This document shows, in pieces, positions 1 through 37,244 of a stretch of DNA of 37,244 bases. Every line of letters starts with the position of its first letter. Positions within the stretch are counted from its first letter, which is position 1. Source of the DNA: an uncultured Gammaproteobacteria bacterium. GTDB lineage: Bacteria; Pseudomonadota; Gammaproteobacteria; Pseudomonadales; Litorivicinaceae. A program made the position numbers and the translations under genes. The notes under the pieces are model-generated. The model had not been told where the DNA came from and made no database searches. It saw nothing but the letters and a program-made list of their open reading frames with translations. The DNA is taken from contig CAJWIY010000017.1 of the NCBI GenBank assembly GCA_913042205.1, positions 1 through 37,244 of the forward strand, in the 5' to 3' direction.

Positions 1-1
1 T

Positions 2-790
2 AAGAGCTTTAACAAGATTAAAGTTGTCCCGAAGAATATGCCGGGCGCGTCTGGCAAGAAGGCAGCCGTATATACCTCTAAGCAGAAGCCCGACGGATAT
101 ACCGTTCAGATATTTAATATCCCAGGCCACGGACTACCCTATATCAAGGGAGAAAATCCTGGCTATGACATCGAGGGCTACAGCTGGCTGAACCGTGTGG
201 GCGGTGACAGCTATGTGGTAGTGGTCTCCAAAGAGGGCCCATATAAGAAGCTTGATGATCTGGTCAACAAATCAGGTGACCTCAAGATCCCTGAGCAGGG
301 TCCTGGATCAACCTCAAACATGGCCAATAGGATCACTTGGTCGACACTCGGCAAAGGTGGCGAATACATCTACGGATACAAATCGTCCAGAGATTACACC
401 ACGGCCGTGCTTCGTGGTGACGGCGACGTCACGATGCTGGCGTCTGGCTCTGCAAAGAGATACAACAAGGGTGGCGATTACAACATCCTCGCGCACTTTG
501 CAGATGAGGTAGATCCAGCGTTTCCGGGGGCGGTTAACGGCAAGGACATTGGGCACCCAGAACTGCATAGCCTAGGCCTATTGAGAATAATTGCTGGTCC
601 TGCTGGTATGTCCAAGGAGGTCATGGATGAGTGGAATAACGCGCTATCATATGCGGTAAATCACCCTGATATTCAGGCCTGGTCTGCTAAGACGGGTAAC
701 CCCGTCAAGGCTTACGACACAACTGCGGAAACAAAGAAAGCGCTTATGGACACACTGAACTACTTCAAGAAGTTTAGAGACGTCTTCTGA
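2..790 (+). CDS. tctC: TTT transporter periplasmic receptor (TctC/Bug family), 5'-truncated by window
   Basis: Substrate-binding receptor of a tripartite tricarboxylate transporter, expected to act in the periplasm and deliver a carboxylate ligand to TctA/TctB. The frame is already open at base 2, before the first ATG at 38, so the signal peptide and first lobe lie outside the window. About 262 residues are visible of the usual 320 or so. The NMPGASGKKAA stretch near the visible N-terminus matches the family motif NMPGAgGxxAA, and the KPDGYT stretch and a C-terminal helix ending FKKFRDVF also fit. tctA and tctB follow on the same strand, separated by a strong hairpin. The ligand cannot be read from the sequence. 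Confidence 0.88.
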   Translation, partial: KSFNKIKVVPKNMPGASGKKAAVYTSKQKPDGYTVQIFNIPGHGLPYIKGENPGYDIEGYSWLNRVGGDSYVVVVSKEGPYKKLDDLVNKSGDLKIPEQGPGSTSNMANRITWSTLGKGGEYIYGYKSSRDYTTAVLRGDGDVTMLASGSAKRYNKGGDYNILAHFADEVDPAFPGAVNGKDIGHPELHSLGLLRIIAGPAGMSKEVMDEWNNALSYAVNHPDIQAWSAKTGNPVKAYDTTAETKKALMDTLNYFKKFRDVF

Positions 791-800
791 TAGCGATATT

Positions 801-838
801 GTCTCGGCCTCCCACCGAACTTCGGTGGGAGGCGAGAC
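801..838 (+). promoter_or_regulatory. intercistronic hairpin between tctC and tctA
   Basis: The arms CCTCCCACCGAA (808-819) and TTCGGTGGGAGG (821-832) are perfectly complementary. The outer arms GTCTCG (801-806) and CGAGAC (833-838) add six pairs across one bulged G. No U-run follows immediately, so it is more likely a 3'-end stabiliser or partial attenuator that raises receptor over permease expression than a full terminator. That role is inferred. Confidence 0.7.
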
Positions 839-880
839 TAACAGTGTCACAATTTTTCCAATCTGATAGGTCTTGGTTGA

Positions 881-2404
881 ATGGAAGCTCTTGATTTGGC
901 GGTGATTGCTGAGGCCTGGGTCCGGCTGTTTGAGCTGGACTCTTTGTTCTATCTGGTCCTCGGGACCCTAATCGGGCTCGTCTTCGGTGTGCTCCCCGGG
1001 CTGGGCGGTACCACCGCGCTGGCAATATTGATTCCTTTTTCGATGAATATGGAGCCCGGTGACGCGATTATTCTGATGGCGGGTGTTATGGGTGTGGCCC
1101 CCACCAGTGGCGCTGTCACCGCTATACTACTGAACACGCCGGGGACCGCGCCCAACGCAGCCACCACGCTTGATGGGTACCCACTGTCTCAGCAGGGAAA
1201 GGCTGGTCTCGCGATCGGTGCAGCCGCTGCTGCGTCTGGTTTGGGCGGCATCATCGGAATTATTTTCTTGATCGCGATGGTCCCGATCACACGTGAGATC
1301 GTCCTGATGTTCGCGCCGACTGAGTTCCTGTTGTTGGCCGTTCTAGGACTCGTAACCGTTTCCTTGTCGACTGGTAAAAAATTCGTCAAGAGCCTGATCG
1401 TGGGATTATTCGGTCTGATCATCGCTTCGGTTGGTTACCATGAGGTGACGGGTGAGGAGCGGTTCACGTTTGGAATCGATTACCTATGGGACGGATTCAA
1501 GCTTGTTCCTGTCATGATTGGGTTCTTTGCTGTCAGTGAAATGATCAACCTGTGGGCAAAGCAGGGCTCGGTCGCTGGGTCCGGTGAAATGGAGGCCATC
1601 AACTTCCGGCAGGTCCTACAGGGCTGCCTCGAGCCAATTAAACGATGGAAGGTATTGTTGCGTGGAAGTGCCATCGGTACCGGCGTGGGAGCATTACCCG
1701 GAGTTGGCGGAACCGTGGCCGCATTTATGGCGTATACGATAGCGGTCACTACGGCTAAACCCAGTGAGAGAGACTCATTTGGCAAGGGTAATATTGTTGG
1801 CGTTATCGCACCCGAGTCAGCCAACAACGCCAAAGAAGGAGGGGCGCTCGTGCCGACGCTGGCGTTCGGTATCCCAGGAAGCGCAGAGATGGCGGTATTC
1901 CTGAGTGTACTGATTCTTCATGGCATGGTCCCGGGTCCGACCATCATGACGGAGAGCCTTGATATTATCTGGATCTTGATCGCTGCGGCTGCGGCTTCTG
2001 GGGTGATTGCCTCAATCATCACGATATCGGCAGCGAGCTCGATCGCTAAACTGACATTCGTCGACTCCCGGACCCTTGTCCCCATCGTTCTGGCTTTTGC
2101 GATGATTGGCTCGTACTCGCTCGATAACGAAATCTACGATGTCGTCACGACGTTGGTGTTTGGTTTTGTTGGCTTTTTGTTTATGAGATTTGGATTCCCT
2201 CGGATCGCGTTTCCGCTTGCAATTGTTCTCGGACCGCTTATGGAAACGAGCTACTTCCAAACGCTGCGGATAGGAGATGGAACGCTAAGTATTTTGTTCG
2301 ACCGACCTCAGTCAATAGTCATCATGCTCCTGATAGTTGCGTGCATAGCCTATTACCTGAAGGGATTTTTTAGCAAGTCGGAGTCTGAGGAAACGCCAGC
2401 ATGA
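881..2404 (+). CDS. tctA: TTT transporter large permease subunit TctA
   Basis: Large membrane subunit (507 aa, normal family length) of the transporter whose receptor lies just upstream. It carries two family signatures: GVLPGLGGTTALA near residues 39-51 followed by the LNTPGTAPNAATTLDGYPL region, and IAPESANNAKEGGALVPTLAFGIPG in the second half. The two halves look like an internal repeat (GALPGVGGT recurs near residue 272), as is usual for TctA. About ten or more hydrophobic segments are evident. The ATG at 881 lies 43 bases after the intercistronic hairpin, and the stop overlaps the tctB start. Confidence 0.95.
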   Translation: MEALDLAVIAEAWVRLFELDSLFYLVLGTLIGLVFGVLPGLGGTTALAILIPFSMNMEPGDAIILMAGVMGVAPTSGAVTAILLNTPGTAPNAATTLDGYPLSQQGKAGLAIGAAAAASGLGGIIGIIFLIAMVPITREIVLMFAPTEFLLLAVLGLVTVSLSTGKKFVKSLIVGLFGLIIASVGYHEVTGEERFTFGIDYLWDGFKLVPVMIGFFAVSEMINLWAKQGSVAGSGEMEAINFRQVLQGCLEPIKRWKVLLRGSAIGTGVGALPGVGGTVAAFMAYTIAVTTAKPSERDSFGKGNIVGVIAPESANNAKEGGALVPTLAFGIPGSAEMAVFLSVLILHGMVPGPTIMTESLDIIWILIAAAAASGVIASIITISAASSIAKLTFVDSRTLVPIVLAFAMIGSYSLDNEIYDVVTTLVFGFVGFLFMRFGFPRIAFPLAIVLGPLMETSYFQTLRIGDGTLSILFDRPQSIVIMLLIVACIAYYLKGFFSKSESEETPA

Positions 2405-2862
2405 AGATCAGAATAAATCACAATAATGTGTGGCTGTTGATACCCCTGACAGCGTTCGCTATTGGCACGCTCTATGTTGGATCAAGTTACGGACCAGTGT
2501 CGGCGTTTATTCCTTTCTGGGCGTCTATCTTTATGTTACTTACTTGCTTATTCGTATTGCTCGGGCTGGATGGCTCGAATGTGGACGACGATAATTCGAG
2601 CCAAACATCTGGCCAGGCAAGTAACCAGAGTGTACTGGTCGCTATGTTATGGATCACGGCATTTGTCGGTCTAGCGTATTTTCTGGGTCTGATTCCTGCT
2701 GCCGTGGTTTATACCTTCTGTTCGATGTATTTCTTTGGTGGAAAGAAGTTTCTGACAGCGGCAGTGACCAGCGTGACACTGGGTCTAATTCTATTCGGTT
2801 TATTCGAATTTATATTGGAAAAAGAGCTCTATAAGGGCGTCTTTATCGAGGGATTCGCTTAA
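2401..2862 (+). CDS. tctB: TTT transporter small permease subunit TctB
   Basis: Small membrane subunit, 153 aa, with four hydrophobic segments at roughly residues 12-30, 38-57, 78-103 and 115-138, and a polar linker (about residues 60-75) between segments two and three. TctB proteins are poorly conserved, so the assignment rests on size, topology and position directly after tctA. The start ATG overlaps the tctA stop by four bases (ATGA), indicating translational coupling. It is the last gene of this plus-strand unit and converges with the shikimate-dehydrogenase-like gene about 45 bases downstream. Confidence 0.88.
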   Translation: MKIRINHNNVWLLIPLTAFAIGTLYVGSSYGPVSAFIPFWASIFMLLTCLFVLLGLDGSNVDDDNSSQTSGQASNQSVLVAMLWITAFVGLAYFLGLIPAAVVYTFCSMYFFGGKKFLTAAVTSVTLGLILFGLFEFILEKELYKGVFIEGFA

Positions 2863-2907
2863 GTTCTTAGTGCTACAGTTTCTCTGAATACCCCACTAAA
2901 AGAGTCA

Positions 2908-3774
2908 TCAAATGCGCTGAAGGATATCTTGTTCCATCACCGACCGCAGGCTTTTGGTAATTTCTGGATCGATACCAAACCACGTTCGCCATGCCGGCCG
3001 AGATTGGTGTAGTAGCATCCCGAGACCACCTAGCGTTCGCAAGCCCCTCGACTTTGCATCTGTTATCAGTTTGGTCTCGAGAGGGACATAAATAATGTCC
3101 GTGACAAGCGTGTGAGGCCTCGCCATATCAAGGATCAAATCCAACGGTGGCTGTCCGGCCATTCCCTGGTTGGTTGTATTAACGATTAGATCGCAGTCTT
3201 CGACTGACGAGTGACGCTCCGCCCACGGTCTGACTTCTACATTGTTACTACTAAAAACATCCGCGACTTTTTCGGCCCGGTCGTGTGTCCGATTGGTCAA
3301 GATAATCTTGTGTATTCCCTCCTGTACGAGCGCGTAAACGACCGCCAATCCGCCACCACCAGCCCCTAATACCAGTGCTGTTTTGGTGTTTGATTTCCAG
3401 CCAGGATATTCATCGTTGAGGTTATCTTTAAACCCGATCCAATCGTTGTTTATACCGAGAAGTGAGTCATCTTTACGTACAACGACACAACTCACCGCCC
3501 CAATAAGCTTACCTGCGGGGTCAAGCTCGTCGATCGTAGCGATGGCCTCTTGTTTGAGCGGCATCGTCAGATTCACGCCCTTAAAACCAAGTCTTGGTAA
3601 TGACTCCAAGGCCGGGCCTAACTGTCCTGATTTAATTTCAATCGGGATATAACTACCGTGAACGCTATTCTCTTGCATCAGTGTGTTGTGCATCAACGGG
3701 CTTCTTGAATGGGTAATGGGGAAGCCCATTACACCCGCCAGGTTGATCTCGGTGTCGTGGGTTAGTTTTGTCAT
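2908..3774 (-). CDS. shikimate/quinate dehydrogenase-like protein (AroE family)
   Basis: NAD(P)-dependent dehydrogenase of the AroE family, about 288 aa. Visible family features are SRSPLMHN (Ser23, Ser25, substrate carboxylate binding), NLTMPLK with the catalytic Lys74, NNDWIGF containing the catalytic Asp111, a GAGGGG dinucleotide loop (137-142) and NRT at the end of the next strand, typical of NADP preference. The usual NTDG motif is altered to NNDW, so the substrate may not be shikimate. I prefer the ATG at 3774 over the adjacent in-frame GTG at 3777. It is the last gene of a four-gene minus-strand operon with two class II aldolase-type proteins and a Pht5-like protein. That setting suggests catabolism of a cyclic polyol acid or aromatic precursor rather than the biosynthetic pathway. 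Confidence 0.85.
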   Translation of the reverse strand: MTKLTHDTEINLAGVMGFPITHSRSPLMHNTLMQENSVHGSYIPIEIKSGQLGPALESLPRLGFKGVNLTMPLKQEAIATIDELDPAGKLIGAVSCVVVRKDDSLLGINNDWIGFKDNLNDEYPGWKSNTKTALVLGAGGGGLAVVYALVQEGIHKIILTNRTHDRAEKVADVFSSNNVEVRPWAERHSSVEDCDLIVNTTNQGMAGQPPLDLILDMARPHTLVTDIIYVPLETKLITDAKSRGLRTLGGLGMLLHQSRPAWRTWFGIDPEITKSLRSVMEQDILQRI

Positions 3775-3783
3775 CACAAGTGC

Positions 3784-4461
3784 CTACAATTGAGAGGGAG
3801 CGAGCTTTGCTTTGAAGTGATTCCAGGTTCGCTCGAAAAGATTAGGATTCCAGAGTTTCTCTCGGCACTTTTCGATTTCCTCTGGGGTAAAAGAGTAAGG
3901 TGTACCGATCTGCATCGCCATGTACTGACGGTAGCTGTTTTCTTCCAAATAATTTGCTAAAACGAATGCATCTTGGATAGTCTCGCCAACGGTCACGGCG
4001 CCGTGAGCTTTCATCAGCGCCGCAGATCGATCACCAAGGGTATCCGCTAGCCTGCCCGCCATAACGGGATTGTTGATTGAGTTAGGAGAATCGAGAAGTG
4101 GTAGCGGATAAACCAGCGTGCCTTGCGCGTAGACGGGCTTATATTCGTTACCCGTCATTGTCAGGAACGTGGACCATTTGGGGTGCGCATGAACGATTGC
4201 CTTAACGTCTGGTCGGACCTTGTAAATTCCGACGTGTAAATGAAACTCCAGTGGCGGCTTGCCGTTACCGGAGACCACGTTACCCTCGAAATCAATCTCA
4301 CAGATATCCGCCGTGGTGAGCGTGCTTCTCTGACACGAGCCGATGTTAATCAACAGCGTGTTGTCGTTGAGCCTGATGCTTGCGTGACCATTGTAATCGA
4401 TGATTTCGGACGACTCGAGCATCCGGATACAATCGACAAGATCTTGCTTTAAAGATTCCAT
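3784..4461 (-). CDS. class II aldolase/adducin-family protein (first of tandem pair)
   Basis: Metal-dependent class II aldolase fold, 225 aa. The catalytic acid Glu72 and the zinc ligands His91, His93 (HAHP) and His153 (KAHG) are all present, so it should be active. Family members act as fuculose/ribulose phosphate aldolases or epimerases. Other members are non-oxidative decarboxylases of hydroxylated aromatic acids, such as 3,4-dihydroxyphthalate decarboxylase. No phosphate-binding signature strong enough to choose was recognised. It ends 9 bases before the AroE-like ATG and begins 5 bases after its paralogue's stop, so the genes are co-transcribed. Given the Pht5-like gene in the same operon, a decarboxylase or lyase for a carboxylated ring compound is a reasonable guess but unproven. 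Confidence 0.85.
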   Translation of the reverse strand: MESLKQDLVDCIRMLESSEIIDYNGHASIRLNDNTLLINIGSCQRSTLTTADICEIDFEGNVVSGNGKPPLEFHLHVGIYKVRPDVKAIVHAHPKWSTFLTMTGNEYKPVYAQGTLVYPLPLLDSPNSINNPVMAGRLADTLGDRSAALMKAHGAVTVGETIQDAFVLANYLEENSYRQYMAMQIGTPYSFTPEEIEKCREKLWNPNLFERTWNHFKAKLAPSQL

Positions 4462-4466
4462 AATGT

Positions 4467-5216
4467 TTACCAGTTGTTTTGTGATCGAATTTCCATACGC
4501 CAGAGATTCCAGGCTCGCATTCCTGCGGTCTTGTTGATCTCATCGGCAAGGATGCCTTCTTCTGCTTCAAGCGCCTCTATCCCGCCATCCTCAGCGATCG
4601 AGATCGCCGACAACTGAATCCGCGCGTTTACCTCAGTATAAACGGCCCGAAAAACGGCGGTCTGCAGCGAGTCGCCTGTAGCGACCGAGCCGTGGGCCCG
4701 CATCAAGGCGACATGTTTATCTTCAAGTGTTTCGGCGAGGGCCAGACCCTTGGCGCAATCACAGACCAACATATCCGTCATTCCAAACGACCGTCGAATA
4801 TCAAAAATGGGGACCCCTGTGGCTAGAAATGCTGCGTTATGGAACATCGCTTTCATCTGATTCTTCACCAATCCAAATGGGATCACGGAGGGTGAGTGGG
4901 AGTGCACGACCGCGTTCACATCTGGCCGCATCTTATAGATCTCGCCGTGTATAAATCGTTCTAAGAATGAACCTCGCCCAAGATCCTCACAGGGGTCACT
5001 GTCGAGTGTGTACTCGATGATATCTGCGGGTTTAACAAGTGCTGGTGCTATAGATTTAGCCATCAGGTAGCGATCTGGTGCGGAGGGATGTCTCATGGAT
5101 ACATGCCCAAAGCCGTCCACCACACCGCGCGCGGCGAGGATTCTTGCAGCCGCTGCAAGGTCGGCGATGATGGCCGGATCTACCTGACCGGCTGATGGTG
5201 GATACTTGCTCGCCAT
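4467..5216 (-). CDS. class II aldolase/adducin-family protein (second of tandem pair)
   Basis: Second class II aldolase-family protein, 249 aa. It carries Glu86, His105 and His107 (HSHS) and His175 (RAHG), equivalent to the active-site acid and zinc ligands. It diverges clearly from the downstream copy: an extended N-terminus, HSHSPS rather than HAHP, and a different C-terminal tail. The pair therefore is probably not a recent duplication and may act on different intermediates or form a hetero-oligomer. The ATG at 5216 is preceded by GGAG nine bases upstream. It lies between the Pht5-like gene and the other aldolase gene. Confidence 0.85.
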   Translation of the reverse strand: MASKYPPSAGQVDPAIIADLAAAARILAARGVVDGFGHVSMRHPSAPDRYLMAKSIAPALVKPADIIEYTLDSDPCEDLGRGSFLERFIHGEIYKMRPDVNAVVHSHSPSVIPFGLVKNQMKAMFHNAAFLATGVPIFDIRRSFGMTDMLVCDCAKGLALAETLEDKHVALMRAHGSVATGDSLQTAVFRAVYTEVNARIQLSAISIAEDGGIEALEAEEGILADEINKTAGMRAWNLWRMEIRSQNNW

Positions 5217-5233
5217 CTTCAGTTTACTCCGTT

Positions 5234-6223
5234 TTAAATGATGACTTTTGTCGAGATACTTGAAGGGAAAATCTCTTCAGGTGTGAATTGTCTGTGGGAT
5301 ATGCCTTGCTGGTAAGAGTACAGAGCCATCTGCTCCCATGTTCTTCTGTTTTCCTCGACACCATAAGGGAACGGGTCACCATTCATGAAGTCCCGCATAT
5401 CTCTAGCATAGGTCGCAAGCCATGGCAGTGGGTACCGCGATATCGCCGGATCAAGTAGCCTTGAGATACTTTGGTCTTTCGACTCGAGGAACACATTGTA
5501 AAGGTTACGGGCGACCCAGGGATACTTGTCGTGTATGGATCTTTTCATCGCCAGGATATGCATGATTGGCCAGACACCGGTCTCTTTGAAGTACGCCTCT
5601 TCCATTTTGACGTAATCAGGGAACAATCGGATTATATCGGGATGGTTTTCGAGGAAGCATGTCGGGGGCCGGGCAATGATAGCGCAGTCAATCTCACCAC
5701 ACGCCAAAAGCTGGCTCAATGATTTATCTCTAATCCGTTCCAGGTTTATGCCCTCGGGTAGATTAAGTTCTACCTTCTCCTCACGTCCCGGGGCGTTTGC
5801 ACCAGCTTGGACCCAGTTGATATCGGTGAGCTCGATACCTTTATCATTCTGCATCCAACCCCTCATCCATACTGCCGCCGAGTGAGCCCATTCGGGCGAC
5901 CCTATACGTTTACCTTTTAGGTCCTCGACCGTTTTTATGTCGCTGTTTTTATTGATATAGAATGAACTGAATCGGAACAGTCTCGAGCAAACAATTGGTA
6001 ATCCGATGATGTCCGGTTTGTCGCGTGTGATCTGGGTGCTGAACTTGGCGAATGACAGCTCTGAAATATCGAACTCTCTATTAGCAGTAAACCTGGCAAA
6101 ACACTCGTGGTGGGTGAAAATAAACCAGTTAAGGTCAATCCCCTCAGGGTTTAACTTACGGATTCTGACGTCCCTGAAATGGTCATAGTCGTTGGTGGCG
6201 ATTGACAGATTAATTAGTGACAC
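5234..6223 (-). CDS. 4,5-dihydroxyphthalate decarboxylase-like protein (Pht5-like, SBP fold)
   Basis: First gene of the minus-strand operon, 329 aa, starting with GTG. It resembles the family annotated as 4,5-dihydroxyphthalate decarboxylase, which has a periplasmic-binding-protein-like fold. Recognisable pieces are FDISELSFAKF (about 50-60), IGLPIVCSRLFR (about 73-84), GKRIGSPEW, the CGEIDCAIIARPP segment and GVWPIMHI. There is no signal peptide, so it should be cytoplasmic rather than a transport receptor. A related but clearly different copy occurs at 16742-17710. The family name comes from one characterised phthalate enzyme. Most members are untested, so the substrate here is unknown; a carboxylated aromatic or similar acid is inferred. 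Confidence 0.75.
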   Translation of the reverse strand: MSLINLSIATNDYDHFRDVRIRKLNPEGIDLNWFIFTHHECFARFTANREFDISELSFAKFSTQITRDKPDIIGLPIVCSRLFRFSSFYINKNSDIKTVEDLKGKRIGSPEWAHSAAVWMRGWMQNDKGIELTDINWVQAGANAPGREEKVELNLPEGINLERIRDKSLSQLLACGEIDCAIIARPPTCFLENHPDIIRLFPDYVKMEEAYFKETGVWPIMHILAMKRSIHDKYPWVARNLYNVFLESKDQSISRLLDPAISRYPLPWLATYARDMRDFMNGDPFPYGVEENRRTWEQMALYSYQQGISHRQFTPEEIFPSSISTKVII

Positions 6224-6474
6224 GGGCAGGACACCTTTTTTTATAATCTCAAAGATAACGACCGTAGAAACCTGATTCTACCTTAATAAGGCATTCATCT
6301 AGATCATTTTAAGAGTGACCTGACAGGATAATGCTCCACGCTTTGGCTGCAGGATCATGAATATATACCACTATTTTGGGCCACCGAGACCGCCAATATC
6401 TTTGTCCGGCCTTTGGTTTGTGTGGGATAGTCACAATTAACCAAGTGAGACGCCTGACATTGGGGAAATCTGAG
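6224..6474. other. divergent intergenic region
   Basis: About 250 bases between the minus-strand Pht5-like operon and the plus-strand SDR-ABC unit, so it must hold two divergent promoters. It is AT-rich near the left gene (a TTTTTTTATAAT stretch around 6236-6247). No clear palindromic operator was recognised. Confidence 0.5.
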
Positions 6475-7230
6475 ATGGGTACCGAAGGAAAGCTTGCAAT
6501 CATCACCGGCGCCGGCAGAAATATTGGAGAGGCTATCGCCCACCGGCTTGCCGACGATGGTGCCTCGATTGCGGTTGTTGATCTTGACCAGGGACGCGCG
6601 GATAAGGTTGTTGGAGACCTTTTAGATAAGGGTGTTTCAGCTGCGCCATTTGTTTGTGACGTATCGAACCCAGAACAGATTATGACCACGGTTGAATCGA
6701 TCCACGAGGAATTCAAACGAATCGATATCCTTGTTAACAATGTTGCTATTTCAGACAATAAGAACATTCTAGATATCGACTTGACCACTTGGCAAAAGAC
6801 GCTCGACATCACCCTGACCGCCCCGTTTTATTTCGCGAAATGTGTGGCCCAAAAGATGGTTGACCAAGGAATCCCAGGAAACATTGTTAACGTATCTTCA
6901 ACGACTGGCTACTTTGGTCGTGGCAGAGCGATTGCGTATGCCGCGGCTAAGGGTGGGGTGGTAAATCTTACGAAAGCGATGGCTATCCAACTAGCAGAGT
7001 ATAATATTCGTGTGAACAGTGTAGTGCCTAACAAGATCGGGTCGCCGGTCGGTAAAGATGCGTTTGATCCGAGCAGACCTATTGTTAACCTGAGAAATCG
7101 CGCCGGTGCTCCGGCGGACCTCGCCAACGCGGTAGCCTTCCTTGTGTCCGATCAGTCAGACTTTATTGTGGGGACTGACCTATTTGTAGACGGTGGCTGC
7201 TCTGTCATTATGCCCGGCGGCAGCGGTTGA
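6475..7230 (+). CDS. short-chain dehydrogenase/reductase (SDR)
   Basis: Classical SDR of 251 aa. It shows the cofactor motif TGAGRNIG (11-18), Asp36 after the second strand suggesting NAD preference, NNVA (88-91), Ser142 in VSS, and the catalytic pair Tyr155/Lys159 (YAAAK). The C-terminus has the usual FVDGG segment. I chose the ATG at 6475, preceded by GGGGAAA. The frame is open further upstream, but that extension has no family character. It starts a plus-strand unit with the Atm1-type exporter 28 bases downstream, divergent from the Pht5-like operon. It probably oxidises a hydroxy or cyclitol-type intermediate; the substrate is unknown. Confidence 0.9.
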   Translation: MGTEGKLAIITGAGRNIGEAIAHRLADDGASIAVVDLDQGRADKVVGDLLDKGVSAAPFVCDVSNPEQIMTTVESIHEEFKRIDILVNNVAISDNKNILDIDLTTWQKTLDITLTAPFYFAKCVAQKMVDQGIPGNIVNVSSTTGYFGRGRAIAYAAAKGGVVNLTKAMAIQLAEYNIRVNSVVPNKIGSPVGKDAFDPSRPIVNLRNRAGAPADLANAVAFLVSDQSDFIVGTDLFVDGGCSVIMPGGSG

Positions 7231-7258
7231 TGAGTCTGACTAACTTATTGGATAGTTA

Positions 7259-9040
7259 GTGACGCTTTCAGAACAAGCTCAAGCTATTAAGCCTTACTTT
7301 TGGGCTCGCCAGCGGCCCGACCTGAGATTCAGGTTAATCGCCGCCCTCGGTTGCTTGGTTTTAGCGAAATTGAGCAATCTGGCAACGCCATGGTTTTTGG
7401 GCTTAGCCATTGACCGATTAAATGGTGACGAGGTCCTTCCGGTCTGGGCCTTGGGTGCTGTTGGTCTCGTCGTCGTGTATGTGATTACACGTCTACTTTC
7501 ACTAATTTTTTCGGAGTTGAGGGAGGTGCTTTTTACCCACGTGTCTCAACACGCGATTCGTGTTTTGACACTAAAAACCTTTGCGCACTTGCATCAGTTG
7601 CCGCTTTCTTTTCATCTGTCGCGACACACGGGATCGCTCGATCGATTAATTGACCGAGGCACGAAAGCGATCGATTTTCTTCTCCGGTATGTGGTTTTCA
7701 ATATTGGTCCGACCTTGATTGAGTTGGTCCTCGTTAGTGTGATCGTGTGGATTATGTTTGGAGGGATTTATGCCCTCGTCATCACCACCACGGTTGTCGT
7801 CTATATTCTCCTTACACTGAAAATTACAAGCTGGCGGTTGCGATTCCGACGTGTAATGAACGAGGCCGACAATGCTGTCGCCGGACGCATGGTCGATAGC
7901 TTTGTTAATGTCGAGAATGTTCGACTATTCAACAACGAAAAATATGAAACAGATCGGGTCGATCTTGGTCTTTCTGACTACGAACGGGCCGCAAATCAGA
8001 GCCGTTTGTCACTGATGTATCTCAACTTGAGCCAGACAATGATTGTTCTGTCCGGGGTGGTTCTTCTCTTGGTTCTGGCAGCTTTCGATGTGCAGCTCGG
8101 CGCACTCACGGTTGGTGGATTCGTGACCCTGAATACTTATATTTTACAGGCCTTCCAGCCCCTCAATTTCTTGGGCTCGATCTATCGTCAGATCAGACAG
8201 TCTTTAATTGATATGGAGAGTCTCTTCGATATCTTGGACGAGTCTGGTGAGTCGGACCCAGCAAACTCCCCGGTCAGACTTCAGGACTCTAAGATCACTT
8301 TCGATGACGTACATTTTTCTTATGATCCAAATCGTCCGACTCTTTCAGGAATTTCGTTTACGGTTCAGCCGGGTCAAACAGTTGCCATTGTTGGTGAGAC
8401 TGGCGGAGGAAAAACCACAATTGGCAAACTGCTCTTGAAGATCATCGAGCCGACCCATGGATCGATACATATAGGTGGACAAGACACCAAGGAACTGTCA
8501 CGTGGGGCCGTCCGGGATGCTGTGGGTGTCGTCCCTCAAGACACGGTACTATTCAACGACACCCTGTCCAATAACGTCCGATATGGCCGGGTCGATGCCA
8601 GTGACCAAGAGGTGACCAGGGCGCTTGAGGTTTCGGGATTAAATGAGTTCGTTGCAGGTCTACCTGACGGATTAGCTACTCAGGTTGGTGCGCGTGGACT
8701 CAAGCTCTCGGGTGGCGAAAAGCAACGAATCGCGATCGCGAGGGTCATTCTAAAGAATCCATCCATACTTTTGTTTGATGAGGCGACGTCATCGTTGGAC
8801 GCTGTGACCGAGCGACAGGTCCAAAAGAATCTGGAGCAGTTGGCTACCGATAGAACGACGATTGTTATCGCGCACCGACTGAGCACGATTAAAGACGCGG
8901 ACAAGATACTAGTGATTAGGGACGGCGAGATCGTCGAGCAAGGACATTTCTTGGCTCTGATTGAAACGAGTGTGCTTTTCAAATCTTTGTGGGACGCACA
9001 ACAAAGATCCAAAGAGAATCTGACCGTGGTCAGTGACTAG
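7259..9040 (+). CDS. Atm1-type ABC half-exporter
   Basis: ABC half-transporter of 593 aa with an N-terminal six-helix membrane domain and a C-terminal ATPase. Nucleotide-binding motifs are Walker A GETGGGKTT (379-387), the Q-loop in VVPQDT, signature LSGGE (483-487), Walker B ILLFDEA (about 505-511) and the H-loop IAHRLST. The membrane-domain segment with VENVRLFNNE and LMYLNLSQT matches the ABCB7/Atm1/HMT1 subgroup, whose members export glutathione-linked compounds or metal conjugates. The start is GTG at 7259; no closer ATG fits. Its placement after an SDR in a catabolic region is unusual. It converges on the aldehyde dehydrogenase gene. Confidence 0.9.
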   Translation: MTLSEQAQAIKPYFWARQRPDLRFRLIAALGCLVLAKLSNLATPWFLGLAIDRLNGDEVLPVWALGAVGLVVVYVITRLLSLIFSELREVLFTHVSQHAIRVLTLKTFAHLHQLPLSFHLSRHTGSLDRLIDRGTKAIDFLLRYVVFNIGPTLIELVLVSVIVWIMFGGIYALVITTTVVVYILLTLKITSWRLRFRRVMNEADNAVAGRMVDSFVNVENVRLFNNEKYETDRVDLGLSDYERAANQSRLSLMYLNLSQTMIVLSGVVLLLVLAAFDVQLGALTVGGFVTLNTYILQAFQPLNFLGSIYRQIRQSLIDMESLFDILDESGESDPANSPVRLQDSKITFDDVHFSYDPNRPTLSGISFTVQPGQTVAIVGETGGGKTTIGKLLLKIIEPTHGSIHIGGQDTKELSRGAVRDAVGVVPQDTVLFNDTLSNNVRYGRVDASDQEVTRALEVSGLNEFVAGLPDGLATQVGARGLKLSGGEKQRIAIARVILKNPSILLFDEATSSLDAVTERQVQKNLEQLATDRTTIVIAHRLSTIKDADKILVIRDGEIVEQGHFLALIETSVLFKSLWDAQQRSKENLTVVSD

Positions 9041-9152
9041 GGCTCTAGACCCTGTATCTCAAGGTCTCGGTAGTTGGTTAGATGAGGCAAAAGTGTTTGG
9101 AATATCTAAGGCCCTGGCGTCACACCGGGCTCGCCCAATAGGCACAGAATCA

Positions 9153-10604
9153 CTAACGCAGATGAATGTTGATGGCCTTCAGCTGGGTATAGGCCAGCAT
9201 TTCCTCGAGACACTCCTCTCGGCCCAGTCCAGAATCTTTAAAGCCACCGAAGGGGACACCAGGATAGTGATCACTTGAGTTATTGATCCACACATAGCCG
9301 GCCTGAATTTCTTTGGACATTCTTAGGGCTTGGTTAATGTCGTTCGACAAAATCCCGGCAGTCAGACCGAAGTCGACTGAATTTGCGATATCGATAACCT
9401 GATCATTTTTCGACCAGGGTAATACCGATAGGATTGGGCCGAAGATTTCTTCGTTTGCTACCCTCATGCTGGGACTTACATCGGAGAATAGGGTCGGCCG
9501 GATAAAATATCCGTCTGGATGTGGCATGTTTTTGGGTATGCCTCCCGTGGTCATTTTAGCGCCTTCCGACAGACCTATGTCTAAGTATTCTCTCACCTTT
9601 TCGAAGTGGGGTTTGGTCGTAAGGCAGCCCATCTCGGTCTCGTGATCGGATGGAATTCCGAGAGTTAGTCCACGAAAAGATTCCGTTACACCCTCCACCA
9701 CGTCTTTGTAGATGCTCTCGTGAACCAGAAGACGGCTGGTCGAGCCGCAAGACTGGCCCGCGGTCCAGCTCAGATTCATACCTTTAACGGCTGTGGCTAT
9801 CGCAAAATCTATATCAACCTCTGGGCAAATAACCAGTGGATTTTTTCCACCAAGTTCAAGTAGGACAGACTTGACGGCACAGGAGGCGTCGGCCAGCACA
9901 GCTCTCCCAGTGGGTACACTTCCTACCAGACTGACGTTACGAACTTTTGGGTGTTGGGCCAGCGCGCTACCAGTCTCTCGGCCACCGTTTAAGATATTGA
10001 AAATTCCAGGAGGAAAAAAGTTTCCCGCAATCTCAGCTATCCGTAATGCACTAAGAGGGGTATGCTCCGACGGCTTGATTATTACCGCGTTTCCCGCAAT
10101 CAACGGTGCGACGCTTTTTATGCATGCGAACATAAATGGATGATTGAACGGAACAATTCGAGCGACGACACCCAGGGGTTCGCGGACAGAGAAATTAATT
10201 CGGTCTCCAGGACCAGGAAAAGACTCCCCTTTGATTTCGGGGGCAAGACCGGCGAATAGATCCATGACGGCTAGACTGATCTTCACGTCAATCTGCATGC
10301 CTTGGTATGGATTCCCAGTATCTAACGAGTCAAGTGTGGCTAAATCTTGGGCGTTTGCTTCGATAGCGTCGATAAATTTACGGACACACGAGACCCGCTC
10401 TCTAACGTCGGCTTTTGCCCAAGCAGGTTGTGTGTTCGATGCTTGTATTATCGCACGATTCACGATTTCCGCCGACGCGCCGCTGACTTCCATAAGCATT
10501 TCGCCCGTGGCAGGGTTTATCGATGTCAGTAAGCCATCACCGTCTTGGAATGCTCCGTTGAAAAAGAGTCCGGTATTTTCTGGAAGACAAGATAGGTTTG
10601 TCAT
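9153..10604 (-). CDS. NAD(P)-dependent aldehyde dehydrogenase
   Basis: Aldehyde dehydrogenase superfamily, 483 aa from the chosen start. It carries Asn154 (FNHPF), Lys177 (IKPSEHT), the general base Glu250 (ELGGKNP) and the nucleophile Cys286 (GQSCGST), with the C-terminal EEIFGP and PFGGFKDSGLGRE blocks intact. I chose the ATG at 10604, which has AGGA about nine bases upstream. An ATG 90 bases further up adds a non-family extension. Overall it looks like the betaine/aromatic aldehyde dehydrogenase group. It diverges from the TRAP operon across a 390-base gap, so it may be regulated with it. An alternative role is oxidation of alpha-ketoglutarate semialdehyde for the hexuronate cluster, but that is speculative. 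Confidence 0.93.
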   Translation of the reverse strand: MTNLSCLPENTGLFFNGAFQDGDGLLTSINPATGEMLMEVSGASAEIVNRAIIQASNTQPAWAKADVRERVSCVRKFIDAIEANAQDLATLDSLDTGNPYQGMQIDVKISLAVMDLFAGLAPEIKGESFPGPGDRINFSVREPLGVVARIVPFNHPFMFACIKSVAPLIAGNAVIIKPSEHTPLSALRIAEIAGNFFPPGIFNILNGGRETGSALAQHPKVRNVSLVGSVPTGRAVLADASCAVKSVLLELGGKNPLVICPEVDIDFAIATAVKGMNLSWTAGQSCGSTSRLLVHESIYKDVVEGVTESFRGLTLGIPSDHETEMGCLTTKPHFEKVREYLDIGLSEGAKMTTGGIPKNMPHPDGYFIRPTLFSDVSPSMRVANEEIFGPILSVLPWSKNDQVIDIANSVDFGLTAGILSNDINQALRMSKEIQAGYVWINNSSDHYPGVPFGGFKDSGLGREECLEEMLAYTQLKAINIHLR

Positions 10605-10993
10605 TATTGTTGATCCTGATAACAAAAAAGGCCAGACCGTAAGCTGCCTTGATGGAACGCAGTCCAATCCAGCTACGAACATACCCGGTTCCACGAGGCG
10701 CTGGGGAAGGCCAGTAAATACCTATGCCAACTAGTTCCAAGTAGTGAGGCGGCCAGGGGTTCGTTCCCGTCACTCAGTAAATTTTTTTTCGTTTTGAGTG
10801 TCAAGAATTCGCTGATCGGGTACGAGTTTGATCTGATTTGGGACTTATCCACAAATAATTTGTCTTTTCGTCACCAAAACTGGCGTGATACCTGTCTTTC
10901 CGGAGAATGGGGGTTGCGATTTTTCGTTAGTTTTGAGTAACTGTTGCTCGATCTTAACGTTTCAATAATTCAAAAAATAAGAGGATAATAAAA
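10605..10993. promoter_or_regulatory. divergent promoter region between ALDH and dctPQM
   Basis: About 390 bases without a supported gene, between a minus-strand and a plus-strand unit. It contains two small inverted repeats: CACTCA (10771-10776) with TGAGTG (10795-10800), and ACAAATAATTTGT (10851-10863). GTTTTGAGT occurs twice, near 10791 and 10931. These could be regulator sites, but no regulator gene is adjacent and no family is assigned. Confidence 0.4.
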
Positions 10994-11956
10994 ATGAACA
11001 AGTATATTGCGTCATGCGCCGCGGTACTTTTTGTTGTCTCTGCGCAGGCAGCAGAACTAAATATGCTATCGAGTTGGAACACCAACTATGCGGGCGCGAA
11101 GTACACGGTCCCTAAGTTCGCCGAGATGGTCAAAGAAAGGGTCCCCGATCTAACTCTTGACGTGAAGGGCCCTGAAGCAGTGTCCCCCTTCGAACAGTTA
11201 GAGCCGGTTCAGGCTGGTCTTTACCAATTCGTATACACACACGGTGGCTATCATTACGGTACGACTGGGATAGGCATGGGTATGGACGGCGTTGATGGTG
11301 ATCCTGACAAGCGTCGTGCCTCAGGGATCTGGGACTTCGTTGACAAGAGCTACAATGAGATCGGCCTGAAGCTTATCGCGATGCCTACGTCTGGTGACGG
11401 GTATCACATGGTACTTAAGAAACCAATTGGCTCCTCGGGCGGGCTAGATGGGGCCAAAGTAAGGGGGACGCCTGTCTACAAGGCCTTGATTGAGCACCTA
11501 GGTGGCTCCTTGGTGGTGCTGCCACCCGCAGAAATTTACTCTGCCCTCGACAAAGGAACGGTCGATGGAGCGGCGTGGCCTGTTCTGGGTGCGCTTGGAT
11601 TCAAGTGGTATGAGACCGCGGGTTATATGATGCGTCCACGCTTTGGCGATGTAACCCACCTAATCCTGATGAATCTCGGTGCTTGGAATAATCTTTCTTC
11701 AGCACAGCAATCAGCGCTCACTAAGGTCGGTATCGATTTGGAAAAAGAGACCTGGGGTCAATTCTACGGGCTTGCTGATACCGAGGTTGTGGAATTGAAG
11801 AAGCTTGGAATGAAGGAAACAAAGCTGGGAGCCAAGTTCGCAAATGATCTCCCTAAAGTTTTCTCGGACGGCTTGTTTGGTTTGGTGATAAAGAAAAACG
11901 GATCTCGAGGAGAAGAGTTCGCGGAATTGGCGCGAAGCGCTAAGTTAGCGCCTTAG
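10994..11956 (+). CDS. dctP: TRAP transporter substrate-binding protein DctP
   Basis: Periplasmic receptor of a TRAP transporter, 320 aa. The signal peptide spans about residues 1-19 and likely cleaves after AQA. The body has the DctP-type plan, including KVRGTPVYKALIEHLGGS, then PPAEIYSALDKGTVDGAAWP, which is the classic family segment contacting the ligand carboxylate. GAGG-type spacing before the ATG (AAGAGGATAATAAAA) supports the start at 10994. dctQ follows after six bases and dctM overlaps dctQ. The ligand is unknown. The SDR at the end of the operon and the divergent ALDH suggest a hydroxy- or keto-acid. Confidence 0.92.
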   Translation: MNKYIASCAAVLFVVSAQAAELNMLSSWNTNYAGAKYTVPKFAEMVKERVPDLTLDVKGPEAVSPFEQLEPVQAGLYQFVYTHGGYHYGTTGIGMGMDGVDGDPDKRRASGIWDFVDKSYNEIGLKLIAMPTSGDGYHMVLKKPIGSSGGLDGAKVRGTPVYKALIEHLGGSLVVLPPAEIYSALDKGTVDGAAWPVLGALGFKWYETAGYMMRPRFGDVTHLILMNLGAWNNLSSAQQSALTKVGIDLEKETWGQFYGLADTEVVELKKLGMKETKLGAKFANDLPKVFSDGLFGLVIKKNGSRGEEFAELARSAKLAP

Positions 11957-11962
11957 GATCTA

Positions 11963-12433
11963 ATGGAAAAAGTCATTCACAGTGCGACTCGGACGCTTTT
12001 GTACACGAGTGGCCTGTGCCTTTTCGGTATTGCCTGCATCACCGTCATGGAAATAATCCTAAGGTATGCAGGCAGCCCCACCTCCTGGGCCAATGATTTT
12101 GTCGGCTACGGCTTGGCGTTCTCTCTCTTCTTTGCATTCCCCGAGGTTACGCGCGTCAAGGGCCATGTCGCTATTACGTTTCTCACCGATAACCTTCCAA
12201 ACCGGCTCGTTCTGGTTAGGGTGATGAATGGGGTCGCCTTTCTCGTCGTTGCCGTGACTGTTTACATATCAATTCAGGTCTTTTTTGTTCAACTGGCGAC
12301 TGGTGTCCAGACAGTAAGTGCGACCCCTATACCTAAATACTGGTTGAATATTGGTCTTATCATGGGCCTCACGATCGCTGCTTTGGAGTTTCTTTTACAG
12401 ATTCTTCGATCGGGCTCGGAACAAGATGGCTGA
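11963..12433 (+). CDS. dctQ: TRAP transporter small permease DctQ
   Basis: Small membrane subunit, 156 aa, with four hydrophobic segments (about 15-32, 48-66, 85-108 and 128-150). The pattern YAGSPTSWANDFVGYGLAF early in the protein is typical of DctQ (R/Y-x-x-x-x-x-WxxE/D). It starts six bases after dctP and overlaps the start of dctM by eight bases, indicating tight coupling of the three subunits. Confidence 0.9.
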   Translation: MEKVIHSATRTLLYTSGLCLFGIACITVMEIILRYAGSPTSWANDFVGYGLAFSLFFAFPEVTRVKGHVAITFLTDNLPNRLVLVRVMNGVAFLVVAVTVYISIQVFFVQLATGVQTVSATPIPKYWLNIGLIMGLTIAALEFLLQILRSGSEQDG

Positions 12434-13700
12434 TTTAATGATCGTCGCGACGATCGCGTTGATTCTTTTGCTCGTCTCAGGTCTTCCGATATTCCTCGTG
12501 TTTCTGACGGTTAACGCGGCCATCGTGTTGTTTAAAATAGGACCATCTGGATACGGCATGTTTGTGAACAGCATGTTGAATACAGCCACGACACAAGCGC
12601 TTGCCACGATTCCATTATTTATTCTGATGGGTGAGATTATTTTTCGGGCAGGCGCCGTCGAGCGTTTATTCAAGAGCATACAGCTCGTCGTGGGATTTAT
12701 TCCGGGAAGACAAAACGTGGTTACGATGATGCTGGCGGCGGTTTTAAGCGCTTTATCGGGGGCCAGTATGGCCGTCGCAGCGATGCTTGGGCGGACCGTT
12801 CTACCCACCCTGTTAAATCAAGGCTACCCCAGAAAAATAAGCGCCGGTACTATTCTCGCCGGGGCGAGTCTTGCGCCGATCGTGCCACCCTCCGTGCTTG
12901 TGATCATTCTCGGCACTCTGGCCGAGGAATCTATCGCGAAACTATTGGTGGCGGGAATACTTCCAGGTTTGTTCCTCGCGATTATCTTTACCGGTTTTAT
13001 CATATTTAGGTCAAGCGGCTTTGACCAAGGCTCAGACGTTGACCAAGGTGATGCCTCGCCTTTCAAAGACACAATGCCGTTACTATTTCTAATTGCTTTA
13101 GTGTTGGGGGCGATACTCACCGGTATTGCCACGCCAACAGAGGCGGCATCTGTCGGGGTCTTGGGGTCACTGTGCGTCGCTCGCTTGTATAACAGTCTGA
13201 ACCTAGATCTCCTCGTTGAGTCGATATTTGAGTCCGCAAAACTTGGGTGCATGATCATTCTGATCATGATCTGTGCCAAGTTCTTCTCACAATTGCTGGC
13301 TATGAGCGGGATCGCTGGAGGACTTCAGTCTCTCCTCGCGATGTTTTCTGATTCCCCGTATCTGCTACTGTTTGTCGTTATGATTGTCCCATTCGTGCTC
13401 TGCATGTTGATCGATCAGATCGCGTTGCTATTGATTATCGTCCCGCTTTACAAATCACTAATGGACTTGATGCCTGTCGAGCCGCTGGTCTTCTGGTTTT
13501 TACTCTTGGTTAACATAACGGTCGGTGGCATAACACCCCCCTTCGGCTATACGTTATTTGCACTAAAGGGCGCGACGACTCTTGTCTCGATGCAAGATAT
13601 TTATCGTTCTGTTTTGCCGTTCGTAATGATTTACTTTTTCTTCTGCATCCTGCTCGTGTTGAACCCCTGGATCGTCACGCTAATACCGAGCTTACTTTGA
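12426..13700 (+). CDS. dctM: TRAP transporter large permease DctM
   Basis: Large TRAP permease of about 424 aa with roughly eleven to twelve hydrophobic segments. Family blocks are present: PLFILMGEIIFRAG, LSGASMAVAAMLGRTVLP, the LAPIVPPSVLVIILGTLAE segment, GIATPTEAASVGVLGS, and near the C-terminus the VNITVGGITPPFGYTLFALKG stretch. I chose the ATG at 12426, eight bases inside the end of dctQ, because the upstream extension reads through dctQ in another frame. An SDR gene follows after 13 bases and is probably co-transcribed. Confidence 0.93.
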   Translation: MADLMIVATIALILLLVSGLPIFLVFLTVNAAIVLFKIGPSGYGMFVNSMLNTATTQALATIPLFILMGEIIFRAGAVERLFKSIQLVVGFIPGRQNVVTMMLAAVLSALSGASMAVAAMLGRTVLPTLLNQGYPRKISAGTILAGASLAPIVPPSVLVIILGTLAEESIAKLLVAGILPGLFLAIIFTGFIIFRSSGFDQGSDVDQGDASPFKDTMPLLFLIALVLGAILTGIATPTEAASVGVLGSLCVARLYNSLNLDLLVESIFESAKLGCMIILIMICAKFFSQLLAMSGIAGGLQSLLAMFSDSPYLLLFVVMIVPFVLCMLIDQIALLLIIVPLYKSLMDLMPVEPLVFWFLLLVNITVGGITPPFGYTLFALKGATTLVSMQDIYRSVLPFVMIYFFFCILLVLNPWIVTLIPSLL

Positions 13701-13713
13701 CAAGGAAATCTAG

Positions 13714-14436
13714 ATGACATCGTCAGTTATTTGCATCACTGGAGCCTCACAGGGAATTGGGAGGGGGATAGCCGATTATTTTACTGAGCTCGGGCATTGC
13801 GTGTTTAATCTCGATGTAAAGCCATCACCGGATTCGTCGGAGGCCCTTAAGAGCCTGTATTTGGATATCACGGATTACGAGGCCTGTAATACATCGTTTG
13901 CCCAAATTGGGGCGGACCACGGGCGTATTGACGCTCTCATCAATTGTGCCTCAATTTTTTCAACTTTGACCATGAAGCCCTTCTGGGAAATTGAATCTGC
14001 TGACTGGGACCAGGTCATTGATGTCAATTTGAAGGGTACGTTTAACACGTGTAAAGCGGCGCTTCCCTGGTTGAAACAATCGGGTGTGGGCCGGATCATT
14101 AATTTCTCGTCGGCTGTAGTGCCGATGGGGAGACCTAACTACTTGCATTACGTGAGCTCCAAGGCAGGAGTTCAGGGTCTTACCCGTGCAATGGCACGTG
14201 AGGTCGGAGACTTCGATATCACGGTCAACGCCATCCTGCCCGGAGCCACTGTCACTGAGGTGCCCAGGGAGACTGTCTCACCCGACCAAATGAAGGCCAT
14301 GATTCAGGCCCGTTGCATAAAACGCCCCCAAGAAGTATCAGACCTGACCGGACTGGTCGGATTTTTGTGCTCTGACGAAGCGGGTTTCATAACCGGTCAA
14401 TCATTTGTTGTCGATGGCGGTCTGGTGGTTACCTGA
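13714..14436 (+). CDS. short-chain dehydrogenase/reductase in TRAP operon
   Basis: Classical SDR, 240 aa. It has the cofactor motif TGASQGIG (9-16), Asp35 after the second strand (NAD preference likely), INCAS in place of NNAG, Ser132/133 and the catalytic Tyr146/Lys150 (YVSSK), with FVVDGG near the end. A clear AAGGAAA ribosome-binding site lies before the ATG at 13714, only 13 bases after dctM. Linkage to the TRAP genes suggests it oxidises or reduces the imported compound, but the substrate is not identifiable. Confidence 0.9.
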   Translation: MTSSVICITGASQGIGRGIADYFTELGHCVFNLDVKPSPDSSEALKSLYLDITDYEACNTSFAQIGADHGRIDALINCASIFSTLTMKPFWEIESADWDQVIDVNLKGTFNTCKAALPWLKQSGVGRIINFSSAVVPMGRPNYLHYVSSKAGVQGLTRAMAREVGDFDITVNAILPGATVTEVPRETVSPDQMKAMIQARCIKRPQEVSDLTGLVGFLCSDEAGFITGQSFVVDGGLVVT

Positions 14437-14662
14437 TCACCAAAGACCCCGTTGAGATCGTTTTTCGATTGGCCTGATGCACAACAAAAGAACGAGCTAG
14501 GCCTTTTCTGAATACTTTCTGGGGTCTGGGTCTTTGACCAGAAAATGGTTTGCGGTAAGTGAATCTTTGCCACGAAAGCTTTTCAAGACGCTCGGTCGAT
14601 TTTGTGAAATTAAGTGCCTTTGACGGTTTAAATCAATTCATACTTAATTCATACTTAGTCAC
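14437..14662. repeat. intergenic region with inverted and tandem repeats
   Basis: Non-coding stretch of 226 bases. CAAAGACCC (14441-14449) is inverted as GGGTCTTTG (14528-14536). GGCCT (14471-14475) and AGGCC (14499-14503) followed by TTTTC may form a weak terminator for the SDR gene. An exact tandem 11-mer, AATTCATACTT, occupies 14635-14645 and 14646-14656, just before the integrase remnant. Confidence 0.5.
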
Positions 14663-14962
14663 ATGACAAGACGTAACCGACAGGATTATCTGACCAAGAA
14701 TCGCCGGTCACCAAACTGGTATCTGAATTTTCGTGTTCCGGAGACCCATCAGCATGTTTCGGAGTTTGAGGGCAGGCGCGTTTACCAGATATCAACCAAA
14801 ACCTCTGATTATAACAGTGCTTGTAACTACAGGGACGCCTTCTTCACGGTTTTTAAACTCTTTGGCTATGGCATCGATGGGTCCAAGCCAGAAACTCAAC
14901 AAGATCACTTCTCTGGGGTCGAGGGGCTGACCTTGTATGACGATACCGATATCATAGATTAG
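14663..14962 (+). pseudogene. tyrosine-recombinase N-terminal remnant (DUF6538-like)
   Basis: Reading frame of 99 aa whose start (MTRRNRQDYLTKNRRSPNWY, then LNFRVPE and a GRRVYQISTKTSDYNSA segment) resembles the N-terminal DUF6538-type region of phage-like integrases. No core-binding or catalytic domain (R-H-x-x-R-Y) follows in any frame before the chromate transporter. I therefore read it as a truncated integrase, although an orphan small protein of this type cannot be excluded. The stop at 14960-14962 is followed by a short AT-rich gap. It may mark an old integration point between the TRAP operon and the chrA pair. Confidence 0.55.
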
Positions 14963-15056
14963 ATTCCTATATACTTCATACATTACTCGATGCATAACGT
15001 CACCGACAAGTCTACAATCTACCAATGATTATCCCTCAAACGTGAGTGAGCAGTAA

Positions 15057-15650
15057 TTGAAGAATCAGAATAAACAATCCCAATTACCAATACAGAGTAT
15101 ATGTTGGTTATTTTTTGTTTTGGGTTGTACCTGTTTCGGCGGAATGTGGGCCGCGATTGACCGGCTACAGCGAGAGCTGGTTGAGCGCAGAAAACTGTTA
15201 ACCACCGATGATCAAAAATCATTGATGCTAGCAGCCGCGATGATTCCGGCTCCCAAGTTTCTTGCGTTCGCGGTAATGGTTGGATATCGGGTTGGTGGGA
15301 TATGGGGAGCAGTTGGATCCTCGGTCGCCATCCTTTTACCCGGTACTTTGATCGTGATTGCCGCATGTGTGCTAACCATTACAGCATCTGAACACCCGGC
15401 ATTGGCTATTGTTCAACGGTACGTGGGTCTCGGCGTAATCGGGCTGCTTGCGGGTAACGCGGTCAGGATGTTCGTCGGCGAAGGGCTTGACCGAGATTCA
15501 ATTCTGTTCGGCTTGGTGATCTGTTTGGGAATTCCAGTCTACGTGATCCTACACGAAGGGTCGCTCATCATCGCAGCCTGCGCGAGCCTTGTGCTTGGTT
15601 CATTAACGATTCGGAGTGACACACGGCCTGGATCAGCCGATGTCGAATAA
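15057..15650 (+). CDS. chromate transporter, N-terminal-half subunit (ChrA family)
   Basis: Short-chain ChrA-family protein of 197 aa. It carries the family signature FGGMWAAIDRLQRELVERRKLL near residues 23-44 and the conserved AAAMIPAPKFLAFAVMVGYR segment, where the usual P-G-P is P-A-P. The start is TTG at 15057, with GAGTGAG upstream; no ATG fits the family N-terminus. It overlaps the second-half gene by 11 bases. The two probably form a heterodimer equivalent to one long ChrA. Long-chain ChrA proteins export chromate, while short pairs are often of unproven specificity. Confidence 0.85.
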   Translation: MKNQNKQSQLPIQSICWLFFVLGCTCFGGMWAAIDRLQRELVERRKLLTTDDQKSLMLAAAMIPAPKFLAFAVMVGYRVGGIWGAVGSSVAILLPGTLIVIAACVLTITASEHPALAIVQRYVGLGVIGLLAGNAVRMFVGEGLDRDSILFGLVICLGIPVYVILHEGSLIIAACASLVLGSLTIRSDTRPGSADVE

Positions 15651-16170
15651 CGCCTCTTTGCTAGTTGAGATCCTTGCCGTGATTGCCTTTAGTACCCTAT
15701 TTTCTTTGGGTGGCGGGAATGGACAGCTTGCGATCATCCAGGATTACTGGGTAGATCCGGGTATATTAAGTCCCGCCCTTTTCGCATGGGCCTACGCAAT
15801 CGGTAACCTTGTTCCGGGCCCAAAGTGTAGCTTCGTCGCTGGTATTGGTTACTTCTTGGCGGGATTCCCCGGTGCGTTGGTTTGCTTGGTGGGCATCTCC
15901 ATACCGACCGTCATCGGAGCGTCTCTGGCGGCGCATTGGCACGATCATCTTAAGCGGTATGTTGCACTGTTCATTCCTGCGTCTGGGTATGTGATCGCAG
16001 GGATGATGCTAACGGCGGGGACTGGTCTCGCGCTAAACATCACGATCGATCCGGTCGAGTATGTTTTTGTGGCGTTGATCGTTTTAGGGGTGTGGCTCAA
16101 GCGCTGGGATCCGGGGGTTGTGGTCCTATGTTCCGCGGGAATCGGAGTCCTTATTCATTTGTCTGGGTGA
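15640..16170 (+). CDS. chromate transporter, C-terminal-half subunit (ChrA family)
   Basis: Second ChrA-type half, 176 aa from the ATG at 15640. The family block FSLGGGNGQLAIIQDYWV and the NLVPGPKCSFVAGIGYFLAG segment (P-G-P motif) are clear, followed by several hydrophobic helices. The ATG lies inside the end of the preceding gene (11-base overlap), so translation is probably coupled. A longer in-frame start at 15616 exists but is less likely. No chrB-type regulator is adjacent. Confidence 0.87.
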   Translation: MSNNASLLVEILAVIAFSTLFSLGGGNGQLAIIQDYWVDPGILSPALFAWAYAIGNLVPGPKCSFVAGIGYFLAGFPGALVCLVGISIPTVIGASLAAHWHDHLKRYVALFIPASGYVIAGMMLTAGTGLALNITIDPVEYVFVALIVLGVWLKRWDPGVVVLCSAGIGVLIHLSG

Positions 16171-16291
16171 CAAGTCCTTTTTTGATTGTAGCTGTATTTT
16201 TACGGTGAGATGGGATCGGTATGAGTCCCCTCATCATGTTTCGATTAACCTTTCCAAAGAGACGACGAACTACACCAAAGGACTGAGCTTT

Positions 16292-16714
16292 ATGAACGAA
16301 GGTAGTTATCAGACTTTCAAATACCAGAAACCATCTGATATGCCCGGTGGCAAGGCTATCGTTCAACTCGCGGGCAGCGATATTATTCGCGGCAGGGTGC
16401 AAGTCGTGCGCGAGGGTGGTGAGAATAATCTCCATTCCCATCGTGGTATGGACGGCTTCTGGATGGTGCTCGCAGGACGAGTTCGATTTTACGGGCCAGG
16501 CGATGCACTGATTGGTGAGTTTGGTAAGTATGAGGGGATACTGATCCCGCGCGGTGAGCAGTATTGGTTCGAAAGTGCCTCGGATGACGAAGAGCTTGAG
16601 ATATTGCAGATGGCAGGTTTTGAGAAGGGTGCAAAGATTGAACGTGTCGACGCTGAACCGCAAAAGCTGTCGGTGGAATCGGTGTACGTAAGAGAGGTTA
16701 CACAGAACCGCTAA
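16292..16714 (+). CDS. cupin-domain protein
   Basis: Single-domain cupin of 140 aa. Motif 1 is visible as His48-x-His50 followed by Asp54 where many cupins have Glu (HSHRGMDGFWMVLAG), and the second motif as RGEQYWFES near residue 90. It could be a metal-binding isomerase, dioxygenase-like or sensory cupin. I took the ATG at 16292, because the upstream open frame overlaps chrA and has no cupin character. It is the first of four plus-strand genes, with the Pht5-like gene starting 27 bases downstream. A co-function with that gene is inferred. Confidence 0.8.
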   Translation: MNEGSYQTFKYQKPSDMPGGKAIVQLAGSDIIRGRVQVVREGGENNLHSHRGMDGFWMVLAGRVRFYGPGDALIGEFGKYEGILIPRGEQYWFESASDDEELEILQMAGFEKGAKIERVDAEPQKLSVESVYVREVTQNR

Positions 16715-16741
16715 TCGGCGGGTTTGATCTGGAGGCAGTTC

Positions 16742-17710
16742 ATGGAGATCACGCTTGCTGTCGATCGATATGATCGACATTTTCCGTTTTTTGATGGCTC
16801 ATTATCTCATGACTTTGATTTGGATATTAAACCTTTTCAGGTCGGCCAAAGCGCCCATCTACAACATGGTACCGACAGGCACGAGTCTTTCCTAAGGGGA
16901 CAGTATGATGTCGCCGAATTTTCAATGTCGTCTTTTCTGGCGGCGAAAACCAGAGGTTATCCCATCGTGGGGATACCAGTTTTTCCAAGACGTTTATTCA
17001 GTACTAGTCAGATGTGGGTGAGTTTGGACTCACAGATGACTGAGCCCTCACATTTGATTGGACGGAGTGTCGCGCTTAGTGCATTCCAGACCACACTGTC
17101 GTTGCTCGCGAAGGGAGACCTCGAGTTTCATTACGAAGTGCCGTGGCGTTCGATTCATTGGAAGCTCACGACCAAGGAAAAAATACCACTAGAGCATGGT
17201 CCTGACGTTAGTGTTGAATTCATTGGCGAGCGTGACCGGTTGGGTGATCGGCTCCAGTCTGGCGAAATCGATGCGTTCTTCTTGCCCCACCCTCCAGCTA
17301 ACGTGATGAGTGGAGAGATTCCTGCAAGACGCCTGTTTCTAGACCCTGAATTGGAGGAGGAGCGTTACTTCGACGAAGTCGGCTCGTTTCCGATCATGCA
17401 CGTGATAGCCATTCAGGAATCATTGGCTAACAAAAGTCCCGGATTACCGTTGGAGCTAATGGAAATTTTTCATTCTGCGTTTGATATCGCTGAGGGTTAC
17501 TACGATGACCCTAACTGGTCTATGTTACCGGGCTGTAGGCATCAATTTGAGAGGGACCGGGAACGTTTCAAGCGCAAGGCATGGCTCCGTGGATTTGAGG
17601 CCAATCGGTCAAACGTCGATATGCTGATGCGGTACGCAGTCGACCAGGGAATTAGCGCAAAGTATATGCCGCCAGAGGCGCTATTCGCTGAGGTCACTTT
17701 GGAGACTTAG
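16742..17710 (+). CDS. 4,5-dihydroxyphthalate decarboxylase-like protein (second Pht5-like copy)
   Basis: Second Pht5-like protein, 322 aa from the ATG at 16742, which has GGAGG six bases upstream. It shares family blocks with the copy at 5234-6223: YDVAEFSMSSFLA, VGIPVFPRRLFS, SGEIDAFFLPHPP and GSFPIMHVIAI. It also carries a C-terminal VDQGISAKYMPPEALF block, equivalent to QQGISHRQFTPEEIF in the other copy. It has no signal peptide. Overall divergence is large, so the two probably act on different substrates. Neighbours are a cupin and an ornithine-cyclodeaminase-like protein. Confidence 0.75.
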   Translation: MEITLAVDRYDRHFPFFDGSLSHDFDLDIKPFQVGQSAHLQHGTDRHESFLRGQYDVAEFSMSSFLAAKTRGYPIVGIPVFPRRLFSTSQMWVSLDSQMTEPSHLIGRSVALSAFQTTLSLLAKGDLEFHYEVPWRSIHWKLTTKEKIPLEHGPDVSVEFIGERDRLGDRLQSGEIDAFFLPHPPANVMSGEIPARRLFLDPELEEERYFDEVGSFPIMHVIAIQESLANKSPGLPLELMEIFHSAFDIAEGYYDDPNWSMLPGCRHQFERDRERFKRKAWLRGFEANRSNVDMLMRYAVDQGISAKYMPPEALFAEVTLET

Positions 17711-17712
17711 AG

Positions 17713-18849
17713 ATGAGGCTTATCAATAACGATGAAGTGAATCAGGTACTTCGGATGGCAGACTGTATAAGGGTCCAGGAAGAGGCATTCAGGGGATTGG
17801 TTGATTACGGTGCTATTCATCGCCCGAGGGTCGATCTCTACTACCCGGCAGAGGGACCTGAGAGTTATTTTCGTTGGGGGTCTATGGAGGGAGCTAGCTC
17901 GCAATATTTTGCGATCCGCATGAAGTCCGACATTGTTAGCTGGCCCAAAACTGATGATGGGGGGTGGACCGAGGAGAAGCACTGTATTGAACCCGGAACC
18001 TACTGTGGGCTGATTTTTTTGTTGTCTACCAAAAATGGTGAGCCACTGGCGTTGATCAACGATGGTCTTTTGCAACACTTTCGGGTCGGAGGCGGCGCTG
18101 GAATTGGTGCAAAATATCTGTCCCGGGAAGACTCTGAGGTGGTTGGTTTGATCGGTTCGGGTGGGATGGCTAGAACGTTCCTCGACGCGTTTTGCTGTGT
18201 CAGACCAATTAAAGAGTGCCGTGTTTACAGTCCAACGAAAGGGCACAAAGAGGCCTTCGCCGAGGAGATGTCAGATAAACTCGGGATACGGGTTGTTGCG
18301 GTGTCTGGACCACAGAAAGCGATTGCTGGAGCAGATATTGTCTCATCGGCAACCGACAGCATGGTCCCTGTCTATGATGCGGCCTGGTTAGAGGAGGGAC
18401 AGCACGTGACAAACCTGGGTCGTCGAGAGATGCCAGAGGCAGCGATCTCCCGGTTTGATGTGGTCGTCAGGCAGGGCGTGGCTGGTCTTCAAATGAAACA
18501 AACTGATATTTTTCAGGCCGAGAGAGGCCACTCGCCCGCGGCGTTCATCGGTGGCACTGCTGAGCAACAGCGTGTCATACCAGAAAAGAATCCATCGCCA
18601 GGATTTGGTGGTGATAGTCCCGAATTTATGGATCGTGGAAAGGGTGGCGATAAGCCAGAGTTCAAAGATCTTATCACCGGTAAGTGTGAGGGTAGAACGA
18701 CGAGTAATCAGATCACGTTTTATAGGAACGTGGGAAACCAAGGGCTGCAGTTTTCGTCAGTCGGTGGTTTGGTGTACGAAAAGATCATTGAACGAAATAT
18801 GGGCCGGGATATTCCTACAGATTGGCTCCTGCAAGATATACGGGACTAG
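17713..18849 (+). CDS. ornithine cyclodeaminase / mu-crystallin family protein
   Basis: NAD(P)-binding protein of the ornithine cyclodeaminase/mu-crystallin family, 378 aa, longer than the common 310-340. Lys71 in RMKSD and the GLIGSGGMA dinucleotide loop (145-153) are present, as is INDGLLQHFRVGG, which holds the family Arg. Extra length lies around residues 75-97 and 275-320, the latter being Gly/Pro-rich. Family members include ornithine cyclodeaminase, alanine dehydrogenase, ketimine reductases and enzymes on other imino acids, and I cannot choose among them. It starts two bases after the Pht5-like stop, so the two are co-translated. Confidence 0.85.
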   Translation: MRLINNDEVNQVLRMADCIRVQEEAFRGLVDYGAIHRPRVDLYYPAEGPESYFRWGSMEGASSQYFAIRMKSDIVSWPKTDDGGWTEEKHCIEPGTYCGLIFLLSTKNGEPLALINDGLLQHFRVGGGAGIGAKYLSREDSEVVGLIGSGGMARTFLDAFCCVRPIKECRVYSPTKGHKEAFAEEMSDKLGIRVVAVSGPQKAIAGADIVSSATDSMVPVYDAAWLEEGQHVTNLGRREMPEAAISRFDVVVRQGVAGLQMKQTDIFQAERGHSPAAFIGGTAEQQRVIPEKNPSPGFGGDSPEFMDRGKGGDKPEFKDLITGKCEGRTTSNQITFYRNVGNQGLQFSSVGGLVYEKIIERNMGRDIPTDWLLQDIRD

Positions 18850-18854
18850 TCAGG

Positions 18855-19403
18855 ATGAGTCCAAAGGCAAAGGTTGAGGCTGTATCAGCAAACGCAGAGC
18901 ATGGTTTTTCTAAGTTGAATTTAGACGTTATTAGGGTAGTTCGCGACCACGGCGTCGAGGCCGATGCTCATTTTGGTACGACAGTCCAACATCTCCATCA
19001 CATAAAAAAGGACCCGACCAGACAAAATCTTCGTCAGGTGCACCTGCTCGCCATCGAGAGGATCCACGAGTGGAACACCCTCGGTCACCCTGTCCGGTGT
19101 GGATCCTTAGGCGAAAACATCACCACCAGTGGGCTCGATCTCGAGCTCCTACCAGCGGGCACCAGAATGCGATTTGGAAGCGGCGCTGAGATTCGATTGA
19201 CCGGTCTGCGAAAGCCGTGTCAACAGGTCGATAAGTTCTCCGCTGGATTGCTGAGGCTGGCTGTGTCTGATAACAAGGATACAGAGATTCCATACAGGAT
19301 TGGTGTGATGGGTGTCGTACTGGTGCCAGGAGAAATTTTTAAGGGTGAGGGAATTCAGTTGTTTCTCCCACCAGAACCCCACCGGTTTATGGTAAAGGTT
19401 TAG
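18855..19403 (+). CDS. MOSC-domain protein
   Basis: MOSC (molybdenum cofactor sulfurase C-terminal) domain protein, 182 aa. Recognisable parts are GVEADAHFG, RQVHLLAIE, LGENITTSGLDL, LPAGTRM and TGLRKPCQQVD with the conserved Cys122 expected to bind sulfur or molybdenum cofactor. Such stand-alone proteins may ligate Moco or act in N-hydroxylated or sulfur compound reduction. The ATG at 18855 follows the cyclodeaminase-like stop by five bases. It is the last gene of the cupin-Pht5-OCD-MOSC unit. No molybdoenzyme is encoded in the window. Confidence 0.88.
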   Translation: MSPKAKVEAVSANAEHGFSKLNLDVIRVVRDHGVEADAHFGTTVQHLHHIKKDPTRQNLRQVHLLAIERIHEWNTLGHPVRCGSLGENITTSGLDLELLPAGTRMRFGSGAEIRLTGLRKPCQQVDKFSAGLLRLAVSDNKDTEIPYRIGVMGVVLVPGEIFKGEGIQLFLPPEPHRFMVKV

Positions 19404-19442
19404 GGCCTATAAAATACTTAATATTTTTGAAGGTATTTCAAC

Positions 19443-19457
19443 GACCGACCTTCGGTC
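19443..19457. terminator. small hairpin between convergent MOSC and cyclase genes
   Basis: GACCGA (19443-19448) and TCGGTC (19452-19457) form a six-pair stem with a three-base loop between two convergent genes. The U-run on the plus side is poor (CCGGACTTTATTT), so it is a weak terminator candidate. Confidence 0.35.
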
Positions 19458-19464
19458 CCGGACT

Positions 19465-20745
19465 TTATTTGGTCAGTCTAGAAGCGAATTCTGTTTCAAC
19501 TTGCTTTAATTCAGTCAGCACTTTTTCTATTTCCTCTGGCCGCTTTACCCAAATATCGATATTTTCACTTTCGTAGCGGACGAAAGGTGCTCTGGCATTA
19601 TTTGAATCTACTATCTTATCAAGTCGAAAATAAGTAACTGGTTCTGGTAAGCCTTTGATCTCGGTTGGTCCGAATTCACTGCATTCGACGACTTCTTTTA
19701 GGGCAGAGTGTGTTTCTGCGCTTAGCAAGATTTCCCCCGATTGACAGAGCCCCTGGAGCCTTGCAGCTAAATTTACCGGGCTACCCAAAATCGTATAGTC
19801 CATTTTTTGTGATGACCCGAAATCACCGACCGTACAAAACCCGCTCGCTATGCCCATCCTAACGGAAAGTCCTTCTGGTATGAGATGTTTTCTCTGCCAG
19901 ACGTCATTGAGGAGTTTGATTCGCTGTCTCATCTCAGCCGCCATGTTAAGGCATTTTACGGCATCCTCTTCCGTGCCTTCCGATGCCGGATCTCCAAAAA
20001 ATACCATTACCGCATCACCGACGAATTTATCGATCGTACCTCCAAAATCTATTGCTATCTTTGCCATATCAGAAAGGTAGCTGTTAATTATCTCTGCCAG
20101 TTTTTCTGGTTCAAGCCTATCGGAAAGCTTTGTAAACCCTTCAATATCAGAGAAAAATACTGTCAAATATTTCCGGTTATATTTCTGTGATTCTGATCCT
20201 TCTTCTGAAAACAGATTTTCGAAAACTTGGGGCGATAGATATTTCGCAAGTCTTTCTGCAATTGCCGTTAATCGTTTACCTTTTTCATCCAACGCATTGT
20301 TCGTATCCTCTAATTTTTGGATTAATGCATCGTTCTTCTGCTTCAGGCGAAACTCCTCGGTGCGGTCAATAAGTTGCCCCTGGACCCCATTCAAAAAAGG
20401 AAAAATTTTGTGATCAGTCTCTGTTGCGAGGAAGGAGTACATTCTTTTACCCTCAGAATTGGTGACGTAAAGCTCAGGTATTTTCATTTTACCCTCTAAG
20501 CGCAAAAGTTCTGTGATTCGGACAAGTGTTTCTTGGTCAACTCCCAGCGTGTTCAGGAGATAGGGCAAATTGGCACCCTCGAAGGACTCAACCTGTGGAA
20601 ATATCTCTTTAAAATTGTCGTTTACTCGGAGGATTCTGAGTTCTGGGTCACAAAAAAAGGTAGCGGTTACCGCGTTTTCAAAATTAAAGAAACTGAGGTC
20701 GAGTACGAATTCCTCTTGGAATATGCCGTCGCTAGCTTTCCCCAT
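19465..20745 (-). CDS. PAS-like sensor with class III adenylate/guanylate cyclase domain
   Basis: About 426 aa. A PAS-like sensor lies in residues 15-130 (ATFFCDPELRILRVNDNFKEIFP), followed by a coiled-coil linker (about 130-165) and a class III nucleotide cyclase domain (about 190-385). Metal-binding Asp200 (FFSDIEGF) and Asp244 (KFVGDAVMVFF), base-selecting Lys240 and Asp316 (MDYTILG), and Asn325/Arg329 (SPVNLAARL) are all present. It should therefore be active, and the Lys/Asp pair favours ATP. There are no membrane helices, so it is a cytosolic sensor. I chose the ATG at 20745 because AAGGA lies eight bases upstream. In-frame starts at 20763 (ATG) and 20772 (TTG) are alternatives. No cAMP receptor gene is nearby. 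Confidence 0.9.
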   Translation of the reverse strand: MGKASDGIFQEEFVLDLSFFNFENAVTATFFCDPELRILRVNDNFKEIFPQVESFEGANLPYLLNTLGVDQETLVRITELLRLEGKMKIPELYVTNSEGKRMYSFLATETDHKIFPFLNGVQGQLIDRTEEFRLKQKNDALIQKLEDTNNALDEKGKRLTAIAERLAKYLSPQVFENLFSEEGSESQKYNRKYLTVFFSDIEGFTKLSDRLEPEKLAEIINSYLSDMAKIAIDFGGTIDKFVGDAVMVFFGDPASEGTEEDAVKCLNMAAEMRQRIKLLNDVWQRKHLIPEGLSVRMGIASGFCTVGDFGSSQKMDYTILGSPVNLAARLQGLCQSGEILLSAETHSALKEVVECSEFGPTEIKGLPEPVTYFRLDKIVDSNNARAPFVRYESENIDIWVKRPEEIEKVLTELKQVETEFASRLTK

Positions 20746-21123
20746 TACCACTATCCTTTTCATCAAGTCCAAATGCGCGATAATTTAATCTTAAGTTGAT
20801 CAATTCATTTTCAGTGGTCTGAGCAAGTTCGTTGTCACACCTATATCATGAAATTTGGCCCTGAGTTGCAGAGTGGGTAGGGTTAACCATCTGTTAACTT
20901 GTGAGCGGTTATACTGTATCACTCAAACATTCAGATAAAAAAGCGAGACAGGAGGGCGGTGGGTCGAGGGCAGTGACGGGTTAGGCTAAATTTGAGCGCT
21001 TTTTTCTGACTCCAATGGATCGATTCAATTGCTGTTTGAATATCTTTCATGGCCCCGCTCAGAGAGGGAAAATTCAGCACAGGGTTTCGAAACTTTTAGA
21101 ATTCAATAAAGGGATATTTGATA
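20746..21123. other. intergenic region upstream of cyclase
   Basis: About 380 bases without a supported gene. It holds two copies of the palindrome GTTAAC (20882-20887 and 20893-20898) and a TATACT element shortly after, and is rich in A/T runs further right. It must include the cyclase promoter. Nothing else is recognised. Confidence 0.4.
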
Positions 21124-21234
21124 ATGACGGAAGGAAAATTCGTCCGACACGCAAAATCCGCTAGGAAAAAACTATACATTCTTTACAGCGTAGGATGGCT
21201 GTTATTGCTATTGGTTTTATTTTTCAGTGTCTAA
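21124..21234 (+). CDS. possible small single-pass membrane protein
   Basis: ATG frame of 36 codons. The first half is basic (KFVRHAKSARKK) and the second half is one hydrophobic helix (VGWLLLLLVLFFSV) running to the stop. AAAGGGA lies about ten bases before the ATG. This charge-then-helix layout is typical of genuine small membrane proteins, but nothing else supports it. No family is recognised. Confidence 0.35.
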   Translation: MTEGKFVRHAKSARKKLYILYSVGWLLLLLVLFFSV

Positions 21235-21347
21235 TTTCCACAGACGTTTATTTGTTTGGGCAAGATTTGCAAAAAGATTAATCTTTATTACCGGTCGCAT
21301 CGTTACGAAACGTTATGGTGACACTGTTTCAGAATCAATTCTTAAGG

Positions 21348-21788
21348 CTATTCAAATTTCAATTCCTTCCAGAAAGTATCCCCGGCTAGGAACTGGCATT
21401 TTTTATTCCTTAGTGTGGTCTCGCCTCCCATCGAGATAACCCAAAATAATTGTAATGTTTGCAAATTTAGAGAAAACGTGTAGCCCAAATCGAACCATAA
21501 TTCTTCGTCATTTGAATAGTAATTTGCTGATTGATAGTGGGCATCTAGCCCTAAATTATCCTTGTCTTGGTGATTCTTAACCTCTACGACGGAGCCTTGA
21601 TCGAACCAAAATACCAGTGTCTCAGGCGACCAACCGTGTTCTTTCTCGGCGCGACTTGCGATGGCGCTCTCTGCTGGGCAGATCATACCACTACCGTCGA
21701 ACTCTCTTTTACTGCTAGCGGACGCAATATCTGCCATAAAAAAAATAATGATGAGCAGGGGCAATTCATAGCTTGCGGATAGTTTCAT
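21348..21788 (-). CDS. hypothetical exported protein
   Basis: Protein of 146 aa with an N-terminal signal-peptide-like segment (hydrophobic core LPLLIIIFFMADIASA, cleavage expected near residue 25). The mature part has a FDGSGMICPAE segment and a second Cys near the C-terminus (NKKCQFL), which may pair as a disulphide. It is otherwise rich in aromatic and charged residues. I do not recognise the family. A shorter overlapping plus-strand frame (21227-21439) lacks comparable features. The gene is isolated, with no partner. Confidence 0.6.
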   Translation of the reverse strand: MKLSASYELPLLIIIFFMADIASASSKREFDGSGMICPAESAIASRAEKEHGWSPETLVFWFDQGSVVEVKNHQDKDNLGLDAHYQSANYYSNDEELWFDLGYTFSLNLQTLQLFWVISMGGETTLRNKKCQFLAGDTFWKELKFE

Positions 21789-22207
21789 GGGGTTAAGGTT
21801 TTTGATGATTAGTTTGTCCCATTTCGGCCTTAGAACAGTATATCAAGTTATAAGTTCAATTTTTTTATTGGGATTGTGAGGCACTTAGCACCCCCGGTTG
21901 GGCGTCTCTGCGGAGCCCGTGGACAGGCTTTCTGCCCCTAAATTTCAGTCGGACTTTTGTGGTTTAGGGGATTGCGGACCCCCCTATGTTGTCCAACGGA
22001 AAATCTTTAGCCGAATTGCGGTGGTGGTCTTATGAGACACTCCCTGCGACGGCATTTAAAAAATCCATTGGTGCAAATTCGTGATCGCTAGCTAAAGGGG
22101 CGGTATATAATCTTGCGCTAGGGTCGCACGCATCCGATTAATCCCTTTAGTTCATAGCGCCGTCTGCGACTCTAAAACGACATCACACAAATGTTTAGAA
22201 TGGGTGA
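21789..22207. other. non-coding stretch with inverted repeats
   Basis: About 420 bases without a supported protein gene. The inverted pairs are GGG/CTC with GAG/CCC inside 21898-21918, CCCCTAAA (21935-21942) with TTTAGGGG (21963-21970), CTAAAGGG (22093-22100) with CCCTTTAG (22143-22150), and GTCGCA with TGCGAC around 22124-22171. Together these could fold into a structured RNA, but it matches no RNA family I know. Confidence 0.35.
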
Positions 22208-22213
22208 TTGACG

Positions 22214-22426
22214 GTGTATCGTTTTAGTTTGGTCTATAGTTGTGACTCAGCTAAGTATCGGGAGGTCGAGTTGGATACGAGGCAATTACGCAGATTATTT
22301 TTTTCTTTTTTAATAGCCATAGTGATCGCAGTATTTGTGGTGTGTGTATTTCGTATTGTAAATATTTATTTGTATCCCTCTGATAATCATCCGTCACTGC
22401 ACATGCCCAAGTCACTGGGAGGCTAG
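22214..22426 (+). CDS. possible small membrane protein
   Basis: Frame of about 70 codons starting at GTG 22214 (TTG at 22208 is an alternative). It has a polar N-terminal third, a basic stretch (RQLRR) and one strong hydrophobic helix (FFSFLIAIVIAVFVVCVF), then a short polar tail. A GGGTGA sequence precedes the start. Family unknown. The membrane helix after a positive stretch is the only positive evidence. Confidence 0.35.
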   Translation: MYRFSLVYSCDSAKYREVELDTRQLRRLFFSFLIAIVIAVFVVCVFRIVNIYLYPSDNHPSLHMPKSLGG

Positions 22427-22639
22427 TATTTACAAGTTTTAAACTTGACTGTATCAATCCTGGGGTGGTCATTTTCTTTGACCCGATTTACTGGCTAAAG
22501 GGCATCGATTGTTGGTAATTCATCATCAGCCCGTGGTGAAAATTGGGATCCCGAGAAACTCCCGCAACAGGTCTAATGTGTTTGAACCTCTGAGTGGTAA
22601 TCTTGCGATCTTACAGCTTTAGTGGCAGTTGCCTGGGCG

Positions 22640-23497
22640 CTAGGCAAACCTGAACAGTTCTGCGGGGTTATGGACCAGCAATCTCTTATGATGCTCAGTT
22701 GGTACCCAATCTAATGCCAGGTCTAATAGGTCCATATCATCTGGGTAATCTTCTTGTGATTTCGCACCGTTGTGGGGCCAGTTTGTTCCCCAAATTATGC
22801 GTTCGGGTGCGTAGTCAGCGATAAAACTAGCGATTTTGGCCACATCCGTGTAGTGAGGGGCACCGATTGCTGATGACTCATAGCATCCTGCGAATTTGTA
22901 CCAGCAATTGCCTCGATCAATCAGTTGTTTAAGACGATCAACTTCTATGGAGGTTATTTCTATAGGCTTAAAAAATTTGCCATGATGATCGATCACAAAA
23001 TTAGATTTTAGATTCACCAATGCTGAAAACTTCTCAGTAATAGTGTTCCCATCGAACTGCACCGCAATCATAAGTTCGTTGGCGGCAGTTTTCTGATCCA
23101 AACCCTTTATGTAAGAAAAATCGTACGCGCCACCGGGCAAATCCATTATCCGCGCTCCAACGATTCCGTGATCCATCAGGGTCGTTAATGATTTATCGTC
23201 AATATCTGGGGGGATTGCTGCGACGCCGTGTGCATCTGTTCCAAATCTCTCTAATACGTTAAGTAGACAATCATTATTCCTCTGGTAAGCATTGGCTACA
23301 GTAACGACCGTTTTCGAAATACCCAGCCAGCTACATACCCGTCGGTACTGCTTTTCGTCGGGCATACCGATAGGTAAGCCAGGCCCACCCGGCATTGCAG
23401 GGAAATCTGGAGCATAAATATGACTTTGTGTGTCGATAATTCCGTCGGGGAGGACGTGCCTAGATGCTCGTCCGGTAAGGGTACGTTCAATACTCAC
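22640..23497 (-). CDS. gli: D-galactarolactone isomerase (amidohydrolase superfamily)
   Basis: TIM-barrel amidohydrolase-superfamily protein, 285 aa. The N-terminal DTQSHIYAP (22-30), PAMPGGPGLP (34-43) and WLGISKTVVTVANAYQRNN (57-75) strongly resemble D-galactarolactone isomerase, which converts galactaro-1,5-lactone to the 1,4-lactone. The usual DxHxH metal motif is DTQSH, and the late Asp of the WGxDWP block is Asn239 (WGTNWPH). This suits an isomerase that, as I recall, does not need the metal centre of the hydrolases. The GTG start overlaps the gci stop by four bases. Its product is the substrate of the Gci enzyme encoded immediately upstream, which strengthens the call. Confidence 0.85.
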   Translation of the reverse strand: MSIERTLTGRASRHVLPDGIIDTQSHIYAPDFPAMPGGPGLPIGMPDEKQYRRVCSWLGISKTVVTVANAYQRNNDCLLNVLERFGTDAHGVAAIPPDIDDKSLTTLMDHGIVGARIMDLPGGAYDFSYIKGLDQKTAANELMIAVQFDGNTITEKFSALVNLKSNFVIDHHGKFFKPIEITSIEVDRLKQLIDRGNCWYKFAGCYESSAIGAPHYTDVAKIASFIADYAPERIIWGTNWPHNGAKSQEDYPDDMDLLDLALDWVPTEHHKRLLVHNPAELFRFA

Positions 23498-24630
23498 GGT
23501 CTGTATTTGAAGTGCTCGAGCGATTCGCGAGAGATCTCTATCCCTAGCCCTGGCGAATCAGGAATCTTCATAGTCCCTCGCTGATGCTCTAAAGGTTTTT
23601 TGAGAACTGCCTGTCTGAATGGGTTCTCGGTCCGATCGAATTCAAAAATTGGCTCCAACGGTTCTTTTCGGTATGGAGAGAACGGGATAGCAGCGATCGC
23701 TTGTAAGCTTGCAGCAATTTGGACACCGGTGCCCCAGACATGAGGGACCACCCTAACGCCATTCATCTGAGCGTGATCGACCACCCGTTTGAACTCAGAG
23801 AACCCGCCGACTCCGCAAACGTCTGGTTGAATAATATCGACAGCGCGAGCCTCAACGGCCGCTTTCATGGCCCAACGCGCGTGCCAAGTTTCACCACCGG
23901 CGACTGGTATTGGTTGCCTTGATCGTACATCGTGATAAGCGTCTAACAACTCCGGTAATACTGGTTCTTCAAACCAATCGATATCATAAGAACTCGCAGC
24001 GCGACCAACCGCTACCGCTTCCGTTGCGTCGTAGCCGTGGTTGGCGTCAATCATGACCCTCATGCCTGGACCGACAGCATCGCGGACCTGTCTGATTAAC
24101 TCCAAGTCCTCGTCCGCATTAAAACCGATTTTGAGTTTGATCGCGTGGAAGCCCTCATTTTTGTAGCTCAGAACCTCAGCGACGACGTCGGAGATACGAT
24201 CAACTCCCTCGCGCCGAAATGCACCTGTTGCGTACGCTTGGACTGATTCTCTGAACCGTCCTCCAAGAAGTATCGAGATCGGTTGACTGAGAAGTTTCCC
24301 TTTGATGTCCCAGAGCGCGACGTCGATGCCAGAAATGGCAGTAACTGTGACGCCCCGCTGTCCCTGGTCTCGGTATGTATGATAGAGGTCAAGCCAAACA
24401 ACCTCTATGTCTAGTGGATTCTTCCCGATGAGTCTGCCTCTCATTTGATCGATAATCGCAGCATTTATCAACGCTGGCCCCAAGCACTCTCCCCAACCAA
24501 CTGTTCCGCATTCGCACTCAATTTCGACGAGAAGATGTTGTCGGCTGTTGAAGCTCGTTGAGGCGCTCTCGAACGCTGTCTCGAGCTTGTGGTCTAAGAT
24601 GTGGGTTTGAACACTCGATATTAGAGTCAT
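23494..24630 (-). CDS. gci: D-galactarolactone cycloisomerase (enolase superfamily)
   Basis: Enolase-superfamily protein of 378 aa, the normal length. It opens galactaro-1,4-lactone to a 3-deoxy-2-keto-hexarate. The catalytic set is complete: Lys165 and Lys167 (KLKIGF), metal ligands Asp195 (MIDANHG), Glu221 (WFEEP) and Glu247 (GGETWH), and His297 (VPHVWGTG). The N-terminal ECECGTVGWGECLGPA segment and LEPIFEFDRTENPFRQA near the C-terminus match, from memory, the characterised Agrobacterium Gci very closely. It lies 13 bases after the ComA-like gene and is coupled to gli. The operon carries a LacI-type operator at its promoter. Confidence 0.92.
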   Translation of the reverse strand: MTLISSVQTHILDHKLETAFESASTSFNSRQHLLVEIECECGTVGWGECLGPALINAAIIDQMRGRLIGKNPLDIEVVWLDLYHTYRDQGQRGVTVTAISGIDVALWDIKGKLLSQPISILLGGRFRESVQAYATGAFRREGVDRISDVVAEVLSYKNEGFHAIKLKIGFNADEDLELIRQVRDAVGPGMRVMIDANHGYDATEAVAVGRAASSYDIDWFEEPVLPELLDAYHDVRSRQPIPVAGGETWHARWAMKAAVEARAVDIIQPDVCGVGGFSEFKRVVDHAQMNGVRVVPHVWGTGVQIAASLQAIAAIPFSPYRKEPLEPIFEFDRTENPFRQAVLKKPLEHQRGTMKIPDSPGLGIEISRESLEHFKYRP

Positions 24631-24643
24631 AAAAGCGTCAATC

Positions 24644-25462
24644 CTAAAATTGCCTGAGTAAGTTACTATCGCGGATCGGCTCGACTTGCAGGAGTTGGCT
24701 CGGCATGATGTTACAAGTATTACAATCGGGACCGAAAAGTTTGACGTACTCTGAGAGGTCTGCGAGCCATTGCTTGAGTCCTTCTCTTGGTGAGGTTACC
24801 TCAAAACAGACCCGCTCAAGACCCACATTTTTTATTATCTGATCGAAAACTACCTTCGCCTGATCTTGTTGAATCTCAAATTCCTCATGATCTAACACAA
24901 TGTATTCAGCTCCGTCTTCGAGAAACGGGGCTGCGGTGTTAAGAATGTCTTCTGCTGATGAGGCAAGATCTGGGCTTCCTTCTTTCCAGTTCCTGAGTGG
25001 ATGATGCTCGTACATAAATCGCATCGAGTTATCTATTGCGAAACGTCTCCACTGCATCCACTGTTTTTCGTTGACATCATTGCCTGTGTTCATGAACTCC
25101 ATCAGCGAAAATCCAAGGTTCCGCGCATGCCTGATCGCCTCTTCGACACAGTTTTTTTTATAAGCAAATTTAAAGTATGTGTGGTCCAAGTATGGTTCTA
25201 CGCCGAAGTCTCTATAAAGTTTTAGCTTCTTCGAAAGCCACTCCGGAGGAGAGTACAGAACCTGGGGAGTTGTGAGCTTTGCGTAATCGATTCTGTCAGC
25301 GGCTACTTGCAAGAAGTCATCCAGCTCTGGCAGTCCCATCCTCTCAAGATAGTGGGGTGCCTCGTGGTATCCAACATCTTTGATCCAGGTTTGTCGAAGC
25401 TTTCTCGGTTTATGTTTGAGCTGTACCTCAGGGAATCCTGATCCATGTTTTTTAACGTTCAT
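24644..25462 (-). CDS. ComA-family protein (phosphosulfolactate synthase-like), copy A
   Basis: TIM-barrel protein of 272 aa from the chosen ATG. It resembles the ComA/phosphosulfolactate synthase family in its KPRKLRQTWI opening, the pattern ADRIDYAKL, LKLYRDFGVEPYLDHTYFKFAY, and the GAEYIVLDHEEFE and ERVCFEVTSPREGLKQW segments. ComA joins sulfite to phosphoenolpyruvate, but bacterial members are mostly untested. The ATG at 25462 is preferred over one at 25522, because the operator palindrome (25484-25501) and the -10 element lie between the two. It is the first gene of the left arm of the LacI-controlled locus, ahead of gci and gli. Its step is unknown. It differs strongly from copy B (30072-30866). 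Confidence 0.72.
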   Translation of the reverse strand: MNVKKHGSGFPEVQLKHKPRKLRQTWIKDVGYHEAPHYLERMGLPELDDFLQVAADRIDYAKLTTPQVLYSPPEWLSKKLKLYRDFGVEPYLDHTYFKFAYKKNCVEEAIRHARNLGFSLMEFMNTGNDVNEKQWMQWRRFAIDNSMRFMYEHHPLRNWKEGSPDLASSAEDILNTAAPFLEDGAEYIVLDHEEFEIQQDQAKVVFDQIIKNVGLERVCFEVTSPREGLKQWLADLSEYVKLFGPDCNTCNIMPSQLLQVEPIRDSNLLRQF

Positions 25463-25483
25463 AACTTTCCAAAAATTTTGTTT

Positions 25484-25501
25484 TTTGAGACCGGTCTCAA
25501 A
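25484..25501. promoter_or_regulatory. LacI-family operator, left operon
   Basis: Perfect 18-base palindrome TTTGAGACCGGTCTCAAA with a central CG, the usual form of LacI-family sites. It lies immediately downstream of the minus-strand -10 element and 22 bases upstream of the ComA-like ATG, where repressor binding would block initiation. Its 14-base core recurs at 26790-26803. It lies about 150 bases upstream of the LacI gene, so autoregulation is possible. Confidence 0.85.
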
Positions 25502-25530
25502 GTAGTAACACCCGTAAAACACTAAGTCAA
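25502..25530 (-). promoter_or_regulatory. sigma70-like promoter of left operon
   Basis: Read on the minus strand, TTGACT (25530-25525) and TACTAC (25507-25502) are separated by 17 bases. This places transcription initiation inside the adjacent operator palindrome. The -35 matches consensus well and the -10 is moderate. Confidence 0.55.
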
Positions 25531-25652
25531 ATCGTTGTAAGTTAACCCGGTAATTTATTCAAACCTCGGGGACCAAAATGATGGACTCGGATTACAAATG
25601 ATCTGGTTTTTTGTAATGTAATGCTATTCCGAGTTATCGTCGTTAACGTTCC

Positions 25653-26711
25653 ATGAGCCATCCAATGAAGAAATCCCCCACGCTTGTTGACGTTGCAAAA
25701 CTTGCGAATACGTCTAAGGCAACAGCCGCTCGTGTTTTTAGTCGAAGTAAATCAGCAAACGTTAGGCAAGAGACCAAGGCTAGGATACTTGAGGCAGCTG
25801 ATAAGTTGGGGTATTCGCCCAACCTGTCTGCGGCGAGTCTGCGATCGAAAAAAACATATTTAATAGCTTTGTGCATTCATGACATCACCAATCCGTCATC
25901 CCCGTCGTTAATTCGAGGAATACAAGATGAGCTTGCGCAACATGGATATGATCTCGTTGTTTTTAACAGTGATTGGGACCCTAATAAGGAAAAAAAGAAT
26001 TTGCGGGCGGTGGTTCGAAATCAGCTTGACGGTCTGATTTTGCAGGATCCATCCGACGAGCTTGATGTGTCAGAGCTCCCCGATCTTCCCTCAGTGATTC
26101 TGACCAGCAACGAAGTATTCTCAACAGTCCGGAACACGGTGAGTACTGACACAGTCGGGGGCGTGAGGAAGGCGCTAACCTACCTGCACTCGATGGGACA
26201 TGATCGAATCGGAATTTTACTGGGTGGCTCGGTTTCGCAAATTACTAATCGTAAGCGGGCTTACTTGGATTTTTATAAAAGCGCCGGTTTGAAAGTTGAG
26301 GACAGATTGATTGTTGACGTGCCGTTTAAGACGCGGGCAAGTGACACTTTTGTTATGGCGAAGGAACTCATCGTTGATCTTATGCGCTCGCCTCAACGTC
26401 CTTCAGCGATTTTTGCATCAAACGACATGCTTGGTTTGGCGGCATTGCAAATGGCGCAGATTGAAGGCCTCCAAGTTCCGCGAGATCTGTCGGTTGTTGG
26501 GATGGATGATTTATTCTCGGCTGAGAGTGCGTCTCCGGCACTAACTTCTGTTTCAAAACATCGTTTCCAGGTAGGCGCGCAAGCCGCTAGAAACCTTTTA
26601 AACCAGATTAATAGCGAGCACTCAATGGAAAAGGGGCCTATCAATGAGCTCGTTGAATGCACCTTGGTGGTCCGAGATTCTAGCGGCCCGATAGCGGAAG
26701 TTGATGTTTGA
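25653..26711 (+). CDS. LacI-family transcriptional regulator of the hexuronate locus
   Basis: LacI/GalR-type repressor, 352 aa. The N-terminal helix-turn-helix is TLVDVAKLANTSKATAARVF (about 9-28), followed by the hinge segment LGYSPNLSAASLRSKKT and a periplasmic-binding-like effector domain (CIHDITNPSSPSLIRGIQDEL; later FASNDMLGLAALQ and VVGMDDLF). It sits between two divergent operons, each preceded by a GAGACCGGTCTC palindrome, which are the obvious target sites. The effector is probably a sugar acid or lactone of the pathway. No good ribosome-binding site precedes the ATG at 25653; the ATG at 25665 is an alternative. Confidence 0.93.
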   Translation: MSHPMKKSPTLVDVAKLANTSKATAARVFSRSKSANVRQETKARILEAADKLGYSPNLSAASLRSKKTYLIALCIHDITNPSSPSLIRGIQDELAQHGYDLVVFNSDWDPNKEKKNLRAVVRNQLDGLILQDPSDELDVSELPDLPSVILTSNEVFSTVRNTVSTDTVGGVRKALTYLHSMGHDRIGILLGGSVSQITNRKRAYLDFYKSAGLKVEDRLIVDVPFKTRASDTFVMAKELIVDLMRSPQRPSAIFASNDMLGLAALQMAQIEGLQVPRDLSVVGMDDLFSAESASPALTSVSKHRFQVGAQAARNLLNQINSEHSMEKGPINELVECTLVVRDSSGPIAEVDV

Positions 26712-26720
26712 TTGCCTTGG

Positions 26721-26748
26721 TTGACTCTTTACTAAATCTTTTGATACT
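26721..26748 (+). promoter_or_regulatory. candidate promoter of right operon
   Basis: TTGACT (26721-26726) and GATACT (26743-26748) are 16 bases apart, shortly after the LacI stop. The operator at 26788-26805 would then lie about 40 bases downstream, a roadblock-type position. A different promoter nearer the operator remains possible. Confidence 0.35.
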
Positions 26749-26787
26749 TTCAAATCTTCGATCAGGTTTTCGTTTTTTTTAATCGAA

Positions 26788-26805
26788 AATGAGACCGGTC
26801 TCAAA
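26788..26805. promoter_or_regulatory. LacI-family operator, right operon
   Basis: AATGAGACCGGTCTCAAA contains a perfect 14-base palindrome (26790-26803), identical in its core to the left operator and matching it at 16 of 18 positions. It lies about 135 bases upstream of the TTT receptor gene. It defines the second arm of the same regulon. Confidence 0.85.
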
Positions 26806-26938
26806 AAATAAGGATGTGTTTTAGAGCCGAAAGGTTCAGTCACTTTGGAGAACCACTTTCTGTAAGTCATTGATCGATGGGTGTCTTGAAGAAGGTTGTT
26901 TGTCTATTAAGCTAGTAGAATAATACGGAGAAAACAGC

Positions 26939-28015
26939 ATGCGTAATCTCGTACTAGGCCTATTGATTTCATGCTTCGCATGGTCGCCTACAGTGTCCGC
27001 AAACCTTGATCTTTCAGGGAAGACAGTCACATGGGTAGTTCCATTCAAGGAGGGCGGCGGTACAAGCCGATTTGCCCGGTTCCTGCAGCCATATCTCACA
27101 AAATACTTGCCAGGTAACCCAACGATCCAGATTCAGCATATACCAGGCGGTGGCGCCATTAAGGGCTCTAATTATTTCCAAAAGAATGCGAAACCTGATG
27201 GTACTTATCTTTTTGGTTGTTCGACCTCGGTCATCGTCAATGTAGCCACGGGGAACCCGCTGGTGGAATACAATCTAGGTGCTTACAAGCCGGTACTTCT
27301 GCTTCCCCAAAATACCCATTGGTTCACACGGACTGATCTAGCGAGTGGCACCAGTGATATCTCGAAGTTAAAAGAGCGGGATCTGGTTTTATATGCATTG
27401 AAGACCCCTGCTTCGGCTGATCTTTTTCATATTTGGGTTTATGACAAGTTGGGTATAAAAAAGGCGCGGCCTATCCCGGGGCTCTCCTCGAGCGCGGGTT
27501 ACCAAGCATTTCTGCGCGGTGAAATCCATCTGAGCTCCCACGGGGCAGCGAATTATGTCAAAAAGGTTAAGCCCGAGATTGAGAGTGGGAAGGTTGTCGA
27601 CATCATGACGCTTGGGATTGTGGGTGCAGACGGGAGCATATCTAGAAATCCACTCGCACCTGATGTACTCACGTTCCCCGAGATGTATGAGAAGGTGAAC
27701 GGAAAGAAACTGGATGGTGCAGATCTTGAGGCCTTCTATTCCATAGCCGCCGCGTGGGCCCAGGCGTCTAAGTCCATGTTACTGCCCGAGGGAACGCCTG
27801 ACGCGATTGTCGAGGCGTATCGTAAAGCCGTCACGGAGATGGTGAACGATCCGGAGTTCAAAGAGAAAGCGACAAAGGCGCTGGGGCCTTATCCACTTAT
27901 AATTGGCGAAGAAGCAGGCCCGATTCTCAAGAAGGCTGCGATCTTTTCAGACAGTACCAAGAAGCAATTGAATGCGGTACTAAAAAAGAATCGCTTCGTC
28001 TACAGGGTTCAATAA
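26939..28015 (+). CDS. tctC: TTT transporter periplasmic receptor of the hexuronate regulon
   Basis: TctC/Bug-type substrate-binding protein, 358 aa, with a signal peptide of about 21 residues (cleavage expected after VSA). The mature protein opens with the VTWVVPFKEGGGTSRFAR pattern, then IQIQHIPGGGAIKGSNYF and KPDGTYLFGC, all standard for this family. It is a little longer than usual. GGAG precedes the ATG at 26939. It is the first gene of the right arm, followed by a hairpin and the fused permease. The expected ligand is a uronic acid or a sulfated uronate, inferred from the catabolic genes downstream. Confidence 0.9.
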   Translation: MRNLVLGLLISCFAWSPTVSANLDLSGKTVTWVVPFKEGGGTSRFARFLQPYLTKYLPGNPTIQIQHIPGGGAIKGSNYFQKNAKPDGTYLFGCSTSVIVNVATGNPLVEYNLGAYKPVLLLPQNTHWFTRTDLASGTSDISKLKERDLVLYALKTPASADLFHIWVYDKLGIKKARPIPGLSSSAGYQAFLRGEIHLSSHGAANYVKKVKPEIESGKVVDIMTLGIVGADGSISRNPLAPDVLTFPEMYEKVNGKKLDGADLEAFYSIAAAWAQASKSMLLPEGTPDAIVEAYRKAVTEMVNDPEFKEKATKALGPYPLIIGEEAGPILKKAAIFSDSTKKQLNAVLKKNRFVYRVQ

Positions 28016-28020
28016 CCAGT

Positions 28021-28050
28021 ATTCCGCTGTTGGATCACCGACAGCGGAAT
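28021..28050 (+). promoter_or_regulatory. intercistronic hairpin between tctC and tctAB
   Basis: ATTCCGCTGT (28021-28030) pairs perfectly with ACAGCGGAAT (28041-28050). Three further pairs (one G-U) close on the loop ATCA. No U-run follows. Position and design parallel the hairpin at 801-838 in the other TTT operon, so a shared role in raising receptor over permease levels is likely. Confidence 0.7.
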
Positions 28051-28060
28051 CAACCCAATT

Positions 28061-30049
28061 ATGGATCAGTTTCTTCTAGCTTTGGGTCAGCTGTTCGGGC
28101 TTACCCATCTTTTGTTTTTGTTTGGAGGAACACTCCTCGGATTGACAGTGGGAATCTTACCAGGGTTGGGTGGGACATCCGGCTTGGCCCTTGTACTTCC
28201 CTTCGTGTTTGGTCTAGAGCCCTCACACGCCTTAGCTATGATGATCGGTGTTCTCGCACCAACTACTACATCTGATACCTTTCCAGCCGTTCTTATGGGT
28301 GTTCCCGGTACATCGGGTTCGCAAGCCACGGTCATGGATGGGTTTCCCTTGTCTAAACAAGGAATGGCTGCACGGGCCCTAAGTGCAGCATTCTTATCAT
28401 CACTACTGGGCGGTGTGTTTGGCGCAGTTATTCTGTCGGCGTCTATTTATTACGCGATTCCCATCATTATGACCTTTGGATTCGGGGAACAGTTTCTACT
28501 GATTGTTTTGGCCCTTTTGATGGTCGGAGCATTGACCGGTGACAACTTTGTAAAAGGTATAACCGCTTGTTTCTTGGGTTTGATAATCGGTTCAGTAGGT
28601 TCTGCGCCGATTACTGGCGATCCTCGATTCACTTTCGATACCCTTTATCTTATTGAAGGTATTCCTCTTGTAATCGTCGGCTTGGGTTTATTCGCGATCC
28701 CAGAAATAGTCGGTCTTTTGGACAACAAGGGTGCGATCGCAAAATCACTCCGAATCGAGCGGGGTTGGCTTACAGGAATAGCCGATGTCTTTAAGAACTG
28801 GTGGCTGGTTCTCCGGTGCTCGACGCTTGGCTGTTTGGTGGGCGCATTACCCGGCTTAGGGGGGACGGTAGTTGACTGGATCGCCTACAGTCATCTGAGA
28901 CAAACCAGCAAAGATACGTCTCGATTGGGAAAAGGGGATATCCGAGGCGTGATCGCCCCAGAGTCTGCAAATAATGCGAAAGAAGGAGGGGCTCTGATAC
29001 CAACCCTGCTTTTTGGTATCCCAGGATCTGGGAATAAGGTGCTGCTCCTGGGTGGGTTTATTCTTGTCGGGATCGAGCCCGGATTGGATATGGTAACCAC
29101 ACACCTTGACCTGACATATCTGATGATTTGGTCGTTAGCCGTAGCCAATATACTAGGCGCCGGGTTGTGTATCGGCTTTGCGCCGCATATTTCAAAACTC
29201 ACCCTGGTCCGATATTACATCCTAGCTCCCGTCATGATCACGTTAATATTTTTTGCAACCTATAACGTGAACCGTGACTGGTACGACTTCGTAGGACTTC
29301 TAGGTTTTGGTTTGGTAGGGATCACCTTCAAGCATTATGGGTGGTCCCGACCCGCGCTTTTGATTGGCTTTTTCCTTTCATCGAAAGTTGAGTTATTGAG
29401 CTATCAAACGCAGGCCGTTTACGGATTATCTTTTCTCTATCGACCAGTCGCCATAATTCTCATAGTAATGTGCCTCGCCACGATCATTTTATTATTAAGG
29501 CAACGATTCGATACTGGTTACGACTCGCAGTTGATCAAAAATAAGTCCAAACAAATGTATCTATCCCTTCTCTTGATGTGCCTGCCATTAGCTGTGATGT
29601 GGGATGTATCAGGTATACCGGATTTCAGAGCGACACTTTTTCCGATAGGTGTATGCTTGATATCGATCTCTCTCCTGATTTTGATATTCGCCGTCCAATT
29701 AGCCGACCTGAGAAAGCCAGCATTCGCTGGCGGCGGCTTCCTCCGCTTCGTGAACACGAACATCTATGAAAACGTAGCGGGCTTCAATAATCAGTTATAT
29801 TACTATTTAAGTATATTGGGCTATCTGGCGATGAATTTTATCTTTGGTTTCCCGATAGCATCGGTACTCTTTATTAACCTGTTTATTTTGTTTCATGATA
29901 AGCGGGACCTAAAAATCTCGTTTTCTATCTCGCTCTCGCTCCTCTTGATTTTATGGACCCTGTCGTCTTTGCTCACGCTCCAGTTTCCCAATGGTTTGCT
30001 TGGGACATTTGTCGATATGCCGTGGTGGTTGGGTGGAGAACTCAACTAG
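28061..30049 (+). CDS. TTT permease, TctA-TctB fusion
   Basis: Membrane protein of 662 aa, against about 500 for a normal TctA. Residues 1-490 are TctA, with GILPGLGGTSGLALVLPF near the start, the MGVPGTSGSQATVMDGFPLSKQG block, ALPGLGGTV, and APESANNAKEGGALIPTLLFGIPGS. After a charged linker (about 485-505) come roughly 150 residues with four hydrophobic segments beginning MYLSLLLMCLPLAVMW and DFRATLFPIGVC, which fit a TctB small subunit. No separate tctB gene is present, supporting a natural fusion. A frameshift artefact is excluded because the frame is continuous. It imports the regulon substrate. Confidence 0.88.
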   Translation: MDQFLLALGQLFGLTHLLFLFGGTLLGLTVGILPGLGGTSGLALVLPFVFGLEPSHALAMMIGVLAPTTTSDTFPAVLMGVPGTSGSQATVMDGFPLSKQGMAARALSAAFLSSLLGGVFGAVILSASIYYAIPIIMTFGFGEQFLLIVLALLMVGALTGDNFVKGITACFLGLIIGSVGSAPITGDPRFTFDTLYLIEGIPLVIVGLGLFAIPEIVGLLDNKGAIAKSLRIERGWLTGIADVFKNWWLVLRCSTLGCLVGALPGLGGTVVDWIAYSHLRQTSKDTSRLGKGDIRGVIAPESANNAKEGGALIPTLLFGIPGSGNKVLLLGGFILVGIEPGLDMVTTHLDLTYLMIWSLAVANILGAGLCIGFAPHISKLTLVRYYILAPVMITLIFFATYNVNRDWYDFVGLLGFGLVGITFKHYGWSRPALLIGFFLSSKVELLSYQTQAVYGLSFLYRPVAIILIVMCLATIILLLRQRFDTGYDSQLIKNKSKQMYLSLLLMCLPLAVMWDVSGIPDFRATLFPIGVCLISISLLILIFAVQLADLRKPAFAGGGFLRFVNTNIYENVAGFNNQLYYYLSILGYLAMNFIFGFPIASVLFINLFILFHDKRDLKISFSISLSLLLILWTLSSLLTLQFPNGLLGTFVDMPWWLGGELN

Positions 30050-30071
30050 GATTTACTAAAGGAACATACCA

Positions 30072-30866
30072 ATGACTGAATCATCTTTCCCTAATCTTCC
30101 GTTTCTCGGACGCGAAAAGAAACCAAGAGAAACGGGCATCAACTACGTGAGAGCCCCGGTCTTGGTAGGACAATGTATTGATGATTACCTGCAGGCCTAC
30201 AGCGACATCGTTGATATTTTCAAACTTTCTGGGAAGCAGGCAGGTCAGATGTCTCGGAGCTCGTTATTGCGGTTCCTAGAAACATGCAAGTCCAACGATG
30301 TAATGATTTCAATCGGCAACCCGTTGATGGATATGGCGCTAAATGGTGGCCGTAAGATAGTCGATGACTATCTCGATAGGGTTGTCGACTATGGGGTAGA
30401 CATTATTGAAATTTCAAGTATCGCTAGGTCGGCGGATGATGACGATATATGCCGTTTAATCGATGTAGCTTCCAAGAGAGGTTTGAAGGTGATCAACGAA
30501 GTAGGGATCGCCTTCGCTCATTCAGAAGTGCAGGACAATATGATATTTAGTGAGAGATTGGGTCGACAGATACAAAGATTTCTAGACGCAGGTTCTTGGA
30601 AAATTTTGTTGGAATCTGAGGGTATTACGGAGAACCTGGAGAGAGACAAATTTAGGTGGCAGTTAATCGATCGGCTTCTCAGCCCATTAGCATTATCACA
30701 ATTTATGGTTGAGGCTGACGATCAAGATGTTTTGAGCAAATATATCGAAATATATGGTCCAAATATAAATATGATGGTTGATTACTCGAGGGTGCTCAAA
30801 ATGGAGGATGCTCGGACCGGCCACGGTCCAAGTCAGTCGCTTTGGGGGAAAGTTGTAAAGTATTAG
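30072..30866 (+). CDS. ComA-family protein (phosphosulfolactate synthase-like), copy B
   Basis: ComA-family TIM-barrel protein, 264 aa. It has the GREKKPRETGINYV opening (13-26), SDIVDIFKLSGKQA, VVDYGVDIIEISS, GLKVINEVG, the GSWKILLESEGITEN segment and the C-terminal SLWGKVVKY. It looks closer to bacterial and plant ComA homologues than copy A. Canonical ComA makes 2-phospho-3-sulfolactate from sulfite and phosphoenolpyruvate. No comB, comC or sulfolactate genes are present, so that role is not supported here. AAAGGA precedes the ATG. It lies between the permease and the sulfatase in the right arm, and its reaction in a uronate/sulfatase setting is unknown. Confidence 0.78.
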   Translation: MTESSFPNLPFLGREKKPRETGINYVRAPVLVGQCIDDYLQAYSDIVDIFKLSGKQAGQMSRSSLLRFLETCKSNDVMISIGNPLMDMALNGGRKIVDDYLDRVVDYGVDIIEISSIARSADDDDICRLIDVASKRGLKVINEVGIAFAHSEVQDNMIFSERLGRQIQRFLDAGSWKILLESEGITENLERDKFRWQLIDRLLSPLALSQFMVEADDQDVLSKYIEIYGPNINMMVDYSRVLKMEDARTGHGPSQSLWGKVVKY

Positions 30867-31013
30867 ACGGTAAATGGACCAATGTTTCATGTTCAGTGGT
30901 AGGAAAGGGTATCGATTTCAATTTCTCAGCGGTCCAGCGTATTGGGTGACGAGCATTAGTTGTCCGGTCGAAAATATGAAGAGCTTATCGTTTCGTGGGG
31001 GAATGGCACCGCA

Positions 31014-32519
31014 GTGAAGTCTCCGAACTTTGTTTTCATCATGGCAGATGACCACGCCGTTAACGCAATAAGCGCTTATGGTTCAACCCTCATTAACACG
31101 AAACACATCGATCGATTGGCATCCGACGGGATGTGCTTTACACATTGCTATACGACGAATTCGCTCTGCGCACCCTCACGGGCGGCTATCCTAACCGGGA
31201 CCTACAACCATGTTAACGGGGTTTACACCCTGACAACGAAGCTCAGTTCAATGTTCCCAAATTTTGTGAAGCACCTGCAACGGGCAGGATACTCGACAGG
31301 GATAATTGGTAAGTGGCATCTTGGGGATGACAAGTCGTCAGAACCCTCGGGGTTCGATCACTTTGATGTTCTGCTGGGGCAGGGCGACTATTACGATTCA
31401 GTGTTTAATCTAAACGGTAAACTTACCAACAGCACCGGCTATGTCACCGATGTCATCACATCTAAATCAGTCCGGTGGTTAGAGACCAGAGATGTCTCGA
31501 AACCATTTTTCTTAATGGTCAACCATAAAGCCCCGCACAGGGAATGGGAAAACCACCCGAAATATGATGACGAGTTTCAAGACAATATTCGGCTGCCAGA
31601 CACCTTCAATGATAACTATGACAATAGGGCCAAGGCCGCTGGTGCAGCCAAAATAAGAATCCGTGAGGATCTAAAGTACGATGACCTGGGTCTCGTTCAA
31701 CCTGTGGGTGGAGCCGAGGTCGGTCAGCCAATTAAGCCGGGGAGCAAAGAACGAAAAATCCCAGACCTGAAAGATTCGAACGTTATTACTTTGATTGATA
31801 AGAAAACGGGTGAAAAATTTGAGTTTTCTGATCCCGAGTATTTGGCAGAATTTAAATATCAGAGATACATCAAGCGATACCTCCGAACCGTTCTTTCACT
31901 CGACGAAAGCGTTGGTAATATTCTAGATTGTCTCGATAAGATGGGGCTCGCCCGCGACACGGTGGTGGTTTATACGTCCGATCAAGGCTTTTTCCTCGGT
32001 GAGCATGGTTGGTTTGACAAACGTTTCATCTACGAAGAATCGTTTCAAATGCCGCTCTTGATCAGATACCCCGGGATGACCAGTGGTGGTGTCTGCCCAG
32101 ATATCGTCTCTAATGTCGATTTCGCACCCACGTTGCTAGATATCGCTGGTCTACCTTCGCCAAGCTACATGCAAGGCCGTAGTTTTTTAAAACTACTGAT
32201 GGGTAAAACGCCACCAAACTGGGAACAGATCGCGTATCACAGATACTGGATGCACAAGGATCTTCAGCACAACGTCTACGCCCATTACGGCGTACGAGAT
32301 CAGAGATACAAACTGATTTATTGGTACAACGAAGGGCTCGGCGTTCCCGGTGCAACCGACGGCGCAGAGCCTCCTGAATGGGAATTTTTCGATTGCGTTG
32401 AAGATCCCCTGGAATTAATTAATTGTTATGGGGATAGCCGCTATTCAGACGAAGTCAGCCGTATGCGGGCCCTGCTTGACGCGAAGATGAGCGAGATTGG
32501 CGATGTTCCTAGACACTAA
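31014..32519 (+). CDS. formylglycine-type (S1) sulfatase, no signal peptide
   Basis: Type I sulfatase of about 501 aa. The opening PNFVFIMADDHA supplies the metal-binding Asp pair (12-13). The maturation motif is Cys52-Ala-Pro-Ser-Arg56 followed by AAILTG, so Cys52 should become formylglycine. IGKWHLG (Lys100, His102), NHKAPH and SDQGFFLGEHGWFDK complete the active site. I chose GTG 31014, because sulfatases normally begin at this motif and GGGGA lies upstream. TTG at 30960 would add 18 residues. Neither start gives a signal peptide, so it is cytoplasmic, unlike most polysaccharide sulfatases. Context suggests it removes sulfate from an imported sugar acid. The activating enzyme is not in the window. 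Confidence 0.88.
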   Translation: MKSPNFVFIMADDHAVNAISAYGSTLINTKHIDRLASDGMCFTHCYTTNSLCAPSRAAILTGTYNHVNGVYTLTTKLSSMFPNFVKHLQRAGYSTGIIGKWHLGDDKSSEPSGFDHFDVLLGQGDYYDSVFNLNGKLTNSTGYVTDVITSKSVRWLETRDVSKPFFLMVNHKAPHREWENHPKYDDEFQDNIRLPDTFNDNYDNRAKAAGAAKIRIREDLKYDDLGLVQPVGGAEVGQPIKPGSKERKIPDLKDSNVITLIDKKTGEKFEFSDPEYLAEFKYQRYIKRYLRTVLSLDESVGNILDCLDKMGLARDTVVVYTSDQGFFLGEHGWFDKRFIYEESFQMPLLIRYPGMTSGGVCPDIVSNVDFAPTLLDIAGLPSPSYMQGRSFLKLLMGKTPPNWEQIAYHRYWMHKDLQHNVYAHYGVRDQRYKLIYWYNEGLGVPGATDGAEPPEWEFFDCVEDPLELINCYGDSRYSDEVSRMRALLDAKMSEIGDVPRH

Positions 32520-32569
32520 TATTAGCTCGATAGGATTACGCTCCAAGCGCTTCTTTACCTGGGGATGCG

Positions 32570-33370
32570 ATGCTTGAAAGATTACTAGTGACAGGTGCCG
32601 CGGGCGGGGTTGCCAATCTCCTCAGGCCACGACTTATTGGTGTTTCTAAAAAGTTCCGTCTAACCGACATTCAGCACTTCGCTTCAGCCTCGGACTTGGA
32701 TGAGACAATGATCGGAGATTTGGCAGATTCCGCTTTTGTTGATCAACTCGTTCAAGGCTGTGATGGCATCCTTCATCTCGGCGGAGTGTCGACCGAGCAA
32801 CCATTTGACGAGATCCTGCCGGCGAACATCGTGGGCGTCTCCAATATATACAGGGCCGCGGCAAAGTACGGCCGACCAAGAGTCATTTTTGCGAGCTCGA
32901 ATCACGTAACGGGCGCCTACCGTACACAAGAAACAATAACGCCAAATGAGCCATTTCTACCTGATAGTTTTTATGGGGCATCGAAGGTTTTTGGTGAGGC
33001 CGTCGCGAAGTTGTTCTTTGTTAAGGCAGGGATCGAGTCCGCGATCGTAAGAATAGGATCGTGTTTCGAACAGCCTTCGGATCTTCGAATGATGTCTACT
33101 TGGTTTAGCCCAGACGACTTTGCAGCGTTAATAAAGAGTTGTTTTGAGGTAGAGACCTTAGACTGCCCGACCATTTTTGGAGTTTCAAACAATGCTGGTT
33201 CGTTTTGGAGAAATACTGAGATTGGCCATCTGGACTGGCACAGTGAAGCGCGAGCAGAGGACCTTCTTGAGTCGATGAATCAACCAAATGTCTCCCCAGA
33301 GGAATTAGCGGCGGGTCTTATGGACTATCATGGTGGGACTTGGGTCAAGAGGCCCCTCGATACTGAGTGA
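32570..33370 (+). CDS. udh: uronate dehydrogenase
   Basis: Short NAD-dependent epimerase/dehydratase-type protein, 266 aa. The cofactor loop TGAAGGVA lies at residues 8-15, Asp33 ends the second strand (NAD preference), then HLGGVSTEQPF, FASSNHVTGAY with Ser110, and Tyr135/Lys139 (YGASK). These blocks and the RIGSC, MMSTWFSPDDF and GGTWV segments match characterised uronate dehydrogenases, which oxidise D-galacturonate or D-glucuronate to the aldaro-1,5-lactone. That lactone is exactly the substrate of Gli, encoded in the divergent arm. GGGG precedes the ATG at 32570. The aldolase gene follows after 9 bases. Confidence 0.9.
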   Translation: MLERLLVTGAAGGVANLLRPRLIGVSKKFRLTDIQHFASASDLDETMIGDLADSAFVDQLVQGCDGILHLGGVSTEQPFDEILPANIVGVSNIYRAAAKYGRPRVIFASSNHVTGAYRTQETITPNEPFLPDSFYGASKVFGEAVAKLFFVKAGIESAIVRIGSCFEQPSDLRMMSTWFSPDDFAALIKSCFEVETLDCPTIFGVSNNAGSFWRNTEIGHLDWHSEARAEDLLESMNQPNVSPEELAAGLMDYHGGTWVKRPLDTE

Positions 33371-33379
33371 GATTAGTCT

Positions 33380-34150
33380 ATGAGAACAAATAAAATTCGA
33401 GAGAAATGGGACGCCGATGAACCAGTATTAAATGGCTGGCTAACAATTTCTAATGGCTTTTCAGCTGAGGTAATGGCGCATCAGGGTTACGACACGTTAA
33501 CGGTTGATCTTCAGCATGGTGTCAATGACGAGATGAATCTCATCGCTATGCTGCAGGCAATCAGCACCACTGAGACTGTCCCAATTATTCGGGTCCCGTG
33601 GCTGGAGCCAGGGATCATTATGAAGGCCCTTGATATGGGCGCGTATGGTGTGATTTGCCCGATGATAAACACGGCAGAAGATGCCAAAAAATTTGTCGAA
33701 TACACGAGTTATGCGCCAATGGGGCGGAGAAGCTTCGGTCCTGTTAGGGCATCAATCTACGGTGGTAATGATTATCCAGACCATGCAAACGATATGATCG
33801 TTCGGTTCGCGATGATCGAAACAGCGGAGGCTCTTGATAATCTGGACGCAATTTTGGGAGTTGAAGGTTTGGATGCTATTTACATCGGACCGTCGGATCT
33901 CTCCTTGTCACTGGGGTGTAAGCCAACCTTTGATGAAGTCGATCCGCCTGCGGCCGAGGCAATCGACCACATTTTAGAGCGTGCCACCGCGCATGGATTG
34001 AAGGCGGGTATTCACAACGGAACAACTGCGTCTGCAAGAGCACGAATCGGAAAAGGATTTCGATTTGTCACAGTATCCTCCGATGCGCGAATCATGGCCG
34101 ATGGATCACAGGCAATTATCGCTGAGATGAAAGATCCGTTTAAGTCATGA
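33380..34150 (+). CDS. HpcH/HpaI-family class II aldolase
   Basis: Pyruvate-class aldolase of 256 aa. The HpaI-type residues are all present: His46 (VDLQH), Arg71 (IRVPW), metal ligands Glu147 (MIETAEA) and Asp173 (GPSDLS). Members cleave 2-keto-3-deoxy or 5-keto-4-deoxy sugar acids to pyruvate plus an aldehyde. After Udh, Gli and Gci the likely substrate is the 3-deoxy-2-keto-hexarate, giving pyruvate and tartronate semialdehyde. The exact specificity is inferred. The locus has no KdgD-type dehydratase, so this aldolase may replace that route. It is the last clear gene of the right operon. Confidence 0.9.
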   Translation: MRTNKIREKWDADEPVLNGWLTISNGFSAEVMAHQGYDTLTVDLQHGVNDEMNLIAMLQAISTTETVPIIRVPWLEPGIIMKALDMGAYGVICPMINTAEDAKKFVEYTSYAPMGRRSFGPVRASIYGGNDYPDHANDMIVRFAMIETAEALDNLDAILGVEGLDAIYIGPSDLSLSLGCKPTFDEVDPPAAEAIDHILERATAHGLKAGIHNGTTASARARIGKGFRFVTVSSDARIMADGSQAIIAEMKDPFKS

Positions 34151-34156
34151 ACGGCT

Positions 34157-34453
34157 GTGATTTTAGCCGGTGATGAGTACGCGCTTGCACAAGGGGACGC
34201 CCGAGGCGCGCGGAACTCTATCAGTACACCTGAAAAGCATTTGTCAACGGAGTGGAAGTAGCGCCGTTATGACGCCCCCGCCGAAGTGGAGTCGCAGGAA
34301 GATACGCTACTGAACGAGACAGGTGTCTCGCACGAACCAACCCCCGGTGGCTTCCCTTCACAGGGCAAGTGTGTCACCGCTAGCGCGATTGCGCAACTAA
34401 AGGGGTTTGGTAATACTGGCCCCGCAAAAGTGAGGGGCCATCTTCATTCGTGA
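34157..34453 (+). pseudogene. possible decayed small gene with one in-frame TAG
   Basis: The frame from GTG 34157 runs 34 codons to a TAG (34259-34261). In the same frame it continues 63 more codons to TGA (34451-34453), with protein-like composition (for example YDAPAEVESQEDTLLNETG and GKCVTASAIAQLKGFGNTG). The longer reading would be about 97 residues. I recognise no family. It may be a broken gene, or two chance frames. It contains the inverted repeat CGAGACA/TGTCTCG (34315-34330). Confidence 0.3.
34417..34440. terminator. hairpin between aldolase and small exported gene
   Basis: TGGCCCC (34417-34423) and GGGGCCA (34434-34440) form a perfect seven-pair GC-rich stem with a ten-base loop, between convergent genes. 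No strong U-run follows on either strand, so it is a moderate terminator or mRNA-end candidate. Confidence 0.5.
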
Positions 34454-34456
34454 GGC

Positions 34457-34681
34457 TTAATTAAAATCTCGTTTTTGAATCACATTTTTGGCCTGGGCCA
34501 TCAATGCCTCATACAGAGCCAGATTGCCATCCGCTTTAGCTTTTTTGGCCTCCGCTTGTAACTCTTCAATTTTCATGGCATCACTAGCTGAAACCATTGG
34601 CTTACTGTGAGTGCTGCAATTGCCAGCAAAACCAGCGGTTGAAAACACGGTTAACAACACGCCTAGCAAGATTCTATTCAT
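34457..34681 (-). CDS. small exported hypothetical protein
   Basis: Protein of 74 aa with a clean signal peptide (MNRILLGVLLTVFSTAGFA, cleavage expected before GN). A single Cys lies soon after, and a Lys/Ala-rich helix (EELQAEAKKAKADGNLALYEALMAQAKN) fills the rest. AGAGAAAA precedes the ATG. No family is recognised. The helix could be a short coiled coil or a periplasmic binding helix. Confidence 0.6.
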   Translation of the reverse strand: MNRILLGVLLTVFSTAGFAGNCSTHSKPMVSASDAMKIEELQAEAKKAKADGNLALYEALMAQAKNVIQKRDFN

Positions 34682-34911
34682 AATTTTCTCTCCGATGATG
34701 TGGAAGGCTCTCTCCGTGCCCCGAACTCCTTAATTAAGAAATAAAGATGATTTAGTGTTTTGCAAGGAGGTGCAGAACGAAAGCATAAGAAATTTTATTC
34801 GTATATTAGCCCACTGATTTCTCTCAGAGGTCCTTCAGCACAATCAATTACTGAGGGGAAGAGTTCGCGAGACCTAAAATCTCTGAAGCCTTTTGAAAAA
34901 ATCAGCTGGTG

Positions 34912-35904
34912 TCACTGCATCTTGAACCAGAGTATCTCGCCCTCGGCGTCGCCAATGAGTATGTGGGATCCTGTCTCAGTAACTGCGATGGCGGTGACTT
35001 CGACACCGGTAGCGTTCCGCAAAACGACCGCATCTGACTCAGGCTTTATTTGCGAAAGCACAACGGTCCCATCATGGAACCCTGCCAGTACCCCGTTCAC
35101 ATCAGGGAAGCCTTGAACACAGCTCACTATCTGTTTTCGTCCTGCCACACAAATCGGACCTTTTCCCATCGGACCATCTTTGCCTTTAAAGGGCCAGCAC
35201 ACTGCCTCGCTGGCTCCTGAGGTCACTAAGTACGGAGCGTTTCCGGCCCAGGCTATGCTCTTGATTTTTGCTGGATACGGTGACATCGAAAAGTCAGCAT
35301 TGTCGCTCAGCCGCCAGCCATGTAACGCATTTTCCTGCATTGTTGAGACTACAAATTTACCGTTAGGGCTGAACGTTACCGAGGCGTGGAATCCCTTATA
35401 GGCTAATACTGATTTTGTCCACTTAATTCCCCGCCGTGTCCAGATCGTTACCCCGCCATAATGAGCCACGGCGAGCTGGTTACCGCGTGCATTGAAAGCG
35501 AGCCCACCGACCGTGCTTTGGTGCTCTAGCGGCACTGGTTGGGATCTGTCCGGGGACCATACATAAGCAACCCTTCCAGATGAGCAGGCAAAATGCTCTC
35601 CATCTGAGGCCACACAGTCGACCCACTTGGAGCCGAAGCTCGCTATCTCCTCGACTTCGCCCTTCAGAGAGACTCGCAGGAACCGTCCGTCCTCACCCCC
35701 TGTCAATAGATACCTTGACTCCCTAGCCATGGAGAGAATCACGCCCTCATGGGTGTTGAAAACTAATGGATCTCTATCAGGTTGAAATAGCCTGAGGCTG
35801 CCATCGCCGGAAGTTACAACGATAACCTCGCCGACAGTTGAGGCATTGACAACTGGTGCGCCGGTTCTCTGCTGGACCCCATTAACTTTTGGATCAGTCG
35901 GCAT
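34912..35904 (-). CDS. WD40-repeat protein of the zinc-GTPase locus
   Basis: Beta-propeller protein of 330 aa made of about seven WD40-like repeats (for example GDGSLRLFQPD, GGEDGRFLRVS, GRVAYVWSPD, YGGVTIWTRRG, GWRLSD, FHDGTVVLSQI and DAEGEILWF). There is no signal peptide, so it is probably a cytoplasmic scaffold or binding protein. It starts 42 bases after the COG0523 GTPase stop on the same strand. WD40 proteins next to Zur-controlled COG0523 genes occur in several alphaproteobacteria, which suggests a role in zinc trafficking or homeostasis. The molecular function is unknown. Confidence 0.85.
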   Translation of the reverse strand: MPTDPKVNGVQQRTGAPVVNASTVGEVIVVTSGDGSLRLFQPDRDPLVFNTHEGVILSMARESRYLLTGGEDGRFLRVSLKGEVEEIASFGSKWVDCVASDGEHFACSSGRVAYVWSPDRSQPVPLEHQSTVGGLAFNARGNQLAVAHYGGVTIWTRRGIKWTKSVLAYKGFHASVTFSPNGKFVVSTMQENALHGWRLSDNADFSMSPYPAKIKSIAWAGNAPYLVTSGASEAVCWPFKGKDGPMGKGPICVAGRKQIVSCVQGFPDVNGVLAGFHDGTVVLSQIKPESDAVVLRNATGVEVTAIAVTETGSHILIGDAEGEILWFKMQ

Positions 35905-35946
35905 ATTTTCTTGGCTTTAGCCCTGCAACATATTGAGAGTTAAGGA

Positions 35947-36912
35947 CTACGCTACCTTGCAAGCATCAAACCCCTCTTGCAAACGCATCGACTCTAGATC
36001 CCTGCCAATGAAAACGATCTTGGAAGTTCTCTGACCTCCCTCTGGCCAATCACCCATTGGGGCACCATCCATGAGCATGTGGACGCCCTGAAACACATAA
36101 CGTTTGTCCATACCTTGAAAGTCGAGGATCCCCTTTGAGCGCAAAATATTTTGACCCTGGGTGCGTAGAAGGGTGCTAAACCACCGCTCGAATTTGTCAT
36201 AATCTAGCGCTGTCTCTGATGCCAGAGAGATGCTGCTGATATCATCATCATGTTCATGATCGTGATCGGATTCTAGGAAATCGGGCTCAAATTCCGTGAT
36301 CCGATCGAGGCTGAAGGCGTCCAAGCCAAGGATCTCATCAAGAGGTAGGTCACACCTTGTTGTACGCCGGATCTTTGCGTAAGGGTTAATTTTCTTAATG
36401 CGTGCCTCCACGCGGTCCAGTATCGCGGGATCAACTAAATCGGTCTTGTTCAAAAGGATGACGTCAGCAAACGCGATTTGCTCCTCCGCCTCGTGGTGGT
36501 CGTCGAGTTGGAGCTCCAAATGAACCGCGTCCGCCATTGTGACGATCGCGTCAAGTGCAGTGCGATCTGCTACTTCCTGGTCCACGAAGAATGTCTGGGC
36601 GACGGGGGCGGGATCAGCGAGCCCTGTGGTTTCAACGATGATCGCATCTAGTTTGTCAGCGCGTTTCATCAGCCCACTTAGGATGCGGATTAAGTCCCCC
36701 CTGACTGTGCAACAGATACAACCGTTGTTCATTTCGAAGACTTCTTCGTCGACGTCTACCACTAAATCATTGTCGATTCCTTCTTCTCCGAATTCGTTCA
36801 CAATGACAGCGAAACGTCGACCGTGCTGCTCCGTAAGTATACGATTTAAAAGAGTCGTTTTGCCCGCACCTAAAAAGCCGGTTAGGACGGTCACAGGAAC
36901 CTGTGCGTTCAT
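35947..36912 (-). CDS. COG0523 (CobW/ZNG1-type) metal-chaperone GTPase
   Basis: GTPase of the COG0523 family, 321 aa. Walker A is GFLGAGKT (12-19), then Glu40, the metal-binding CICC (65-68), [12 protein letters not shown] for guanine recognition, and a His/Asp-rich loop ([10 protein letters not shown], about 215-224) typical of zinc-linked members. The C-terminal CobW domain ([25 protein letters not shown]) is complete. I chose the ATG at 36912, with AGAGGGG upstream, over the one at 36936. A Zur-type palindrome lies about 70 bases upstream. It should act in the cytosol, delivering zinc to client proteins under zinc limitation. Confidence 0.93.
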
Positions 36913-36979
36913 ATCTAAATATCCCCTCTGATCCATGAATCTGCGATAAGTACTCGTAGACCCTTTTCCCGTTTAACGT

Positions 36980-36993
36980 TATGTTATAACATA
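36980..36993. promoter_or_regulatory. Zur-box-like operator
   Basis: TATGTTATAACATA is a perfect 14-base palindrome within a longer G-TTATGTTATAACATAT-C context. This matches the ATGTTATAACAT core of proteobacterial Zur sites. It lies between the COG0523 gene (minus) and the divergent small gene (plus), so it could control both. Derepression under zinc limitation is expected. Confidence 0.8.
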
Positions 36994-37078
36994 TCGATAA
37001 TATTGGTACGGGGAAAGAGTTTTTTGCTATTTACTTTTTGGTCACTGAGTAAGTCTGAGGGTTACAGAGGTCCAGACT

Positions 37079-37244
37079 GTGAGTCTGTTTAAACCGAAAA
37101 TCGCGTCCGAAAAAGTAAGGCAATTGAGTGCGCTAGTCCGAGAGGTCTGGGCTCTGCCAGAAGAAGTGATAGTTTCTGTGATGGAGGTTGAGTGTATGGA
37201 GGCTGATTGTCCAGACCTAGAGACCAACATCATTTTGATGTCTG
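37079..37244 (+). CDS. conserved hypothetical protein, cut by window end
   Basis: Plus-strand frame from GTG 37079, preceded by AGAGG eight bases upstream, open to the window end (55 codons visible). The segment VIVSVMEVECMEADCPDLET resembles a conserved small-protein family with a VSVxExxCxExxCPxxET pattern, which I recall next to zinc-GTPase and WD40 genes in alphaproteobacteria. The two Cys may bind metal. It is divergent from the COG0523 gene across the Zur-like site. The minus-strand frame over the same bases is a shadow. Confidence 0.6.
   Translation, partial: MSLFKPKIASEKVRQLSALVREVWALPEEVIVSVMEVECMEADCPDLETNIILMS

Follow-up and report, generated by a model that had tools for sequence, protein, structure and literature searches.

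Canonical ComA uses sulfite, which it adds to phosphoenolpyruvate (PEP). A gene of the same family, placed directly ahead of genes for hexuronate catabolism in an uncultured gammaproteobacterium, raises the question of which reaction its product could catalyze in such a setting. We refer to the whole stretch of DNA analysed here (37,244 nucleotides) as the window, and to the protein in question as A. A preliminary description had placed A first in an operon with two galactarolactone enzymes and assigned it no step. The window also encodes a second member of the family, B, and the following features bear on the question.

22640-23497, minus strand: amidohydrolase resembling galactarolactone isomerase (Gli; PDB 4mup, which we take to be Gli, E = 3.2e-83)
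23494-24630, minus strand: galactarolactone cycloisomerase (Gci), enolase superfamily (PDB 4ggb/4hpn, presumably Gci of A. tumefaciens, E = 2.1e-158)
24644-25462, minus strand: protein A, divergent ComA-family (PF02679) TIM-barrel enzyme, 272 aa from the ATG at 25462
25485-25500, no strand: putative operator copy 1, the perfect palindrome TTGAGACCGGTCTCAA, before A
25653-26711, plus strand: LacI-family regulator (Pfam), between the two operator copies
26789-26804, no strand: putative operator copy 2, one mismatch to copy 1, before TctC
26939-28015, plus strand: TctC-like solute-binding protein, divergent, with a weak PDB match to TctC/Bug proteins
28061-30049, plus strand: TctA permease of a tripartite tricarboxylate transporter (TTT), 662 aa (PF01970, E = 1.6e-118)
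30072-30866, plus strand: protein B, second divergent ComA-family protein (PF02679, 151 bits)
30960-32519, plus strand: sulfatase with CAPSR motif, an optional member, with no obvious signal peptide by eye
32570-33370, plus strand: uronate dehydrogenase (Udh; best PDB match 3rft, E = 7.7e-73)
33380-34150, plus strand: HpcH/HpaI-type aldolase resembling 2-keto-3-deoxy-hexarate aldolase (Pfam/NCBIfam and PDB searches)

Family-model scans (Pfam/NCBIfam) took in 10 window proteins, and the window ORF lists were read by eye. Judged by eye, two adjoining half-length proteins at 15057-16170 resemble a split chromate-transporter-type pair, and two distantly related proteins (5234-6223 and 16724-17710), each beside other catabolic genes, are possibly of the 4,5-dihydroxyphthalate decarboxylase kind. 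The copy of the 16724-17710 protein in a related locus, L005, is 27% identical to the 5234-6223 protein.

Family, predicted fold and active site of protein A

The ATG at 25462 is preceded by a GGAAA a few bases upstream; a longer reading frame from a GTG at 25522 would swallow operator copy 1 and place it inside the gene. A matches the Pfam ComA family (PF02679) with 142.6 bits, against a cut-off of 25.2 (E = 1.9e-41), and a PDB sequence search (E up to 1) returned three matches, all of them ComA (best E = 1.1e-12). Identity to ComA of M. jannaschii is 24%, and the score against the NCBI phosphosulfolactate synthase equivalog, TIGR03849, is 60.8 bits, well short of the cut-off of 280; B scores 62 bits against the same model and cut-off. 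These values uphold the preliminary description where it called A very divergent.

An AlphaFold2 model of A, computed from an eight-row alignment (four A-type and four B-type sequences), is an eight-strand barrel (pLDDT 73.7, pTM 0.72) in which residues 1-41 and 254-272 are poorly predicted. With this model as query, Foldseek ranks the solved ComA structure 1qwg first (E = 1.3e-13), and VIA-align superposes the two at Z = 23.2 (rmsd 3.0 over 224 residues); the best unrelated chain reaches Z = 13.8. Structure prediction, which might have returned some other fold, thus places A closest to solved ComA and agrees with the Pfam match and with the fold proposed for it earlier.

Active-site positions were compared across 58 chosen rows (10 canonical, 15 A, 13 B, 8 PrpD-linked and 12 other), a table that left out the long-branch rows L016, L017, L027, L029, L066 and L069 and several others, near-duplicates among them. 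All 58 rows retain D40, K43, E103 and E133 (M. jannaschii numbering), and 56 rows each have E205, N224 and an acid at position 168. The loop R170-E171-S172-G173, which may serve in ligand binding in the canonical enzymes, aligns across the 10 canonical rows; the remaining 48 rows, including 15/15 of the A clade, are gapped there. The A clade also carries Asp-His at Gly74-Gly75 and Met at Ser105 (15/15 rows), and has the motifs LDH, EFMNT, DHEExExQ and NxMxSQ. Its invariant residues, among them K62, D93, H94, E122, N125, E152, H154, D191, H192, E193, E221 and N248, map in or just behind the predicted strands of the model. Active sites of TIM barrels lie in or just behind the strands, and these residues may bind metal and substrate. 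Lysine 137 of M. jannaschii ComA is presumably catalytic; the aligner opened a 4-residue insertion in A after E152, and the position of K137 is not safely mappable. On the alignment, A keeps the Lys/acid core of the family and does without the Arg-Glu-Ser-Gly loop of canonical ComA.

A and B are the only ComA-family members found in the 2.02-Mb assembly that contains the window, and a further genomic copy was rejected on this result. A single-sequence search with A across 398 genomes of the phylum matched its own genome alone, and the nearest outside relative found is encoded on a plasmid of Allorhizobium ampelinum (50% identity). A viral or phage link was rejected: A had no match in phages and none that was confirmed in viral contigs.

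Phylogeny, proposed earlier as a check on A, places it outside the canonical ComA clade in a firm five-row clade of its own (100/100); its deep position is unsure because of the long branches L017, L066, L029, L065, L069, L027 and L016. A and B are 19% identical and fall in different clades. The model of B (pLDDT 73.9) has 1qwg as its best structural match (E = 2.7e-14), and B groups as sister to a clade linked to MmgE/PrpD genes (fork 100/99), with which it has in common the motifs ES-EG(I/L)TEN and VDxS. Members of this sister clade, hosted by haloarchaea, Salinibacter and methanotrophs, are annotated 'phosphosulfolactate synthase', a public annotation that, at the locus studied here, would wrongly imply sulfonate or coenzyme M synthesis. 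The tree omits L054, which falls where L039 does, the fragments from G027 (L018, L020-L022) and the sub-cut-off matches L019, L040 and L041. An A/B alignment that included L004 was set aside on account of undetermined residues, as was A3, which started one codon late.

Beyond the window, a ComA-family gene near an MmgE/PrpD gene is a recurrent pair in archaea and bacteria (L028, L030-L035, L037, L083, L088, L191). In each of the alphaproteobacterial loci L086 and L087, a ComA-family gene and TctA cluster with four MmgE/PrpD-like matches. At L076 (G1137), TctC and then TctA (50% identical to its window counterpart) come after a ComA-family gene, and the opposite strand beyond TctA carries a sulfatase-like and then an aconitase-family gene. 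Among open-licence full texts we found no paper joining 'phosphosulfolactate synthase' with 'PrpD', or 'phosphosulfolactate' with either 'SAR116' or 'tricarboxylate transporter'.

A recurrent cassette of a transporter and two ComA-family proteins

The constant partners of A are TctC, TctA and B, and the cassette of these four genes is the recurrent unit. All four are present in 12/12 A-type loci that are uncut by a contig end: four gammaproteobacterial loci (the window, L003, L004 and L005) and eight from the order of the SAR116 genome G765 (L089, L119-L125). Four further cases in the SAR116 order are cut by contig ends (L105, L126, L127, L128). ComA matches occur in 18 of the 136 genomes of this order, and A- or B-type genes in 12 of the 136 (8 whole cassettes, 4 contig-cut). 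In the window's own genus, 3 of 13 genomes have A and B; the other 10, some of them incomplete, have no ComA match. A cassette of one transporter plus two enzymes thus recurs in marine bacteria. The window TctC has no Pfam match at E = 0.001 and a weak PDB match to TctC/Bug proteins (E = 8.6e-5), and its PDB matches indicate no ligand.

The trees of A and of B conflict. Between L119/L120 and L121-L123, B is 92-95% identical, TctC 92-95% and TctA 91-96%, but A only 45-47%, and on these identities the A slot is swapped between two A subtypes. Since the two A subtypes share one transporter and one B, A may carry out the step that is more specific to the substrate, or the two subtypes may be doing the same job. 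The loci with swapped A also carry LacI. In L120 (5583-8009), TctA is an 808-aa frame whose match to the window TctA falls into two segments separated by roughly 400 bases, reflecting either an insertion or an irregular assembly.

The preliminary description reasoned that A, being first behind the repressor site, is probably needed early in the pathway. An early step is plausible, because A stays with the importer; it does not follow from the first operon position.

Operators and hexuronate genes

In the window, A is the first gene behind the palindrome, Gci follows 13 nt downstream, and Gci and Gli overlap by 4 nt. The LacI-family protein may bind both operator copies. The 2.02-Mb assembly holds two TTGAGACCGGTCTCAA sites with up to one mismatch and one more at two mismatches, where the first 600 bases of the locus resemble ATP synthase genes by eye; for the pair of sites in the window, a shuffle control allowing up to three mismatches gave a mean of 0.13 matches, and 2 were reached in 1 of 100 shuffles. 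The 12-bp core of TTGAGACCGGTCTCAA is present in two copies each in L003, L004 and L005. Joined by the two operator copies, A-Gci-Gli and TctC-TctA-B-sulfatase-Udh-HpcH would form one putative LacI regulon, and the earlier proposal that A is co-regulated with Gci and Gli gains support in this lineage from there being two such sites, at up to one mismatch, in the assembly.

Another putative operator palindrome, TGATAACGTTATCA or its 12-bp core, occurs among the LacI loci of the SAR116 order. Sites of this type precede both genes in three of the four uncut LacI loci (L119, L120, L125) and A in the contig-cut L128; L124 has no perfect palindrome of the TGATAACGTTATCA type. Operator-like palindromes precede A as well as TctC in each of the two lineages, and joint regulation of A with the importer is probable in both. 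The view of A as leader of the gci-gli operon is more restricted: operator and gene order support it in this lineage, but no Gci or Gli follows A in any of the six uncut SAR116-order loci whose sequence extends more than 1 kb beyond it (the L089 and L124 stretches end 96 and 662 bases behind A). A as the intrinsic head of a gci-gli operon was therefore rejected.

The link between cassette and hexuronate genes was assessed in the same two lineages. Gci, Gli and Udh are present in all four gammaproteobacterial loci, with L005 cut by the contig end inside Udh, and HpcH in three of the four, L005 running off its contig. No Gci, Gli or Udh was found in the eight uncut SAR116-order stretches, of which L089 and L124 end close behind A. 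In one SAR116 genome, G765, UxaC lies 10 nt behind B. Across the order, UxaC is present in 2 of 12 cassette genomes and in 9 of 136 genomes overall. Udh-like proteins (E < 1e-30) were found in 4/12 cassette genomes versus 12/19 controls, and Gci-like proteins (E < 1e-80) in 9/12 versus 11/19, the controls being 19 of the 118 ComA-less SAR116-order genomes in list order. G1264 was searched and belongs to neither group. The counts leave out two incomplete matches, a partial Udh at the end of a G1160 contig (E = 2.5e-10) and a truncated Gci in G1170 (E = 2.4e-70). Two cassette genomes, G1223 and G1221, which may be incomplete, have none of UxaC, Udh-like or Gci-like proteins at those levels. UxaC, Udh and Gci were accordingly rejected as obligatory partners of the cassette; there is no association in the SAR116 order, so a uronate reading is not confirmed by co-occurrence. 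Udh and UxaC both start from free hexuronate, and A and B would for this reason act upstream of them.

Candidate substrates and reactions

To the following reading, taken as a whole and including the departure of this ComA-fold enzyme from phosphosulfolactate synthesis, we give a probability of about 0.4. A and B would be enolate-type lyases, hydratases or epimerases whose product in the window's lineage is a hexuronate. The enolate of a carboxylate would be stabilised by Lys and several Glu/Asp residues at the C-terminal ends of the barrel strands, probably together with a divalent metal, during loss or addition of a group at the beta carbon or proton transfer at the alpha carbon. The substrate of A and its distant paralogue B would be an unphosphorylated, sugar-like carboxylate brought in by TctC-TctA. 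The product here, free hexuronate or a close relative, would then run through Udh, Gli, Gci and the HpcH aldolase. For the reaction we offer, as a weak suggestion, either beta-elimination at C4-C5 or addition of water there, on a uronate that is 4-O-substituted or 4,5-unsaturated, given that C4=C5(OR)-COO- is a structural analogue of PEP.

Several observations count against the hexuronate reading. In the SAR116 order the cassette shows no link to uronate genes. The pairing of A with B is broken twice: the A. ampelinum relative of A is the last gene after a sugar-type ABC transporter, on a plasmid in which a search found no second ComA and hence no B, and L129 (G1264) has TctC and TctA, together with a B-like protein at 41-46% and a sulfatase at 61% identity, and no A. 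A further one is that the sister clade of B and several divergent ComA proteins lie near MmgE/PrpD, PrpF, TcuA or TTT genes, which points to polycarboxylates rather than uronates. MmgE/PrpD is present in 11 of the 14 fetched loci of the sister clade, and TTT, PrpD, PrpF or TcuA genes in 8/21 other divergent loci versus 0/10 canonical loci, counts that come from loci of unequal length, some of them contig-cut and three canonical ones shorter than 5 kb, with PrpD queries taken from five of the counted loci. From these counts, divergent ComA proteins tend to adjoin carboxylate transport and enzyme genes, a neighbourhood that fits enolate chemistry on unphosphorylated acids and keeps a polycarboxylate alive as the substrate.

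On the polycarboxylate alternative, which we consider somewhat unlikely, A and B would be a hydratase, lyase or isomerase pair for a small aconitate-, tricarballylate- or malate-like acid imported by TctCA, and the gammaproteobacterial hexuronate genes would have joined later for a second substrate of the same transporter. Besides the neighbour counts, it draws on a TctA relative (51.5% over 74% of the query) beside tcuA and tcuB, and on the eight uncut SAR116-order stretches, in which no Gci, Gli or Udh was found and a single UxaC was. It sits poorly with the hexuronate genes behind the same two operator copies in the window, with UxaC following B in one SAR116 genome, and with the 12 uncut A/B loci, in which no PrpD, PrpF or TcuA was found (E = 1e-8).

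The two different enzymes beside the cassette that consume free hexuronate, Udh and UxaC, would also suit a hexuronate epimerase or isomerase, acting for example at C5, by which A (or B) turns a rarer uronate into glucuronate or galacturonate, and abstraction of an alpha proton would fit the retained Lys/Glu core. One enzyme would be enough for such a step, yet A and B occur together in 12/12 uncut loci, and the cassette has no association with uronate genes in SAR116; we regard this as improbable. About equally improbable is a narrower form of the hexuronate reading, in which two copies of the ComA fold have become a two-step etherase/rehydration pair. One enzyme would beta-eliminate the 4-O-substituent from an imported uronate, or take a 4,5-unsaturated uronate, and the other would hydrate C4=C5 to give a saturated hexuronate without the usual KduI/DEH route. 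If true, a family known for adding sulfite to PEP would have a branch that is active on carbohydrates.

The suggestion in the preliminary description that A takes part in sulfite or sulfate chemistry finds little support. In the window, L005 and L129, B is immediately followed by a sulfatase (the nearest PDB entry to the window protein is the N-acetylglucosamine-6-sulfatase 5g2v), and L125 has a sulfatase-modifying-factor gene (PF03781) in the vicinity of A. Together with the use of sulfite by canonical ComA, these genes would agree with a retro-Michael reaction that frees sulfite from a sulfo-sugar acid, or with a sulfated uronate losing sulfate by elimination. Such a role is very unlikely given that no sulfatase homologue was found in L003 and L004 (two of the four gammaproteobacterial loci) or in any of the eight uncut SAR116-order stretches, that the canonical R-E-S-G loop is missing, and that the window ORF lists, read by eye with 10 of their proteins model-scanned, showed no gene recognisable as sulfite-handling. 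The sulfatase being optional, a sulfated uronate is weakened as an obligatory substrate; in some lineages the substrate range may have been extended to sulfated compounds.

That A is an ordinary phosphosulfolactate synthase for coenzyme M or sulfolactate synthesis has in its favour the Pfam match and the ComA fold and is nonetheless most unlikely, since it scores far under the equivalog cut-off, lacks the canonical loop and falls outside the canonical clade, and since none of the bacterial coenzyme M genes given in the part of PMC11507031 considered here (argininosuccinate/adenylosuccinate lyase-like, cysteine desulfhydrase-like and sulfoacetaldehyde dehydrogenase) was recognised by eye beside A. 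The window ORF lists, read by eye with 10 proteins model-scanned, showed no recognisable ComB or other coenzyme M gene.

Because A, B and TctC are small single proteins, the substrate of this divergent branch of a classic fold could be found. Compared with known systems, A is like ComA (PF02679, TIGR03849; PDB 1qwg, 1u83) in its TIM-barrel fold and in the common pattern of D40, K43, E103, E133, E205 and N224. It is unlike ComA in its 24% identity and sub-equivalog score, in the absence of the GRESG loop, in its Asp-His and Met replacements, and in adjoining a TTT-type importer. The MmgE/PrpD-linked proteins belong to the same family and also lack the loop; they are sister to B, whereas A falls in another clade with its own motifs, and no PrpD was found at the A/B loci. 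In the oxidative hexuronate pathway, the part of PMC6353982 considered here gives the order Udh, Gli, Gci, leading to 3-deoxy-2-keto-hexarate, and names no ComA-like step; the uronate importer named in the corresponding part of PMC5812351 is of the TRAP type, not TTT, a further point against the hexuronate reading. The window has Udh, Gli and Gci of this Agrobacterium-type pathway, all behind its two operator copies, and differs from it in having an HpcH/HpaI aldolase in place of KdgD, import apparently of the TTT type and two added ComA-like proteins.
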